Assembly (NCBI RefSeq): GCF_001648895.1
Contig: NZ_LXUF01000001.1
Location: 1,099,726 to 1,163,725, forward strand
Source: Methylovorus sp. MM2
GTDB lineage: Bacteria; Pseudomonadota; Gammaproteobacteria; Burkholderiales; Methylophilaceae
Reading direction: 5' to 3'
Length of the DNA stretch: 64,000 nucleotides
Shown: piece after piece, positions 1 to 64,000 of the stretch
Position numbering within the stretch: position 1 is the stretch's first letter
How the letters are laid out: every line of letters begins with the position of its first letter
Translations under genes and position numbers: made by a program
The notes under the pieces: model-generated
Databases searched by the model: none
Told to the model about the DNA's origin: nothing
The model's input: the letters and a program-made list of their open reading frames with translations, nothing else

Positions 1-539
1 ATCCAGCTTCTGCCATATTGGATATTGACCGTGAAGTCGCGGGTATCTTGCGCGATGAACGATTCCCCACCTCTCATTTTGGCGTGCCGCTTGCTGGTAG
101 TCTGATTCCATGGATCGATAAAGATCTAGGTAACGGCCAGAGCAAAGAAGAGTGGAAAGGGCAGGCAGAGACTAATAAGATTCTTGGTCGTGAATCCAAT
201 CCGATCCCTATTGATGGTCTATGCGTGCGTATCGGTGCCATGCGCTGTCACTCACAAGCGTTGACTATCAAGCTCAAGCAAGATGTGCCGTTAGATGAAA
301 TAAATAGCATGCTCGCTGAAGCGAATGCTTGGGCTAAAGTGATTCCTAATGAAAAGAATGCGACCGTGAGTGCGTTAACACCGGCTGCCGTGACAGGCAC
401 GCTGGAAACTCCTGTAGGGCGATTGCGCAAGATGAACATGGGATCACAATATCTTTCAGCCTTTACCGTGGGAGATCAATTATTGTGGGGAGCCGCTGAG
501 CCGCTGCGTCGAATGTTGAGGATTTTGATCGAGCGGTAA
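1..539 (+). CDS. asd: Aspartate-semialdehyde dehydrogenase, C-terminal part (cut by window edge)
   Basis: This enzyme reduces aspartyl phosphate to aspartate semialdehyde, the branch point to lysine, threonine and methionine. Only about the last 178 residues are inside the window. The frame is open to the left edge (it reads [12 protein letters not shown] from base 3), so a TTG at 18 is internal and not a start. The stretch [16 protein letters not shown] holds the His of the active-site region of proteobacterial Asd, and the ending [13 protein letters not shown] is typical of the family. The catalytic Cys lies upstream, outside the window. Asd next to fimV and truA is a conserved order also known from Pseudomonas. 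Family assignment is firm. Confidence 0.93.
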
Positions 540-570
540 GTTGTTTTTTTGCCATCTTTATAAATTATTT

Positions 571-600
571 ATATCTATTTAGATAGCGTCTAAATATAAA
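571..600. repeat. AT-rich inverted repeat between asd and fimV
   Basis: ATTTAGA (577-583) and TCTAAAT (589-595) form a 7-bp stem with a 5-nt loop, overlapping a second dyad TATCTA-TT-TAGATA. No T-run follows, so it is not an obvious terminator. It may be an operator or chance in an AT-rich spacer. Nothing else is recognisable between asd and fimV. Confidence 0.35.
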
Positions 601-675
601 GTGTGGCATGAGCTTGCATCTCTAACTATTTGATGTTAATTTAATAAAGCAACTATATAGTTCGATAAGGGTGAG

Positions 676-3600
676 ATGGTGCATAAGTCGAAATTAAAGC
701 GAATTTCGCTAGCGGTATGTTTTGCATTAATGCCATTTGCTGTTGAAGCAGCTGGTCTTGGGAAGCTCACAGTGATCTCTGGTCTCGGTGAACCTTTAAA
801 TGCAGAAATAGAATTGCTGGCAACGGGTCCTGAAGAGTTATCAAGCCTAAGTGCTGCTATTGCACCTGATGAAGCCTATGCAGTTCAAGGCATCGAACGT
901 ACAGCATTGCAAAAGGCGATCAAGCTAGAAGTCAAAAAGAAACCTGATGGTACGGCACTGCTCAAGCTGAGCTCCAGCCAGCCAATCACTGATCCATTCC
1001 TAGATATGTTGATTCAGGTTGATTGGTCTACAGGTCGCCTACTTCGCGAATACACCTTGTTATTAGATCCGCCAGGATACGCACAGGCGCCTACAACTTC
1101 GCCTATTGCTAATCCTACTAGTATCTCTAGTCAGCCGCTTGCTGCACCAGCCGCCCCTGCGATGGTGGATGAAAAAAAGTCTAATGGCGTTACTGCTCCT
1201 AGCAAGAAATCAAAAGCACCTCTTGCCCCTGTTGCTGCAAAACCTGAAGCAACCGAAAATGAAACCCACACCACTGTAAAAGGCGATACTTTAATCGCCC
1301 TTGCGAGAGAAGCGCAGCCCGAGGGCGTAAGTCTTGAGCAAGTATTGGCTGGTCTATATCAAGCCAATAAGGGCGCCTTCGTTGATGGCAACATGAATCG
1401 CCTTAAAGTCGGTCAGATTATTAAGGTGCCGAGCGCTGAGCAATTGGGCGCAGTGCCAAAAGCTGAGGCAGCCAAGCAAGTCCGTGTGCATTCTGCTGAT
1501 TGGAATGCGTACCGTAATAAATTAGCAGGGGCTGTTGCTGAAGCGCCTGCTGCGCGTGAAGATGCTGGCAATAAAGCAGCAAGTAGCGGAAAAATCACTA
1601 CAGCCGCTGAAGATAAAGCTGCACCAGCGCCTGCAGGTCCGCGAGATGTCGTGAAGTTATCGAAAAACGACTCAGCAGCAACAAAAAACCTTCAGGACAA
1701 ACTGAATAACCTGCAAGAAGAAGCCATTGCACGTGAGAAAAGTGTAAAAGAGGCGAATGAGCGTACCGCCGCACTTGAAAAACAAGTGGCGGATATGCAA
1801 AAGTTATTAGCGATCAAGAATCAGGCAATGGCTGAGTTGCAAAAAAATGCGGCAACACCACCGGCACCAGAAGTGAAAGCACCTCCAGTTGCACCTGTAG
1901 AGCCACCTAAGCAGGTCGCGCCTGAGCCTGCCAAGCCTGAGGTAACTATAGCGCCAGAAGTACCTCCGGCACCAGCGGAATCTGCTGCGCCAGAAACACC
2001 AAAAACACCAGAACCAGCAAAGCCTGAGCAGGAAAAGAAAGTACCTGCGAAAAAAGTTGTGGTGCCAGAGCCGGTTGTTTCTGAGCCAAGCCTGTTGGAT
2101 GATATCGATCCAGTCGTCGTTGGTGGCGGTTTGGGCGCCTTACTCCTGCTGGCTGGTGGGTGGTTCTTCCTCCGTAACAAACGCAGGCGCAGTCTGGATG
2201 GGTTTGAAAAAGATATCCTGACTTCCGGCGGTCTTAAAGCGAATACTGTATTCGGTAATACGCTAGGCGGCGGCGTGGATGGGGGCGATACTTCATTCCT
2301 AGCTGACTTCTCGCAAAGCAGCGGCATGATTGATACACATGATGTCGATCCTATTGCTGAGGCAGAAGTCTATATGGCTTACGGACGCGATGCGCAAGCT
2401 GAAGAAATATTAAAAGACGCAATCACTAAAGATCCGCAACGTTATGAGTTGCATCTCAAATTGCTTGAAATGTATGCAGCGCGTAAAGATTCCTCTGCAT
2501 TTGAGGCGGTTGCCGGCGAATTATATTCAACCTTAGGCTCTGCTGACCCAACATGGGCGAAAGTTGCGGTACTTGGGCGTCAGATTGAGCCAAACAATCC
2601 ACTATATCAAGTCGACGAAAGTGCTATTGATGCAAGTCCTTTTGCCAGCGATTTAGATGCTAGTGATTTTGGTGCTGCCGAAAAACTTGATGTAGATGAG
2701 CTTGCTGTAGAACAATCCGTACCAGAAGATATCGGCGCGATTGAAGACATTACTGCAGAAGAGCCTTTAGAGACAAGTCTGGACTTCTCGCTGGGTGATG
2801 ACACTGAAGCGACTTCAACTACTGCCTCACCAGAAGAGGAATCACTTGATTTCGACATTGGCGGTGCGTTAGCAACAGAAGGCGCTACTGAACCTGAAGG
2901 CCTGATAGACCTCGGTGCAACCGAATCTAAGGACGAAGCGGCAGAATTGGACTTCCAACTTGATTTTCCATCAGATACGCCAGCATCACTCCCTGAAGAG
3001 GCAACAGAAGACACGATACAGCTTGATTTATCAGACTTTTCTACCCCAACCAGTGAGTCTGTAGCGTTACCTGACCTTGCAGTAACGGAACCAAAAGAAG
3101 CGGCTGCTGAATTTGACGAAATAGCGAGTTTTGATGTGGAGGCGTTGCCGGAGCTTTCTACAGAAAACCCTGCTACAGAAAAACCTGAAGAAGAAATCAG
3201 CTTCGATTTTCCTGAAATGCAGGTATCTGAATTGGAGATACCTGAAGTTGATGCACCAAAAGCTTCAGAGTCTCCTAAAGTTTCTGAGCCGATCGTAGCG
3301 CCTATCATTGCAGATGAGACGATAGAGCTTTCATTGCCTGAGTTTGATAAGACAACAATCATGCATGCTAGTACAGATAATGAAATCGTTTTTGAATCTA
3401 ACCCAGCTGATTCAGCCGCATTTGATCTAGACCTAGATGTCGACTTTGGTAGCTTGGAGGCTGAAACAAAAGAGCCTGCTGTGACTCAAGATGTTGTGGC
3501 TGAAGATAATAGTTTGCCGGAAATCGATCTATCAGGCATTACGCTGGATCTTGACCCTGCGACATCAGAAGAAGTAGATTCTGTAAGTTCAGAATCCTCC

Positions 3601-3747
3601 GAGGTTGATACTAAGCTGGATCTAGTAACAGCCTATATGGATATGGGGGATAACGAAGGCGCGCGCGAATTGCTTGAAGAAGTCCTGAAAGAGGGTGGTG
3701 AGCAACAGCGTGCACGTGCTGAAGAGATATTAAAAACACTAGGCTAA
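676..3747 (+). CDS. fimV: FimV-type pilus assembly / polar hub protein
   Basis: FimV is an inner-membrane, peptidoglycan-binding scaffold for type IV pili, twitching and polar organisation. Visible order: signal peptide (residues 1-25, ending VEAA), the FimV N-terminal domain starting GLGKLTVISGLGEPLNAEIE, a LysM domain (about 197-252, with KGDTLIALA and LKVGQIIKVPS), an Ala/Pro-rich linker, a coiled coil (about 335-390), a Pro/Glu-rich stretch, one membrane helix (about 478-500) followed by NKRRRS, a TPR-like segment (about 553-610), a long acidic Asp/Glu/Leu-rich cytoplasmic region, and the conserved C-terminal FimV motif with AYMDMGDNEGARELLEEVL. The length of 1023 residues is normal for this variable family. 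A terminator follows directly. Confidence 0.92.
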   Translation: MVHKSKLKRISLAVCFALMPFAVEAAGLGKLTVISGLGEPLNAEIELLATGPEELSSLSAAIAPDEAYAVQGIERTALQKAIKLEVKKKPDGTALLKLSSSQPITDPFLDMLIQVDWSTGRLLREYTLLLDPPGYAQAPTTSPIANPTSISSQPLAAPAAPAMVDEKKSNGVTAPSKKSKAPLAPVAAKPEATENETHTTVKGDTLIALAREAQPEGVSLEQVLAGLYQANKGAFVDGNMNRLKVGQIIKVPSAEQLGAVPKAEAAKQVRVHSADWNAYRNKLAGAVAEAPAAREDAGNKAASSGKITTAAEDKAAPAPAGPRDVVKLSKNDSAATKNLQDKLNNLQEEAIAREKSVKEANERTAALEKQVADMQKLLAIKNQAMAELQKNAATPPAPEVKAPPVAPVEPPKQVAPEPAKPEVTIAPEVPPAPAESAAPETPKTPEPAKPEQEKKVPAKKVVVPEPVVSEPSLLDDIDPVVVGGGLGALLLLAGGWFFLRNKRRRSLDGFEKDILTSGGLKANTVFGNTLGGGVDGGDTSFLADFSQSSGMIDTHDVDPIAEAEVYMAYGRDAQAEEILKDAITKDPQRYELHLKLLEMYAARKDSSAFEAVAGELYSTLGSADPTWAKVAVLGRQIEPNNPLYQVDESAIDASPFASDLDASDFGAAEKLDVDELAVEQSVPEDIGAIEDITAEEPLETSLDFSLGDDTEATSTTASPEEESLDFDIGGALATEGATEPEGLIDLGATESKDEAAELDFQLDFPSDTPASLPEEATEDTIQLDLSDFSTPTSESVALPDLAVTEPKEAAAEFDEIASFDVEALPELSTENPATEKPEEEISFDFPEMQVSELEIPEVDAPKASESPKVSEPIVAPIIADETIELSLPEFDKTTIMHASTDNEIVFESNPADSAAFDLDLDVDFGSLEAETKEPAVTQDVVAEDNSLPEIDLSGITLDLDPATSEEVDSVSSESSEVDTKLDLVTAYMDMGDNEGARELLEEVLKEGGEQQRARAEEILKTLG

Positions 3748-3762
3748 TTTGCACATGTGAGG

Positions 3763-3793
3763 AAAAAGCCGGATTATTTAGTCCGGCTTTTTT
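3763..3793 (+). terminator. Rho-independent terminator after fimV
   Basis: AAAAAGCCGGA (3763-3773) pairs perfectly with TCCGGCTTTTT (3782-3792), with an 8-nt loop and a T-run. It separates fimV from truA. Confidence 0.9.
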
Positions 3794-3835
3794 GTTTTAT
3801 AAGGATGATGTGTTGGTAATAGGGTTCTTTTTGAA

Positions 3836-4618
3836 ATGAGGGTCGTACTTGGCTTGGAGTACGATGGCTCCCAGTTTTGTGGGTGGCAAAGCCAGCCAGC
3901 ATTCTGCGGAGCGCAGGATGCATTGGAAAAGGCGCTTGCTCTCATGGCAGGTCACGAAATCCGTGTAATCGCCGCAGGCCGTACGGATACTGGCGTGCAC
4001 GCGCTCTCCCAAATCGTACATTTTGATACTTTGACCGAGCGGCCTATTGATGCTTGGGTGCGAGGTGTCAATGCCAATCTGCCAAAATCCTTGCGTGTAT
4101 TATGGGCAAAGTTGGTGGATGGCGAGTTTCATGCAAGGTTCGACGCAAAGCGGCGTAGTTATCAATACCTGTTACTTAATCATGCGACCGCACCTGCAGT
4201 GATGTCAGGTAAAGTAGGTTGGTTTCATTTGCCTTTGAACGAAATGCTGATGCAAGAGGCGGCAAATTACTTGCTAGGTGAGCATGATTTCAGCGCATTC
4301 AGGGCTTCAGATTGTCAGGCAAAGTCACCTATCAGGCATCTCTACCAATCGATGGTAAGCCGTATTGGCGATTATTTGTTGTTCGACTTCTGTGGCAATG
4401 CCTTTCTTCATCATCAGGTACGCAATATGGTCGGTGCTTTGATTTATATCGGTAAAGGTAAACATCCGCCAGCCTATATAAAAGAGCTCTTGCAGGCGCG
4501 AGACAGGACAAAGTCACCGCCAACCTTTATGCCGGATGGACTTTATCTCACAGGGGTTGAATATGATGTGGCTTGGAATCTGCCCAATACTCAGCGTCAT
4601 CTGAATCTGCTACCTTAA
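3836..4618 (+). CDS. truA: tRNA pseudouridine(38-40) synthase
   Basis: TruA isomerises uridines 38-40 in the anticodon arm of many tRNAs. The protein begins MRVVLGLEYDGSQFCGWQ, typical of TruA, and holds the catalytic motif AAGRTDTGVHA with nucleophile Asp51. The C-terminal half has the family pattern FLHHQVRNMVGALIYIGKG. Its length of 260 residues is normal. It lies between the fimV terminator and trpF, as in many beta- and gammaproteobacteria. No strong Shine-Dalgarno sequence is visible before the ATG, but no better start exists. Confidence 0.96.
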   Translation: MRVVLGLEYDGSQFCGWQSQPAFCGAQDALEKALALMAGHEIRVIAAGRTDTGVHALSQIVHFDTLTERPIDAWVRGVNANLPKSLRVLWAKLVDGEFHARFDAKRRSYQYLLLNHATAPAVMSGKVGWFHLPLNEMLMQEAANYLLGEHDFSAFRASDCQAKSPIRHLYQSMVSRIGDYLLFDFCGNAFLHHQVRNMVGALIYIGKGKHPPAYIKELLQARDRTKSPPTFMPDGLYLTGVEYDVAWNLPNTQRHLNLLP

Positions 4619-4699
4619 GTTGATTTATATCGTTATTTTTTTGTGACACTGGCACGTCTTTAAGTTACCCTAAACCCTTTTCGATAAGACATTTTTCCA

Positions 4700-5323
4700 T
4701 TGAGAACTCGCGTAAAAATCTGTGGCATCACACGTTCGGAGGATGCCATCGCCGCCATAGAGCAAGGCTGTGATGCTATTGGGCTGGTTTTTTATGACAA
4801 GAGCCCTAGGTATGTCAGCATTAAACAAGCCGCTGCGATTGCTGCCGATATTCCTGCATTCATCTCTGTTGTCGGGCTTTTTGTTGATGCCAGTGTGGAG
4901 GAGATTCGCGCTGTCAGCTCAGTGTTGAGGCTTGATCTGCTGCAATTGCATGGCGATGAGACGCCTGCTGAGTGTAGGCAATATGGATTGCCTTACATGA
5001 AAGCGATTCGCGTCAAGCCTAGTACAAATTTGGTACAATGTGCAGCTGATTACAGCGATGCCAAAGCGTTACTGTTAGACACATACGCAGAAGGTGTCCC
5101 TGGCGGGACTGGTCAGGTTTTTGATTGGAAAATCATCCCGGCTAATCTAGCTAAACCCATCGTGCTTGCTGGCGGCTTGAATGCAGATAATGTTGAAATG
5201 GCGATCAGGCAAGTCAAACCATATGCAGTTGATGTAAGCGGTGGGGTAGAGATAACAAAAGGAATCAAGGATGCGGCGAAGATAGCCGCATTCATGCGAG
5301 GAGTAAACAATGCAGTTATATGA
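4700..5323 (+). CDS. trpF: Phosphoribosylanthranilate isomerase (TTG start)
   Basis: TrpF carries out the Amadori rearrangement of phosphoribosylanthranilate in tryptophan synthesis. The sequence [16 protein letters not shown] carries the KICGIT motif with the general-base Cys near the N-terminus. [16 protein letters not shown] and the late [10 protein letters not shown] (phosphate-binding loop) complete the (beta/alpha)8 signature, and the length of 207 residues is normal. Translation starts at TTG (4700); no ATG or GTG upstream keeps the conserved beginning. The end overlaps trpB by 14 bases, which points to translational coupling. Confidence 0.95.
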
Positions 5324-6512
5324 CATGCCGGATGACAGCGGCCACTTTGGCCCTTATGGTGGTATTTTTGTTGCCGAGACATTGATTGAAGCACTGGAAG
5401 AGTTACGCGTCATGTACGAGCGTTATCGCCATGACCCTGAATTTCTCGCTGAATTTGCGCATGATCTTAAATATTTCGTTGGCCGCCCAAGTCCAATCTA
5501 CTATGCCAAGCGCTGGTCAGAGAGAGTCGGTGGCGCCCGTATTTATTTAAAACGTGAAGACCTCAACCACACTGGGGCGCATAAGGTAAATAATACAGTA
5601 GGTCAGGCATTGCTGGCCAAGCGCATGGGTAAGCCACGTATCATCGCGGAAACAGGCGCTGGTCAACATGGTGTTGCCACAGCCACGATCGCTGCGCGTA
5701 TGGGGCTTGAATGTGTGGTCTATATGGGCTCCGAAGATGTGAAGCGCCAAGCACCGAATGTGTATCGCATGAAGCTTTTAGGTGCTACTGTTGTTCCTGT
5801 CGAGAGTGGCTCAAAAACGCTTAAAGATGCGCTGAATGAAGCGATGCGTGATTGGGTCACCAATATTGAGAATACGTTTTACATTATTGGCACAGTAGCT
5901 GGCCCGCACCCATATCCGATGATGGTACGTGATTTTCAAGCAGTCATTGGCGTTGAAGCCAAGCAGCAGATGCAAGAGATGCTTGGTAGGCAGCCGGATG
6001 CAGTCGTCGCATGTGTCGGTGGTGGTTCTAACGCCATGGGTATTTTCTACCCATACATCGATAATCCAGATGTACGTTTGATCGGTGTTGAGGCTGCTGG
6101 TTATGGCATGGAAACTGGTAAGCATGCTGCTCCTCTGACCGCAAATAGCTCGGTGGGCGTGCTGCATGGCAATCGTACTTATTTGATGCAGGATGCTGAT
6201 GGACAGATCATTGAGACACACTCCATCTCCGCGGGTCTTGATTATCCAGGGGTGGGGCCCGAACATGCATGGTTGAAAGATATCAAGCGTGCCGAGTATG
6301 TAGCCATTACTGACGATGAGGCGATGGAGGCTTTTCATAGCTTGTGTCGTACAGAAGGGATTATTCCTGCACTTGAGTCTAGCCATGCATTGGCTTATGC
6401 CGAAAAGCTTGCAGCCACCATGTCACCTGACCAAGTCGTATTAGTGAACCTTTCTGGCCGTGGTGATAAAGATATTAATACGGTCGCAAAACTTTCTGGC
6501 ATCACTCTTTAA
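5310..6512 (+). CDS. trpB: Tryptophan synthase beta chain
   Basis: TrpB condenses indole with serine using PLP and forms the alpha2-beta2 tryptophan synthase with TrpA. The PLP lysine is Lys92 in [13 protein letters not shown], the phosphate-binding loop is [12 protein letters not shown], and LSGRGDKDI near the end is typical. At 400 residues it is full length. It starts inside the end of trpF after GGAG and is followed 21 bases later by trpA, so trpFBA is one unit. Confidence 0.97.
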
Positions 6513-6533
6513 AAATTAAAAGCCTTAAAACTC

Positions 6534-7331
6534 ATGTCACGTATAAAAACAACGTTTGCTCAATTGAAGCAAGCAGGTAAGAAAGCACTGATTCCATACA
6601 TTACTGCCGGTGACCCACATCCAAAGCTGACCGTGGAACTGATGCATGCAATGGTTGCTTCTGGCGCTAATATCCTTGAGCTTGGTGTGCCATTCTCGGA
6701 CCCGATGGCAGATGGCCCTGTGATTCAACGTGCGAGCGAGCGAGCATTGGTACACCATGTGGGTTTGCATCATGTTTTGGATATGGTGAAAGAGTTTCGC
6801 TTAAAAGATAACCTTACGCCTGTTGTGCTCATGGGTTATGCGAACCCAATCGAGGCGATGGGTATTGAGAATTTCGCTGATAAGGCAAAAGGATCGGGCG
6901 TTGATGGAGTGTTAACCGTCGATTATCCACCAGAAGAGTGTACTGAGTTCGTCGGCCTTTTGAAGGCACGTGATATTGACCCCATTTTTCTCTTGTCACC
7001 GACCACCGAGCTTTCACGTATCGAGACCATTGTCAGCAAGGCCAATGGTTTTGTGTATTATGTCTCGCTTAAAGGGGTGACTGGTGCTGGTCATTTAGAT
7101 ATAGAAGACGTGGCAAATAAGGTCAGTGCTATTCGTACTAAAACCGATCTGCCTATCGGCGTAGGTTTCGGTGTGCGCGATGCGGCAACGGCTAAACTGA
7201 TTAGTAATATTGGCGATGCTGTTGTTGTTGGCAGCCGGATGGTACAAGAGATGGAACAATCAACTGAACAAAATATCGTCGCCAATCTGAGTGCGCTCGT
7301 CGCAGAATTACGCGCTGCAATCGATGCTTGA
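6534..7331 (+). CDS. trpA: Tryptophan synthase alpha chain
   Basis: TrpA cleaves indole-3-glycerol phosphate to indole, which tunnels to TrpB. Glu49 and Asp60, the catalytic pair (same numbering as in Salmonella), are visible in [15 protein letters not shown]. The phosphate-binding region GVGFGVRD and the loop [12 protein letters not shown] are intact. Its 265 residues are normal. It directly follows trpB and precedes accD by 41 bases, so accD may share its transcript. Confidence 0.97.
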
Positions 7332-7372
7332 AATAGATGCACGCTTAAAGAGTTTGTATAAAGGATTACATT

Positions 7373-8245
7373 ATGAGTAGCTGGTTACAGAAACTTCTTC
7401 CACCTAAAATCAATCGTAACGATGGCGCTGCTGGCCGAAAGACCGTGCCTGAAGGCCTCTGGAGTAAATGCCCTTCATGCGAAGCTGTGTTGTATCGTAC
7501 TGATTTGGAAAGTAATTCCGAAGTATGTCCTAAATGTAATTATCACAATCGCATTTCCGCAAGAGCCCGTCTGAACATGCTTTTGGATGAAGAAGGGCGT
7601 TTTGAAATCGGCGCTGAAGTGCAGCCTATTGATCCTTTGAAATTCAAGGATAGCAAACGTTATGCAGACCGCTTGAAATCTTCGCAGTCTGATGTCGGTG
7701 AGACGGATTCGCTGATCGTGATGCAAGGTAGCATCAAGACCTTGCCTGTCGTCATTGCAGCATTTGAGTTCAAGTTCATGGGTGGTTCCATGGGCTCAGT
7801 GGTCGGCGAGCGTTTTGTGCGTGGCGTGATGGCAGCCATTGAGCAGAAATCCCCATTTATATGTGTTGCCGCCAGTGGCGGTGCACGTATGCAAGAGGGC
7901 TTGTTCTCGCTGATGCAAATGGCAAAGACCAGTGCTGCATTGACTGCCTTAAGCAATGCGGGCTTGCCTTATATTTCTGTACTTACAGACCCGACAATGG
8001 GCGGTGTGTCAGCCAGCTTTGCGATGTTGGGCGATGTGATTGTTGCCGAGCCGCAAGCGCTGATTGGTTTTGCTGGCCCACGCGTGATTGAGCAAACGGT
8101 GCGTGAAACGCTGCCAGAAGGTTTCCAACGCTCTGAGTTCTTATTGGAACATGGCGCTGTCGATATCATCGTTGATCGTCGCGAAATGCGTGATCGATTT
8201 GTGACTATCCTGACCAGTTTGATGAATAAGCCCGCGATTTCCTAG
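7373..8245 (+). CDS. accD: Acetyl-CoA carboxylase carboxyltransferase subunit beta
   Basis: AccD, together with AccA, transfers the carboxyl group from carboxybiotin to acetyl-CoA, the first committed step of fatty-acid synthesis. The N-terminal four-Cys zinc ribbon is intact (Cys33, Cys36, Cys52, Cys55 in KCPSC and VCPKC). The crotonase-like core has [10 protein letters not shown] and [12 protein letters not shown]. Its 290 residues are normal. The order accD-folC-SPOR protein-cvpA-purF matches the E. coli accD-folC-dedD-cvpA-purF arrangement. Confidence 0.97.
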
Positions 8246-8273
8246 ATACACTTTATTTAGCACACCTTACACA

Positions 8274-9569
8274 GTGACAACTCCCTCGAAGCTGCCAAAT
8301 GGCTTGGCAGCTTGGCTTGAATATATTGAAGCGTTGCACCCCAAGTCTATTGCGATGGGGTTGGGGCGCGTGAATGAAGTTAAACAGCGCCTTCACCTCG
8401 ATACTATTTTCCCTGTCATCATTGTGGCTGGCACCAATGGCAAAGGCTCAACCTGTGCCATGTTAGAGCGTATCTACCATGAGGCTGGGTATCGTGTTGG
8501 CTGTTATGCGTCCCCCCATTTGTTACGATATAACGAGAGAGTGCGTGTTGCTTGCCAAGAGGTGAGCGATGATGACTTATGCAATGCTTTTGCTGCTGTA
8601 GAGCACGCTCGCCAAGCTGTTGCACTCACTTATTTTGAATTTGGTACATTAGCTGCATTCTGGCATTTTGCGCATGCAGGGCTCGATGTCGCTGTGTTAG
8701 AAGTGGGGCTGGGTGGTCGATTGGATGCTGTGAATGTGTTTGATCCTGCATGCAGTATCGTGACCAGTATCGATATGGATCACATGGATTTCCTTGGTAA
8801 TACGCGTGAGCATATCGGCTACGAAAAAGCCGGAGTTTTCAGGTCCAACGTGCCTGCTATTTGTGGAGATATGAATCCCCCCGCTTCTTTGCTGAGTCAC
8901 GCTTCTCAGATTCATGCTGATTTAAGGTTGATTGGACGTGACTTCTCGTTTAAGGCTCAGCCGCAATCATGGCGCTATATTGCTGACGGTACAATAGCAG
9001 ATAGCGATCTGCCATTTCCCGCATTGGTTGGAGATTTCCAGTTGATGAATGCATCTGCCGTAATGGCCGCTATTGATGTGCTTCAGCCTCAGCTTCCTGT
9101 GAATATCGATCATATTACTCAAGGTCTAAATAACGTCTCCCTTTCCGGGCGCTTTCAAAAGATCGCTGAAACCCCAGAGGTCTTATTAGACGTTGCGCAT
9201 AACCCTCATGCTGCAAGAGCGCTCGCGGGAAACTTGGCTTCTTCAACATGCGAGGGGCAGACGATCGCTATTTTTGCGATGTTGGCCGATAAAGATATAC
9301 CGGGCGTAGTAGCTGAGGTGGTCGAGCACATAGACTGTTGGTATGTGGCGGATATCGATAATGTGAGAGGTGCTAAAGCCGTGCAGCTTGACGAGATCAT
9401 CATGCAGATATCACCTGATGCTAAAGTAAAAAAATTCACCAGTGTCAATTCAGCTTATCAGCAAGCCTGTTTAGATGTCGCTGAAAATGATAGAATTATC
9501 GTATGCGGTTCATTCTTCACTGTGGCCGATGTAATGAAGGCCTCACCCGCGATTTACTCCGAACACTAG
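8274..9569 (+). CDS. folC: Bifunctional folylpolyglutamate / dihydrofolate synthase (GTG start)
   Basis: FolC joins glutamate to dihydropteroate and extends folate polyglutamate tails. The Mur-ligase type P-loop GTNGKGST is at residues 53-60, and LEVGLGGRLDAVN and the later LLDVAHNPHAA are the usual family motifs. The 431 residues are full length. The GTG at 8274 begins MTTPSKLPNGLAAWL, which fits family N-termini. It lies 28 bases after accD and ends 8 bases before the SPOR-domain gene. Confidence 0.96.
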   Translation: MTTPSKLPNGLAAWLEYIEALHPKSIAMGLGRVNEVKQRLHLDTIFPVIIVAGTNGKGSTCAMLERIYHEAGYRVGCYASPHLLRYNERVRVACQEVSDDDLCNAFAAVEHARQAVALTYFEFGTLAAFWHFAHAGLDVAVLEVGLGGRLDAVNVFDPACSIVTSIDMDHMDFLGNTREHIGYEKAGVFRSNVPAICGDMNPPASLLSHASQIHADLRLIGRDFSFKAQPQSWRYIADGTIADSDLPFPALVGDFQLMNASAVMAAIDVLQPQLPVNIDHITQGLNNVSLSGRFQKIAETPEVLLDVAHNPHAARALAGNLASSTCEGQTIAIFAMLADKDIPGVVAEVVEHIDCWYVADIDNVRGAKAVQLDEIIMQISPDAKVKKFTSVNSAYQQACLDVAENDRIIVCGSFFTVADVMKASPAIYSEH

Positions 9570-9577
9570 GATTCGAA

Positions 9578-10303
9578 ATGCCGCCAGACAATTTGAACGA
9601 GCAGGAACTTCAATTTAAAAAACGTGCCCGTAGGCGATTGGTCGGCGCGATAGCCTTGGTGTTACTGATGATTACCGTGCTGCCTATGGTGCTGGATGAT
9701 CGTTCGAGTAAGATGCCACAGCAAGATATCGCGATTAGTATCCCTAGCCAAGATGGCGCGGAGTTTACCTCCAAGATTGTACCCCTTACCCCAGACACAA
9801 CAGCGCAAGAAGAAATTTCTGACCTAGAATCATCAGTGCCACTAGAGTCCACAGATGCGCCTGAAGTGGCAAGCCCTGCACCAGTTGAGCCGCCAAAACC
9901 AGAGCTTGCTGAAGTCAAAAAACCTGAAGTACCGACCCCTGCACCCGTTGCTAAACCTGAGGCACCTAAACCAACCCCTGCACCTGTTAAGAAAGAAACA
10001 GTAGTTGCAAAACCTCCTGTAGAAAAAGATGCAGCTGTAAAAGCCGTTAAAGAGGCTGGTGTTGCCAAAGGTGATGTTTTTTCTGTGCAGATTGGTGTGT
10101 TTTCAGACCCTGCGAATGTGAAACAGCTACAGCAAAAGCTAGCGACACAGAGCCTTAAGTCCTACACAGAAAAATTGCCTACTGCCAGCGGTGAAAAGAT
10201 CAGGTTGCGTGCGGGCCCATTCTCCAGCAGGGTGGATGCTGAAAAAGCGCTCGCTAAAGCTAAGGATGTAGGATTGGTCGGCATGATCGTCACGAATAAG
10301 TAA
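9578..10303 (+). CDS. SPOR-domain membrane protein (DedD-like)
   Basis: SPOR proteins bind denuded peptidoglycan at the septum; DedD is the cell-division member at this locus in E. coli. With the ATG at 9578 the protein is 241 residues: a short basic cytoplasmic start, one membrane helix (about 21-38), a long Pro/Ala/Lys/Glu-rich periplasmic linker, and a C-terminal SPOR domain (about 165-241, VFSVQIGVFSDPANVKQL to VGLVGMIVTNK). A longer reading from 9503 would overlap folC by 67 bases and add residues unlike the family, so I chose 9578. Position between folC and cvpA supports the DedD role. Confidence 0.9.
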   Translation: MPPDNLNEQELQFKKRARRRLVGAIALVLLMITVLPMVLDDRSSKMPQQDIAISIPSQDGAEFTSKIVPLTPDTTAQEEISDLESSVPLESTDAPEVASPAPVEPPKPELAEVKKPEVPTPAPVAKPEAPKPTPAPVKKETVVAKPPVEKDAAVKAVKEAGVAKGDVFSVQIGVFSDPANVKQLQQKLATQSLKSYTEKLPTASGEKIRLRAGPFSSRVDAEKALAKAKDVGLVGMIVTNK

Positions 10304-10323
10304 AGTTTTAACATACACTTGAT

Positions 10324-10815
10324 ATGACAACGTTCGACTACGCGGTATTGGCGATTATAGGGTTGTCTATATTATTGAGCATGATGCGCGGTTTTGTACG
10401 TGAGGTATTGGCTTTAGCTAGTTGGGCGGTGGCTTTTTTTGTTGCGAAAATATATACCTTGCAATTGGCACCTTTGCTCCCATCTACAATACCAAGTGAT
10501 GCATTAAAGTTTTTGGCAGCTTTTATTATTTTGTTTTTAGCCACCTTGCTTATTTGTAGTTTATTGGCGATTGCACTATCGCAGATATTCAAAAAAGCAG
10601 GGTTGGATTGGGTGGACCGCTTGCTAGGCGCACTATTTGGCGCAGCACGTGGATTAATGATTATTGGTGTATTGGTGTTTCTGGCAGGGCTGACTGATAT
10701 GCCGAAAGATGCGCGCTGGCGTAATGCCATGTTTAGTGCGCCCTTGGAGGCGATGGTGAATAGTATTTTGCCATGGTTTCCTGAGGACATTGCCAAGCAC
10801 ATTAAATACGACTAA
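10324..10815 (+). CDS. cvpA: CvpA family membrane protein
   Basis: CvpA proteins are small polytopic inner-membrane proteins, named for colicin V production and usually found just before purF; their molecular role is unsettled. The 163 residues show about four hydrophobic helices (near 5-25, 30-48, 58-80 and 100-120), and the family pattern DRLLGALFGAARG is present near residue 99. It follows the SPOR gene by 20 bases and precedes purF by 76 bases. Confidence 0.92.
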   Translation: MTTFDYAVLAIIGLSILLSMMRGFVREVLALASWAVAFFVAKIYTLQLAPLLPSTIPSDALKFLAAFIILFLATLLICSLLAIALSQIFKKAGLDWVDRLLGALFGAARGLMIIGVLVFLAGLTDMPKDARWRNAMFSAPLEAMVNSILPWFPEDIAKHIKYD

Positions 10816-10891
10816 ATTAAGCATTAAACTTAATTGATTGAACAAAGTCGTAGTTTGACTCACAGGTTTTAGTTATTAGGATACTCACCTC

Positions 10892-12433
10892 ATGTGTGGA
10901 ATCATCGGCATCGTTGGCAAGAACCCGGTCAATCAATTCCTCTACGATGGATTGCTTGTACTTCAGCATCGTGGACAAGATGCCGCAGGTATCGTCACCT
11001 GTGACGGGGGGACGTTCTTCATGCACAAGAATAACGGTTTGGTGCAGGATGTCTTCCAAACACGTCATATGCGTAGCCTGCAAGGCAATGCCGGTATCGC
11101 ACATGTTCGCTATCCGACAGCTGGCTCATCTTCTGCCGCTGAAGCGCAACCGTTTTACGTAAATTCCCCATTTGGTATCGTGCTTGGTCATAACGGTAAC
11201 TTGACCAATTCAGCACAATTAAAACAAGAGATGTTCCGTCAGGATCTGCGTCATATCAATACTAGCTCTGACTCTGAAGTGCTGTTGAATGTGCTGGCGC
11301 ATGAGATCGAACAAACAGCGCATAGCGCAGTGCTTGATACCGATATGATCTTTGAGGCCGTTGCTGGCGTGCACAATCGCTGTAAAGGCGCATATGCCGT
11401 AGTGGCAATGGTCGCTAATTTCGGTTTGCTGGCTTTCCGTGATCCTAACGGTATTCGCCCTTTAGTCATTGGTAAACATGAAACAGAAAAAGGCACTGAG
11501 TACATTGTGGCCTCAGAGAGTGTGGCGCTTGATGTGCTTGGGTTTAAACTGATTCGCGACGTAGAGCCTGGCGAAGCCATTTTTATCGATATGGATGGTA
11601 ATTTCTTCTCCCGGCAATGTGCTGAGAATGCCAAGCTTTCATCCTGTATCTTTGAATATGTTTATCTTGCGCGCCCAGACTCAGTAATCGATGGCGTTTC
11701 TGTTTATCAGACGCGTCTGCATATGGGTGAGAGTCTCGCCAAGAAAATTGCTGAAGAATGGTCACATCTAAAAATCGATGTGGTCATCCCGATCCCTGAT
11801 ACAAGCCGCCCGAGCGCGCTGGAGTTGGCGAATAAGCTTAACCTGACTTATCGTGAAGGTTTCATCAAGAATCGTTATATTGGTCGCACTTTTATTATGC
11901 CTGGCCAAGCATTACGTAAGAAATCTGTACGTCAAAAACTGAATCCAATCGGGATGGAGTTCAAGGGTAAAAATGTATTGCTCGTTGATGACTCCATTGT
12001 CCGCGGTACTACATCCAAGCAGATCGTTCAAATGGCGCGCGATGCGGGCGCCAATAAAGTATTCTTTGCCTCAGCTGCGCCGCCTGTCAGGTTCCCTAAT
12101 GTTTACGGTATCGATATGCCGACACGCGATGAGTTGCTTGCAACTGGACGTACGGATGAAGAAATCTGTGCCGAAATTGGTGCTGATGCATTGATCTATC
12201 AGGATCTTGATGCATTAGTACATGCTGTCCAGCTAAGTAATCCTAATATCAAGTCGTTTGATTGTTCCTGTTTCGATGGGCACTACGTGACAGGAGATAT
12301 CGATGAGATTTATTTGAATAATATCGAGTCTTCACGCGGTGATAAAGCAGGGTTGAAGAAACCAATTAATTCCAGCACACAACTGGATCTTAACCTAGTG
12401 ACGATCAAGGAACATGAAGAGGAGGCTGCTTAG
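10892..12433 (+). CDS. purF: Amidophosphoribosyltransferase
   Basis: PurF makes phosphoribosylamine from PRPP and glutamine, the first step of purine synthesis. The Ntn glutaminase nucleophile Cys2 stands in MCGIIGIVG. The phosphoribosyltransferase PRPP loop [13 protein letters not shown] lies near residues 362-374, and the length of 513 is normal. The stop is followed by the metZ promoter and riboswitch, so purF closes the accD-to-purF transcript. Confidence 0.97.
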
Positions 12434-12451
12434 CTTAGTAAGCGAGAGTGG

Positions 12452-12480
12452 TTGACCAAATGGTTTTGCAGGACTAACAT
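12452..12480 (+). promoter_or_regulatory. Sigma-70 promoter for metZ
   Basis: TTGACC (12452-12457), a 17-base spacer and TAACAT (12475-12480) make a good sigma-70 promoter directly after purF. Transcription would begin near 12486-12488, exactly at the first stem of the riboswitch that follows. That coincidence strengthens both calls. Confidence 0.75.
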
Positions 12481-12486
12481 TTGATT

Positions 12487-12551
12487 GCGCCGATTTGAGA
12501 TTATTTAGGTAACTCAGCTTGCGGGCGCTTAATAAATTCAGCTAAAGCGAG
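12487..12551 (+). promoter_or_regulatory. SAM-II-type riboswitch controlling metZ
   Basis: The leader matches the SAM-II (SAM-alpha) aptamer layout. P1 is GCGCC (12487-12491) with GGCGC (12524-12528). The loop begins GATTTGAG, close to the conserved GATTTAA. After P1 come AATAAAT and AGCTAAA (12540-12546), the hallmark 3' elements. A pseudoknot stem can form between CTC-A-GCTT (12513-12520, one bulged A) and AAGCGAG (12545-12551), seven base pairs. The next gene is metZ, a classic SAM-II target. Known examples are mostly alphaproteobacterial. No covariance search was run; the match is by eye. Confidence 0.82.
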
Positions 12552-12556
12552 TAATT

Positions 12557-12591
12557 AAACCCGTTTTAGCTTAGCTAACGCGGGTTTTTTT
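12557..12591 (+). terminator. Attenuator terminator of the metZ leader
   Basis: AAACCCG and inner TTAGC pair with GCTAA and CGGGTTT (one mismatch and one wobble between the two blocks), closing a 3-nt loop and followed by T's. Its 5' arm TTTTAGCT (12564-12571) is complementary to the aptamer element AGCTAAAG (12540-12547). The aptamer pseudoknot and an antiterminator therefore exclude each other: SAM bound would favour termination. It would also stop read-through from purF. Confidence 0.85.
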
Positions 12592-12625
12592 ATGCCCATT
12601 TTGTAGGGAAGATTGGAATTATATT

Positions 12626-13792
12626 ATGACGAATGAGTGGCAGGCAGAAACGCTGGCAGTACGTGCCGGCAGTGAGCATACGGCTTTTGGAGAGAACTCC
12701 GAGGCGATGTTTTTGACATCCAGCTTTGTATTCGAGAACGCAGCGCAGGCGGCGGCCCGTTTTGGCGGACAAGAGCCGGGCAATATCTATTCTCGCTTCA
12801 CGAATCCAACTGTGACCATGTTCCAGAATAAGCTGGCGGCGCTAGAGGGTGCTGAGTCTTGCGTCGCGACTTCTTCTGGTATGGCTGCCATTCTTGCCGC
12901 AGTGATGGGTGTGTGCTCTGCGGGCGATCACGTTGTTGCCTCACGTAGTATCTTTGGCACTTCTGTGCAGCTCTTCGGCAATATCCTTAAACGTTGGGGC
13001 TTGGAGACCACGTTTGTCTCATTGACTGATCCTGATGAGTGGAAAGCGGCGATTCAGCCGAATACCAAACTATTTTTTGTCGAAACACCGTCTAACCCGC
13101 TGACTGAGGTTTGCGATATTCCAGCACTTGCGACGATTGCACATGAGGCAGGCGTATTGCTGGCGGTTGATAATTGCTTCTGCACACCAGCGTTGCAAAA
13201 GCCTTTAGCACTCGGGGCTGATATCGTGATTCATTCTGCGACTAAATACATTGACGGCCAAGGACGTTGTCTTGGTGGTGCTGTATTGGGTAAAAAAGAC
13301 GTGTTGGAACCTGTCTATGGTTTCTTGCGTACAGCAGGCCCAACCATGAGCGCATTCAATGCATGGGTTTTCCTGAAAGGGCTTGAGACTTTACATGTGC
13401 GTATGGAAGCGCATGCGCGTAATGCCTTGGAACTTGCGCAGTGGCTCGAAGCGCAATCAGGGGTTGCCCGCGTTTATTACCCTGGTTTGCCATCACATCC
13501 ACAGCATCAACTAGCGATGAAGCAGCAAAAATATGGTGGAGCTATCGTTTCATTTGATGTCAAAGGCGGCCAAGAGGCTGCATGGCGCTTGATTGATGCA
13601 ACCAAGCTGATTTCGATCACAGCGAATCTTGGGGATGCTAAAAGTACGATCACGCACCCTGCGACAACAACACATAGCCGTGTAACACCCGAGGCACGTG
13701 TGGCATCAGGAATTGGAGATGGTTTAGTCCGCATTGCTGTCGGTTTGGAGCACGTGGATGACTTGAAGGCTGATTTAGCTTTGCTGCGTTAA
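12626..13792 (+). CDS. metZ: O-succinylhomoserine sulfhydrylase
   Basis: MetZ makes homocysteine from O-succinylhomoserine and sulfide, the direct sulfhydrylation route to methionine. It is a PLP enzyme of the Cys/Met metabolism family; the PLP lysine is Lys207 in SATKYIDGQGRCLGG. TSSFVFENA near the start, NIYSRFTNPTV and THPATTTHSR near the end are typical of MetZ rather than cystathionine gamma-synthase. Its 388 residues are normal. It has its own promoter, SAM-II-type riboswitch and attenuator. The sulfide it needs can come from the cys genes at 27-37 kb. Confidence 0.93.
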   Translation: MTNEWQAETLAVRAGSEHTAFGENSEAMFLTSSFVFENAAQAAARFGGQEPGNIYSRFTNPTVTMFQNKLAALEGAESCVATSSGMAAILAAVMGVCSAGDHVVASRSIFGTSVQLFGNILKRWGLETTFVSLTDPDEWKAAIQPNTKLFFVETPSNPLTEVCDIPALATIAHEAGVLLAVDNCFCTPALQKPLALGADIVIHSATKYIDGQGRCLGGAVLGKKDVLEPVYGFLRTAGPTMSAFNAWVFLKGLETLHVRMEAHARNALELAQWLEAQSGVARVYYPGLPSHPQHQLAMKQQKYGGAIVSFDVKGGQEAAWRLIDATKLISITANLGDAKSTITHPATTTHSRVTPEARVASGIGDGLVRIAVGLEHVDDLKADLALLR

Positions 13793-13889
13793 CTATAGCG
13801 GGTAACATGCTTTGCACTTTTCGCTTTTTTACGAGTCGAAATAAATACTAGGCTTGAGTTTTTTAATATACAAAAAAGGAGAAATATCC

Positions 13890-14180
13890 ATGAGTTTAAA
13901 AGATGCATATGTTGAGAAATTAAAAGCCCAGCTTGATGAGTGGTCTGCTGATATTGATGTGTTGGAAGCACGTGCGCGTCAAGTAGAAGCTGATCTGCGC
14001 ATCAAGTATGAGAGTCAGGTCGAGACATTAAAGCTTAAGCGTGAAGAGGCGAAATTAAAGCTTGCTGAAGTACAGGAATCCGCTGGTGACGCATGGCAGG
14101 AACTTAAAAAGGGCGGTGATGAAGCTTGGGATGCAATTAAGAAAAGCTTTGAAGAAGCGCGCAAGAAATTCAAAGAGTAA
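13890..14180 (+). CDS. Small charged coiled-coil protein, function unknown
   Basis: This is a 96-residue protein of almost continuous amphipathic helix, rich in Lys, Glu, Ala and Leu (EKLKAQLDEWSADIDVLEARA; then KLKREEAKLKLAEVQESAGDAWQ). There is no signal peptide, membrane segment or Cys. I chose the ATG at 13890, which has AAGGAG six bases upstream; an upstream ATG at 13854 would add residues read through that ribosome site. Such helical proteins occur near stress-related genes in proteobacteria, but I do not recognise a function. It is 46 bases before the next small gene and probably cotranscribed. Confidence 0.8.
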   Translation: MSLKDAYVEKLKAQLDEWSADIDVLEARARQVEADLRIKYESQVETLKLKREEAKLKLAEVQESAGDAWQELKKGGDEAWDAIKKSFEEARKKFKE

Positions 14181-14225
14181 TTTGCTCGGCTGATAATAAT
14201 CTTATAAATTGATTGGAGGAGATAT

Positions 14226-14447
14226 ATGAAGACATCTGTGATTGTTGGAGTATTACTGATTGCCCTTGGTGCAGCAGGCTTTGTATATAAAAGCTTTAGC
14301 TATAAATCTGAAGAGACTGTTGCGCAAATCGGCCCATTAAAAGCTACGGCAGAAACTGAAAAGAATATCGCTATTCCTGACGTGTTATCGATTATTTCTA
14401 TCATCGCGGGCGTGCTGGTTATCGCTATCGGCAGTAGAAGTAAATAA
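14226..14447 (+). CDS. Small two-helix membrane protein (DUF3185-like)
   Basis: The 73-residue product has two hydrophobic helices (about 4-22 and 52-69) joined by a polar, Glu/Lys-rich loop (YKSEETVAQIGPLKATAETEK). The arrangement resembles DUF3185 proteins, whose role is unknown; this is an impression, not a search result. A strong GGAGGAG-like site precedes the ATG. It follows the coiled-coil gene and ends before a bidirectional terminator shared with the peroxiredoxin gene. Confidence 0.75.
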   Translation: MKTSVIVGVLLIALGAAGFVYKSFSYKSEETVAQIGPLKATAETEKNIAIPDVLSIISIIAGVLVIAIGSRSK

Positions 14448-14467
14448 CTTTTTTAAGCTGTCAAAAT

Positions 14468-14498
14468 AAAAATGGGGCAATATGCCCCGTTTTTATTT
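14468..14498. terminator. Bidirectional terminator between the small-protein pair and the peroxiredoxin gene
   Basis: AAAAATGGGGCA (14468-14479) pairs with TGCCCCGTTTTT (14483-14494) with one G-T wobble and a 3-nt loop. T-rich flanks on both strands suit the convergent genes. Confidence 0.85.
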
Positions 14499-14513
14499 AT
14501 CTCTTAGACCTTG

Positions 14514-15116
14514 TTACAGGCTAGTGGCATTAGCCGCCAAATACTTGGCAACGCCTTCTGGTGTTGCATCCATACCGGCTTTACCTTTTTTCCAACCCGC
14601 TGGGCAAACTTCACCGTGCTCTTCAAAGAATTGCAGAGCATCAACGATACGCAAGGTCTCATCAATGTCGCGGCCTAGTGGTAGGTCGTTGATCACTTGG
14701 TTAACGACTACGCCATCTTTGTTGATCAGGAATGTGCCGCGATATGCAACGCCACCATCTGCTTCAACATCGTATGCCTTTGCGATCTCGTGCTTGATGT
14801 CAGCAACCATCGGGTAGCCAACTTTGCCGATACCGCCTTTTTCTACTGGTGTGTTCTTCCATGCCAGATGGGTAAAGTGTGAATCGATTGACACGCCAAT
14901 CACTTGAACGCCGCGATTTTTGAACTCTTCCAGACGATGGTCGAATGCGATTAGTTCAGATGGGCATACGAAAGTGAAATCTAGTGGCCAGAAGAAAATA
15001 ACCGCTGGCTTGCCTTTGATATATGCAGCAAGATTAAAATCTTCCTTGATTGAGTTGTCGCCCAACACCGCGGCAGCAGTGAAGTCTGGAGCTGGTTTGC
15101 CTACTAATACAGCCAT
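14514..15116 (-). CDS. Typical 2-Cys peroxiredoxin (AhpC/Prx1 type)
   Basis: Peroxiredoxins reduce H2O2 and organic hydroperoxides. The peroxidatic Cys51 is in DFTFVCPSEL and the resolving Cys171 in GEVCPAGW, so this is a typical 2-Cys enzyme working as obligate dimers or decamers. A GGIGK loop is present, but the C-terminal YF motif that makes some members sensitive to overoxidation is absent (the end is YLAANATSL), suggesting a robust enzyme. Its 200 residues are normal. It is transcribed away from gyrA; a strong AAGGAG precedes the ATG. Confidence 0.95.
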   Translation of the reverse strand: MAVLVGKPAPDFTAAAVLGDNSIKEDFNLAAYIKGKPAVIFFWPLDFTFVCPSELIAFDHRLEEFKNRGVQVIGVSIDSHFTHLAWKNTPVEKGGIGKVGYPMVADIKHEIAKAYDVEADGGVAYRGTFLINKDGVVVNQVINDLPLGRDIDETLRIVDALQFFEEHGEVCPAGWKKGKAGMDATPEGVAKYLAANATSL

Positions 15117-15253
15117 GTGAATCTCCTTTTATATTATGGTGATAACTAGAACCTCAATAGAGTAAATCAACATAAATGAAAATTCTAATTAATTTTTACA
15201 ATAAGTACGATTTATTATCGCTATGAATATTTTTGGCCTGATTCACCGTACAT

Positions 15254-15267
15254 TTTTTAGCTAAAAA
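15254..15267. repeat. Perfect 14-bp palindrome upstream of gyrA
   Basis: TTTTTAGCTAAAAA is perfectly self-complementary and lies between the divergent peroxiredoxin and gyrA genes. It could be an operator or an AT-rich chance palindrome; it is too AT-rich to serve as a good terminator. Confidence 0.4.
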
Positions 15268-15293
15268 GCAGGCATGATTTGAGACGCTTATCG

Positions 15294-15302
15294 TGCTAGA
15301 AT
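15294..15302 (+). promoter_or_regulatory. Probable extended -10 promoter of gyrA
   Basis: TGC-TAGAAT forms an extended -10 box 37 bases before the gyrA ATG; no good -35 is visible, as often seen with extended -10 promoters. Confidence 0.45.
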
Positions 15303-15338
15303 CCTAGACTTTAAGCCATTTACAGCCAACATAAAAAT

Positions 15339-17885
15339 ATGGAACAGTTCGCTAAAGAAACCCTTCCTATCAGTCTTGAAGATGAGATGCGCCGTTCGTA
15401 CCTCGATTACGCGATGAGTGTGATTGTTGGTCGTGCGTTACCTGATGTAAGAGACGGTCTGAAACCAGTTCACAGGCGTGTGCTTTTTGCCATGCATGAG
15501 TTAAGTAATGACTGGAACAAGCCTTATAAAAAGTCTGCCCGTATCGTCGGTGACGTGATCGGTAAATACCATCCGCATGGTGATACCGCAGTTTATGACA
15601 CGATTGTTCGTATGGCGCAGGATTTCTCACTGCGCTATATGCTGGTCGATGGACAAGGTAACTTCGGTTCTGTCGATGGCGATAATGCAGCGGCGATGCG
15701 TTATACCGAAATCCGCATGGCGAAGATTGCACACGAGCTGCTTGCCGATATCGACAAAGAGACGGTAGATTTTGGCCCGAACTATGATGGCTCTGAGCAT
15801 GAGCCGCTTATCATGCCAGCCCGTATTCCTAATCTATTGATCAACGGCTCTTCCGGTATCGCGGTTGGTATGGCGACCAATATCCCGCCACACAACTTGA
15901 ATGAAGTGATTGATGGCTGTTTGGCGTTACTGCAAAACTCTGAAATCACAATAGATGAGCTGATCGAGATCATTCCGGCACCGGATTTTCCAACTGCAGG
16001 CATCATCTACGGCACTGTAGGTGTTAAAGAAGGCTATCGTACAGGTCGTGGGCGCGTCGTGATGCGTGGCCGTACCCATGTCGAGGACATGGAAAAAGGC
16101 AATCGTCAGGCGTTGATCGTCGATGAGTTGCCTTACCAGGTAAATAAAAAGACTTTCGTCGAAAAAATTGCTGAACTGGTCAATGAAAAGAAGATCGAGG
16201 GCATCTCTGATCTACGTGATGAGTCTGATAAATCAGGCATGCGCGTTGTAATCGAGCTGAAGCGAGGTGAAGTACCAGAAGTCATTCTGAATAACCTGTA
16301 TAAACAAACGCAGTTGCAAGATACATTCGGCATGAACATGGTGGCCTTGCTGGATGGCCAGCCACGTCTTCTAAATCTTAAGCAGATGCTGGAAGCTTTC
16401 TTACGCCATCGCCGTGAGGTGATTACACGCCGTACGGTGTTCGAGTTACGTAAAGCGCGTGAGCGTGGGCATGTCTTGGAAGGTTTGGCAGTCGCTTTGG
16501 CGAACGTTGATGAGATGATCGCTTTGATCAAAGCTGCGCCAACGCCACCAGAAGCTAAACGCGAATTGATGGCTAAGGTATGGAAATCGCCCGTCGTTGA
16601 AGAGATGCTTAAACGCGCAGCGATGGAAGCCTCTCGCCCTGAAGGTTTGTCTGTAGATTTTGGCCTAACCCCAAATGGTTATAGGCTGTCTGATGTTCAG
16701 GCGCAAGAAATTCTGCAAATGCGTCTGCAACGCTTGACTGGTCTTGAGCAAGATAAGATCGTCAACGAATACAAAGATGTCATGGATGTCATCGCTGATT
16801 TGCTGGATATTCTAGCCAAAGCTGAGCGTGTGACGCAGATGATTACTGAGGAGTTGGCAACCATACGCCAGCAATTTGGCGATAAGCGCCGCAGTGAGAT
16901 TATCCATCATGCGCAGGATCTATCTTTAGAAGATCTGATCACACCGCAAGATGTGGTGGTGACGCTTTCTCATACTGGCTATGTTAAGTCTCAGCCATTG
17001 GAAGAGTATCGTGCGCAACGTCGTGGTGGCCGCGGTAAACAAGCTGCTGCAACTAAAGAAGATGATTTTATCGATAAGATGTTCGTGGCGAATACCCATG
17101 ATTACATCCTTTGCTTCTCAAGCCGTGGGCGTGTCTACTGGTTGAAAGTCTATGAAGTGCCGCAAGGCAGCCGGATCAGCCGTGGTAAACCAATCGTAAA
17201 TCTGTTCCCGCTCGAAGAAGGCGAGAAGATAAATGCTATCCTGCCAGTGAAAGAGTTCGATGAAAATCGGTACATCTTCATGGCAACCGCTGAAGGTACT
17301 GTGAAGAAGACCTCATTGATTGAGTTCTCTAACCCACGTAAGTCAGGCATCATCGCGATCAACCTGGATGACGGCGATTACCTGATCGGTGCGGAAGTGA
17401 CCAATGGCGCTAACGATATCGTGCTGGTTTCAAATGGCGGTAAAGCGGTCTGGTTCGATGAAGAAGATGTACGTGGTATGGGGCGTAACACCCGCGGTGT
17501 GCGTGGCATGAAACTGCAAGCTAAACAGCAAGTGATCTCATTGTTGATTGCAGAAGATGATAAGCAGACTGTTCTGGTTGCGACTGAAAATGGCTATGGC
17601 AAACGTACTGTGCTTGCTGATTTCCGTCATTCAGGTCGTGGCACGCAGGGTGTGAAAGCGATTGCGACAAGTGAACGTAACGGTGTTGTGGTCGGTGCGA
17701 GGTTGGTTGGTGATGATGACGAAATCATGCTGATCACCACTGGTGGTGTCCTCATCCGTACGCGCGTGAAAGAAATTCGCGAATTAGGTCGCGCTACACA
17801 AGGCGTGACACTGATTAACCTAGGCGCAGGCGAGAAGCTCTCAGGATTGGAAAAAGTCGTCGAGACAGACGACGAAGAGGAATAA
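15339..17885 (+). CDS. gyrA: DNA gyrase subunit A
   Basis: GyrA is the breakage-reunion subunit of gyrase, which introduces negative supercoils with GyrB. The catalytic Tyr122 is in [10 protein letters not shown] at the same position as in E. coli. The quinolone-determining region reads [17 protein letters not shown], with Thr83 and Asp87. The C-terminal beta-pinwheel is present, with the GyrA box RRGGRGKQ near residue 562. The 848 residues are a usual length. serC follows after 11 bases, starting the conserved gyrA-serC-pheA-hisC order. Confidence 0.98.
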
Positions 17886-17896
17886 ACAGGTCTGTT

Positions 17897-18976
17897 ATGA
17901 CGAAGATATATAATTTTGCTGCCGGTCCTGCGGTATTGCCGCAGGAGGTACTTGCTCAAGCGCGTGAAGAAATGATGGATTGGCATGGCTCCGGGATGTC
18001 CATCATGGAGATGAGTCATCGGGGTAAGGAATTCATGTCAGTTGCTGCCGAAGCCGAAGCAGATTTGCGTGAATTATTGGCTATCCCTGCAAATTACAAG
18101 GTGTTGTTTCTACAGGGCGGTGCGCATGCACAGTTCTCAATGGTTCCTATGAACATATTGCGCGGGAAAACCACAGCGGATTATCTTGATACAGGTATCT
18201 GGTCACAAAAAGCGATCGCTGAGGCTAACCGTTATTGCAAAGTCAATGTTGTGGCCTCTTCAGCAGACCGAAACTTTACTTATGTGCCAGCACAAAGCGC
18301 GTGGCAACTTAATAAAAATGCCGCTTATGTACATTACACCTCCAATGAGACGATTGGTGGGGTAGAGATATTCTGGACGCCGGAAACTGGTAATGTGCCT
18401 TTAGTTGGTGATATGTCTTCGCATATCCTTTCGCGGCCTATCGATGTGAGTAAGTACGGCATCATCTATGCCGGCGCACAAAAGAATATCGGGCCTGCTG
18501 GCCTGACTATCGTAATCGTACGGGATGACCTGATCGGCAAAACCTTGCCGGGCACACCAACGATGTTTGATTACAAGATACATGCTGATAACGAGTCCAT
18601 GTACAACACACCACCGACTTATAGCATCTATATGGCAGGGCTTGTTTTTAAATGGCTAAAAGCAAAAGGTGGTTTGGCAGAAATGGAGAAAACCAATATT
18701 GCCAAGGCGGGTTTGTTATATGATTATCTCGATAGCTCGGACTTTTACCATTCGCCTGTCGCAGTAGAAAATCGTTCGCGCATGAATGTGCCTTTTACAT
18801 TAAATGACAGCGCGCTGGATCAGTCATTTCTGACTGCGGCGCAGCAAAATGGCCTGTTGCAGCTAAAAGGCCATAAGCTTGTGGGCGGTATGCGCGCCTC
18901 GATTTATAATGCAATGCCAATAGAAGGGGTGCAGGCACTATTGGCGTTTATGAACGATTTTGAGAAAAGTCATTAA
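17897..18976 (+). CDS. serC: Phosphoserine aminotransferase
   Basis: SerC makes phosphoserine from phosphohydroxypyruvate and also acts in pyridoxal phosphate synthesis. It is a class V aminotransferase; the PLP lysine is Lys196 in [12 protein letters not shown]. It begins [15 protein letters not shown] and has [13 protein letters not shown], as the family does. Its 359 residues are normal. It lies between gyrA and pheA with short gaps and is probably cotranscribed. Confidence 0.97.
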
Positions 18977-19003
18977 CGGATCAGGCGAATACGTTAAATC
19001 TAT

Positions 19004-20071
19004 ATGAGCGACACTCTAAAACAACACCGTGACCAGATCGATGCGATCGATGAGCAACTTTTAAAGTTGATCAACCAGCGTGCGCAGCTTGCAAGAGAGA
19101 TTGGCAATCTTAAACATGGTGGCCCGATCTATCGTCCTGAACGTGAGGCACAAGTGCTTAGGCGCTTGGTTGAGGTTAATGATGGCCCTTTGTCTGCTGA
19201 AGCAGTTACAGCTATTTTTCGGTCGGTGATGTCTAATTGCCGTGCGCTTGAAAAAGAACTTTCTGTCGCATTCCTGGGGCCTCTTGGTACTTTTAGCGAA
19301 GAGGCGGCCAATAAGCAATTTGGCGGTTTATCTGCACCAATTCAATGTAGCTCTATCGACGAAGTCTTCCGCATGGTGGAGTCCTCGCGGGTCGATTACG
19401 GTGTTGTGCCCGTTGAGAATTCGACTGAAGGCGCTGTTGGGCGTACGCTTGATCTGCTAATGGCAACAGGTTTGCATATTTGCGGCGAGATCACGTTACC
19501 GGTACATCATAATCTGCTGAGTAAGAAAAATGATAAGAGTGAAGTTCGTAAAGTCTACTCTCATGCACAGTCACTTGCCCAATGCCACGAGTGGCTAAAC
19601 CAGAACCTGCCTGATGTCGAACGGCAGGCTGTTGCCAGCAACGCAGAAGCAGCACGCTTGGCTACAGAAGAGCCCGGTGCTGCAGCGATAGCCAGTAAAC
19701 GTGCTGCAGAGTTGTTCGAGCTGAATCTGCTTGCTGAGAGCATTGAAGATGACCCTAAAAATACGACACGCTTCCTCGTATTGGCAAATCATGAGGTAGC
19801 TGCTTCCGGGAAAGATAAAACCTCATTAGTTATCGCTACAAAGAATATCCCTGGCGCTGTTGTTGACTTGCTGAAACCCTTGGCTGAACACAAAGTCAGT
19901 ATGAGCAAACTAGAATCACGCCCATCAAAGACGGGCATGTGGGAATATGTGTTTTTTGTGGATATTGAAGGACATCATCAGGAAGCACATGTCAAAAATG
20001 CGCTCATTGAGCTAGAAAAACGTGCATCCTTACTAAAAATACTTGGTTCTTATCCAGTTGCAGTTATATGA
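19004..20071 (+). CDS. pheA: Bifunctional chorismate mutase / prephenate dehydratase
   Basis: PheA converts chorismate via prephenate to phenylpyruvate for phenylalanine. Three parts are visible: an AroQ-type mutase (about 1-85, with DAIDEQLLKLINQRAQLA), the dehydratase (from LGPLGTFSEEAA near 91 to the TRFLVLA motif near 250) and an ACT regulatory domain (about 270-350, with SKLESRPSKTGMWEYVFFVD) where phenylalanine normally gives feedback inhibition. The 355 residues are normal. It follows serC by 27 bases. Confidence 0.97.
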   Translation: MSDTLKQHRDQIDAIDEQLLKLINQRAQLAREIGNLKHGGPIYRPEREAQVLRRLVEVNDGPLSAEAVTAIFRSVMSNCRALEKELSVAFLGPLGTFSEEAANKQFGGLSAPIQCSSIDEVFRMVESSRVDYGVVPVENSTEGAVGRTLDLLMATGLHICGEITLPVHHNLLSKKNDKSEVRKVYSHAQSLAQCHEWLNQNLPDVERQAVASNAEAARLATEEPGAAAIASKRAAELFELNLLAESIEDDPKNTTRFLVLANHEVAASGKDKTSLVIATKNIPGAVVDLLKPLAEHKVSMSKLESRPSKTGMWEYVFFVDIEGHHQEAHVKNALIELEKRASLLKILGSYPVAVI

Positions 20072-20126
20072 TGTAACTGTCTGTTTTTTTATTGTGTCAT
20101 TGGCGGAATTATTCATGTAGTTTGAT

Positions 20127-21296
20127 ATGGCAATCAGTCACGAGTTACTACGATTAGCTGCTTTAGATAAGTGGACGCTTAACTTTAAGGATAAGCGGCT
20201 CGAGACTTTTTACCGGCAATACGCACTTCCCAATCTGCGGCGACAAGCCCGCGTTGCTTTACTGTTAGGGGCCATTCTGTATGGCTCTTACGGTTTCCTT
20301 GATTTCCTCTTCGTTAGTCCTAATTCTGTTGTTGAGGTTTGGTATATCCGTACCATGGTACTCACTGTTGCTTTTGCAGTTTTGGCACTTACCTATACCA
20401 AACGATTTGCACGATATAACCAGATATTTCTGGCATTGTCTGGCATCGCTGGCGGTTTAGGTTTATTAGCCAAGATGTTTTTATTGCCCAACTTTGTCAT
20501 TGCTTATTTGTATACGGGGTTAATACTCATCACATTCTGGTGTCATTATTTATCTGGCCTACGGTTTATCAATGCCAGTATTGTGGGATCGATTATCTTT
20601 GTGATATTCAATTACCTGTTCTTTGGGGAGCGGAATCTGCCAAGGGCATCGATTGTCATCTATGATTTTTTCATGATAGGCGCGAATATTATCGGTGGGT
20701 TTGCCAGTTATATCGGTGAAAAACAGCATCGTATATTATTTCTGCGGGAGAAAGAGCTCGATAAAGAGCGGCGTTTACAGCACGAGCGCGCCTTGCATGA
20801 CCGCCTGACTGGCTTACCGAATCGAGAGCTCTTACATGACCGCATCTCGCAGTCTATCAATTACTCCTTACGTAATGACGAGGTATGTGCAGGTTTATTC
20901 CTTGACTTAGATAAATTCAAGCCAATCAATGATATACATGGGCATGCGATAGGTGATCTGGTGTTGCAGGAAGTCGCACGCAGGTTGAAATACGCGATGC
21001 GCGAAGCTGATACGATCTCTCGCTTAGGCGGCGACGAATTCTTCGTATTGGCTAAGAATATACAAAGCGAAAGTGCGGCAGACAAGCTGGCTAAGAAGAT
21101 CAAGCAGCAGCTGGATAAGCCTATCCGTATTCCTAACGGGCCTCTGATTGATGATCTTTCTGTGAGTATTGGTATCTGTATGTTCCCTTATAAAGAGGCG
21201 ACTGCAATTGATGTTGTGCGGCGTGCAGATCATGCGATGTATGAGGTGAAGCGCGCATCGAAAGCAGCGAAAGGTGAGCCAGTTTCAAGAGATTGA
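20127..21296 (+). CDS. Membrane-bound diguanylate cyclase (GGDEF)
   Basis: The 389-residue protein has about six membrane helices in its first 205 residues, then a GGDEF domain (about 225-385). The active-site loop is RLGGDEFFV, and the inhibitory I-site RxxD (READ) sits five residues upstream, so it should be a catalytically active, product-inhibited c-di-GMP synthase. DKFKPINDIHGHAIGDLVL is the metal/substrate helix region. The sensor part has no known domain that I recognise. It interrupts the usual pheA-hisC adjacency. Confidence 0.92.
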   Translation: MAISHELLRLAALDKWTLNFKDKRLETFYRQYALPNLRRQARVALLLGAILYGSYGFLDFLFVSPNSVVEVWYIRTMVLTVAFAVLALTYTKRFARYNQIFLALSGIAGGLGLLAKMFLLPNFVIAYLYTGLILITFWCHYLSGLRFINASIVGSIIFVIFNYLFFGERNLPRASIVIYDFFMIGANIIGGFASYIGEKQHRILFLREKELDKERRLQHERALHDRLTGLPNRELLHDRISQSINYSLRNDEVCAGLFLDLDKFKPINDIHGHAIGDLVLQEVARRLKYAMREADTISRLGGDEFFVLAKNIQSESAADKLAKKIKQQLDKPIRIPNGPLIDDLSVSIGICMFPYKEATAIDVVRRADHAMYEVKRASKAAKGEPVSRD

Positions 21297-21327
21297 TGTC
21301 GTGATAAAATGATTCAAAGTAGATACC

Positions 21328-21355
21328 AAGCGGCGTGAGCCGCTTTTTGTTTTGT
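21328..21355 (+). terminator. Terminator after the diguanylate cyclase gene
   Basis: AAGCGGC (21328-21334) and GCCGCTT (21339-21345) form a perfect stem with a GTGA loop and a T-rich tail. It lies just before hisC, which therefore needs its own promoter. Confidence 0.85.
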
Positions 21356-21361
21356 TAGATA

Positions 21362-22489
21362 ATGCTGAAAAAAGAGATGATCTTGACCAATCTATGTGAC
21401 CTTGCACCTTCCTACGTTCGTTCGATAGCACCATATCAACCGGGTAAGCCAATCTCCGAGCTCGCCCGTGAAATGGGTTTGGCGCCGGAACAAATCGTGA
21501 AATTGGCCTCAAATGAGAACCCGCTAGGTGTGGGGCCGAAAGCACAAGAGGCGATGCACGAAGCATTGGTAGATATTGCAAGGTATCCTGATGGTAATAG
21601 CTTTGCCCTGCGGGATGCGGTATGTCAGCGATTTTCGGTGAATCCGGGGCAGTTGGTTTTTGGTAATGGCTCGAATGATATATTAGAGCTCGCCGCACGT
21701 GCATTTTTGGCACCGGGTGATGAAGCTGTTTATTCACAACATGCATTTGCAGTCTATGCGCTTGTCACACAAGCAGTAGGCGCTAAAGGCGTGGTAGTGC
21801 CAGCAAAAGATTATGGTCATGACCTTGATGCCATTTTTTCTGCAGTGAATGCAAAGACCAAGATCGTATTTATCGCTAATCCTAATAATCCGACTGGCAC
21901 TTGGACCGCAAAAGATACATTACTGACATTCTTGCGCAAATTACCTAAGCAAGTGCTTGTGGTGTTGGATGAAGCTTACGATGAATATCTTTCTGATGCG
22001 CATAAATCAGAGGCGATCACATGGCTGGCAGAGTTTGATAACCTAATTATCTCCCGTACTTTTTCTAAGGCGTATGGCTTAGCCGGTCTGCGCATTGGGT
22101 TTGGTATGGCGTCCGCCGATGTTGCAGGCATCATGAATCGCGTCAGACAGCCTTTCAATGTGAATAGCGTTGCACAAGCTGCCGCTGCGGCTTCTTTATT
22201 CGATGACGATTTTGTAGAGAGAAGCCGTGCATTGAATAATGCCGGCATGTTGCAGATCACCCGCGGGTTGGAGGCGTTGGGGCTAGATTACATTCCATCG
22301 TTCGGTAACTTTGTCAGTTTTCGTGTAGCGCATGCACCTTCTGTATATCAACGCTTGCTTGAACATGGCGTTATCGTTCGCCCAATTGCAGCCTATGAAA
22401 TGCCAGAATATTTACGCGTGAGCATTGGCCTTTATGATGAGAATGCACGTTTCCTGGATGCGTTAAAAGATATCATTCAAAAATCATAA
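21362..22489 (+). CDS. hisC: Histidinol-phosphate aminotransferase
   Basis: HisC transaminates imidazole-acetol phosphate in histidine synthesis; at the pheA locus HisC2-type enzymes often also serve aromatic amino acids. This PLP fold I aminotransferase has LASNENPLG, NPNNPTGT, VLDEAYDEYL and the PLP lysine in SRTFSKAYGLAGLRIG. The 375 residues are normal. Two starts are possible: ATG 21362, used here, or ATG 21377, since neither has a well-spaced ribosome site. Its 3' end overlaps the convergent FadL-type gene by 13 bases. Confidence 0.93.
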   Translation: MLKKEMILTNLCDLAPSYVRSIAPYQPGKPISELAREMGLAPEQIVKLASNENPLGVGPKAQEAMHEALVDIARYPDGNSFALRDAVCQRFSVNPGQLVFGNGSNDILELAARAFLAPGDEAVYSQHAFAVYALVTQAVGAKGVVVPAKDYGHDLDAIFSAVNAKTKIVFIANPNNPTGTWTAKDTLLTFLRKLPKQVLVVLDEAYDEYLSDAHKSEAITWLAEFDNLIISRTFSKAYGLAGLRIGFGMASADVAGIMNRVRQPFNVNSVAQAAAAASLFDDDFVERSRALNNAGMLQITRGLEALGLDYIPSFGNFVSFRVAHAPSVYQRLLEHGVIVRPIAAYEMPEYLRVSIGLYDENARFLDALKDIIQKS

Positions 22490-23757
22490 GTCAATTGCAG
22501 GCTAACAATATCTAATTTGGTGTTGTAAGTACCTATGAGATGTCCATTTTGAGGGTTTTGATCATCATCAACTTTACTTTCCTTGATGAAGAAATGGGCA
22601 TAGCCGATGTCGAGCTTGGTTGATTCAGAAATTTTGTAATTCGCGCCAATGGTCAACCATTTTCTATCATTATCAGGAATACGCGCAGTTCTGGCGTTAT
22701 CATCCTTTAATGTGGACTCATCGTAAGCTGCGCCTATGCGTAGCTTAATATTCGGGTTGTATTGGTAATTGGCGCCGATTGAATAGCGCATGGTGTTTTG
22801 CCAGTTTTGTGGCGCTGAGAACAGTATGCCCCCATTATCACGTTGCACTGTGAGATCCTTGAATCTGCTCCATCGAGTCCAGGTGATATCTGTTAATAAA
22901 TCCCATTTTTCTGCAATATGATCCATGCTACTTAACATAATACTTTCCGGCAGAGTGATATCTGCTGAGCCTTTACTATCAGGTGCTACCACCGCAGGAA
23001 TGCCTGTAGGGCGTGAAAAGGTGATATCTCCTTTAAGCTGTTGTTCTATTTTAGAGCGATAAGCAAGGCCAATACGGTCATTGGGTGTTACCTGAAGCAT
23101 AGCGCCAAAGTTATACCCGTAACTCCAATCATCACCTTCTACCTTGATGCCGCCATCAGCAGGGATGCCAAAATTGACCGCTCGCGTAAGCTCAGCTTTG
23201 GCGTACATCGCAGATAAGCCTGCGCCTATAGACAGTACATCATTCACTTTATATGCGATCGATGGGTTGATATTGAATGTAAGCAGCTCGGTTTGTACTG
23301 TCTGATAGCGGCCTATCCACTCCTTGTCATAATCTGTCTTTAATCCAAAAGGGCTGGTGAAGCCGATGCCAATATGAACGTCTGGACTTATTCTCATTGC
23401 ATAATAGGCTGTTGGCGGGAGTAATTGTGCTCCATTCGCCTCTTCGTTCTCATTGCCTAAGGGTTTACCGAACGCGGCAACTGAACCTGTATTTTGAAAC
23501 CCTCCTGAAGGTAACATGGCATGCACTGCCACTACTGCTTGTTTATCACCCAAGTATGTCATACCTGCCGGGTTAAAGTAGATCGTGCTGGCATCTTCAG
23601 CGCTGGCTGCAGCACCTGCATAGGCGTTACCCAATCCACTTGCACCATTTTCGATAATGCCAAAGCCTGCGGCATTTGATTCAGAAGTGCATAATAAAAA
23701 GACGATGCAAAGAAAGGCATTAAAGTATAACGGCCTGAAACCACTGTGTTTTTGCAT
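22477..23757 (-). CDS. FadL/OmpP1-type outer-membrane transport protein
   Basis: FadL-family beta-barrels carry hydrophobic compounds (long-chain fatty acids, aromatics) across the outer membrane. The 426-residue precursor has a signal peptide (about 1-29, ending SNAA), then the family hallmark GFGIIENGASGLGNAYAGAA with EDASTIYFNPAGM, and ends SLQLTYDF with the terminal aromatic needed for barrel assembly. Alternating beta-strand pattern runs throughout. The substrate cannot be told. It diverges from pqqA across a 206-base spacer with dyads. Confidence 0.92.
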   Translation of the reverse strand: MQKHSGFRPLYFNAFLCIVFLLCTSESNAAGFGIIENGASGLGNAYAGAAASAEDASTIYFNPAGMTYLGDKQAVVAVHAMLPSGGFQNTGSVAAFGKPLGNENEEANGAQLLPPTAYYAMRISPDVHIGIGFTSPFGLKTDYDKEWIGRYQTVQTELLTFNINPSIAYKVNDVLSIGAGLSAMYAKAELTRAVNFGIPADGGIKVEGDDWSYGYNFGAMLQVTPNDRIGLAYRSKIEQQLKGDITFSRPTGIPAVVAPDSKGSADITLPESIMLSSMDHIAEKWDLLTDITWTRWSRFKDLTVQRDNGGILFSAPQNWQNTMRYSIGANYQYNPNIKLRIGAAYDESTLKDDNARTARIPDNDRKWLTIGANYKISESTKLDIGYAHFFIKESKVDDDQNPQNGHLIGTYNTKLDIVSLQLTYDF

Positions 23758-23820
23758 GTAGAATTGTCGTTAAACTAATGTGGGATTGATTCTAGATTGA
23801 AACTGTAGGTGCGTACAGTG

Positions 23821-23837
23821 CTCATGATAATCATGAG
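23821..23837. promoter_or_regulatory. Palindromic site between FadL-type gene and pqqA
   Basis: CTCATGAT-A-ATCATGAG is a perfect 8+1+8 dyad in the divergent spacer. A related shorter dyad, CTCA-cgtca-TGAG, lies at 23892-23904. These are candidate operator sites for one or both divergent genes. The regulator is unknown. Confidence 0.5.
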
Positions 23838-23963
23838 TAGAATTTGCTGGTTTTCGCACTATTGCGATCTCTGTAGTAGATGGAGAATGCATCTCACGTC
23901 ATGAGCATTAGTAAGATACTGTGCTTGAGATGTAATTACTTTAAATTACTTAGGAGAACTATC

Positions 23964-24035
23964 ATGTGGACTAAGCCAGAAGCTACTGAAATGCGTTTCG
24001 GTTTTGAAGTAACAATGTACGTTTGCAATCGTTAA
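23964..24035 (+). CDS. pqqA: PQQ precursor peptide PqqA (23 residues)
   Basis: PqqA is the ribosomal peptide whose Glu and Tyr side chains are joined by PqqE and cut out to become PQQ. The short frame encodes 23 residues, starting MWTKPEATEM and ending MYVCNR. Glu15 and Tyr19, the conserved E-xxx-Y pair, are at the canonical positions. The ribosome site TAGGAGA is well placed before the ATG. Length and position before pqqB match other methylotrophs. A strong hairpin follows 60 bases downstream. Confidence 0.96.
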   Translation: MWTKPEATEMRFGFEVTMYVCNR

Positions 24036-24094
24036 TCGATTCAAGCTTACTTAAGGGTATGGTCATTTTGGTGTATAGCCATTTTTGATTGTAC

Positions 24095-24140
24095 TACCGG
24101 GTTGCGGGTTTTAGTTATCGAGTAAATCAGCAACCCGGTA
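24095..24140 (+). promoter_or_regulatory. Stable hairpin between pqqA and pqqB
   Basis: TACCGGGTTGC (24095-24105) pairs perfectly with GCAACCCGGTA (24130-24140) around a 24-nt loop. There is no T-run, so it is more likely an RNA-processing, stability or partial-attenuation element than a simple terminator. It fits the known need for far more PqqA peptide than PqqB-E enzyme. Confidence 0.7.
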
Positions 24141-24220
24141 ACCATAGATTAATGTTATTGCTAGGGTGGCTTTCGGGGAAATTCCGTCCCAATTGGCACC
24201 CTATGTTTTTTAGAGATTTT

Positions 24221-25138
24221 ATGCATATTCATGTACTTGGTGCAGCAGCTGGCGGTGGGTTCCCACAGTGGAACTGTAATTGCCCAAATTGTGATGGTCT
24301 TCGCAAAGGTACCATCAAAGCTAGCAAGCGCACTCAATCCTCTATTTGCGTAAGTGGAGATGGCGTTAACTGGGTATTGTTTAATACCTCTCCCGATATT
24401 TTGCAGCAGATTCAGGATTTTGCACCCTTACAGCCGGGTCGTTCGGTACGTGATACTGGTATCGTAGGCATATTCCTCATTGATGCACAGATCGACCATA
24501 CGACAGGTCTGTTGATGCTGCGTGAAGGCAAGGTTAAACGTGAGATCTACTGCACGGATATGGTCTATGAAGACCTGACTACAGGCAACCCATTATTGAA
24601 TATATTAGGCAATTACTGTGGTATCAATCGTCATGTAGTGCCTATCGATGGCAAGACATCATTTGAGATACCGGGTGCAACGAACCTGAAATTTACTGCC
24701 GTGGCTTTAAAGAGTGCAGCGCCTCCTTATTCGCCGCATCGTAATAATCCGCACCCGGGTGATACTGTTGGTGTGTTGATAGAAGATACAAATACTGGCA
24801 AAAAATGCTGGTATTCACCAGGTCTGGGAGAAATTGAACCGCACCTTCCACCTTTCCTTGAACAGGCTGATTGCATCATGGTGGATGGTACTTTCTGGAC
24901 TAACACCGAGATGAAAGACATGGGCTTGATGGAAAAGACCGCGCGCGATATTGGGCATCTTCCTCAGTCAGGGGAGGGCGGCATGATCGAAGCGTTGTCA
25001 TCTTATAATAAAGCGCGCAAGATATTGATCCATATAAATAATACGAATCCTATCTTACGAGAGGATTCAGCTGAACGTGCGGAATTAAGTCGTCATGGTA
25101 TCGAAGTTGCCTATGACGGCATGGATATCATCCTGTAA
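24221..25138 (+). CDS. pqqB: PQQ biosynthesis protein PqqB
   Basis: PqqB belongs to the metallo-beta-lactamase fold and is thought to hydroxylate a tyrosine-derived part of the PQQ precursor. From ATG 24221 it is 305 residues, starting [19 protein letters not shown]. The CxCxxC zinc knot (WNCNCPNC) and the fold motif [10 protein letters not shown] are present. Reading further upstream from 24089 would put the coding start inside the pqqA-pqqB hairpin and add non-family residues, so I reject it. pqqC follows after 11 bases. Confidence 0.95.
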
Positions 25139-25149
25139 AGGAATTAGAG

Positions 25150-25899
25150 ATGAATGCACCGATATTGAATACGCCATGGACGCGTGAAGAGTTCGAAGAA
25201 AAGCTCCGTGAAAAAGGCAAGGGCTATCATATCTATCACCCGTTTCACGTGATGATGTATGAGGGCAAGCTGACACGTGAACAGTTGCAATGTTGGGTCG
25301 CTAATCGTTTCTATTACCAGATCGGCATTCCGCAAAAAGATGCTGCGATCATGTCAAACTGTCCTGATAAAGAGATTCGCAAGGGCTGGATACAACGCAT
25401 TATCGATCATGATGGCGAAGGGGACAATGTGGGTGGTATCGAGGCTTGGATCAAGCTCGGTGAAGCCGTTGGCTTGAGCCGTGAGGATGTAACTTCGCTC
25501 AAATTCGTCAGCCCCGGTGTTAAATTTGCGGTGGATGCGTATATCAATTTTGCACGTCAGCGCCCTTGGCAAGAATCTGTATGTTCATCGTTGACTGAAC
25601 TATTCGCTCCGCATATCCACCAACAACGTATCAGCTCGTGGCCGAGCATGTACCCATGGGTGAAAGAAGAAGGGCTTATCTACTTCAAAAAGCGCCTGAC
25701 AGAAGCCCGCCGTGACGTAGAGCAGGGTTTACACGTAACACTCGATTATTTTAGCCAGAGCCGTGAAATGCAAGAAAAGGCGCTGGAGATTTTACAATTT
25801 AAGCTGGATGTATTATGGGTCATTGCCGACTCTATCATGCTGGCTTGCACTGATATCAAGGTTGAACAAAATGTCGACTACCTCAGACAGCCTCGTTAG
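25150..25899 (+). CDS. pqqC: Pyrroloquinoline-quinone synthase PqqC
   Basis: PqqC is a cofactor-free oxidase that closes the ring and performs the eight-electron oxidation to PQQ. It is all-helical, related to TenA/heme-oxygenase folds. The 249 residues include [31 protein letters not shown] and [18 protein letters not shown], the conserved active-site stretches with His, Arg, Tyr and Lys. AAGGAATTAGAG precedes the ATG. Its end overlaps pqqD by 29 bases. Confidence 0.97.
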
Positions 25900-26176
25900 T
25901 TCTGTTAGCTTTGCTGATGTTTATGCATTGGCGCGCCATTATCGCTTTCAATGGGAAGAGGCGCAGCAATGCTATGTATTGTTATTCCCTGAAGGCATGG
26001 TCAAGCTGAATGGCGGTGCAGGTGAAGTGTTAAAACGCATCGATGGCGAGAAGAATGTGGGGGAGATATTCGCCGAGTTGGAAACAGCATTTCCCGGTGT
26101 ACCTGATCTAAAGTCTGACGTGATTGCGATGATTGAGTTGGCTTTAGAGAAAGCCTGGATAGAGAAGCGTGGTTGA
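25871..26176 (+). CDS. pqqD: PqqA-binding chaperone PqqD
   Basis: PqqD is the winged-helix peptide chaperone (RiPP recognition element) that binds PqqA and delivers it to the radical-SAM enzyme PqqE. From ATG 25871 the protein has 101 residues, with the family core [30 protein letters not shown] (residues about 23-52; key YVLLFPEG and LN) followed by [14 protein letters not shown]. The start lies inside pqqC; a longer frame from 25763 is only pqqC in another phase. pqqE begins 3 bases after the stop. It is a separate gene here, not fused. Confidence 0.95.
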
Positions 26177-26178
26177 GC

Positions 26179-27369
26179 ATGGCTACCAGCATACAAAATA
26201 ATGGTGTAGCTGCTTCAAAAACCAATACCCAGCCTCTATGGTTATTGGCTGAGGTGACTTATCGCTGCCCCTTGCATTGTGCTTTCTGTTACAACCCAAC
26301 CGATTACGATAAACACACGCAAAATGAATTGAGTACCGAGCAATGGCTAGGTGCATTACGAGATGCACGTAAGCTCGGTGCCTTGCAATTAGGTATATCC
26401 GGTGGCGAGCCGCTATTACGCGATGATATCGAAGACATTGTAGGTGAGGCTGGTCAGTTGGGTTATTACAGTAACTTGATCACCTCAGGCGTTGGCTTAA
26501 CCGAAAAACGCATCGCTGAGTTCAAGCGTGGGGGCTTGGATCATATTCAGCTCTCTATGCATGACATTACCGAAGAGATCAATAACTTCATCACCAATAC
26601 GCGCACCTTTGAGCTTAAGAAAAAAGTAGCCGCCATGATCAAAGGGCATGGATACCCCATGGTGTTGAATGTGGTGATCCACCGTTACAACATTGGCCAT
26701 ATCAAAGAGATATTAGAGATGGCAGAGGCGCTTGGCGCCGATTATGTCGAGCTTGCCAATACCCAGTATTACGGATGGTCATTGGTCAACCGTAGCCAGT
26801 TGATGCCGACGAAAGAGCAGATCGATCAAGCGGAAGCGATCACAAATGAGTTCCGTAAGAAGATCGGCAACAAGATGAAGATTTACTTTGTCGTGCCAGA
26901 TTACTTCTCTGATCGCCCTAAAAAATGTATGAATGGCTGGGGCGAGGTCTTTATGATCGTCACCGCGAATGGCGATGTGTTGCCTTGTCATTCTGCGCGC
27001 GTGCTACCTAATATGCAGTTTCCCAACTTAAAAGAAAACGGCCTGAAATGGGTGTGGGAAGATTCACCTGCGTTTAATAAATATCGTGGGGATAGCTGGC
27101 TAAAAGAACCTTGCCGCACATGCCCTGAAAAAGAGAAGGATCTTGGCGGTTGCCGTTGCCAAGCATTCTTGCTGACAGGCGATGCAGAAAGCGCTGACCC
27201 GGTTTGCAGTCTTTCACCTAATCATCATGTGATTACCGCTGCGATTGATAATGCCAAGAAGCCCTTTTTTCAAGAGCAACCGATCATCTTCCGTAATGAT
27301 AAGAACTCACGCAAGATCATCGATGGTGAGCTTAAAGACAGAGTCGCTGACTTCCACGCTTTACCTTAA
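26179..27369 (+). CDS. pqqE: PqqA peptide cyclase PqqE (radical SAM)
   Basis: PqqE makes the carbon-carbon bond between Glu15 and Tyr19 of PqqA, with PqqD. The radical-SAM cluster motif CPLHCAFC uses Cys30, Cys34 and Cys37 (from ATG 26179), followed by the GGEPL motif. The C-terminal SPASM region has the auxiliary cluster ligands (CHSA, CRTCPEK, GGCRCQ, DPVC). The 396 residues are normal. It is the last gene of pqqABCDE; no pqqF protease gene follows in the window. Confidence 0.97.
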   Translation: MATSIQNNGVAASKTNTQPLWLLAEVTYRCPLHCAFCYNPTDYDKHTQNELSTEQWLGALRDARKLGALQLGISGGEPLLRDDIEDIVGEAGQLGYYSNLITSGVGLTEKRIAEFKRGGLDHIQLSMHDITEEINNFITNTRTFELKKKVAAMIKGHGYPMVLNVVIHRYNIGHIKEILEMAEALGADYVELANTQYYGWSLVNRSQLMPTKEQIDQAEAITNEFRKKIGNKMKIYFVVPDYFSDRPKKCMNGWGEVFMIVTANGDVLPCHSARVLPNMQFPNLKENGLKWVWEDSPAFNKYRGDSWLKEPCRTCPEKEKDLGGCRCQAFLLTGDAESADPVCSLSPNHHVITAAIDNAKKPFFQEQPIIFRNDKNSRKIIDGELKDRVADFHALP

Positions 27370-27424
27370 GAATGTGTCGAATGCTGTTCTAAAGCATTTG
27401 ACTATTTAAGGAGTTAAGAGTTAA

Positions 27425-28045
27425 TCAGTGGGCTAAATGCAGCCCGCACTCGCGGTTTTCTTCGCCTTTGGTAGGGTCGTAATAGTCGAAATTGTTTGGT
27501 AGGTCATTTGCCGTTAAGTATTGGTATAAGTCTTTTGATGACCAATGCAACAGTGGCGCGACTTTGATCAGGCCATCTGGGTTGATGCTAACCGGGTCCA
27601 TTTGAGCGCGTACAGCCGTATCAGTCGCGCGGAGAGCTGTAAACCAAACCTCAGGTGCAGCTTCACGCAGGGCGCGGGCGAAAGGCTCTAGCTTGACCTC
27701 TTCAGTAAAAGCGGCATGGCGTGGATCATCCAACCCCGGTAATGCACCATCAACTGCTTCACGATGTGCACGCGAGCGTTTAGGCAGGTAGATGGATAGA
27801 TTGAGACCTAGTTTGCGCGTGACTTCATCAGCGAATTGATAGGTGGCGTCGGTGTTATAGCCGCTGTCCATCCAGATGATGGGCGTTTCTGGTTTGACTT
27901 TGGATACCATATGCAGGATGACTGCCTCAAATGGCCTGAAATTGGTCGTACAAATGGCTTTCTTGTTTAAGCTGAGTGCCCATTGCACAAGTTTCTCTGC
28001 GTCATTGCCAAGTTCGGCATTGATCTTTTCCAAATCCAGTTCCAT
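27425..28045 (-). CDS. cysH: Phosphoadenylyl-sulfate (PAPS) reductase-type CysH
   Basis: CysH reduces activated sulfate to sulfite. From ATG 28045 (GGAG seven bases before) the product is 206 residues. The catalytic Cys sits in the C-terminal RECGLH motif, and TTNF and the DSGYNTDATYQF region match the family. The CC and CxxC pairs that bind the [4Fe-4S] cluster of APS reductases are absent (the matching segment is WFTALRATDTAVRA), so it looks like the thioredoxin-dependent PAPS type. It is shorter than E. coli CysH (244). It is convergent with pqqE and apart from the other cys genes. Confidence 0.9.
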   Translation of the reverse strand: MELDLEKINAELGNDAEKLVQWALSLNKKAICTTNFRPFEAVILHMVSKVKPETPIIWMDSGYNTDATYQFADEVTRKLGLNLSIYLPKRSRAHREAVDGALPGLDDPRHAAFTEEVKLEPFARALREAAPEVWFTALRATDTAVRAQMDPVSINPDGLIKVAPLLHWSSKDLYQYLTANDLPNNFDYYDPTKGEENRECGLHLAH

Positions 28046-28241
28046 CAAAATCTCCGGGTGTTTAGCCTTATAAAATAGGCCTGTATTTTATGATGCCGCT
28101 GATTGTAACAAACCTGACTGCTTTGTGCTTGGCTTGCCTCTCATACGCATTCAGTAACTATGACTCAATATATGGTAATAAATTCAGCTTATAATCGACG
28201 GATATCCATTGTGGTCACCATTTTCTTTTAAGCTCTAATCC

Positions 28242-29441
28242 ATGCAGAAGACTCCCCCTTTTCTGGTTGCAAGCGTGCTGGCGGCTTTAGCTGCGCTTGC
28301 GCCGTTCGCTATCGATACTTATCTGCCAGCCTTCCATACGATGGCGCAAGCACTTGGTGCTGATAATTTGCAGATCCAACAGAGTCTTACAGCTTATTTG
28401 CTTGCTTATGCAGCAATGACTTTATGGCATGGTGCAATATCTGATGCGATTGGTCGATTACCTACCATTTATTGGGGTCTTGGGGTCTTCGCTTTAGCTT
28501 CACTTGGCTGCACATTTGCGACGAATGTTGAAACGTTATGGTTCTTCCGTGCAGTACAAGGTATCTCCGCAGGGGCAAGTAATGTCGTAGCACGTGCGAT
28601 GGTGCGTGATCTATTCGAGGGTGTTGCCGCCCAGCGCGTGATGGCGCAGTTGCAGATGATGTTCGGCATAGCACCTGCTATCGCACCTATCATTGGCGGC
28701 TGGTTACTTGGCATACATTGGCAGGCGATATTTGTTTTTCTCTTTGTATATGCCATGCTGTCTATCGTCGTTGTCAGGTCGATATTGCGGGAGACATTGC
28801 CGTCTGAGAGCCGTGTACCTCTATCTGCTAAGCAAGTGGTTACTGGCTATCGGCAGATTTTTGGAGACATGGAGTATGTCCGATTGGTGGTAGCCATAGG
28901 TGCAAATTTTTCCGGGTTCTTTATCTATGTGTTATCGGCGCCGGTATTCCTGATCGAGCATCTAGGCTTAAGCCCACAACAATTTGCTTGGATGTTTATT
29001 CCTACCGTTTTCGGCACAATTCTCGGCTCTTTTTTCGCACGCTATACGGCAGGAAAGTTCGCTTCGCACAAAGTGTTGCGCTTTGGCTATCTATGGATGG
29101 CTCTCTCGGTATTATTTAACGTAACCGTATGTTTATTTCCACCGCATGCATTCTGGAATATCGCACCCATCGCTTTATATAATATCGGTATGGCATTCGT
29201 CATGCCTGTGCTTTCCATTGCCGCATTAGATTGTGTGCCACGTCTCCGGGGAACAGCGGCTTCAGGGCAGGCATTCATGCAAATGGTGCTCTCAACGGCG
29301 TCTGCCGGGTTAATCATCCCATTGCTTTGGCATCATCCTTTAGGTTTGGCAATGGGTATGGCGGGATATCTGCTTATCGGTTGGTTGAGCCTGCGTAGTA
29401 GTGCGATATGGCAACCTGTTAAGGGTAATGTTCAAGTTTAG
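28242..29441 (+). CDS. MFS drug-resistance transporter, Bcr/CflA family
   Basis: The 399-residue protein has about 12 membrane helices. Residues 13-40 (AALAALAPFAIDTYLPAF) carry the Bcr/CflA signature with the acidic residue in helix 1, and the loop between helices 2 and 3 reads GAISDAIGRLP. Helix 5 carries GIAPAIAPIIGGWL. Such pumps export chloramphenicol, bicyclomycin, sulfonamides or metabolites such as cysteine. Its place beside cysH would allow a role in sulfur metabolite export, but this is only suggestive. A TATAAT box is visible at 28190-28195. Confidence 0.88.
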   Translation: MQKTPPFLVASVLAALAALAPFAIDTYLPAFHTMAQALGADNLQIQQSLTAYLLAYAAMTLWHGAISDAIGRLPTIYWGLGVFALASLGCTFATNVETLWFFRAVQGISAGASNVVARAMVRDLFEGVAAQRVMAQLQMMFGIAPAIAPIIGGWLLGIHWQAIFVFLFVYAMLSIVVVRSILRETLPSESRVPLSAKQVVTGYRQIFGDMEYVRLVVAIGANFSGFFIYVLSAPVFLIEHLGLSPQQFAWMFIPTVFGTILGSFFARYTAGKFASHKVLRFGYLWMALSVLFNVTVCLFPPHAFWNIAPIALYNIGMAFVMPVLSIAALDCVPRLRGTAASGQAFMQMVLSTASAGLIIPLLWHHPLGLAMGMAGYLLIGWLSLRSSAIWQPVKGNVQV

Positions 29442-29465
29442 GTAGCGTTTTAAACTTACTGATTT

Positions 29466-31295
29466 TTACGCCGCATCTTCCAATGCTTTCAGGAATTCAT
29501 CGCCATATTTGGCAAGCTTGGCTTGACCTACACCACTAATTCTTCCCATCTCTGTCAGGCTTTGCGGTTTCTGGTTGAGTATTTCCAGCAATGTACTGTC
29601 ATGGAATATCACATAAGGCGGAACGCCTTGTTCCTTTGCTAGCTCCATACGTTTAGCTTTAAGTGCTTGCCATAGCGGATCATTGTTCGCATCAGCGTAG
29701 GCTTCACGTGCACGTGAACCGCGTTCTGATTTACTAAGCTTGCTTTTCTCAGGTAAAGCATCGCGGCGCTGCCATACCTCTTGTTCGCCACGCAATACAG
29801 GCCTTGCCGATTCTGTGAGTTTTAGGCCGCCGTAGGCTTCTATATCAACCTCAAGTAATCCTGCCGCTGCAAGTTGGCGGAATACGCTACTCCATTGCGC
29901 GTTATTTAGCGCTTTACCAATACCAAATGTACTTACTTGCTGATGATTGAATTTTTCAATCTGAGGTGTGGTTTTCCCGATCAGGATATCGATTAAATGA
30001 CCTGTCCCAAAGCGCTGACCGGTACGGTATACACAGGAGAGCGCCATCTGTGAGGCTTGCGTTGCATCCCATGTGTCAGCAGGTTCCAGGCAGTTATCGC
30101 ATTGGCCGCAATCTCCAGGATGTTCTTCACCGAAATATCGCAATATGGTTTGATGCCGACAGCTTGTTGATTCGCAAAAGCCAAGCAGGGCATCGAGTTT
30201 TTGCCGCTCTACGCGTTTACGTTCCTCGGGTGCATCGCCGCCATCCAGCATCTGCCGCATCGATACGACATCGCCTAGACCATAAGCCATCCATGCATTT
30301 GCGGGTAGTCCATCTCGCCCGGCACGCCCAGTTTCTTGGTAATAGCCTTCCATACTTTTTGGTAGGTCAAGGTGAGCCACAAAACGGACATTGGGTTTAT
30401 CAATGCCCATGCCAAAAGCTACCGTGGCTACCATGATGATGCCTTCTTCTCGTAGAAAACGTCGCTGATGCGTCTCACGTATTTTTGAGTCTAGGCCAGC
30501 GTGGTAAGGTAGAGCATTCCAACCTCGGTTTTTTAGCCACTCGGCAGTCTCATCCACTTTTCTACGTGATAGGCAGTAAATAATCCCTGCATCATTCGCA
30601 TGTTCAGCCTCAAGAAAATCCTCAAGTTGCTTACGCGCATTATTCTTAAGTGCTACCTTGTAACGGATATTGGGGCGGTCAAAGCTGGCAATAAACTGCT
30701 GTGCGCTTTCTAGTGCCAAGCGCTCAATAATCTCTGCACGGGTAGGGGCATCTGCGGTAGCAGTGAGCGCGACGCGTGGTACATCAGGGAAGCGCTCATG
30801 TAGCACCGTCAACTGGCGATATTCAGGGCGGAAATCATGACCCCATTGAGATACACAATGTGCTTCGTCGATGGCGAACAATGCCAGGCCTATGTGGTCT
30901 TGTACTTCGTCCAGCAGGCTAAGAAAGCTACCGAGCATCAATCTTTCTGGCGCAACATACAGAATCTTGATTTCACCACTCATGATGCGGCGAGTAATTT
31001 GAGCGGCATCTTCTGCCCGCAAGCTAGAGTTGAGATAGGCCGCTTGTACACCCAGTTGTTGTAAAGCATCGACTTGATCTTGCATCAACGCAATCAAGGG
31101 CGAGACGACAATCGCCAACCCGTCACGTAATAATGCTGGAATCTGGTAGCACAATGACTTACCGCCACCTGTTGGCATCAGCACTAGCGCATCACCACCT
31201 GATGCTAAGTGCTCGACTACGGCCTGTTGTGTGCCACGGAACTGGTTATAGCCGAAAACTTGTTCGAGTATCTGTTGTGCTTTGAGGTTTGCCAT
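29466..31295 (-). CDS. recQ: ATP-dependent DNA helicase RecQ
   Basis: RecQ unwinds forks and recombination intermediates 3' to 5'. Visible parts: Walker [12 protein letters not shown] (41-51), the DEAHC box, helicase motif VI with [12 protein letters not shown], the zinc-binding region ([22 protein letters not shown]), a winged helix, and a C-terminal HRDC domain (about 530-605). The 609 residues match E. coli RecQ. It is downstream of fdxA on the minus strand and convergent with the MFS gene. Confidence 0.97.
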
Positions 31296-31374
31296 TGAGA
31301 TTTGATTGGAGTGTAAAGCTGATTATACGGCGACGAGGTGATTTATAAGAGACAGAAATAGAGATTAGGTAAAT

Positions 31375-31400
31375 AAAAAAGGAGGCCGCAGCCTCCTTTT
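31375..31400 (-). terminator. Terminator after fdxA
   Basis: GGAGGC (31381-31386) and GCCTCC (31391-31396) form the stem; on the minus strand the tail is a run of T's (A's at 31375-31380 on the plus strand). Confidence 0.85.
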
Positions 31401-31422
31401 AGCATAACGATTATCGAGAGAG

Positions 31423-31749
31423 TTACTCCTCGATCAGTAGCTCACGTTTTCCTGTCGCGCCGTTATTCGCATCTGCATCAGGCAGTGGTGCCTTGCGCGC
31501 AGTGATTGCAGGCCATATCTCAGAAAAACGAGCATTAAGCTCGATATATTCCTGTTGATCTGCCGGAACGTCGTCCTCTGAGAAGATCGCCTCAGCAGGG
31601 CACTCTGCCACACACAATGTGCAGTCGATACACTCGTCAGGATTGATGGCAAGAAAATTCGGGCCTTCAACAAAACAATCTACCGGACATACATCGACGC
31701 AATCGGTATATTTACATTGAATGCAATTTTCGGTTACTACATAAGTCAT
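31423..31749 (-). CDS. fdxA: Seven-iron ferredoxin (FdxA type)
   Basis: This is a small electron carrier of 108 residues with one [3Fe-4S] and one [4Fe-4S] cluster. Cysteines 9, 12, 17, 21, 25, 40, 43, 46 and 50 are visible; the pattern is close to Azotobacter ferredoxin I (its Cys8, 16, 20, 24, 39, 42, 45 and 49 shifted by one). The C-terminal extension with [11 protein letters not shown] is characteristic of FdxA. It is monocistronic between cysN and recQ. It could feed sulfite reductase, though that is inference. Confidence 0.95.
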
Positions 31750-31910
31750 TTACGATCCTTTAAATACTTTGCTAAAAGGCTTACTTAACAAGCACTTCAT
31801 TCAAATTTTGGCTCAGTCTATAATTATAAGCCATACAAAACATTATTTTAATTGATTCTTTAGATAAGCTAATTAGGTTTCTCAGATAAGCTATTTTCTA
31901 AGTGAATCAA

Positions 31911-33218
31911 TCAACTTTGTATCATCCCCGCACCAACGGTGTTGTTAGTAGATTCATCGATCAGGATAAAAGCACCTGTCGCACGATTCTTGGTGTAACT
32001 ATCTACCATCAGCGGTTGCGCGAGTTTGAAAGTGATACGCGCGATATCGTTTGTGGTCAATGCCTGTGCTGGCAACTCTTCCAGTGTATTCACATCGATC
32101 TTGTAAGCGATCTCACCCACTTTTGCTTTTGATTCGCGGGTTGTATGGCGCACGATATACGTTCTGGCAGGGGATAATGGTGTCTCTGACAGCCAGCAAA
32201 CCATTGCAGTAATTTGTTTAACTGGCTCGGGGGCCTGACCTGTTTTGACGATCATGTCGCCGCGCGATGTATCGATCTCATCTTCCAGAAGTAAAGTGAC
32301 TGATTGCTCAGTTGTCGCATGAGGTAATTGCTCGTCACCTATCTGAATCGCTTTTACCTTTGAGCTCAAGCCGGATGGTAATACAGTCACAGCATCCCCT
32401 ACGCTGATATCGCCAGATTCGATTCGTCCCATGAATCCACGGAAATCATGAAGCTCAGGGTCATCAGATGCGTGCGGACGGCAAACGAATTGCACGGGGA
32501 ACCTGAACTCTTCATCCTGCTCAGAGTGCGCTGGCGGTGCAGCCTCTAGAAACTCCAGCAATGTAGGGCCTTCATACCAATCCATTGTGTCGCCACGGTC
32601 CACAATCATGTCGCCATTCAATGCAGACATTGGAATGAAGCTGATGTTATGACCAGCACGGTGCAAGCCAATCCGCTCTGCAAATGCCTGATAGTCCGCA
32701 CGAATCCTTTCGAACTCTCCTTGGTCGTAATTCACCAAGTCCATCTTGTTAATAGCAACGACGATATGTGGAATGCCAACCAAGTGAGCAAGGTAAGAGT
32801 GTCTACGCGTTTGTGTCAGCACGCCTTTGCGCGCATCGATCAAAATGATGGCCAGATTAGCGGTTGAGGCCGCTGTCACCATATTACGCGTGTATTGCTC
32901 ATGACCCGGCGCATCAGCAATGATGTATTTGCGCGTACCTGTGCTGAAATAACGGTAGGCGACATCGATGGTGATACCTTGCTCGCGTTCTGCTTGTAAG
33001 CCGTCAGTCAGCAAGGATAAATCCACTGCATCCAAACCGCGTTTTTTCGATGTGCGTGTGATCTGCGTCAGCGTGTCCGCAAGTATGGTCTTGGTGTCGA
33101 ACAGTAAGCGTCCGATCAATGTGCTTTTCCCGTCATCTACGCTGCCGCATGTCATGAAACGTAGCAGGCTGTCGTTATGTTCAGCGTTATATTCGGGCAA
33201 TTTTTCTATTTTCGACAT
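31911..33218 (-). CDS. cysN: Sulfate adenylyltransferase GTPase subunit
   Basis: CysN couples GTP hydrolysis to APS formation by CysD. The P-loop is GSVDDGKST (25-33), G3 is DAPGHEQYTRNM and G4 is NKMD. It is an EF-Tu-like three-domain protein. Its 435 residues are too short for a fused APS kinase (CysC), and no separate cysC is seen in the window. It follows cysD by 44 bases and is the last gene of the tauE-cysI-DUF934-cysD-cysN set. Confidence 0.96.
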   Translation of the reverse strand: MSKIEKLPEYNAEHNDSLLRFMTCGSVDDGKSTLIGRLLFDTKTILADTLTQITRTSKKRGLDAVDLSLLTDGLQAEREQGITIDVAYRYFSTGTRKYIIADAPGHEQYTRNMVTAASTANLAIILIDARKGVLTQTRRHSYLAHLVGIPHIVVAINKMDLVNYDQGEFERIRADYQAFAERIGLHRAGHNISFIPMSALNGDMIVDRGDTMDWYEGPTLLEFLEAAPPAHSEQDEEFRFPVQFVCRPHASDDPELHDFRGFMGRIESGDISVGDAVTVLPSGLSSKVKAIQIGDEQLPHATTEQSVTLLLEDEIDTSRGDMIVKTGQAPEPVKQITAMVCWLSETPLSPARTYIVRHTTRESKAKVGEIAYKIDVNTLEELPAQALTTNDIARITFKLAQPLMVDSYTKNRATGAFILIDESTNNTVGAGMIQS

Positions 33219-33262
33219 TTAAAAATCAATTTTCGTTAAGTGATGCCTAATGGCAATTGGCT

Positions 33263-34198
33263 TTAGAAGTAGCCTTCTTTTTTACGTTGTTCCATTGATG
33301 CGTCAGATGTCTGGTCATCAAGGCGTGTCGCACCACGCTCTGTAATCGTGGTTGTTGCCGTTTCCAATACGATCTTCTCGACGGTATCTGCGTCACTTTC
33401 AACGGGAGCCGTGCAGGTGATATCCCCAACCGTGCGGAAACGGACGCGCATATTGATGATTTCTTCATCGGCTTTAGGCAGATTGATAGTCTCTGTGCCA
33501 GCAAGTGGAACATTCACTGGGAATATGGAGCCATTGCGCATCACGACATCCCGTTGATGTGCGAAATAGATACTTGGCAAGGCAAGCTTCTCACGCTCGA
33601 TGTATTGCCAAACATCCATCTCAGTCCAGTTCGAGATAGGGAATGCGCGGATGTTCTCACCTTTGTGGGAACGTGCGTTATACAGATTCCACAACTCAGG
33701 GCGTTGGTTCTTTGGATCCCACTGGCCGAACTCATCGCGGAAGCTCATGATGCGTTCTTTGGCTCGTGCTTTTTCTTCATCGCGACGTGCGCCACCGATG
33801 CAGCAATCAAAGCCAAACTCTTCAATCGCCTCAAGCAATGTCACGGATTGGTGTTTATTACGAGACTCATCAGGTGATTTCAGCACCACTGTGCCGCGCT
33901 TCATTGAGTCTTCTACAGAGCGAACGATCAGACGCTCACCTAGTTCAGCAGCACGTTGGTCACGGAAATCAACGACCTCTTGATAGTTATGCCCGGTGTC
34001 GATATGCATCAGTGGGAAAGGGAAGCGGCCTGGGCGAAAGGCTTTTTCTGCAAGGCGCAAAATGCAAAGCGAATCTTTGCCACCCGAGAATAGCAGAACA
34101 GGGTTCGAGCATTGCCCTGCGACTTCACGCAGAATATAGATCGCTTCGGATTCGAGCCAATCCAGATGGCTGAGAGTTTGTTTGGTTAACGTAGTCAT
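33263..34198 (-). CDS. cysD: Sulfate adenylyltransferase subunit 2
   Basis: CysD forms adenylyl sulfate (APS) from ATP and sulfate. The PP-loop LLFSGGKDSLC (residues about 35-45) binds ATP, and CCIGGARRDEEKARAKERI and FPISNWTEMDVWQYI are conserved. From ATG 34198 it is 311 residues; a start nine codons upstream (34225) is possible but adds residues outside the family N-terminus TLTKQTLSHLDWLE. It lies between the DUF934 gene and cysN. Confidence 0.96.
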   Translation of the reverse strand: MTTLTKQTLSHLDWLESEAIYILREVAGQCSNPVLLFSGGKDSLCILRLAEKAFRPGRFPFPLMHIDTGHNYQEVVDFRDQRAAELGERLIVRSVEDSMKRGTVVLKSPDESRNKHQSVTLLEAIEEFGFDCCIGGARRDEEKARAKERIMSFRDEFGQWDPKNQRPELWNLYNARSHKGENIRAFPISNWTEMDVWQYIEREKLALPSIYFAHQRDVVMRNGSIFPVNVPLAGTETINLPKADEEIINMRVRFRTVGDITCTAPVESDADTVEKIVLETATTTITERGATRLDDQTSDASMEQRKKEGYF

Positions 34199-34288
34199 TG
34201 CTTCGCTATCAGGGAGTAAGGGCAAAATTTAAATAAGTGCTAAATTATATATTGGCTTGTTTCTTAAGGATATTAAAAGGATTGTCTT

Positions 34289-34906
34289 TTAATTTGATCC
34301 CCTATGAACGCGCCGCCAAACAGGTTGATTGATATCAACAGCGCCCTGATATGGCTCTGTAAAATCTTTCAGGCTAGCCAACGCATCTTCAGCTGAACGG
34401 TCAGCACGAATCAAATAACTGTTAAACCCACAACGCTTCAAGAAAAATAGTTGGTCACGTAACACATCACCAAAGGCGCGTAATTCATTCTTGAAGCCAT
34501 AGCGCGTACGCAATAGATTACCGATCGAGAAGATGCGACCATCAGCAAAACGTTCTACATGTACACTGATCAATGGGAACACATTCAGGTCTGCTTGTTG
34601 TTCAGCCAGCAATTCAAGTGGTTCGTGAGTATCAAGCCAAACAGCGATCTCACCTTTACTTAGGCGATCAGCCAAAGCGTCTTTATGGGCGATCCATACA
34701 GAAAGCGGTAAGAGAACCTTGCCTTTTGCTGGAATCTCTGTCGAAGCAATTTGCTCAGGTGTATGGATGACTTCACCAGTTAGCTTGAAGAGTACAACCT
34801 TGCCAGCCTGCTTACGCACCACAGTATCTTCAGATACTGGAATCGTTACCAGTGTCCATTGATCTTCGATAATTTCGTTATTAAGGATCAGGTTTGATTT
34901 AGACAT
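34289..34906 (-). CDS. DUF934 protein, sulfite-reductase partner
   Basis: DUF934 proteins occur almost always beside nitrite/sulfite reductase genes and are thought to support sulfite reduction; the reaction is unproven. From ATG 34906 there are 205 residues with the family segments HVERFADGRIFSIGNLLR, ELRAFGDVLRDQLFFLKRCG and the end YQGAVDINQPVW. The start overlaps the end of cysI by 8 bases, so the two are translationally coupled. A longer frame from 35011 is only cysI in another phase. Confidence 0.9.
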   Translation of the reverse strand: MSKSNLILNNEIIEDQWTLVTIPVSEDTVVRKQAGKVVLFKLTGEVIHTPEQIASTEIPAKGKVLLPLSVWIAHKDALADRLSKGEIAVWLDTHEPLELLAEQQADLNVFPLISVHVERFADGRIFSIGNLLRTRYGFKNELRAFGDVLRDQLFFLKRCGFNSYLIRADRSAEDALASLKDFTEPYQGAVDINQPVWRRVHRGSN

Positions 34907-36566
34907 TCTCTGATTCCTTAGCGTAAACGTGTGCCTTGAAGGGGGCGATACCCAGACGGCGTACCGTATCAATAAAACGTTCTTCAGGCGTGCGTTCACC
35001 GATATACACATCGATCAGACGTTGCACTACACCGGGCATCTCTTCTGCCGCGAATGATGGGCCGATGACACTGCCGATACTTGCGTCATTACCTTGCTTG
35101 CCGCCGATACTGACCTGATACCATTCTGAACCATCTTTATCGACACCAAGGATACCGATATGGCCGATATGATGGTGTCCGCAAGCGTTCATGCAACCGG
35201 ATATGTTTAATTCCAGCTCGCCAATGTCGTGCAGATAATCGAGGTTATCGAATTGCATCTGAATCGCTTCTGCGATCGGGATGCTCTTTGCATTTGCCAG
35301 TGAACAAAAGTCACCACCCGGGCAACAAATGATGTCAGTCAACAAGCCGATATTCGCTGTGGCCAAACCATGGGCACGCGCCTTTTCCCACAGGCTGAGT
35401 AAGTCGCTGATTTTCACATCGGCCAGGATCAAATTCTGCTCATGTGAGACGCGTAATTCACCAAAGCTATATTCATCAGATAGGTTTGCGACAGCATGCA
35501 TCTGCTCAGAAGTTGCATCGCCTGGTGCTTGACCATGGGTTTTCAATGATAATGTAACAGCGCGATAACCAGACTTCTTGTGCGCATGCACATTGCGTTT
35601 CACCCAAGCCGCAAATGCTGGGTTGCTTGCAATAGCGCTATCAAATGCAGCGTTGTGAGTCGGCAAAGTTTCATAAGGCATTTCAGTGAAATGGTCTGCT
35701 ACACGTGCCAACTCAGTTTCTGTGATTGTGTTAGGGCTGTTTTTTAGATGTTCCCACTCAGCTTCTACCTGATTGCGGAACTCATCGATACCTAAGGCTT
35801 TTACCAATATCTTGATACGCGCTTTATAGGCGTTATCACGACGTCCATGCAGGTTATATACGCGGATGATCGCTTCGCAATAAGTCAGTGCATGTTGCCA
35901 TTCAAGATGTTCGCGAATCACACTGCCTAAAATAGGCGTGCGACCCAAACCGCCACCGACCCAGACTTTGATCGCGATCTTATTATCAGCATCTGGGTAG
36001 AATTCCATGCCGATGTCGTGCGCTTGCACGATGGCACGGTCTGTCTTGGTGCCTGAGACGGCGATCTTGAACTTGCGCGGTAGTAGGGCAAACTCAGGAT
36101 GGAACGTACTCCACTGACGCATGATCTCTGCAATCGCACGCGGGTCAATGACTTCGTCTGGCGCTACACCAGAAAATTGATCTGTCGTGATGTTACGGAT
36201 GCAATTGCCGGATGTCTGAATCGCGTGCATCTCAACTGTAGCGAGTTCAGCAAGGATATCCGGCACATCTTCAAGTTTTGGCCAGTTCAATTGCAAGTTT
36301 TGACGTGTACTGAAATGCCCATAGCTACGGTCAAAGCGTTTAGCGATATCAGCTAGCTTATTGAGCTGCTTTGAAGATAGCATGCCATAAGGCACTGCAA
36401 TACGTAGCATAGGTGCATGGCGTTGGATATAAAGACCATTCTGCAAGCGAAGAGGGCGGAACTCTTCGTCTGTTAACTCACCAGCAAGGTAGCGGCGTGT
36501 CTGGTCACGATATTGCGCTACGCGCTCATCAACAATGGCTTGATCGATTTCGTCGTATTTATACAT
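34899..36566 (-). CDS. cysI: Sulfite reductase hemoprotein (CysI/NirA family)
   Basis: This siroheme/[4Fe-4S] enzyme reduces sulfite to sulfide by six electrons. The cluster ligands are seen in CPGGDFCSLA and SGCMNACGHHH; the siroheme-binding region HFSTRQNLQLNW and SGNCIRNITTDQFSGVAP are intact. At 555 residues it is of the normal length for this bacterial type. No flavoprotein CysJ gene is in the window, so the electron donor may be ferredoxin or the DUF934 partner. Nitrite reductase is the alternative family name, but the cys context favours sulfite. Confidence 0.92.
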   Translation of the reverse strand: MYKYDEIDQAIVDERVAQYRDQTRRYLAGELTDEEFRPLRLQNGLYIQRHAPMLRIAVPYGMLSSKQLNKLADIAKRFDRSYGHFSTRQNLQLNWPKLEDVPDILAELATVEMHAIQTSGNCIRNITTDQFSGVAPDEVIDPRAIAEIMRQWSTFHPEFALLPRKFKIAVSGTKTDRAIVQAHDIGMEFYPDADNKIAIKVWVGGGLGRTPILGSVIREHLEWQHALTYCEAIIRVYNLHGRRDNAYKARIKILVKALGIDEFRNQVEAEWEHLKNSPNTITETELARVADHFTEMPYETLPTHNAAFDSAIASNPAFAAWVKRNVHAHKKSGYRAVTLSLKTHGQAPGDATSEQMHAVANLSDEYSFGELRVSHEQNLILADVKISDLLSLWEKARAHGLATANIGLLTDIICCPGGDFCSLANAKSIPIAEAIQMQFDNLDYLHDIGELELNISGCMNACGHHHIGHIGILGVDKDGSEWYQVSIGGKQGNDASIGSVIGPSFAAEEMPGVVQRLIDVYIGERTPEERFIDTVRRLGIAPFKAHVYAKESENV

Positions 36567-36577
36567 AGAGTCTTTAC

Positions 36578-37372
36578 TTATTGCGTTACAAATTTAAGTC
36601 CGATAAGCAGCAAAATAGATGCTAGGATCGGACGTAATAATTTTTCTGGTATTTTTGCACTCACATGGCTACCAATCCATATTCCCGGTAGCGAGCCCAC
36701 TAACAAGCTGCCTAATAATCCAAAATCGACATGGCCTAATGACCAGTGGCCGATACCTGCAATAGCAGTGAGCGGGATGGCATGTGCCAAATCTGTACCA
36801 ACTACTTTCAATGTCGACATTCTTGGGTATAGGAACAAGATGGCAATTGTGCCAAGTGCACCAGCACCTACGGATGACATTGTCACCAATACACCCAATA
36901 TCGCCCCCGTTAGAATCGTCGCGGGAATCTGCACTTTTCCAAAACGCCCGGTACTAACGATGCTGCTTTCTACAACGCGTTCCGTATTGCGCAACAAGAC
37001 GCTACGGATAAGGATCGCACATGCGGTCAGTATTAATGCAATACCTAACGAATAGGTAATCAGGCCGGATACTTCCTTGCCAATGGTCATTAAATGCTTG
37101 ATGACAAAGATCGTGATCACGGACAGTGGCAGGCTGCCGATCGACATCAAACCGACGACTCTCCAATCTACTGATTTATGTGTTCCGTGATGAACCCATA
37201 CACCACCTGTTTTTGTGATGGCGGCGAATAACAGGTCAGTTCCAACGGCGACAGCAGGTTTAAAGCTAAACAGAAATACGAGCAGTGGAGTCATCAATGA
37301 GCCACCACCAACACCAGTAATGCCAACCAATAAACCAACTGCAAAACCGGATAAGATGTATGCTAATTCCAT
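36578..37372 (-). CDS. TauE/SafE-type sulfite or sulfate permease
   Basis: The 264-residue integral membrane protein has about seven or eight helices in two repeats; the N-terminal half holds GITGVGGGSLMTPLLVFLFSF, the usual TauE/SafE signature, repeated weakly near residue 165 as LVTMSSVGAGALGTIAIL. Members move sulfite, sulfoacetate or other organosulfur anions. It ends 12 bases before cysI and starts the cys transcript, so sulfate/sulfite transport is likely. Direction of transport is not clear. Confidence 0.88.
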   Translation of the reverse strand: MELAYILSGFAVGLLVGITGVGGGSLMTPLLVFLFSFKPAVAVGTDLLFAAITKTGGVWVHHGTHKSVDWRVVGLMSIGSLPLSVITIFVIKHLMTIGKEVSGLITYSLGIALILTACAILIRSVLLRNTERVVESSIVSTGRFGKVQIPATILTGAILGVLVTMSSVGAGALGTIAILFLYPRMSTLKVVGTDLAHAIPLTAIAGIGHWSLGHVDFGLLGSLLVGSLPGIWIGSHVSAKIPEKLLRPILASILLLIGLKFVTQ

Positions 37373-37529
37373 TAATGCCTACTTATTGATTTCATTAAAA
37401 TTTAATGTAAAGCCCTACATTATAACAGGGTATGTAGGCGAGTTTTAATAATATGTTATTGTGGGTATATGTGATTTAATTATAAGCTAATGCCTTAATA
37501 GGCTAAAAAAGGCGAGGCATCCGGTTTTT

Positions 37530-38477
37530 ATGAAGTTTCATCAATTAAGATATATCCATGAAGTTGCCAAGCAAAGCTTGAATATCTCGCAGGCTGCTGA
37601 TGTGTTACATACCTCGCAACCTGGTGTAAGCAAGCAGATTCAGTTGCTAGAAGAGGAGCTAAATCTGCAAATATTTCTGCGTAACGGCAAACGTTTGGTT
37701 GGCGTTACTGAGCCGGGTCAAATTATACTGGACTTGGCCGAGCGCGTCATGCGGGAAATGAATAATATCAAGAGCGTAGGGGAAGAATTCACCCAAAAAG
37801 CAACTGGTACTTTAACGATCGCAACTACGCATACACAGGCGCGTTATCGATTGCCTCTCGCGGTAAAAGCATTCATGGCCCAATTTCCTGATGTGCATCT
37901 GACCATTCATCAGGGAAACCCAACCCAAGTTGCCGAACAGGTTGCCAGTGGCGAAGCTGACATCGGTATTGCAACTGAGTCGATCAGTAGTTATGAAAAG
38001 CTGGTGTGTTTGCCTTGCTATCAATGGAACCGCTGCGTCGTGACGCCTCATGACCACCCGTTATTGAGCGACTTGCCACTTACATTGGAAAAAGTATCGC
38101 GTTACCCGCTGATTACCTATGACTTTGCCTTTACTGGTGGATCATTGGTTAGTCGTGTATTTGGCAAAGAGGACTTACAGCCGAATGTGGTGTTAACGGC
38201 GATTGACGCGGACGTGATTAAAACTTATGTCGGTTTAGGGCTAGGCATAGGCCTGCTTGCTAACATGGCGTATGACAAAGATCGTGACACCAATCTTTCC
38301 ATGCTAGATGCAAGTCATCTATTTCCGCCTAGCACAACTTATATCGGTTTCCGTCGAGATGCCTATTTGCGGGGTTACACCTATGACTTTATCAAGTTGT
38401 TGGCGCCCCATTATGATCGCAAGTCAGTGAATGCCGCCATCAAGAGCGGGGAATCCAGTCTTGATTATGAAGATTAG
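37530..38477 (+). CDS. cysB: LysR-type regulator CysB (Cbl family)
   Basis: CysB activates sulfate assimilation genes when sulfur is short, with N-acetylserine as inducer. The N-terminal helix-turn-helix starts MKFHQLRYIHEVAKQSLNIS and contains HTSQPGVSKQIQLLEEEL, and residues 90-300 form the effector domain with TLTIATTHTQARY, the CysB/Cbl hallmark. Its 315 residues are near the usual 324. It is divergent from the tauE-cysI operon across 157 AT-rich bases (37373-37529), the expected place of its binding sites, though I could not define a motif there. Confidence 0.93.
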   Translation: MKFHQLRYIHEVAKQSLNISQAADVLHTSQPGVSKQIQLLEEELNLQIFLRNGKRLVGVTEPGQIILDLAERVMREMNNIKSVGEEFTQKATGTLTIATTHTQARYRLPLAVKAFMAQFPDVHLTIHQGNPTQVAEQVASGEADIGIATESISSYEKLVCLPCYQWNRCVVTPHDHPLLSDLPLTLEKVSRYPLITYDFAFTGGSLVSRVFGKEDLQPNVVLTAIDADVIKTYVGLGLGIGLLANMAYDKDRDTNLSMLDASHLFPPSTTYIGFRRDAYLRGYTYDFIKLLAPHYDRKSVNAAIKSGESSLDYED

Positions 38478-38495
38478 GTACTTGAGGATGCATTC

Positions 38496-38996
38496 ATGAG
38501 GTCAGTGACTGCATTTGTGTTTGTCATGGTTCTTGGGCTCGGCTCGTTATCGTCTTTTGCTGCGGACCTTCCACCTATCGACCCTGATTCTGCTATTTAT
38601 GAAGTGCCTGTGGAGTCCGGTGTCAGCTACGATGATGTCATGCTTAGTCTTAAGGTCGTATCTGAAGGGATGAATTTCGTTAACCCTGCTAATTTTCCTT
38701 TGGGTGAGCATATGAAGGCGCGCGGCCAAGCACCTGAGGGTGTGCTTGAAGTGCATGCCTACTGCAATTTAGGGCTGGGCGCTGAGATCATGCTTGATCA
38801 TCCGGAGTTCGTTGTGTTTGCCCCGTGCCGTATCGCTATCTATCAAAAGCAGGGGAGGTTATATCTGGGGTTGGATAGACCTACTTTTGATTTGAGAAGT
38901 ATCAAGAATCCGACTGCGCGTGCAAAAAATGCGGCACAAAGTCTGGAAAATGCATTAATACATATAATGGATAAAGCGCGTAAAGGCGATATCTAG
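38496..38996 (+). CDS. Exported DUF302 protein
   Basis: The 166-residue precursor has a signal peptide (residues 1-22, ending SSFAA). The mature part resembles DUF302 (VESGVSYDDVMLSLKVVSEGMNF and a middle IMLDHPEFVVFAPCRIAIY), a domain found in sulfur-oxidising and other proteobacteria without a known reaction. It lies 18 bases after cysB and may share its transcript. Confidence 0.82.
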   Translation: MRSVTAFVFVMVLGLGSLSSFAADLPPIDPDSAIYEVPVESGVSYDDVMLSLKVVSEGMNFVNPANFPLGEHMKARGQAPEGVLEVHAYCNLGLGAEIMLDHPEFVVFAPCRIAIYQKQGRLYLGLDRPTFDLRSIKNPTARAKNAAQSLENALIHIMDKARKGDI

Positions 38997-39021
38997 TTTT
39001 TGAATGGATTGAAAGAACATC

Positions 39022-40515
39022 ATGACCGAACCTTTATTAATCGCTAAAAATCAGGATGATTCGCTTTATCTTTTGCCGCGCATGGCTAATCGCCATGGGT
39101 TGATCGCTGGCGCTACGGGTACAGGTAAAACGGTAACGTTGCAAAGCCTTGCGGAAAGTTTCTCCCGTGCTGGTGTACCGGTATTTATGGCGGATGTGAA
39201 GGGGGACTTGTCTGGTATGAGCCAGATTGGTGGCGGTAATGCAAAAGTCGAGGCAAGAATCCAGCAGCTTGCGATTGAGGGTTTCAAGTTGGCTGCTTGC
39301 CCAGTCGATTTCTGGGATGTGTTTGGCATTAAAGGTCACCCTGTTCGCACGACAGTGGCAGAGATGGGGCCTTTGTTGCTTTCACGCATGCTCAACCTGA
39401 ATGATGTGCAGAGCGGTGTGCTCAACGCCATTTTCAAGATCGCGGATGACCATCAATGGCTGTTGCTCGATCTAAAAGATTTTCGTGCCATGATCCAGCA
39501 TGCTTCTGAGCATGCGGCAGAGTACAACGCCCAGTATGGCAATATATCTACTGCCAGCATCGGCGCAATCCAGCGGGCATTGTTACAGTTGGAGACTGAA
39601 GGAGCAGATAAACTCTTTGGCGAGCCAGCACTGAATATTGATGACCTGATGCAGACGGATGGCAATGGTCATGGCGTAGTGAATATCTTGGCGGCAGATG
39701 CACTTTATAACTCCCCGCGCGTTTATGCCACCTTATTGCTATGGCTACTTTCCGAGTTGTTTGAGAAACTGCCAGAAGTTGGCGACCTTGATAAACCCAA
39801 GATGGTGTTCTTTTTTGATGAGGCGCATCTGCTGTTTAATGATGCCCCCAAAGCTTTGATGGATAAGATCGAACAAGTCGTGCGGTTGATTCGATCGAAA
39901 GCGGTGGGTATCTATTTCGTCAGCCAAAATCCATTGGATATCCCTGATGTCGTCCTTGGGCAGCTAGGTAACCGTGTACAGCATGCCTTACGTGCATTTA
40001 CACCACGTGACCAGAAAGCGGTGAAGTCAGCTGCTGAGACTTTTCGTGCTAATCCCGAGATCGATGTGCAGACGGCGATTACTGAGTTGGAAGTCGGTGA
40101 GGCACTCGTTTCGTTTTTAGATGATAAGGGCAGGCCATTGCCAGTCGAGCGGGCTTATGTATGCCCACCTGGCAGTAGAATTGGCCCCGCAACAGATATC
40201 GAGCGCTCACATGTCATTAAAACTTCGCTTATCTACGGACATTATGAGAACGCCATTGATCGTGAGTCTGCCTACGAAGTGCTTAAAGGGCGTGCAACAG
40301 AATCTGCACCCAATCAGCCTGAGGAGGATAAGGGATTCGACTGGGGTGGTTTATTCGGTGGCGGTAATCAAACTACTACAAAGAAGCCAGTCGGCAGGCA
40401 ACCACAAAGCATTCTCGAAACAGTCGCGAAAAGCGCTGCACGCACAATCGGTACCGAGCTAGGCCGCCAAATATTGAGAGGCGTTCTTGGGTCGATCACC
40501 GGTAAACGTAAATAG
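39022..40515 (+). CDS. HerA-like ATPase (DUF853/YjgR family)
   Basis: The 497-residue protein has a Walker A GATGTGKT (30-37) and a Walker [11 protein letters not shown] near residue 266. Proteins of this family (E. coli YjgR) resemble HerA/FtsK DNA-translocating ATPases; the substrate is unknown. [30 protein letters not shown] (about 295-325) is the conserved sensor region, and a Gly/Lys-rich tail follows. No nuclease partner (NurA) lies next to it, arguing for a housekeeping role and not a defence pair. Confidence 0.9.
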
Positions 40516-40529
40516 CTTAAACGTGATAT

Positions 40530-41240
40530 TTAGTATTTCAATATGCCGTCTTCAGGGCGGATAAAGCGACTACCGAAATTCTCATCTTTCGGTTTGGGAT
40601 AGTCGGCGGGATTGGATGATCCATTATTTCCACTCGGTGAGCCATTGTTGTTGTGCGGCGGAGATGGGTGTTGTGGTGTATTCCCATACTGATTATACGG
40701 ATAGTAAGGCCAGCGCTGCGGATTGTTGTAAATGGTCTGGGTTGGCTCTTTCGTTCCACAGGCTGCATGCATCAGACGCGTTTGCTCCGTCATCGCATCA
40801 GCAGAAGACGGCAGATTGGTCGTTTTTTCAAGGGATGCCCTTGCTGCGCGACATTCATTTGAGGTGGACTTGTCTGCGGTAACCTGAGTTGCTGTTTTAG
40901 CCTGCTGATCTTTGTTTTCTTTAGCTGCAGCATTTACCCAGTTACGCTGCTCATCTGTACTTGCCAATGCGCGCGCACGAATCATGTCCCCATTATTGAT
41001 CGCAGACTTGACCGCAGAGTCTAATTTTTTGGCAATATCATTCTCATCATTAGAGACGTTTTCTGCGTCAGGGATGCTAGTGATATCCGTCAATGTCTGT
41101 GCGCTGCCAGCTGCGCATGGTGAGTCTGAGTAGACTGTTTTGCCTTTATCTGTGCATTTATACACCTCGGCATGCGCATAGCCTGTGCATAAAATGAGCA
41201 GGCTGATGATTTGGCATAAGGATCTAGTTCTAGTATTCAT
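40530..41240 (-). CDS. Exported DUF4124-domain protein
   Basis: The 236-residue product has a signal peptide (1-24, ending YAHA) followed by a DUF4124 domain (EVYKCTDKGKTVYSDSPC), common in envelope proteins of beta- and gammaproteobacteria and without known function. A helical middle part and a disordered Asn/Pro/Gly/Ser-rich C-terminus (NNNGSPSGNNGSSNP) follow. It is convergent with the HerA-like gene with a 14-base gap. Confidence 0.85.
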   Translation of the reverse strand: MNTRTRSLCQIISLLILCTGYAHAEVYKCTDKGKTVYSDSPCAAGSAQTLTDITSIPDAENVSNDENDIAKKLDSAVKSAINNGDMIRARALASTDEQRNWVNAAAKENKDQQAKTATQVTADKSTSNECRAARASLEKTTNLPSSADAMTEQTRLMHAACGTKEPTQTIYNNPQRWPYYPYNQYGNTPQHPSPPHNNNGSPSGNNGSSNPADYPKPKDENFGSRFIRPEDGILKY

Positions 41241-41343
41241 GCGTTTAAGACCGTGTAAAGAAACAATGATTCATATGCCTATGATTCTATGTGATAACAG
41301 TAGTTTAAAATATATCAATCTAACATTCTCGGAACTCTAATTT

Positions 41344-41910
41344 TTGCAACGAATCATTCAAGCCGGAAAAGCTGAACAAACCATTAATAAGTCTCGTTTT
41401 ATCGCAATCGCGGAATATTGTGACAGTGAGCGGGCCGTTGCGCAGGCATTAAGGAAGTTGGCAATGGAGAATCAAAGTGCGCACCACCTTGCTTATGCAT
41501 TCAGGATGAAAACTGAGCAGGGTATCGTTCAACGTTTTAACGATGCAGGTGAGCCTTCAGGTACTGCAGGTAAGCCAGTCTTGCAGCTTCTTGAGGGGCG
41601 TGACTTGATCAATATCTGTGTTGGCGTCATCCGTTATTATGGCGGCATTAATCTGGGAACTGGTGGATTAGCACGGGCATATGGTGGAACAGCTAAAATG
41701 GCGCTTGATGTAGCCAAGTTGGCCGACTATGTCGAGATGGTACGTATAGCGTTGGTGCTGGACTATGCTCGTTTTGATGAGTTGGCGCGCGAGGTTACAA
41801 GGCTTAATGGCGAAGTACTGGATAAACAGTTTGGTGAACGTGTCAGCGTCGTGATATCCATTCCAGCTAATAGTGCGGCAGCGTTAAAGCAACGGTTCAC
41901 TAAGCCTTGA
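41344..41910 (+). CDS. YigZ/IMPACT family protein (TTG start)
   Basis: UPF0029 proteins have an Impact-type N-terminal domain with FIA...AEY and HHLAYAFRM, the segment AGEPSGTAGKPVL, and YYGGINLGTGGLARAYG before a C-terminal EF-G domain V-like part. The family is linked to translation but its function is unclear. The 188 residues begin at a TTG (41344); no ATG or GTG is near and the family N-terminus (KSRFIAIAEY) needs this start. The next small gene begins 17 bases after its stop. Confidence 0.88.
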   Translation: MQRIIQAGKAEQTINKSRFIAIAEYCDSERAVAQALRKLAMENQSAHHLAYAFRMKTEQGIVQRFNDAGEPSGTAGKPVLQLLEGRDLINICVGVIRYYGGINLGTGGLARAYGGTAKMALDVAKLADYVEMVRIALVLDYARFDELAREVTRLNGEVLDKQFGERVSVVISIPANSAAALKQRFTKP

Positions 41911-41926
41911 TGTGAAGGAGCTTTCA

Positions 41927-42175
41927 ATGAAGCAAAAATTACAGCAGGCTGCTGAGTTGGCATTGATGGGAAAGTGGAAAGATGCACATGAGATTGCGCA
42001 GATATATAACGATCCTATCGCCTGCTGGATACATGCGGTACTACATAAAATCGAGCAGGATGAGAGCAATAGCCGCTATTGGTATGCAAGAGCCAATAGG
42101 CGCTATGAGGATTTTTCTGACTCTAATGATGAGTTAAAAGAGATTATTCAGGCTCTTATTTTAAGAGGTACGTGA
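41927..42175 (+). CDS. Small helical protein of 82 residues, function unknown
   Basis: The ATG at 41927 has AAGGAG seven bases upstream. The protein (MKQKLQQAAELALMGKWKDA, then HEIAQIYNDPIACWIHAVLH) is all-helical and resembles a single TPR-like hairpin unit, with a second helical stretch SRYWYARANRRYEDF. I know similar small proteins beside metabolic genes in betaproteobacteria but no function. It probably shares a transcript with the YigZ gene. Confidence 0.8.
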   Translation: MKQKLQQAAELALMGKWKDAHEIAQIYNDPIACWIHAVLHKIEQDESNSRYWYARANRRYEDFSDSNDELKEIIQALILRGT

Positions 42176-42296
42176 GCAATGCTTTTAAAATTTATTCTAG
42201 GTCGTGTAACGGTTATGAGGTGCTTTGATTTATTATCGCTAATGTTTAGTTAGCATTACTATAAAAAATAATTATTAAATCACCTCAGGGAAAACA

Positions 42297-42848
42297 ATGA
42301 AATTCTTACCGTTAGCAGCACCTATTTTATTATCCTCATTATTTTTATTTGGCTGTTCACATAACTCCCCAAGGTATGCGCCTTCAGTTACTAATCAAGA
42401 AAAACTAAAAAATATTGCAACTCAAGCCCTAGATAAAAAGGTGGCTACTGAAACATTCACAGCTGTATCACCTGGTAGAAAATCTATTGTTTGTAGGGCC
42501 GCTGGTACAGTAACGCCTCCAGATGGTAAATCTTTCGAAAAGTATCTTGAAGATGCTTTTGTAGGTGAGCTGAAAATGAGTGGGTTATATGCCTCGACTG
42601 GGCAAAAGATTAGTGGGAAATTACAAGAGCTAGATTTTAATTCTAATATCGGGGCTGGGAAGTGGATTATTAAAATGGAATTTTCTTGTGCAGGAAAATC
42701 ACCATTTATTGTAGAGAGTCAATACGATTTCTCAACAAATTTTATAGCTGATATTGCTTGCGAGCAAGTTTCTCAAGCACTGCCTGCTGCAACGCAGGAT
42801 TTTATAGAGAAAGTTGTAGATAATCAGGGATTTAAAAACTGTTTATAA
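42297..42848 (+). CDS. AT-rich lipoprotein, function unknown
   Basis: The 183-residue precursor has a lipoprotein signal peptide with the lipobox LFGC at about residues 17-20 and then a mature domain of mixed helix and strand with Cys near the end (DNQGFKNCL). I do not recognise the family. Codon choice is visibly more AT-rich than the neighbours (many AAA, TTA, ATT), which may mean recent acquisition. It stands alone between spacers and ends at a terminator shared with fhcC. Confidence 0.75.
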   Translation: MKFLPLAAPILLSSLFLFGCSHNSPRYAPSVTNQEKLKNIATQALDKKVATETFTAVSPGRKSIVCRAAGTVTPPDGKSFEKYLEDAFVGELKMSGLYASTGQKISGKLQELDFNSNIGAGKWIIKMEFSCAGKSPFIVESQYDFSTNFIADIACEQVSQALPAATQDFIEKVVDNQGFKNCL

Positions 42849-42859
42849 GAAATAAATCA

Positions 42860-42890
42860 CTAAAAAGCTTGCTAAATGCAAGCCTTTTAG
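42860..42890. terminator. Bidirectional terminator between lipoprotein gene and fhcC
   Basis: CTAAAA-A-GCTTGC pairs with GCAAGC-C-TTTTAG (one mismatch) around a 5-nt loop; T-rich on both strands. It serves the convergent lipoprotein and fhc transcripts. Confidence 0.75.
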
Positions 42891-42901
42891 TTTGCTGAGT
42901 A

Positions 42902-43708
42902 CTATTGCAATACTAATATCTCGCCTTTTCCGTCATTCGCGAGATCGCCTGCGTAGCGCTGAACACGGTTCTGGTTGATCTTTGAGAACTTGCTCGGAAG
43001 TGCTGCAAAAGATTTGAACATCAGATTCAAAAAAGGCAATGTGTGAGTACCGCAATCTTGAATAGTCGCATGTAAATCGGGTGTTTTCGTCACTAACAAC
43101 GTACCGCGGCGCATGCCATAACCCAAGTATTCACCCGTATTACCCAGAATGCCGATGGTGCCAGCCAGCATGCGTGAGGCACAATAGGCGCCTACATTAC
43201 CTTCAATCAGGATAAGTCCACGGCGCATCTGGTCACCAGCACGTTCTCCAGCATTACCAGTGACGAGCACAGTGCCGCCTTTCATGCCTTTGCGCTCGCC
43301 AAAGTAGGCTGCACCTAGAAAGTCGCCAACATTGCCTTTGATATGGATGAACCCATCTGCCATGCCACTTGCTGCAAATGCATCGGCATCACCATTTAAG
43401 ATGATCTCGCCTTTTTTCATCTGGAACCCAAGGTAGGAGCCTGCGCCGCCATTGATGGTGATTTTGCCGGACTTCATGCCGCTACCGATATAGTCCAGCT
43501 TGTGATTAGCGTTATCGAATACGATGCCATTGCTATCATCACCGCTGATCGCGAATACTTCATCTGTGCGTAATTTAGTTTTGCCGCTTTGCAGCAAGAT
43601 GGCACCGATGTCAGCAATCGACTTACCAGCCAATTTATCTGGGGTGAGAGGGCTTAGATCAATACGTTGTTGTGCTGGGCTTTTTAATGTAAAGGTAAGT
43701 GCGCTCAT
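42902..43708 (-). CDS. fhcC: Formyltransferase/hydrolase complex subunit C
   Basis: FhcC is the beta-helical subunit of the complex that moves formyl groups from formyl-H4MPT to the methanofuran analogue and releases formate. Its repeated glycine-rich turns (IGSGMKSGKI, GSYLGFQMKKGEI, FLGAAYFGERKGMKGG, GEYLGYGMRRG) are the hallmark of the formylmethanofuran dehydrogenase C / glutamate synthase C-terminal family. The 268 residues are normal. It overlaps the end of fhcD by 4 bases and is the last gene of fhcB-A-D-C. Confidence 0.95.
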   Translation of the reverse strand: MSALTFTLKSPAQQRIDLSPLTPDKLAGKSIADIGAILLQSGKTKLRTDEVFAISGDDSNGIVFDNANHKLDYIGSGMKSGKITINGGAGSYLGFQMKKGEIILNGDADAFAASGMADGFIHIKGNVGDFLGAAYFGERKGMKGGTVLVTGNAGERAGDQMRRGLILIEGNVGAYCASRMLAGTIGILGNTGEYLGYGMRRGTLLVTKTPDLHATIQDCGTHTLPFLNLMFKSFAALPSKFSKINQNRVQRYAGDLANDGKGEILVLQ

Positions 43709-44652
43709 GCTGTCACTCCCGGTGCGATATCGTTTAAGGATTCATCGCTCATGATGTCACGTAATTTGAAATGATAAGGGCCAAGCTTGCCACCGTAATT
43801 ACCTGCCGAGACTCGCTTTATGCCATTTTCTGCACCTAGGGCACAAGCTGCTGCGATGCCTGCGCGCGTGGCTTTGCGGATATCCAGTTCTGTCAATCCA
43901 TCGATGACGATCTCCATCACGGATTCAATCTCCGGTGAAAGCTGTGTGTTAGTGATGCCTTTTAGCGTAGGGCAGAATGCATCATTGGTCGAGGCAATCA
44001 GTGTCTTGTATTTTGAACCTACCTTAGAACCTGAGCGCACAACACCACCTGGGAAAGGCATGATGACATTGGGAATCTTTTTCATGGCTTCGATTGCTGC
44101 TTCGCAAGCAGCTAGCGCTTGTGGTTGCGATTCGGCCAAGATGAGAAAATTGCCACCACCTACGGAACGTATCATCCCCGTACTTTCTTCAGTGAGAAAC
44201 TCGCCATCCATCACCGGTACGCGCCAGAAGCGTTTTCCACCGAACTTCTTTGATATCTGGAAGCCATCACCGAAGAAACGCAGGTTCTTGCCCAAATTTA
44301 TCTTTGTAATCTCTGGATAGCCACTGTCAATACCTGAGAACGCAGCAGCAGTCGGGCAGGTGAGTACACATTGCCCAAGTCGTGTTTCTAGCTGCTTCAT
44401 CAATACAGCGCTCCCCATGGCGAACATCAGAATAGATACCCCGGGGCGTCCATCTGGTGTTTCGTTTGCGGACATTTCACGCTCTATACCAGCTTCGACT
44501 CCGCATGCGATGACCGAAGTCGCGAAGCCCGTCATCGCATTGGCTGCGTTATAGGCCCACTTAAGATTTTGTGCTGTGATGATAACGCGTGTGCCGCGCA
44601 TGCCGAAGGCCTCAGCAAAAGTGTCGTCAATCGTTACGCCGTTGATTATCAT
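43705..44652 (-). CDS. fhcD: Formylmethanofuran:H4MPT formyltransferase
   Basis: FhcD (Ftr homologue) passes the formyl group between H4MPT and the methanofuran analogue. It starts MIINGVTIDDTFAEAFGMRGTRVIITA, shared with archaeal Ftr. The middle includes FGDGFQISKKFGGKRFWRVPVMDGEF (about 130-156) and SVGGGNFLILAES, both conserved. The length of 315 is close to archaeal Ftr (about 297). It overlaps fhcA and fhcC by 4 bases each, so the genes are translationally coupled. Confidence 0.96.
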   Translation of the reverse strand: MIINGVTIDDTFAEAFGMRGTRVIITAQNLKWAYNAANAMTGFATSVIACGVEAGIEREMSANETPDGRPGVSILMFAMGSAVLMKQLETRLGQCVLTCPTAAAFSGIDSGYPEITKINLGKNLRFFGDGFQISKKFGGKRFWRVPVMDGEFLTEESTGMIRSVGGGNFLILAESQPQALAACEAAIEAMKKIPNVIMPFPGGVVRSGSKVGSKYKTLIASTNDAFCPTLKGITNTQLSPEIESVMEIVIDGLTELDIRKATRAGIAAACALGAENGIKRVSAGNYGGKLGPYHFKLRDIMSDESLNDIAPGVTA

Positions 44653-46325
44653 ACTGTTTTCTCCCGGCGTCCTTTTGCTTCCTGTACGATGATCTTGCCA
44701 CGACCGCCATCCGCGATCTCGTTCTCATTGACCTTGAAGTTTTCCATATTCATGGTGTGATATTTATCAAAATACTGCTTAAGGTCTTTTTCAATGCTGC
44801 GATCAAACTCCGGTCGAGTGACATGCGTTGCGCCCCAAGTCACTTTCACCACCTTACCATTGCGCACGACCAACTCACCATCCTTGAATACATAATCCGG
44901 CGTAGTGAACATCTTTTCGCGGTCTGGGTCATCCGTATAAACAGTAATATCTGCGGCACCACCAATGCCAAGGTGTCCACGGTCATGCAGGCCAACCAGT
45001 TTAGCCGCACCTGCACGTGTCATGATGGCGATCTCATACAGACTGTATTCACGGTCTATCGATGTCAAGGTGCTCATCGCCTGTGCATCAAGATTCAAGC
45101 TGGCGAAAGCTTCATTACGGAAGTTCTTGTCCATCAGCAAACGAATGAGGTGAGGGTAAGTCGTGAATGGCGCACCGTTCGGGTGATCTGTCGTTAAGAA
45201 TATGCGCCAAGGGTCTTCACTCAGCAGGAATATCTCCAAGCCGATGGCCCATTGCAAAGCATTGACGAAATTCTCGTCCTTATATTTGAATGGGACGATA
45301 CCGCAACCAGCATCGCATTCGATATCCATGATCACGGATTTACGTGGACTACCAAGGCCCGCATTGGCGAATTGACGCATATTGTCGCCAGAAGCGGTGA
45401 CGGTTTGCCCAAACAATATCTGGCCGACATCGGCCGAGATGTTCTTGTTCTTGTTGAGCGCCTCAGCAATCGCTGCTGCACCGGATGAGAACTTACGATC
45501 ACCTTCAGCACCGTAGCTATGGAACTGAATATGTGTGAGGTGGAGTGGATAACCTTCTACGGTATCCATCGTCTTGAGTGTGGTGCCTACGTTACCGGGA
45601 ACGCCTAGATTGTTACCATGGACATGCAACGGTTTGGCGATACCTAGCTCGTAGACTGCACGCGAAAGTGTCTTGAGGATCTCGCGTGGGGTGATTTGGT
45701 AATGCACATGCTGTTCATCTACATCTAGCCAGCGCTGATTGAACTTGAATGCACTGATTCCACCCGGATTCACTACTTTGAGGCCGATACATTGGCTGGC
45801 CTGCAATATCCATGCGACATAATCGTTAATGGCGTTCTGGTCTTTTTTCGCTGCAAGCATGCGCAGGAAGTAATCATCGCTGCCAATCATGGCATAACCA
45901 CCTTTATCGATGATTGGCGTATCTGCCATCTCCAAGTGTGATTGACGTGCATTCACGGGCAGTAGCGCGGGCTCAAAACCAGCGGTGTAGCCCATCTCTG
46001 CGTAACGGTAGCCAGTAGTGAGTGTGGATGGCACCGCATGGCCACAGCCCGAACGGCAGACTTCGTTATGTGCGACTGGGTCACCACGATGGTCTTCTGG
46101 CAACATGGTACGTGCGATATTGACCTTGCCACCACCAATATGGGTGTGCATGTCAATAGCGCCTGCCATAACGACCTTGCCTCGAATGTCATATTCGGTA
46201 TCGATAGCTTCGTCTGCGCGTGGCCTTTCTACGATACGGCCATCACGAATATAAATATCCATGATCTTGCCGTCGATCTGATGCGCGGGGTCGTAGATTC
46301 TGCCGCCTGTGAGTTTGGTTAACAT
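44649..46325 (-). CDS. fhcA: Formyltransferase/hydrolase complex subunit A
   Basis: FhcA is the amidohydrolase that cleaves formyl-methanofuran to formate. It belongs to the urease/dihydroorotase superfamily with the metal-binding HxH at His60 and His62 (DMHTHIGGG). LHVHGNNLGVPGN and LTDHPNGAPFTTYPHLI are conserved. Its 558 residues are normal. fhcB ends 12 bases before it and fhcD overlaps its end by 4. Confidence 0.97.
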   Translation of the reverse strand: MLTKLTGGRIYDPAHQIDGKIMDIYIRDGRIVERPRADEAIDTEYDIRGKVVMAGAIDMHTHIGGGKVNIARTMLPEDHRGDPVAHNEVCRSGCGHAVPSTLTTGYRYAEMGYTAGFEPALLPVNARQSHLEMADTPIIDKGGYAMIGSDDYFLRMLAAKKDQNAINDYVAWILQASQCIGLKVVNPGGISAFKFNQRWLDVDEQHVHYQITPREILKTLSRAVYELGIAKPLHVHGNNLGVPGNVGTTLKTMDTVEGYPLHLTHIQFHSYGAEGDRKFSSGAAAIAEALNKNKNISADVGQILFGQTVTASGDNMRQFANAGLGSPRKSVIMDIECDAGCGIVPFKYKDENFVNALQWAIGLEIFLLSEDPWRIFLTTDHPNGAPFTTYPHLIRLLMDKNFRNEAFASLNLDAQAMSTLTSIDREYSLYEIAIMTRAGAAKLVGLHDRGHLGIGGAADITVYTDDPDREKMFTTPDYVFKDGELVVRNGKVVKVTWGATHVTRPEFDRSIEKDLKQYFDKYHTMNMENFKVNENEIADGGRGKIIVQEAKGRREKTV

Positions 46326-46337
46326 GTGACTTGATCC

Positions 46338-47624
46338 TTAAGCTTTTACGCCAGCTTCGATAGCGGACAATACTTCGGTGAGCGTGGGGAATGACGCAGC
46401 GCGTACCTGTTTCAATGGTAAGGCAACCGAGCTATCGCTGCGGAATTGCACGCCATTGCTGTCTAAACCGGGAATCGCGATAGGGATGAATACAGCCGGC
46501 TGTTGTTTGAACTGCATGGCGGGATGGCCGATGACGACTGTGGGTACATCGCTCTCAGGCGGTAATCTTGCCGGATTATAGCTATTGACCCATATCATGG
46601 CGTCAACCTCTTGCTCGGCTAGCAAGCTATCTGTGTTGTAGTGGTAGGGGTCATAATCAGGGTAATCTCGGCGGTATGAGCTTCGGAACGGATATCCGCT
46701 GATCCAGCTACTCGCATTATACGAACCAACATCTCCATCGTTACCACTAAGCGGTAAACCTGATGAGCGAGTCGTTTGATTAAGTTTTTCTACAGTACCC
46801 GTGATGTTCTGTATGGTCAGTTCAGCATGCGAGATATCTAATGAACTAGATATCCAGGCAAGTACGCTATATTTAGCTGCGTGCAGACGATCTGCTAGTT
46901 TTTGCAGGTCGCTGACAGCAATGCCACCCACCTCAGATGCGACCAGTTTTTTACCGCTAATCAATGCCCTTAATGCTGCAGTGACTTCAGGCAGTTTTTC
47001 TTTATCGCAAGGCAATACAGTCGGTTTGGTGCCGTTAGGGGAGATGCCTGCTGAGGTATCAAGGTCACGGCCACCCAAATAGACGACCTCGCGTGTTGCG
47101 GTATCTTGACCGAACATTGATTCCTGATTCCAGATTAAGCGCTCAAAGAAACGTGAGAAATAGCTGACGATATCTGTGCCAACGACCACCAATAAGTCAA
47201 CGCGATTGCGCACTTCAGTCAGCGTAGTGATTTGCCAACCAGAATTTTGCAACACATACAGATTACGCATGCTGCTTTTTGAATTCATGTGATCGATGGT
47301 GGCATTCGATGTCTCGGCAAGATTCATCACTGCACGCATGCCGTAGATATCAGTACTTAAACCACTAATAAGCGGATGTTGCGCATGCTTGAAAAGAGAG
47401 ATTGCTTCTGCAATGGCTTCTTCAAGTTTGGCTGGCTGACCATTGATTTGAGGGGATTTCTCTCTGTAGGGACGTTCGAAGAAGGCGACACTTTTCGCAC
47501 ATTTCTTCTCGACGACATTCAATACACCGGCTTCGTCGCGTTGGATTTTTAAGTCATCACAGAGCAAGCCACAGGCAGGGCAGGCCACTCCATCGATAGT
47601 GGCAGCTTGAGCAAAATTCTCCAT
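46338..47624 (-). CDS. fhcB: Formyltransferase/hydrolase complex subunit B
   Basis: FhcB is related to the molybdopterin-binding subunit of archaeal formylmethanofuran dehydrogenase, but the methylotroph complex has no redox cofactor and FhcB is thought to be structural. The product begins MENFAQAATIDGVACPACGLLCDDL. ATG 47624 has AAGG eight bases upstream; a GTG seven codons earlier is possible but less likely. The 428 residues are shorter than archaeal FwdB, as usual. It is the first gene of fhcBADC. Confidence 0.93.
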   Translation of the reverse strand: MENFAQAATIDGVACPACGLLCDDLKIQRDEAGVLNVVEKKCAKSVAFFERPYREKSPQINGQPAKLEEAIAEAISLFKHAQHPLISGLSTDIYGMRAVMNLAETSNATIDHMNSKSSMRNLYVLQNSGWQITTLTEVRNRVDLLVVVGTDIVSYFSRFFERLIWNQESMFGQDTATREVVYLGGRDLDTSAGISPNGTKPTVLPCDKEKLPEVTAALRALISGKKLVASEVGGIAVSDLQKLADRLHAAKYSVLAWISSSLDISHAELTIQNITGTVEKLNQTTRSSGLPLSGNDGDVGSYNASSWISGYPFRSSYRRDYPDYDPYHYNTDSLLAEQEVDAMIWVNSYNPARLPPESDVPTVVIGHPAMQFKQQPAVFIPIAIPGLDSNGVQFRSDSSVALPLKQVRAASFPTLTEVLSAIEAGVKA

Positions 47625-47978
47625 CCTATAAACCTTATCTTTCACCAGCTTTACGTAATTTTACGCAACTGGATTGTTAATTATTTATCGGCTGAAGCTT
47701 TTAGATTGCGGCATGGCTTCATGATGCACATGATTCGCCGAGCGCTTTGAATTTGGACTTAATCACCAAAAGCGGCAACTAAAACTTCTAAATTCATTAT
47801 GCAATTTTAAGAATCCATGCGTCAAGGCAGAACATGCGGATAAAGCGGATTTTATTTACTGGATTATTTCATTCGGTTGACCGTAGCTTACGATTTTGCA
47901 GGTTCTGGCAATTTCAAAATCACCTGCCGTAGGCTACAATATCAGGCTTTAGCAAGAGCCTTATTTGGACGCCATGCC
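47625..47978. promoter_or_regulatory. Divergent spacer between fhcB and beta-RFAP synthase gene
   Basis: This 354-base gap must carry promoters for both directions. A -10 TACAAT (47935-47940) with a weak TTTCAA (47912-47917) at a 17-base spacing suits the rightward genes. Overlapping it is a long imperfect dyad: GTAGCTTACG (47883-47892) against CGTAGGCTAC (47928-47937), with inner GCAGGT (47898-47903) against ACCTGC (47922-47927). This is a candidate operator or leader hairpin. I found no tRNA or small RNA. A minus-strand promoter could not be placed. Confidence 0.45.
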
Positions 47979-48953
47979 ATGTCGGATAGTGTAGTGAAAA
48001 ATAATAATGGCGTAGCTGTCATGACAACTGCGCGTTTGCATATGGGTTTTTTCGACTTAAATGGCGGGCTTGGGCGTAAGTTTGGCAGTATCGGTGTCTC
48101 GCTGGATCATCCTGCTACGCAGTTGCAGGCATTCAAGTCTGATACTTTCACTGTAGAAGGTGAAAATGGTGAACGTGCACTCAAAATGGCATGTCAGCTT
48201 GCAAAAACCTTGAATCTCCAAGGCGGCGTGCATCTCAATATTCAAAGCATTATCCCTGAGCATGCAGGCTTGGGCTCTGGAACACAGTTGGCTTTGGCTG
48301 TCGGCCTTGCGATGAATAAGCTTTACGGGTTGAGTCTTACAATCAAGGATATTGCCTTGATGACAGAGCGAGGTGCCCGTTCAGGAATAGGCCTTGGCAC
48401 ATTCGCGGCTGGTGGTGTGATCGTCGATGGCGGACGTGCGGAAAAAACCGAAATCCCACCTGTCATCGCGCGTGCAGACTTTCCTGAAGAGTGGCGCATC
48501 ATCCTTATCTTTGATCATGCAAAACGCGGTGTGCATGGCGCTGAAGAAGTCGAAGCATTCAAGACGTTGCCACAGTTCCCCGCTGATGAGGCTGCTATGT
48601 TATGTAGAAGCGTATTGATGCAAGCACTGCCAGCACTGGCTGAGCAAGACTTGGCTGCCTTTGGTGCTGCTATTAAACAGTTACAAGAGCGTACCGGCGA
48701 TCATTTTGCGCCAGCGCAAGGTGGGCGGTATGCTAGCCGGAGCGTAGCTGAGGTCATTGAATGGCTGGGTCATCAGGGTGTAACCTGTTTGGGGCAAAGT
48801 TCATGGGGGCCAACAGGTTTTGCTGTCTACCCCACTGAGCAAGCGGCCTCAAGCGCATTAATTAAGCTTAACGATATATTCGGTGAGAAAAAAAACCTGA
48901 CTTTTACGCTGTGTAAAGGTCGTAATCAAGGTGGTTTGGTGTACGATTTATAG
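47979..48953 (+). CDS. mptG: Beta-ribofuranosylaminobenzene 5'-phosphate synthase
   Basis: This enzyme joins p-aminobenzoate to PRPP with loss of CO2 and PPi, the first committed step to the H4MPT arylamine part. It is a GHMP-kinase-fold protein: HAGLGSGTQLALAVGLA is the glycine-rich loop. Starting with ATG 47979 the 324 residues begin MSDSVVKNNNGVAVM, with the family motif TARLHMGFFDL soon after. A longer frame from 47877 overlaps the probable promoter. pabB at 60.3 kb would supply its substrate. In M. extorquens the matching gene was, as I recall, orf4. Confidence 0.93.
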   Translation: MSDSVVKNNNGVAVMTTARLHMGFFDLNGGLGRKFGSIGVSLDHPATQLQAFKSDTFTVEGENGERALKMACQLAKTLNLQGGVHLNIQSIIPEHAGLGSGTQLALAVGLAMNKLYGLSLTIKDIALMTERGARSGIGLGTFAAGGVIVDGGRAEKTEIPPVIARADFPEEWRIILIFDHAKRGVHGAEEVEAFKTLPQFPADEAAMLCRSVLMQALPALAEQDLAAFGAAIKQLQERTGDHFAPAQGGRYASRSVAEVIEWLGHQGVTCLGQSSWGPTGFAVYPTEQAASSALIKLNDIFGEKKNLTFTLCKGRNQGGLVYDL

Positions 48954-48999
48954 CAGTATCTTGTTGTCTATCATTTGAAAATATTAAGGTTCAGTCATT

Positions 49000-49893
49000 A
49001 TGGAAAAAGTATCAATCCTGCATTTAATCACATCGGCAAAGAACGCTAGCCCTTTCGATGTCAACATGGCATTTGATGCCGGTTTCGATAAGATCATGCC
49101 TTATACGAATGTTGAAACCAAAGAAGTGACTGGTTTGGTGCAGGATGCGATCTTCTCGCGCAGTCCTAGCGGCGTGAAGCGTGAGCATGTGTTCATCGGT
49201 GGTCGTGATATCGATGTGGCGATGGATATGCTGGATATCGCCAAGAAGTCTATGGTGCCGCCGTTCCAAGTGTCTGTGTTCGCTGATCCATCCGGCGCAT
49301 TTACGACAGCAGCGGGCATGATGGCTAAAGTGGAGCAGCATTTAGCCAAGAATTTTGGTGGTGATCTAAGTGGCCGCAAAGTGAGTGTGTTCGGTGCCAC
49401 CGGCCCAGTTGGCGGCTGTACCGCTGTGATCGCTGCTAAATACGGTGCGACAGTTGAGCTGGTTGCACATCGTTCCGTGGCAGATGTTCAAGCAAAAGCC
49501 GAAGCATTCAATGCACGTTACAACATCAATATCGGTTACACCGATGGCAGCACCGACGCACTTAAAAAAGAGATTCTAAGCAAGACAGATATCGCGCTAT
49601 GCGCTGCAGCCGCAGGTGTTCAAGTGTTATCACTTGCGCAAATGGCTGGTTCAACAACACTTAAAGTTGTCGCGGACGTTAATGCCGTGCCACCTACAGG
49701 CGCTGAAGGTGTTGATGTATTCGCTGATGGTGTTGCAATACCTGGAACAAAGGCATTTGGTATCGGCGCTTTAGCGATTGGTAATGTTAAATATACGACC
49801 CAGCATAATCTGCTCAAGCAAATGCTAGAAACAGAAGAAAAACTATATCTCGATTTCCTTTCTGCATTCGAGATGGCGCGTAAAAGTCTCTAA
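49000..49893 (+). CDS. mtdB: NAD(P)-dependent methylene-H4MPT dehydrogenase
   Basis: MtdB oxidises methylene-H4MPT to methenyl-H4MPT in formaldehyde oxidation. The 297 residues start MEKVSILHLITSAKNASPFD and hold the dinucleotide loop VFGATGPVGGCTA (about 129-141), SSS-free MtdB type, plus KAFGIGALAIGNVKY near the end. It resembles MtdB more than MtdA, which would fit the H4MPT-only context. It is between mptG and a probable ligase gene. Confidence 0.94.
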   Translation: MEKVSILHLITSAKNASPFDVNMAFDAGFDKIMPYTNVETKEVTGLVQDAIFSRSPSGVKREHVFIGGRDIDVAMDMLDIAKKSMVPPFQVSVFADPSGAFTTAAGMMAKVEQHLAKNFGGDLSGRKVSVFGATGPVGGCTAVIAAKYGATVELVAHRSVADVQAKAEAFNARYNINIGYTDGSTDALKKEILSKTDIALCAAAAGVQVLSLAQMAGSTTLKVVADVNAVPPTGAEGVDVFADGVAIPGTKAFGIGALAIGNVKYTTQHNLLKQMLETEEKLYLDFLSAFEMARKSL

Positions 49894-49912
49894 ACGCAGC
49901 TCAGAGTAACGT

Positions 49913-51031
49913 ATTAAAAAAATCCTCATAGCTGCCGTTTCTGCGCGGCCTTTTGTGCAAGCTGCCGTTTCTGCCGGTTATGAGGTGATTGCACTGGATA
50001 TCTTTGCTGATGCCGATACACAAGCAGCAGCAAAACAAAGTGTATTGCTTGAATATACTGATGGTGGATTTGATGAGACCGATTTCTCAAATGCCTTGGC
50101 GCAGTTAGACTTACAGGGATATATCGGTTTTGTGTATGGCAGCGGTTTTGATAAACACTGGCAATTGCTGGAGATGGCAGAAACTTATCTTCCATTGCTC
50201 GGGAACTCATTAAGAATCGTTAAGAATCTTAAGCGGCCGCAGCAGTTTTTTACGCTGCTAGATATATTAGGTATTCCGCATCCTGAAATTGCTTTTTTAG
50301 TGCCTGATGATTTGAGCGGTTGGTTGCTAAAAGGCACTGGCGGTTCAGGCGGTACGCATATAAGGCGCGCAATAAAAGATAAAAAAGCTGAAAAGGGAAG
50401 TTATTTTCAGCGAGAGATAAAGGGTTTACCTATCTCGTTGTTATTTGCGGCAAATGGCCGGAATATAGAAGTCGTCGGTTTTAATGAGCAGTTTTTTACA
50501 AGTATCGATGATCTTCCCTATTGTTATGCAGGGGCGGTGAGTAATGTCAGTTTGCCTGATGAGATCAAACAACGGCTTAAAAGCTATGCTAGAAAGATAA
50601 GCAATGCGTTGGGGCTCAAGGGATTTAATAGTATCGATGCGATAGTGAGCACTGAAGGCCAGCTATTTGTTTTGGAAGTGAACCCAAGATTGACCGCTAC
50701 ATTTTCTTTATATACACCTGAGCATGAGACAATGTTCGACTTGCATATGCGAGCATGTGCGGGCGATATAAAGAATTGGCCAAGTTTTAAGCCTCAAGCG
50801 GTAGCACATCGTGTGCTATATACGAGCGAAAATCTTGAGATTGCGCCGGATATGGATTGGCCTGAATGGGTAGCCGATATCCCGACGAATGGCCTTATTG
50901 AAAAGAACACCCCGGTTTGCAGTGTGCTTGCGTATGCCGCAAGTGCTGAAGCAGCAAAAACACTGGCTTCTGCGCGAGTTGAAAGTTTAGAAAACGTCAT
51001 AAAAGTAAAAAAGGTAGAACAAAATGAGTGA
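49913..51031 (+). CDS. ATP-grasp ligase of the H4MPT gene cluster, probable ATT start
   Basis: ATP-grasp enzymes form amide bonds through acyl phosphates. Glycine-rich loop [14 protein letters not shown] and the metal-binding [14 protein letters not shown] are visible. The only ordinary start, GTG 49955, lies inside the conserved beginning; in-frame upstream codons read [15 protein letters not shown], just what family members begin with, and stop at TAA 49907. So translation probably starts at ATT 49913, with CAGAG upstream. Length then is 372 residues. The protein resembles OrfY-type proteins of methylotrophs; the substrate, perhaps glutamate for a C1 cofactor, is unproven. It overlaps mch by 8 bases. 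Confidence 0.85.
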
Positions 51032-52013
51032 GACAGTAACGCAGTTGGATACCAGCAATTGGCCTAGCGTCAATGCATTGACTAACCCTTTGGTTAAATA
51101 CCTTGTGGATAACGCTAAAGAGTTGCGCGTTGGTGTAGAAAAGCTTGCCAATGGTACGACGATTGTTGATGCCGGTATCAAATTCCCCGGTGGTCTTGAA
51201 GCTGGGCGTCTTATTTCCGAGATATGTATGGGTGGTTTAGGCCACGTTAGTCTACATAACTCAGCGACATTCAAGCATTGGCCATGGATGCTTTCGGTAC
51301 ACTCTAATAATCCGATCCTTTCGTGCCTTGGTAGCCAATATGCTGGTTGGAGTCTGGCGCATGAGAAGTTCTTCTCATTAGGTTCTGGCCCTGGCCGTGC
51401 ATTGGCTGGCCGTGAAGAGCTATATAAAGAGTTGGGCTATAAAGATCAGGCCAATACAACCGCTTTGGTACTTGAGAGTGAAAAAGCGCCACCTATCGAA
51501 GTGATCGAAAAAGTATCGCGTGATACTGGGGTGCCAGCAGAAAACCTGACATTTATCTTGACACCTACTCGGAGTATTGCTGGTTCAATACAGATCGTAG
51601 CGCGCGTGCTTGAAGTGGCGATGCACAAGATTCACACTCTCCATTTTCCGTTAGATCACGTGGTTGATGGCATGGCGAGTGCGCCTGTGCCTCCACCTGC
51701 GCCTGATTTCCTGATCGGTATGGGGCGTACCAATGATGCGATTCTCTTTGGGGGTCATGCTCACTTGTTCGTTAAAGGTAGTGATGACGCAGCGGCTAAG
51801 CTTGCGAAAGAATTACCAAGCAGTTCATCACGTGACTATGGTCGTCCGTTCGCTGAAGTTTTCAAAAGCGTTAATATGGATTTCTACAAGATCGATCCGA
51901 TGTTATTCAGCCCTGCTGCAGTCACCGTTACTGCACTTGATTCTGGTAAGAGCTTTGTTGGCGGTAAATTGGATGAAGCGTTATTGGATCAATCTTTCGG
52001 TTATAGCGCGTAA
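51024..52013 (+). CDS. mch: Methenyl-H4MPT cyclohydrolase
   Basis: Mch hydrolyses methenyl-H4MPT to formyl-H4MPT, feeding FhcABCD. The 329 residues match archaeal and bacterial Mch: [31 protein letters not shown] and [19 protein letters not shown] are conserved. It overlaps the preceding ligase by 8 bases, so the two are coupled. Together with mtdB and fhc it completes the formaldehyde-to-formate line. Confidence 0.97.
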
Positions 52014-52047
52014 GGTTTAATAAGCGATCTAGGCTGGCGGTCTTGTT

Positions 52048-52950
52048 TTGATTGAACGCATTCCGGTATTTACGGATGACCCAGGCTGGCATGGAAGGCG
52101 CCTTGCACAGGCGTTTTCTGCACGTGGTTATGAGGCAGTCTTCATCTCACTTAAAGACTGCCATATAGCACTAACAGGCGATCAGCCATCCGTCGTTATT
52201 CCCGGGTTTGAAAATGCGTTGCCCGATTACGCTTTTGTGCGTGGCGTGCCTGGTGGCACATTGCAGCAAGTCATCGTTCGCCTTGATATCCTGCATGCAC
52301 TTGAGATGCTAGGCGTAAAAGTCTATAACGATGGCCGTGCAGTTGAGCGTACTGTCGATAAGGCCATGACCAGCTTCCTGTTGCATCACCAAGGTGTTGC
52401 TACCCCCGCAACATGGGTTTGCGAGTCAAGACATCGCGCAAAGAAAATCATCGATACTGAGTTATCTTCTGGGCATACATTAGTCATCAAGCCTTTATTC
52501 GGGTCGCAAGGGCAGGGTGTCCGTAAGCTGGAGCATGGCTCCCCATTTCCGGTACCCATGGAGGATCATGTAGATGGCCTCTATTACTTGCAACGATACA
52601 TCGATAGCGGTGAGGGGGCGTGGCACGATCACCGTGTTTTCATCATTAACGGCAAAGCTATCGGGGCTATGGTGCGTCATGGCAGTAGCTGGATCAATAA
52701 TGTCGCACAAGGCGGACGCTGTGAACCGATCTCACATTTAGGCGATATCGCCCAAATCGCTGAAAGAGCAGCAGATGCTGTCAATATCGACTATTGTGGC
52801 GTGGACGTGATTCGCGATAAGCAGGGTAAGTTGTATGTGTTAGAGGTTAATAGTATTCCCGCATGGCGAGGCTTGCAAAGCGTACTCGATATGGATATTG
52901 CACAAATGCTGGTTGATGATCTGCTTACCAAATCAAGTATTGTTGAATGA
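52048..52950 (+). CDS. RimK-like ATP-grasp ligase (Orf5/MptN-like)
   Basis: RimK-type ligases add glutamate to cofactors or proteins; the archaeal MptN adds alpha-glutamate to tetrahydrosarcinapterin. The 300 residues show TLVIKPLFGSQGQGVRKLE (ATP-binding loop), DYCGVDVIRD-like CGVDVIRDKQG and the metal-binding LEVNSIPAWRGLQ at the end. It starts at TTG 52048 (MIERIPVFTDDPGWHGRRL). It overlaps the following gene by 4 bases. The position matches orf5 next to mch in other methylotrophs; the exact substrate is inferred. Confidence 0.85.
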   Translation: MIERIPVFTDDPGWHGRRLAQAFSARGYEAVFISLKDCHIALTGDQPSVVIPGFENALPDYAFVRGVPGGTLQQVIVRLDILHALEMLGVKVYNDGRAVERTVDKAMTSFLLHHQGVATPATWVCESRHRAKKIIDTELSSGHTLVIKPLFGSQGQGVRKLEHGSPFPVPMEDHVDGLYYLQRYIDSGEGAWHDHRVFIINGKAIGAMVRHGSSWINNVAQGGRCEPISHLGDIAQIAERAADAVNIDYCGVDVIRDKQGKLYVLEVNSIPAWRGLQSVLDMDIAQMLVDDLLTKSSIVE

Positions 52951-53783
52951 CGAGAGTGTCTATATCTGAGGCCTATAAAAATGCCTGTCTTGCAGAACTA
53001 TCAGCCCTTAAACCCGGCAATGTGCATATTTTTGCTGATGGTCATGGCATGGTTGTGCAGGACTTTGTAAAAAGTGCGGAAGCTTCTTCTATTGCTATAT
53101 CAATACCTGAGTTAAGTGTAGGTGCGCGCATCAAGTCTGCCATTGATGCCACTTGGGATGCTGTCAGCTGTAATACTAACCTTGGTATCGTTCTACTTGC
53201 CGCGCCATTAATTCAAGCCTATTCATCAAATACTCAGAGCACCCTGCGAATCACCCTTCAATCAGTCCTCAGCGGCTTGACTGTGGAAGATGCCTCTTTG
53301 GCTTATGAGGCGATTCTACGAGCATCCCCTGCAGGGCTGGGGGGTAGTGATCAACATGATGTTCGCGAACTGCCCCAAGTGACATTGCTAGAAGCGATGC
53401 GAGCAGCAAAAGACCGAGACCTTATTGCTATGCAGTATGCAAATGGCTATCAGGATATATTCGAGTTCGGGGTCACCCATTACCAGCGTGCGCTTCAGCA
53501 ATGGGGTCAGCCAGTTTGGGCTGTTACGGCGGTTTATTTAGCTTTCCTATCGCATTTTCCAGATAGCCATATTGCAAGAAAATATGGGTTAGATGCAGCC
53601 AAGCAAGTCATGGCAGAGGCAGCGCAGCAAGCTAAAGCTTTTGCTGGCTTTGAAAACCCCAAAAAATATCAACGTGAGCTATTAAGGTTCGATGCCGATC
53701 TTAAACAGCGGAAATTGAACCCTGGTACCAGTGCGGATATGACAGTGGCTACTATCTTTGCTTTGGAGTTAGTCGCAATCTAA
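52947..53783 (+). CDS. CitG/MdcB-like protein (Orf7), function uncertain
   Basis: The 278-residue protein belongs to the triphosphoribosyl-dephospho-CoA synthase family: LSALKPGNVHIFADGHGM is the archaeal/methylotroph version of the KPG motif, and ASPAGLGGSDQHDVRE is the second signature. There is no citrate lyase or malonate decarboxylase gene here, so a role in H4MPT or methylofuran synthesis is more likely, but the reaction is unknown. It overlaps the RimK-like gene by 4 bases. Confidence 0.8.
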   Translation: MTRVSISEAYKNACLAELSALKPGNVHIFADGHGMVVQDFVKSAEASSIAISIPELSVGARIKSAIDATWDAVSCNTNLGIVLLAAPLIQAYSSNTQSTLRITLQSVLSGLTVEDASLAYEAILRASPAGLGGSDQHDVRELPQVTLLEAMRAAKDRDLIAMQYANGYQDIFEFGVTHYQRALQQWGQPVWAVTAVYLAFLSHFPDSHIARKYGLDAAKQVMAEAAQQAKAFAGFENPKKYQRELLRFDADLKQRKLNPGTSADMTVATIFALELVAI

Positions 53784-53858
53784 AGTGGCTATATGCAAAC
53801 CATGTAAATGATGTGGCAGAGGGTGTAGTAATCTGAATTTTTGGGTTATACTCAAAGG

Positions 53859-54052
53859 CTGATTGAATTTAGACTTTATGCATGCCGAGTAATCTCTGAG
53901 TGTGCATTAAGCGTAGTTGCTTATTTTGCAACGAATTAGCTGGCTGTATCCATATTAATCTCCCAAAAGGAGATTGCCTGTCAGCGCTAAAGACGTCGTA
54001 ATTCAGGCGCATTCCAAAATTTTGATTACATGATTTGTTAGAGGAGAAGTTT
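53859..54052 (+). promoter_or_regulatory. Long structured leader before tal
   Basis: A TATACT box (53847-53852) suggests a start near 53859, leaving about 190 untranslated bases. Within them are a GTTGC/GCAAC hairpin (near 53914-53931) and a perfect AATCTCC-CAAAA-GGAGATT hairpin (53957-53975). Neither is followed by a T-run. The second hairpin holds a GGAG that is not the tal ribosome site. I do not recognise a riboswitch class. Confidence 0.4.
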
Positions 54053-55006
54053 ATGTCTAGCTTGCTAGAACAACTAAAAGCGATGACCACAATCGTTGCA
54101 GATACAGGTGATGTTGAAGCGATCAAAGCTGTTAAGCCTGTTGATGCTACAACCAACCCATCCCTATTACTGAAGGCTAGTACTTTGCCACAGTATGCAC
54201 ACCTGATCGAAGAATCGATTGCTTATGCAAAAGCACAAGGTGGTGATAAAGCCGCTCAAATTGAAAACGCAGCAGACAAGCTAGCTGTTTTGATCGGTAT
54301 CGAAATCTCTAAAGCTGTACCAGGCCGCATTTCTACTGAAGTAGATGCACGTCTATCATTCAACATCGACAAAATGGTGACTAAAGGCCGTAAGCTGATT
54401 AAGCTGTATCAAGATGCTGGTGTTGGTAAAGAGCGTGTACTGATCAAGCTGGCTTCTACTTGGGAAGGTATCAAGGCTGGTGAGATTCTGGAAAAAGAAG
54501 GCATTCAGTGTAATCTGACATTGTTATTCGGTTTTGGCCAAGCGCGTGCATGTGCTGAAGCTGGCGTATTCCTTATCTCTCCATTCGTTGGCCGTATCCT
54601 TGACTGGTACAAGGCTAAGAACCCAGGTACAGAATACACACAAGAAACAGACCCAGGTGTGGTTTCAGTTCGTGCTATCTATGCTTATTACAAAGAGCAT
54701 GGTTATAAAACAGTGGTTATGGGTGCTTCATTCCGTAACACAGGTGAGTTGATCGCTCTGGCGGGTTGTGACCGTCTGACTGTATCTCCAAACCTATTGC
54801 AAGATCTGGCAGCTACTGAAGGTACGCTAGTTCAAGTATTAAAAGATGGCGGCGCAAAATCTGCACCTCCAGCTCCATTGACAGAGGAAGAGTTCCGCTT
54901 CCAATTAAACGAAGATGCTATGGCAACTGAAAAATTGTCTGAAGGTATCCGCGGTTTCGTTGTTGACCAAACCAAGCTTGAAAAGGCTTTGGCAGAAAAG
55001 CTGTAA
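54053..55006 (+). CDS. tal: Transaldolase
   Basis: Transaldolase exchanges dihydroxyacetone units in the ribulose monophosphate cycle. The Schiff-base Lys132 is in [12 protein letters not shown], the same number as in E. coli TalB, and [12 protein letters not shown] is the N-terminal signature. From ATG 54053 (GAGGAG seven bases upstream) it is 317 residues. Codon use looks optimised, like hps and fae. It is followed by a strong terminator. Confidence 0.97.
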
Positions 55007-55021
55007 TATTGCTGACGTAAT

Positions 55022-55065
55022 TAGCGCTATATAATCAATTGACTATAGCGCTATTTGTTTTTTTT
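55022..55065 (+). terminator. Terminator after tal
   Basis: TAGCGCTATA (55022-55031) and TATAGCGCTA (55044-55053) pair perfectly around a 12-nt loop, with a long T-run after. Confidence 0.9.
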
Positions 55066-55103
55066 AGTAGTACCTGTGTACTTTATGATTGCTACACTTA
55101 ACG

Positions 55104-55133
55104 TTGACATAACATTCCGTTACAACTTAAGAT
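55104..55133 (+). promoter_or_regulatory. Sigma-70 promoter of hps
   Basis: TTGACA (55104-55109), an 18-base spacer and TAAGAT (55128-55133) lie 50 bases before the hps ATG. This is the only perfect -35 hexamer I found in the C1 island. Confidence 0.7.
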
Positions 55134-55183
55134 AGATTTCCAAACATAAAGTAACTAACTTTTTAACCAACTGGAGAAGTATC

Positions 55184-55822
55184 ATGGCAAAACCATTAGT
55201 TCAAATGGCATTAGACTCATTAGATTTCGACGCAACTGTAGCACTTGCTACTACTGTTGCTCCACACGTAGACATCCTTGAAATCGGTACACCATGCATC
55301 AAGCATAACGGTATCAAATTGCTGGAAACTCTTCGTGCAAAATTCCCAAACAACAAGATCCTTGTTGACTTGAAGACAGCAGATGCTGGTTACTACGAAG
55401 CTGAGCCATTCTTCAAGGCTGGTGCTGACATCGTGACAGTACTTGGTATCTCTGACATCGGCACTATCAAAGGTGTAGTTGATGTTGCTAACAAGTACGG
55501 TAAAGAAGCACAAGTTGACTTGATCAACGTACCTGACAAAGCTGCTGTTGTTAAGGCTGCTGCTGCTGCTGGCGCGCACATCATTGGTGTGCACACTGGT
55601 CTTGACCAACAAGCTGCTGGTCAAACACCGTTCACTGACTTAGCTTTGGTTGCGGGCCTGAACACTGGTCTTAAGATCTCTGTTGCTGGTGGTGTTAAGC
55701 CTGCTACAGTTCGCCAAGTAGTTGATGCTGGTGCAACGATTGTTGTTGCTGGTGCTGCTATCTACGGTGCTGCTGATCCTGCTGCTGCTGCTGCAGAAAT
55801 CACATCATTGGCACGTGCTTAA
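55184..55822 (+). CDS. hps: 3-Hexulose-6-phosphate synthase
   Basis: Hps condenses formaldehyde with ribulose 5-phosphate, the entry to the RuMP cycle. It is of the orotidine-decarboxylase fold; the DxKxxD metal/substrate motif is Asp62-Lys64-Asp67 in VDLKTADAGY, and SVAGGVKPATVRQ is the phosphate loop. Its 212 residues are normal. Synonymous codons are strongly biased (nearly all Ala as GCT/GCA), a sign of very high expression. It has its own promoter and terminator. Confidence 0.96.
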   Translation: MAKPLVQMALDSLDFDATVALATTVAPHVDILEIGTPCIKHNGIKLLETLRAKFPNNKILVDLKTADAGYYEAEPFFKAGADIVTVLGISDIGTIKGVVDVANKYGKEAQVDLINVPDKAAVVKAAAAAGAHIIGVHTGLDQQAAGQTPFTDLALVAGLNTGLKISVAGGVKPATVRQVVDAGATIVVAGAAIYGAADPAAAAAEITSLARA

Positions 55823-55846
55823 TTTTTAAGCGCATGTAGTGAATTC

Positions 55847-55877
55847 AAAACCGACCCTTCTGGGTCGGTTTTGTTTT
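55847..55877 (+). terminator. Terminator after hps
   Basis: AAAACCGACCC (55847-55857) pairs with GGGTCGGTTTT (55862-55872) with a 4-nt loop. A promoter-like TTGTTT-17-TAAAAT (55871-55899) for hpi begins in its tail. Confidence 0.9.
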
Positions 55878-55899
55878 GTGCTTCACATATTGTTAAAAT
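55871..55899 (+). promoter_or_regulatory. Probable promoter of hpi
   Basis: TTGTTT (55871-55876), 17 bases, TAAAAT (55894-55899); a start near 55907 leaves a short leader before hpi. Confidence 0.5.
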
Positions 55900-55952
55900 A
55901 AGCGTTTAGTTACACCGTCAATCATCCATTATTTCATTAGAGGTTTTCTATT

Positions 55953-56495
55953 ATGTCTTCTCAACAACTTATCTTAGATAAAATCACCAACGTACTTAAA
56001 GCTACTCCAACGAATCTGGAAGCCGATCTGCTGAAGATTGTTGATGAGGCTGGCCGTATTTTTATCGGTGGCGCAGGGCGTTCAGGTCTGGTTTCAAGAT
56101 TCTTCGCTATGAGATTAGTGCATAGTGGTTATAAAGTGAGCATGGTTGGCGAGATCGTCACGCCAAGCATTCAGAGCGGTGATTTGTTCATTGTTATTTC
56201 TGGATCAGGCGAAACAGAAACTTTGTTGCCACTGGTTAGAAAAGCAAAATCACAAGGTGCAAAGCTTGTTGTTATCTCAATGAAGGCTAAATCAACCATG
56301 GCTGATCTGGCTGACCTCGTTATCCCTGTTGGCGCTAATGATACTGATCTGTTTGCCAAGACGCATGGTATGCCAATGGGCACCACATTCGAGTTATCTA
56401 CTTTGGTTTTCCTTGAAGCGACCATTGCCACTTTAGTTGATAAAAAAGGCCTGACTGAGGAAGGCATGCGCGCTATTCACGCAAATCTTGAGTAG
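55953..56495 (+). CDS. hpi: 6-Phospho-3-hexuloisomerase
   Basis: Hpi isomerises hexulose 6-phosphate to fructose 6-phosphate. It is a small SIS-domain protein: FIGGAGRSGLVSRFFAMRL and IVISGSGETETLLPL are the sugar-phosphate loops, and TTFELSTLVFLEA is typical of the end. The 180 residues are normal. It lies 130 bases after hps, separated by a terminator and a probable promoter, so the pair is not simply cotranscribed. Confidence 0.96.
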   Translation: MSSQQLILDKITNVLKATPTNLEADLLKIVDEAGRIFIGGAGRSGLVSRFFAMRLVHSGYKVSMVGEIVTPSIQSGDLFIVISGSGETETLLPLVRKAKSQGAKLVVISMKAKSTMADLADLVIPVGANDTDLFAKTHGMPMGTTFELSTLVFLEATIATLVDKKGLTEEGMRAIHANLE

Positions 56496-56515
56496 TCTGC
56501 TGGTCATTAAATAGT

Positions 56516-56553
56516 CATATTCGTTTGCTATAGTTCTTATGCAAATGAATATG
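56516..56553. repeat. First long hairpin after hpi
   Basis: CATATTCGTTTGC (56516-56528) pairs with GCAAATGAATATG (56541-56553): 13 pairs with one G-U and a 12-nt loop. No T-run follows. Confidence 0.75.
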
Positions 56554-56557
56554 ATGT

Positions 56558-56612
56558 GTAAACCGTAATTCACATTGTGTATTTAGTTATGTGAACTACG
56601 GTTTACTTTTGT
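56558..56612 (+). terminator. Second long hairpin after hpi, probable terminator
   Basis: GTAAACCGTAATTCACAT (56558-56575) pairs with ATGTGAACTACGGTTTAC (56589-56606) with a single mismatch over 18 positions and a 13-nt loop. TTTTGTG follows, so it can terminate hpi. It starts only 4 bases after the first hairpin. Confidence 0.7.
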
Positions 56613-56729
56613 GTACTAACCCGTACAATGAGAATACATCCTCGTAACTGTATTTTAAAAGCATTAGCGTTCGAACTAATTATCTTGCCTGCAAATCCCT
56701 ATTTAGACCCCATGTATTTACCGCTTACC

Positions 56730-56758
56730 TTACAAAATTAGTCGGGTTTATGTATAAT
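56730..56758 (+). promoter_or_regulatory. Sigma-70 promoter of fae
   Basis: TTACAA (56730-56735), 17 bases, and a consensus TATAAT (56753-56758). Start expected near 56765. Confidence 0.7.
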
Positions 56759-56872
56759 ATATGCAAATTTTTTACAGATTAACGTTAAACAGACGGTGAT
56801 CTAACTTACGGCACTGCTAACCAAGCTGTGCTACTTTTTGTTTCTACGGAAACTTTATATTTGGAGAATGAA

Positions 56873-57409
56873 ATGGCTGTTATTGATCGCGTTTTAGTGG
56901 GTGAAGCTCTTGTTATTGACAATCGTCCTGACGGCAGTGGTCTTGACCTCTTGAATGTAGCTCACATTGACTTGATCATCGGGCCACGTGGTAGCGCTGC
57001 AGAAGATGCTTTTGTGCGCACACTGACCGACCAAAAGGAAGGCGTAAACGGTCTATTGGCTGTTGTTGCACCTAACCTGATGACCAAACCTGCTACTGTG
57101 ATGTTCAACAAAGTTACCATCAAAAATGGTAAACAAGCAGTTCAAATGTTTGGCCCAGCACAACGCGGTGTTGCACTGGCTGTGATGGATTGTGTTGCTG
57201 ATGGTACGATTCCAGAAGATGAAGCAGAAGACGTATTCATCTGCGTTGGCGTATTTATCGATCACAAAGCTGACATCGATGAGCGTATCCAAGAGTGGAA
57301 CTATCAAGCAACTAAGCAAGCTATCAAGAGCGCTGTAGCTCGTGAGCCTAAGGTTGCTGATGTGTTGAAGGCATACAAGAACTCAGCACACCCGTTCCAA
57401 GCTAAGTAA
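56873..57409 (+). CDS. fae: Formaldehyde-activating enzyme, diverged form
   Basis: Fae condenses formaldehyde with H4MPT to methylene-H4MPT. From ATG 56873 (TTGGAGA upstream) it is 178 residues. The catalytic His is kept (His31 in NVAHIDLIIGPRGS), and NLMTKPATVMFNKVTIKNGKQ, QMFGPAQ and EWNYQATKQAI are family stretches. Two things differ from the standard Fae I know: the segment before the His is about ten residues longer (IDNRPDGSGLDLLN instead of a short GDGNE), and the region after GVF reads IDHKADIDERIQEW rather than IHWEA-type. It may be a paralogue (Fae2-like). Confidence 0.9.
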   Translation: MAVIDRVLVGEALVIDNRPDGSGLDLLNVAHIDLIIGPRGSAAEDAFVRTLTDQKEGVNGLLAVVAPNLMTKPATVMFNKVTIKNGKQAVQMFGPAQRGVALAVMDCVADGTIPEDEAEDVFICVGVFIDHKADIDERIQEWNYQATKQAIKSAVAREPKVADVLKAYKNSAHPFQAK

Positions 57410-57449
57410 TTCAATAATTCGCCTCGTTTTAACGGGGCGTTATTATTTG

Positions 57450-57490
57450 AAAAAGCGCATACCATGTATTTGGTATGCGCTTTTTCTTTT
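57450..57490. terminator. Bidirectional terminator between fae and the HisA-like gene
   Basis: AAAAAGCGCATACCA (57450-57464) pairs perfectly with TGGTATGCGCTTTTT (57471-57485) around a 6-nt loop; T-rich tails on both strands serve the convergent genes. Confidence 0.92.
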
Positions 57491-57509
57491 GGTTTTAAAG
57501 TATTTAGTT

Positions 57510-58217
57510 TTACTGATTGGCGAAAACGGCCTCTAATTGTTTGGCTGATAAATCACCAGAATGCAGAGCGCTTGCGATTAATGCCCCTTGTATGCCCATC
57601 GACGTTAATGTCGAGATATCCGTAGCATCGCGCACACCACCCGCTGCATAGATTGCGCTGTGGGTGGATGCACTTAGTATCTCATTCAGTTTCTTCATAT
57701 CAGGTCCTAGGCCACTACCGACATGATTAAGTGTCATGGCGATGACTTTTTCGGGCCAACTCGAACTATCTTCCAGTAGCTCTGGAGGTCCTTTGTAGCC
57801 AGTAGGCGTAAAGTCCAGCGATAATATCAATTGGTGTTGATAGACGCGCTTAATAGCAAGGTAGTTATCCATGCTTCTGAGGCTTTCAGTACCTATGACA
57901 AATTTGATCGGCAGGTCATGCCATTCATACAGGTCCGAGACTTCGCTAAAACCACTATCCAGCCATAACTCGATATGGGGAAAGCGCCGATTGATTGTTT
58001 TAATGGTGTCGTAATGGTGACCATTGCGCTGAATGCTATTCAGGTCGGCGATGTAGAGTTCTTTAAATGGGTATAATTCAATTAAGGATTGGGTGATATG
58101 CATAGGATCACTTGATGTACAAAGGGGGGAATTGATAGGTTGATAGTTTTTCCGGTCACCGCGTTTTGCGTGTACAACCTTGCCATCTAATAGATCTATA
58201 ACAGGAATAATATTCAA
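57510..58217 (-). CDS. HisA-like isomerase of the H4MPT cluster
   Basis: The 235-residue protein has the HisA/HisF (beta/alpha)8 fold: MNIIPVIDLLDGKVVHAKRG at the start and AIYAAGGVRDATDI at the phosphate-binding end. Both catalytic aspartates of HisA have counterparts (Asp8 and Asp135 in LSLDFTPTGYKG). It is not in a his operon but among H4MPT/methylofuran genes, and similar proteins occur in such clusters of other methylotrophs. It may isomerise a ribosyl intermediate; the substrate is unknown. Convergent with fae, divergent from the MfnD-like gene. Confidence 0.85.
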   Translation of the reverse strand: MNIIPVIDLLDGKVVHAKRGDRKNYQPINSPLCTSSDPMHITQSLIELYPFKELYIADLNSIQRNGHHYDTIKTINRRFPHIELWLDSGFSEVSDLYEWHDLPIKFVIGTESLRSMDNYLAIKRVYQHQLILSLDFTPTGYKGPPELLEDSSSWPEKVIAMTLNHVGSGLGPDMKKLNEILSASTHSAIYAAGGVRDATDISTLTSMGIQGALIASALHSGDLSAKQLEAVFANQ

Positions 58218-58252
58218 TTTATTTCGCTTAAAGCTGCCCAGGAAAGTATTGC

Positions 58253-59260
58253 TTGAAGATATTCGTTTGTGAATTCATCACCGGTGGGGGATTATACCGC
58301 GAGCCTCTGTCAACCTCTCTTGTAAAAGAGGGAGAGTTGATGCGCAATGCGCTTTTACGTGATCTGTCTGATATTCCAGAGGTCTATTTGACAACGACAT
58401 TCGATTACCGATTATCGCCTCCGAGTTTTGTGCATAAAACCGTTCAGGTAGGCCTGCATGAAGATATCTGGGATATATGGGTAAGCATGACTGCCGAGTG
58501 TGATGCTGCTTGGCTGATTGCGCCTGAGACTGATGGCCTGTTATTAAAATTGACGCAGATGGTTGAAGAGCAGGGAAAAGTTCTACTCGGTTGTCATGCA
58601 TATGCTGTTGAGGTGGCGAGTAGTAAATATAAAACCTGGCAAGTGCTTTCAAATGCGGGCGTGGAAGTGATTCCTACCGATGACGTCAATCATTGGCAAC
58701 CAAATATAGAGGGTAGTTGGGTGGTTAAGCCTGATGACGGTACTGATTGTGAGGGAAGCCTATATTTTGAAACCTCTGCGTATTTGACTAGCTGGCTTAG
58801 TCAGAAAGATGATGAAGCCTTATCTGTTGTACAACCTTATCAACGAGGCCGTGCAGCCAGTATCTCGATGGTATGCAAAGATGGTGATGGCTGGCTGCTA
58901 AGCTGTAATAGTCAGAAAATCAACCTTGAGGTTTCTCAAGGGATAGGCAAGTTTTCATATTCCGGCAGTATCGTGAATGGGTTGGCAGAACATTGGACGC
59001 TATTTGAAGATTTGGCAAAGCGAATCGCAAAAGTGATACCGAGTTTGCGTGGCTATGTTGGCGTTGATGTGATTATGGATGAGCTGAGTCGCGATCTGCA
59101 TGTGCTGGAGATTAACCCGCGTTTAACGACTTCTTATGTTGGTTTGAGGCAGGCGATTGACTACAACCCAGCACGCTTGGTTGTAGACTTGCTCTATAAT
59201 GATGCTTTCTCACTCCCGCCAATCTCGCGAAATATCGTGGAAATCTCCTTAAATGCATGA
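58253..59260 (+). CDS. ATP-grasp ligase, MfnD-like (TTG start)
   Basis: MfnD is the archaeal tyramine-glutamate ligase of methanofuran synthesis; methylotroph methylofuran carries a polyglutamate tail on a tyrosine-type core. The 335 residues start MKIFVCEFITGGGLYREPL, a signature of this family, with WVVKPDDGTDCEGSLYF as ATP loop and LEINPRLTTSYVGLRQAI as metal site. It starts at TTG 58253 with AGGAAA ten bases before. It overlaps the next gene by 8 bases. Function is by homology. Confidence 0.87.
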   Translation: MKIFVCEFITGGGLYREPLSTSLVKEGELMRNALLRDLSDIPEVYLTTTFDYRLSPPSFVHKTVQVGLHEDIWDIWVSMTAECDAAWLIAPETDGLLLKLTQMVEEQGKVLLGCHAYAVEVASSKYKTWQVLSNAGVEVIPTDDVNHWQPNIEGSWVVKPDDGTDCEGSLYFETSAYLTSWLSQKDDEALSVVQPYQRGRAASISMVCKDGDGWLLSCNSQKINLEVSQGIGKFSYSGSIVNGLAEHWTLFEDLAKRIAKVIPSLRGYVGVDVIMDELSRDLHVLEINPRLTTSYVGLRQAIDYNPARLVVDLLYNDAFSLPPISRNIVEISLNA

Positions 59261-60296
59261 TCAAAATTCAGCATTGATTACCTTAGGCTGGGATGTCGGT
59301 GGCGCACACCTTAAAGTTGCATTGGTGAACACTGATGGTGTCGCATTGCAAGTGGTTCAGGTCAAATGTCGCTTGTGGCTGGGCATAGAGCAATTAGAGC
59401 AAGCTGTAGACGAAGTATTAGGGCAATTGCAGTATGCGGCAGGGCAGCATGTCGTCACTATGACGGGCGAGCTGGCCGATATATTCCCTGACCGCATCTC
59501 TGGCGTTATGCAGATTGCTGATGTGATGCGCCAGAAGCTTTCTGGGCAGGTCACATTTTATGCAGGCACATCTGGTTTTGTCGCAATTGCAGATGTCGCT
59601 TATAAGTCTGCTGCCATCGCTTCAGCGAATTGGCTTGCGAGTGCAAGTTTTTTGGCAAAACAGATTCCTCAGGCTTTATTTATCGATATTGGCAGTACTA
59701 CTGCGGATATCGTGCTCTTGAATGAGGGGCACCCCTTTACGCGAGGTATTTCAGATGCGGAACGCATGAAGTCTGAGTCGCTGATTTATACCGGCGTTGT
59801 ACGTACTCCTGTCATGGCGGTGAGTAGCCGAGTGCCATTCTTGGGTGAGTGGGTGACTTTGGCCGCAGAGTATTTTTCCACGATGGCGGATATATACAGG
59901 CTTACTGGCGACTTAAAACTTGCGGATGATATGGCCGATACGGCAGATGGTGCAGGAAAGACGGTGGAAGATAGTGCCCGTCGTCTTGCAAGAATGATCG
60001 GACATGATCTTGATGATGCCCCAATGAGTGCTTGGGTGGCTTTGGCCAATGCATTTAAGCAGCAACAGCTTAATCGTTTGAAAGATGCCGTATTGCGCCA
60101 TTACTCATGTGGAATCATTGATGCGGATGCGCCCATGATTGGCGCAGGCGTGGGTCGTTTTCTTGTATTCGAATTGGCCAACCAGTTGAACCGTGATTAT
60201 TATGATGCGAGTAATTTTATTCGCGCCCAAACTGATACCACTAAATATTGGGCGAGTGCCTGTTTGCCTGCTTACGCAGTAGCTGCGTTAAGGTAA
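59253..60296 (+). CDS. H4MPT-linked C1 transfer protein, MfnF-like
   Basis: The 347-residue protein has the ASKHA (hexokinase/acetone carboxylase) fold: LGWDVGGAHLKVALVNTDG at the start and LFIDIGSTTADIVLLNEGHP in the middle are the two phosphate loops, with GAGVGRFLVFELA near the end. The archaeal homologue MfnF joins the furan amine with gamma-glutamyltyramine in methanofuran synthesis. It overlaps the MfnD-like gene by 8 bases and precedes pabB by 10. The methylofuran role is inferred from the family and place. Confidence 0.87.
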   Translation: MHDQNSALITLGWDVGGAHLKVALVNTDGVALQVVQVKCRLWLGIEQLEQAVDEVLGQLQYAAGQHVVTMTGELADIFPDRISGVMQIADVMRQKLSGQVTFYAGTSGFVAIADVAYKSAAIASANWLASASFLAKQIPQALFIDIGSTTADIVLLNEGHPFTRGISDAERMKSESLIYTGVVRTPVMAVSSRVPFLGEWVTLAAEYFSTMADIYRLTGDLKLADDMADTADGAGKTVEDSARRLARMIGHDLDDAPMSAWVALANAFKQQQLNRLKDAVLRHYSCGIIDADAPMIGAGVGRFLVFELANQLNRDYYDASNFIRAQTDTTKYWASACLPAYAVAALR

Positions 60297-60306
60297 CCCT
60301 AATACG

Positions 60307-61701
60307 ATGCTAAGCCAACCGACGTTGATACACGAGCTTACTTATTCCCCCGATAGTGCCATATTATTTGCGCGTATCGCTAACCAGCCTTGGGCAATAT
60401 ATCTGGATAGCGGCCGACCACAGAGTCAGTATGGACGCTATGATATTTTGACGGCTAATCCGTTTATTACACTATCGACGGTTGATGGCGAAACTAAGAT
60501 TTCATCTGCGGATAGGGTCGATACATCATCTGCTGATCCATTTGCGCTATTAAAGACCACCCTTGAGGCATATAAAGTAACGAATAGCGGCTTGCCTTTT
60601 GAAGGTGGGGCAATAGGCTACTTTGGTTACGATCTGGCGCGTCGTTTGGAGCATATGCCATCATCTGCCTTGGATGGAGAGCACATTCCGCAAATGATGG
60701 TGGGAATATATGACTGGGCTGTTGTTGTTGACCATAAAACTCAAAAATCCTGTCTGGTTTCGCATGGATTTAACCCGGCTACCCATACCCAGTGGCAAGG
60801 TCTGTGTGATTTATTCGATGCACCGCTTGAAATACCTGAGTCAACATTTGAGGTTGTCTCGGAGGTGGTTTCAAATATGGATTTGCCTGCCTACGAAAAA
60901 GCTTTTGAGAAGATACAGCACTATATTCACGAAGGTGATTGCTATCAGGTGAATCTGGCGCAACGCTTTTCGGCGAGCGCTATGGGTAATGCTTGGACAG
61001 CCTACGAATACTTGCGTGAAATAAGCCCCGCACCTTTTCTAGCCTATATGAATCTGCCCGGATTGCAGGTGCTTTCTGCTTCACCAGAGCGTTTTCTGCA
61101 AGTCAGTGGGCGTCATGTCGAGACGCGACCTATCAAGGGCACACGTCCACGTGCCGCTGACGCTGAAGAAGATGCAAAGAATGCACAGGAGCTAGAGGCT
61201 AGCCTGAAAGACCGCGCAGAGAACTTGATGATTGTGGATTTGTTACGTAACGACATCAGTAAAAGCTGCGCAGTGGGCTCGGTGAAAGCCGAGCGACTAT
61301 TTGCGCTTGAAAGCTTTGCCAATGTGCACCATCTTGTCAGTACCGTGACGGGTAAGTTGGCATCGGGCAATACAGCGATTGATCTGTTACGGGGTTGTTT
61401 CCCCGGTGGTTCGATTACCGGTGCCCCAAAACTCAGGGCGATAGAGATCATCGAAGAGCTGGAGCCTCACAGGCGTGGACTATATTGCGGTGCGATAGGC
61501 TATATCGGCTTTGACGGTAATATGGATACCAATATCACGATCCGCACGGCAGTTTATTCTGATGGCGAGATTCGTTTTTGGGCCGGAGGTGGTATTGTTG
61601 CAGATTCTGAAATGCAAAAAGAGTATCGCGAAACATGGGATAAAGCTTCCTCCATGCTTGAATTAATGCAGCATTTTGGCAAGAATAATAACGGCAGTTA
61701 G
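60307..61701 (+). CDS. pabB: Aminodeoxychorismate synthase component I
   Basis: PabB makes 4-amino-4-deoxychorismate, the source of p-aminobenzoate for folate and, here, for beta-RFAP synthase. It is a chorismate-binding enzyme; the motif PIKGTRPR (Lys277) is the PabB version with the nucleophilic Lys, where anthranilate synthase has Ala. The 464 residues are normal and no amidotransferase is fused. Its place among H4MPT genes supports a dedicated p-aminobenzoate supply. Confidence 0.92.
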   Translation: MLSQPTLIHELTYSPDSAILFARIANQPWAIYLDSGRPQSQYGRYDILTANPFITLSTVDGETKISSADRVDTSSADPFALLKTTLEAYKVTNSGLPFEGGAIGYFGYDLARRLEHMPSSALDGEHIPQMMVGIYDWAVVVDHKTQKSCLVSHGFNPATHTQWQGLCDLFDAPLEIPESTFEVVSEVVSNMDLPAYEKAFEKIQHYIHEGDCYQVNLAQRFSASAMGNAWTAYEYLREISPAPFLAYMNLPGLQVLSASPERFLQVSGRHVETRPIKGTRPRAADAEEDAKNAQELEASLKDRAENLMIVDLLRNDISKSCAVGSVKAERLFALESFANVHHLVSTVTGKLASGNTAIDLLRGCFPGGSITGAPKLRAIEIIEELEPHRRGLYCGAIGYIGFDGNMDTNITIRTAVYSDGEIRFWAGGGIVADSEMQKEYRETWDKASSMLELMQHFGKNNNGS

Positions 61702-61729
61702 ATATGCTTGAATCTGGGAGAAATATCGT

Positions 61730-62356
61730 ATGTGGATAGTGAAACTGGGCGGCAGTCTTCTAGGGTCGCCTGAACTGAATGAATGGCTGGAAGTATTGGC
61801 GCATCATGGTGATGGCAAGGTAGTCATTGTTCCAGGTGGCGGGTTGCTCGCTGATGCAGTGCGTGAATCACAGCGTATGAGTGGCTGTAGCGATCTTGTT
61901 GCGCATAAGATGGCCGTCATGGCGATGGATCAGTTTGGTGTATTGATGTCTGGGCTTAATAGCGAATTAGTCACCGCATCGAACGAACTTGAGATTGCAG
62001 AACGTGGCTGGCAGCACCGTGCGATCGTCTGGCTGCCGAGTGAAATGGTGCTGGCTGACGAGACTATCCCTACTAATTGGCAGGTCACATCAGATAGCTT
62101 GGCTGCTTGGCTGGCAAGTAAGCTGAATGCTGAACATCTCATATTAGTGAAATCCGAACGCTTGGACCTTGACCAGATATCACTAGAGCGCCTGACAAAA
62201 GAAGGTTTCGTCGATGAGCATTTTGGTGACTATATCGTCGGCAAGACATTCAACACTTGGGTATTAGGTAAGCAGGATCACAATATTTTTCATGACAAAT
62301 TATCAGAAGAGATTTTGACTGAAACTGGTTTGCCCGTCATGTGTTCCTGGAACTAA
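61730..62356 (+). CDS. Amino-acid-kinase-fold protein, MfnE-like
   Basis: MfnE phosphorylates aminomethylfuran phosphate in methanofuran synthesis. The 208-residue protein starts MWIVKLGGSLLGSPEL and has IVPGGGLLADAVRES, the two glycine loops of the aspartate/uridylate kinase superfamily. It follows pabB by 28 bases and the pterin dehydratase follows 11 bases later. The role is inferred from family and place. Confidence 0.83.
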   Translation: MWIVKLGGSLLGSPELNEWLEVLAHHGDGKVVIVPGGGLLADAVRESQRMSGCSDLVAHKMAVMAMDQFGVLMSGLNSELVTASNELEIAERGWQHRAIVWLPSEMVLADETIPTNWQVTSDSLAAWLASKLNAEHLILVKSERLDLDQISLERLTKEGFVDEHFGDYIVGKTFNTWVLGKQDHNIFHDKLSEEILTETGLPVMCSWN

Positions 62357-62367
62357 AGGAGAGCGAT

Positions 62368-62760
62368 ATGAACGATGTGACTGATAAACCAAGTGATGAA
62401 CATGTGTATAGCCTTGATGAAATCAATGTTAAATTGGCGGCTGAACTTCCTCATTGGTATTTTGAAGATGGCTGGATTCGCCGTAAGTACAAGACCAGTG
62501 GCTGGAAGGGTACGTTAATGGTGGTGAATACGGTCGGGCATTTGGCTGAAGCTGCATGGCATCATCCAGATCTGACAGTTTCTTATGCGTTTGTCATCGT
62601 TAAGCTATGCACACATAGCGCCAAAGGCATTACAGATAAAGACTGGACGCTAGCCAAGAAGATAGAGGACGTCATCCAATGGCAACCGGGCAAAGAAGCT
62701 GGGGCGCTTGAAGGCACACCCAACGACGATGCTCGTTTCAAATATATCAAATACGATTAA
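62368..62760 (+). CDS. Pterin-4a-carbinolamine dehydratase-like protein
   Basis: The 130-residue protein carries the family motif HHPDLTVSYAFVIVKLCTHSAKGITDKDWTLA (key HHP, then Y, TH and D; about residues 67-97). Family members dehydrate 4a-hydroxypterins, or act as pterin-binding partners. In an H4MPT island a role in tetrahydropterin synthesis or repair is likely. ATG 62368 with AAGGAGAG upstream is preferred over an upstream frame start at 62341 that overlaps the kinase gene. It overlaps the convergent RND gene by 4 bases. Confidence 0.88.
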   Translation: MNDVTDKPSDEHVYSLDEINVKLAAELPHWYFEDGWIRRKYKTSGWKGTLMVVNTVGHLAEAAWHHPDLTVSYAFVIVKLCTHSAKGITDKDWTLAKKIEDVIQWQPGKEAGALEGTPNDDARFKYIKYD

Positions 62761-64000
62761 ATCGCTTCGCGTTTTTCAAAGCGTCCGAAGTGCAGCATGA
62801 TGGTCGGCAGTATCAATAAGTTCAGGATGGTAGATGTAATGAGACCGCCTACAATGATCATGGCCATCGGCCCTTCGATTTCCTTGCCTGGCTGACCACT
62901 TCCTGCTGCTAAGGGTAGTAAGCCTAATGCCGTCACCAATGCGGTCATCAATATAGATGGCAAGCGTTCAGATGCGCCTCTTATGGCAGTTTCCAATCCC
63001 CATGTCATGCCTTCAGCATCTATCAGGTGCTGGTAGTGTGAGACCAGCATGATTGAATTGCGTAATGTGATGCCGAAAAGTGTCACGAAACCGACCATGG
63101 TGCCGAGTGATACCCAACCGCCTGAGAGTATCGCTGCCAGCACACCACCAATGAGTGCAAAAGGCAGGTTTGCGAAGGTCAGCAACAGATTGCGTAGTTG
63201 ACCAAATGCGATATAAAGCATAATGAAAATGCCCGCAACCGCCAAAATCGAATGTACGATCAAGTCGCGTCGTGATTGTGCCTCTGCCTCTGCTGAGCCT
63301 GTGTAGGAGACGTAATTCCCCGGTGAGAGCTGCACTTCGGATTTGATACGCTTCTTTAATTCATCTGAGAAAGATTGGATATCGCGCCCCGTGACATTGG
63401 CTGTCACGCTTTGTATACGTTTCGCGCCTGAATGCAGAATCTTGGAGCGCCCGTTTTCCTGTGATATGTCTGCGATATCGCTCAGGCGAACCAAGCGGCC
63501 TTCATTATTGATCAAAGGTAATTTTGCTACCTGCTGTATGTTGTTGCGCGATTTTTCATCAAGTACGACACTCACGCCGATGACACGACTATTCTGGAAA
63601 ACTTGCGCAACCGGCACACTTTCATAAGCTGCACGAATGTTATCGAGTACATCGGTGACCTGGAAGCCGAGCTGCAAGAGTTTCTCTGGGCGTAACCGTA
63701 TAACGAGCTGTGGTGTGCCCGGTGGCGACTGAATCAGCACATCGTTAGCCCCTTGGATGCCGGAAATGACACCCGCGATCTTTTGTGCATCACGATCCAA
63801 TGCATCCAGATTGTTGCCATAGATATTGATCACTTGCGATGCTGCATAGCCGGAGATGGTTTCTTCAATGCGTTCGGTCAAAAATGTATTGATCGCAAAA
63901 TTGACACCAACAAACCCTGGTGGAGTAGGGCCGTCATCATCATAGCCTGAAAGCTTTTCTCGGATATCTTCGAGTATCCTGTTTTGCTCATCGCCGGATA
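62757..64000 (-). CDS. RND heavy-metal efflux permease (CzcA/CusA family), C-terminal part
   Basis: RND pumps export metal ions across the envelope with a fusion protein and an outer-membrane channel. About 414 residues are visible; the frame stays open to the window edge. Visible parts: a periplasmic porter section with VIQSPPGTPQLVIRLRPEKL-like sequence, several membrane helices (about five, with GSAEAEAQSRRDLIVHSILA leading in), and the region GEIEGPMAMIIVGGLITSTILNL near the end. A TTG at 63881 is internal. The metal specificity cannot be told. It is convergent with the pterin dehydratase gene. Confidence 0.92.
   Translation of the reverse strand, partial: SGDEQNRILEDIREKLSGYDDDGPTPPGFVGVNFAINTFLTERIEETISGYAASQVINIYGNNLDALDRDAQKIAGVISGIQGANDVLIQSPPGTPQLVIRLRPEKLLQLGFQVTDVLDNIRAAYESVPVAQVFQNSRVIGVSVVLDEKSRNNIQQVAKLPLINNEGRLVRLSDIADISQENGRSKILHSGAKRIQSVTANVTGRDIQSFSDELKKRIKSEVQLSPGNYVSYTGSAEAEAQSRRDLIVHSILAVAGIFIMLYIAFGQLRNLLLTFANLPFALIGGVLAAILSGGWVSLGTMVGFVTLFGITLRNSIMLVSHYQHLIDAEGMTWGLETAIRGASERLPSILMTALVTALGLLPLAAGSGQPGKEIEGPMAMIIVGGLITSTILNLLILPTIMLHFGRFEKREAI

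Follow-up and report, generated by a model that had tools for sequence, protein, structure and literature searches.

A very probable SAM-II-class riboswitch with a conserved attenuator and an enlarged loop upstream of metZ in Methylophilaceae

The leader of metZ in Methylovorus sp. MM2 very probably contains a riboswitch of the SAM-II class, in a long-loop form specific to its family and combined with a conserved attenuator, as judged from comparisons of a 64,000-nucleotide stretch of DNA (the window) with sequences of relatives. We consider it highly likely that the element switches metZ off by transcription attenuation, and we infer that SAM is the ligand, given the letters of the pocket and the methionine-related genes downstream, with SAM presumably acting in the OFF direction. 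The element is very probably already in print, as "metXZ" (2014), as the small RNA Bp2_Cand287 (2012) and as a case from Bordetella in the paper that first described SAM-II. The mechanism is ordinary, and the value of the analysis lies in uniting separately named entries and in suggesting a reason why Rfam misses the element. The locus is also a clear example of ligand-holding nucleotides that would double as an antiterminator strand.

The order of the locus from 5' to 3' is purF, promoter, aptamer, terminator and metZ (Table 1). The upstream ORF is, judging by its sequence, presumably purF, and the metZ product is matched by two NCBIfam models (NF006003 at 715 bits, cut-off 522, and TIGR01325 at 600 bits, cut-off 510). 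The element thus stands upstream of a methionine gene, whose start codon lies 73 nt past the aptamer, behind a hairpin. The promoter, which resembles sigma-70 sites, scores 9 of 12 matches where shuffled sequences average 0.4 sites that good, and TTGA[CT] recurs 30 to 38 nt upstream of the aptamer in 51 of 52 Methylophilaceae leaders. Transcription is predicted to start at P1 or directly before it. A preliminary description of the stretch had given the promoter, P1 and several hallmark strings with their coordinates, and all are present as described, the letters of the window reading GATTTGAG at 12492-12499, AATAAAT at 12531-12537, AGCTAAAG at 12540-12547 and TTTTAGCT at 12564-12571.

Table 1. 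Features of the purF-metZ region in window coordinates (A1, alignment of Methylophilaceae leaders; A3, alignment of 46 sequences from outside the family; R2, covariance model built from A3)
Feature	Positions	Strand	Basis or remark
purF (amidophosphoribosyltransferase; presumed)	10892..12433	+	513-aa ORF; upstream neighbour, outside the switch
Sigma-70-like promoter TTGACC-17-TAACAT	12452..12480	+	TTGACC 12452-12457, 17-nt spacer, TAACAT 12475-12480
Complete SAM-II-type aptamer	12486..12553	+	model R2: 52.7 bits, E 1.2e-12 in 64 kb
P1 5' strand GCGCC	12487..12491	+	letters, family and mixed alignments
GATTT, SAM-II G8-U12, 5' part of loop L1	12492..12496	+	invariant in A1 and A3
Family-specific L1 extension GAG...CTC	12497..12515	+	
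P2 pseudoknot 5' strand CTC(A)GCTTGC, including U20 U21 G22 C23	12513..12522	+	
P1 3' strand GGCGC	12524..12528	+	letters, family and mixed alignments
L3, 11 nt, TTAATAAATTC	12529..12539	+	columns gap-free in A1 and A3
P2 3' strand and pocket GCTAAAGCGAG (G42-A47 plus tail)	12541..12551	+	
Intrinsic terminator (hairpin 12557-12587, T-run 12585-12591)	12557..12591	+	folding, family comparison
CGTTTTAGC, terminator 5' arm and putative antiterminator 3' strand	12562..12570	+	complementary to 12541-12549
metZ, O-succinylhomoserine sulfhydrylase, regulated gene	12626..13792	+	NCBIfam matches

Within 12486-12553 the hallmarks of SAM-II stand in order: P1, GATTT, TTGC, an 11-nt L3 and GCTAAA. In aptamer numbering (window position = 12485 + n), P2 can form the pairs C28-G66, U29-A65, C30-G64, G32-C63, C33-G62, U34-A60, U35-A59, G36-C57 and C37-G56 with A31 bulged, and U58 and A61 would be left unpaired for the ligand. 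The pseudoknot with a bulged A that had been drawn between 12513-12520 and 12545-12551 is thus possible, although its pairs are shifted a little relative to the drawing. Published pocket numbers were placed on these letters from what we take to be the sequence of the crystallised SAM-II RNA. The positions reported as fully conserved in SAM-II are U10-U12, U20, U21, G22, C23, G42, C43, U44 and A45-A47, with base triples G8-G42-C23, U11-A45-U21 and U12-A46-U20 (PMC3764141). Through its GATTT, TTGC and GCTAAA, the window carries every pocket position published as invariant, and L3 is gap-free relative to classical SAM-II, both for the relatives in A3 and for the window when aligned to R2. GCTAAA is present in 51 of 52 Methylophilaceae leaders. 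In the exception (L030:1276-1354) it is replaced by GCAAAA, which places an A at U44, the nucleotide that pairs with the adenine of SAM; the spacer before the terminator is also longer in this leader. The nested fold of the aptamer (12486-12560) was no better than that of shuffled sequences (z = -0.89).

A search with the Rfam model of SAM-II, which the preliminary description had proposed as a check, gave a divided answer: the window itself falls below threshold, and relatives bridge the gap. Run on the window at gathering cut-offs and at E <= 10, SAM_alpha (RF00521) reached 12.8 bits against a cut-off of 36, which is not significant, and over the organism's own genome the metZ site was just fifth among 12 sub-threshold matches. 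Rfam probably misses the element because of its longer L1, and the SAM_alpha cut-off is a database threshold, not a biological feature. Four of 18 scanned relatives exceed this cut-off and are also matched by R1, a model built from 38 Methylophilaceae leaders (A1, 38 of the 52 found, close relatives omitted) with P1 as its sole structure. They are L141 (metZ, same order; SAM_alpha 44.3 bits, R1 69.0 bits), L109 (metK, same class; 39.2 and 45.2 bits), L133 (metK, same order; 37.4 and 70.2 bits) and L102 (metX, same order; 36.2 and 40.6 bits).

The models find one another's loci reciprocally. Among 30 classical SAM-II loci (same phylum, other class, above the SAM_alpha cut-off; presumably alphaproteobacteria), R1 detects 29 with E <= 1, of which 28 also have E <= 0.01, in the position matched by Rfam; the classical locus L096 is missed. 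R2 contains no Methylophilaceae sequence; its members were gathered in part through Rfam's model and in part through R1, which keeps it from being a fully blind or independent test. Over the whole genome it places the window site first (E = 4.4e-11; runner-up, E = 0.13). One sequence fetched among the Rfam matches, L111, was by eye unlike the element and was omitted. Run on 41 of 56 leaders besides the window, R2 finds all 37 family loci in which a motif search had located the element, plus L068, with ten weak extra matches. A further R2 match in the window, at 14288-14336 on the minus strand (E = 0.0019), was rejected as a second switch: it has two broken P1 pairs, lies opposite a small ORF (by eye) and is at the noise level of R2, as expected of a chance match.

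Other Rfam families did not account for the site. SAM-V, with which SAM-II has been grouped (PMC7367207), is without the final 3' pairing element of SAM-II (PMC2704228); a 3' pairing element is present here, and no SAM-V match was found at the site up to E = 10. The long-loop SAM-II family (RF01726) resembles our element in having longer loops, but it is described from another lineage, Bacteroidetes and marine samples (Weinberg 2010, PMC2864571), and gave no match at the site up to E = 10 in the window or in the organism's own genome. Sub-threshold matches to trpB, Trp_leader, His_leader, anti-hemB, L10_leader and Leu_leader were judged to reflect a generic terminator. The SAM-II type named in the preliminary description is thus borne out by the reciprocal models, the bridging relatives, the pocket letters and the comparative evidence below, and the element is, on these sequence grounds, very probably a SAM-II-class riboswitch.

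Tests of the helices across A3 add to this. P1 is paired in all 46 sequences, with both sides changed at three of its five pairs, and the P1 strands of the window align to the same R2 model positions. P1 and P2 together show 33 double-change cells (shuffles, 9.6) and score 0.189 for covariation (shuffles, 0.085), values reached by none of 500 shuffles in either case; two cruder ones among the five measures were not above shuffles, with 68 of 500 as high for double-change pairs and 221 of 500 for further pair types. P2 cells are paired in 98.2% of cases in the family alignment and 86.1% in the mixed alignment, the lower value arising because alphaproteobacteria and some others use another register; one P2b pair is not formed as drawn in 19 of the 46 A3 sequences. 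In partner-swap tests, which ignore relatedness and in which 69 of 70 loci were parsed (L245b was dropped), the loci's own P2b pairing beat 1,000 of 1,000 swaps (67 distinct pairs) and their own P1 pairing 998 of 1,000 (8 distinct pairs). When swaps were confined to beta- and gammaproteobacteria, 17 of 1,000 reached the own value for P2b and 16 of 1,000 for P1, and among ten alphaproteobacteria alone 71 of 1,000 did so for P2b. Motif counts from these parsed loci are no evidence, since the parser itself demanded GCTAAA or GCAAAA and TTG[CT]. The alignment of family leaders that had been proposed as a further check showed the stems and the terminator to be kept; the compensating changes in P1 and P2 that it was to reveal are scarce, as both helices hardly vary inside Methylophilaceae and covariation there is weak, too little to decide.

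It is quite improbable, in our view, that the element is a SAM-II relative that has kept the fold and binds another or an additional ligand, such as SAH, with metXZ forming a class of its own. Leyn (2014) did treat metXZ as new, with no ligand named in the portions of that study considered here (PMC4239095), and the leader with GCAAAA has lost the U44 contact. However, the window and nearly all relatives retain the SAM-contacting nucleotides, among them the two U residues beside the sulfonium, 4 of 18 scanned relatives lie above the SAM_alpha threshold, and the genes downstream serve methionine and SAM synthesis.

The SAM-II-class aptamer is followed by a terminator whose 5' arm matches the pocket. 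GCTAAAGCG (12541-12549), made up of the pocket strand and the start of the P2 tail, complements the arm at 12562-12570 over nine pairs, G-U allowed. The terminator stretch folds with z = -2.77 relative to shuffles; a simple terminator scan of the window detected none, probably because the stem has internal mismatches. A terminator with a T-run is found in 49 of 52 family leaders, and the pocket strand pairs with the terminator arm at 9 of 9 positions in 44 of these 49, at 8 in four and at 7 in one. Because a 9-of-9 pairing arises in 115 of 5,000 dinucleotide shuffles of 12551-12592, the pairing in the window alone is attainable by chance, and its conservation is the convincing part. Among the same 49 leaders, the 9-mer of the 5' arm occurs in only 8 forms (36 leaders identical), as opposed to 32 forms of the 3' arm opposite it, the commonest found 4 times, which argues that the 5' arm is constrained beyond the terminator stem.

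The wider set of loci points the same way. When tails and arms were swapped between loci, the own pairing beat 1,000 of 1,000 combinations (61 distinct pairs), likewise within the 52 beta- and gammaproteobacterial loci, and within nine alphaproteobacteria 11 of 1,000 swaps reached the own value. The complement TTT[AG]G[CT] lies downstream in at least 23 of 52 beta- and gammaproteobacterial loci (shuffle expectation, 0.8) and at least 2 of 9 alphaproteobacterial loci, these counts being lower bounds as some regions ended at an early T-run. For example, the metK leaders L108 and L109 have the tail GCTAAACAG and, downstream, CTGTTTAGC, so that tail and arm have changed together. In folding calculations, whose energies leave the pseudoknot aside, the antiterminator is the minimum fold for transcripts to 12572 and 12577 (-26.9 kcal/mol) and for those to 12582 (-27.5 kcal/mol), whereas at full length (12592) the terminator fold reaches -32.2 kcal/mol versus -27.6 kcal/mol for the antiterminator.

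The pseudoknot and antiterminator pairings compete for one strand, and a switch could operate as follows. When SAM is scarce, 12541-12549 would pair with 12562-12570 once the complement has been transcribed, and this antiterminator would block the terminator and allow transcription of metZ. When SAM is abundant, the ligand would close the H-type pseudoknot P1/P2 and sequester the same nine nucleotides; the terminator arm would be freed, the hairpin with its T-run would form, and transcription would end upstream of metZ. An attenuator with this OFF logic had been put forward in the preliminary description, and the conserved competition for the strand that pairs with the terminator arm supports it, the ligand and the direction being presumed.

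We surveyed 60 Methylophilaceae genomes, the window's own included, of which 59 have MetZ, and took 56 upstream regions after leaving out partial genes without a leader (G012, G027 and G057). The element is present in 53 of the 56 leaders, 52 identified by motif expression and L068 by covariance model; metZ lacks it in L026, L028 and L050 (genomes G025, G023 and G003). In G023 the sequence upstream of metZ also looks different by eye. Across the order, R1 matches 282 of 399 genomes at E <= 0.01, covering 127 of 159 genera and many genomes with two to four matches, in a census that used strict filters and no separate false-positive control. This breadth suggests that SAM-II is a main methionine-gene switch across the order, where Rfam's own model often falls short, with 4 of 18 loci above its cut-off; an improved covariance model would annotate such regulons automatically. 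NCBIfam searches of nine proteins encoded downstream of other loci identified metX (L105 and L247), metK (L133 and L108) and the cystathionine gamma-synthase family (L135 and L242), as well as metH in partial frames below the full-length cut-off (L128 and L238). The ninth, from L112, resembles the ATPase MetN but scores under the cut-off. The remaining downstream proteins were named by eye from their translations.

Two departures from this layout were seen. In genus g16, with compact genomes, three leaders (L065:402-455, L066:235-288 and L067:265-318) have an aptamer with a short L1 and no terminator or T-run, and the metZ ATG follows about 20 nt after the aptamer; these are probably a translational version. 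Tandem SAM-II-like elements occur at L248 (1301-1356 and 1189-1246, minus strand) and L245 (151-204 and 250-305, plus strand; upstream of a metZ-like start by eye), the first element being followed by a terminator and the second lying closer to the gene start. Tandem arrangements of SAM-II have been reported in 44 cases (PMC9481103).

These departures bear on whether the aptamer in the window might act on translation, or on transcription and translation together, with the hairpin serving mainly as the terminator of purF. The g16 leaders, the second aptamer nearer the gene in the tandem loci and the SAM-II element of Sinorhizobium meliloti metA, which acts on translation (PMC9373788), all lend this some plausibility. 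In the window, however, the start codon is distant from the aptamer and behind the hairpin, and the terminator arm complementary to the pocket is fully kept in 44 of 49 leaders; a role for the hairpin as purF terminator is hard to reconcile with a promoter that sits between purF and the hairpin. We therefore regard action on translation as very improbable here and retain transcription attenuation.

The preliminary description had also pointed to an extended L1 (GAG...CTC) unlike the short classical form, and this is confirmed in 45 of 52 family leaders. Measured between the last base of GATTT and the last base of TTGC, L1 spans 21 to 49 nt in these 45, 12 to 16 nt in the other 7 and 26 nt in the window, and nearly all long inserts start with GAG and end with CTC. 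The other sequences, those of A3, have a short L1. A scan for long L1 loops, which used an exact pattern (missing variants) and one genome per species and from which genomes nearest the window's own may be absent, returned 88 stretches, all 88 with a purF or metZ match. In the first 80 of these, the proteins are 76 to 93% identical to those of the window where the match had sufficient length (73 loci each). Thirteen of the 88 come without a Methylo- name (one is labelled "Sulfuritalea"), and their genes are equally similar. On this evidence, the extension seems to be a trait of Methylophilaceae.

Of 31 distinct inserts, 25 fold better than the mean of their own mononucleotide shuffles (mean z = -0.99), and those of L010, L018, L060 and L071 fall below z = -2.2; the L1 hairpin of the window is no better than shuffles (z = +0.35). 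We did not accept the hairpin as a conserved helix, as the evidence is mixed, clear for some longer inserts and not for others. Perhaps the enlarged loop forms a small hairpin that projects outward and makes no contact with the pocket. GAG at 12497-12499 and the tail GAG at 12549-12551 are both able to pair with CTC at 12513-12515, and if the two compete for one CTC, an L1 hairpin would oppose closure of the pseudoknot. On this basis we suggest, tentatively and as the less probable case, that the enlarged L1 works as an additional helix and sets, in Methylophilaceae, either how much SAM is needed or when the switch acts; if so, the family would possess a subclass of SAM-II that carries its own tuning hairpin.

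The preliminary description held that SAM-II is mostly alphaproteobacterial and that its usual output mode is less clear. The first statement is right about the main group, and other lineages were noted as early as 2005: Corbino (2005) placed SAM-II mainly in alphaproteobacteria with a few cases elsewhere and listed Bordetella bronchiseptica in a figure legend (PMC1273637), and a later account gives Alpha-, Beta- and Gammaproteobacteria as the groups in which it is most common (PMC2704228). The second holds less well, as terminators were already described in many SAM-II cases (PMC1273637), and of the two Sinorhizobium elements studied, metZ and metA, that of metZ has a predicted terminator (PMC9373788). 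The S. meliloti metZ element shares the same-named gene and the same predicted termination logic with ours but is of the classical alphaproteobacterial form (PMC9373788). Compared with SAM-II as defined by RF00521, our element has the same architecture of P1 and pseudoknot P2, the GATTT/TTGC/GCTAAA pocket, an equal L3 length, a promoter directly 5' of P1, a terminator 3' and methionine genes downstream. It differs in the enlarged L1, in a score below the Rfam cut-off for the window, in P1 (GCGCC/GGCGC here, GUGGU/GCCAC in the classical form) and in a P2b register with a bulged A, which by eye is possible also in L090.

Leyn (2014) reported metXZ in 35 betaproteobacteria, upstream of metZ in three Methylophilales genomes and of metX in most others, and in the portions considered here named it neither as SAM-II nor with a ligand (PMC4239095). 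As compared with the published description, place, taxa and anatomy (pseudoknot and terminator) agree with our element (PMC4239095). Two differences concern the antiterminator, which Leyn speculated to consist of GC-rich regions 3 and 4 and which here includes the pocket strand, and copy number, given there as one per genome whereas many genomes here have two to four model matches (PMC4239095). The small RNA Bp2_Cand287 ("Bp1" in the running text) was described in 2012 from the same kind of locus, adjoining purF, metZ or metX, and its authors proposed a cis-acting element of methionine metabolism (PMC3521395). In the open-licence literature searched, we found no paper equating metXZ or Bp2_287 with SAM-II. 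New here are the joining of these names, which assigns a class, and with it a likely ligand, to the metXZ element and to an Rfam "sRNA" on the opposite strand, and the L1 extension, so far encountered exclusively next to genes like those of Methylophilaceae (88 of 88 stretches).

RF02424 (Bp2_287) implies a small RNA acting in trans or as an antisense transcript, which is barely credible at this locus. Its match to the window (12511-12576, minus strand) does have the lowest E of the weak Rfam matches (0.23; second lowest, at 0.43, in another run), and the family exceeds its cut-off in 2 of the 14 genomes of the same order that were scanned. However, three of its six places (L252:1501-1673, L253:1501-1677 and L254:1501-1626, comprising both over-cut-off cases and a weaker one) lie opposite a SAM-II element, which occupies the other strand, and the promoter, pocket and terminator all fit the plus strand. 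The other three places, all weak, have no SAM-II element overlapping. RF02424 was probably modelled on the wrong strand or represents an antisense RNA, and the riboswitch may well yield, as a side effect, a short leader RNA that ends at the terminator.

Elements of the SAM-II type were also seen upstream of metK, in L108 and L109 of the same class and in L133 and L134 of the same order (L109 and L134 by eye). At L133, an SAH riboswitch (RF01057, 59.5 bits; 2965-3040) lies 3' of the metK gene that bears the SAM-II element.
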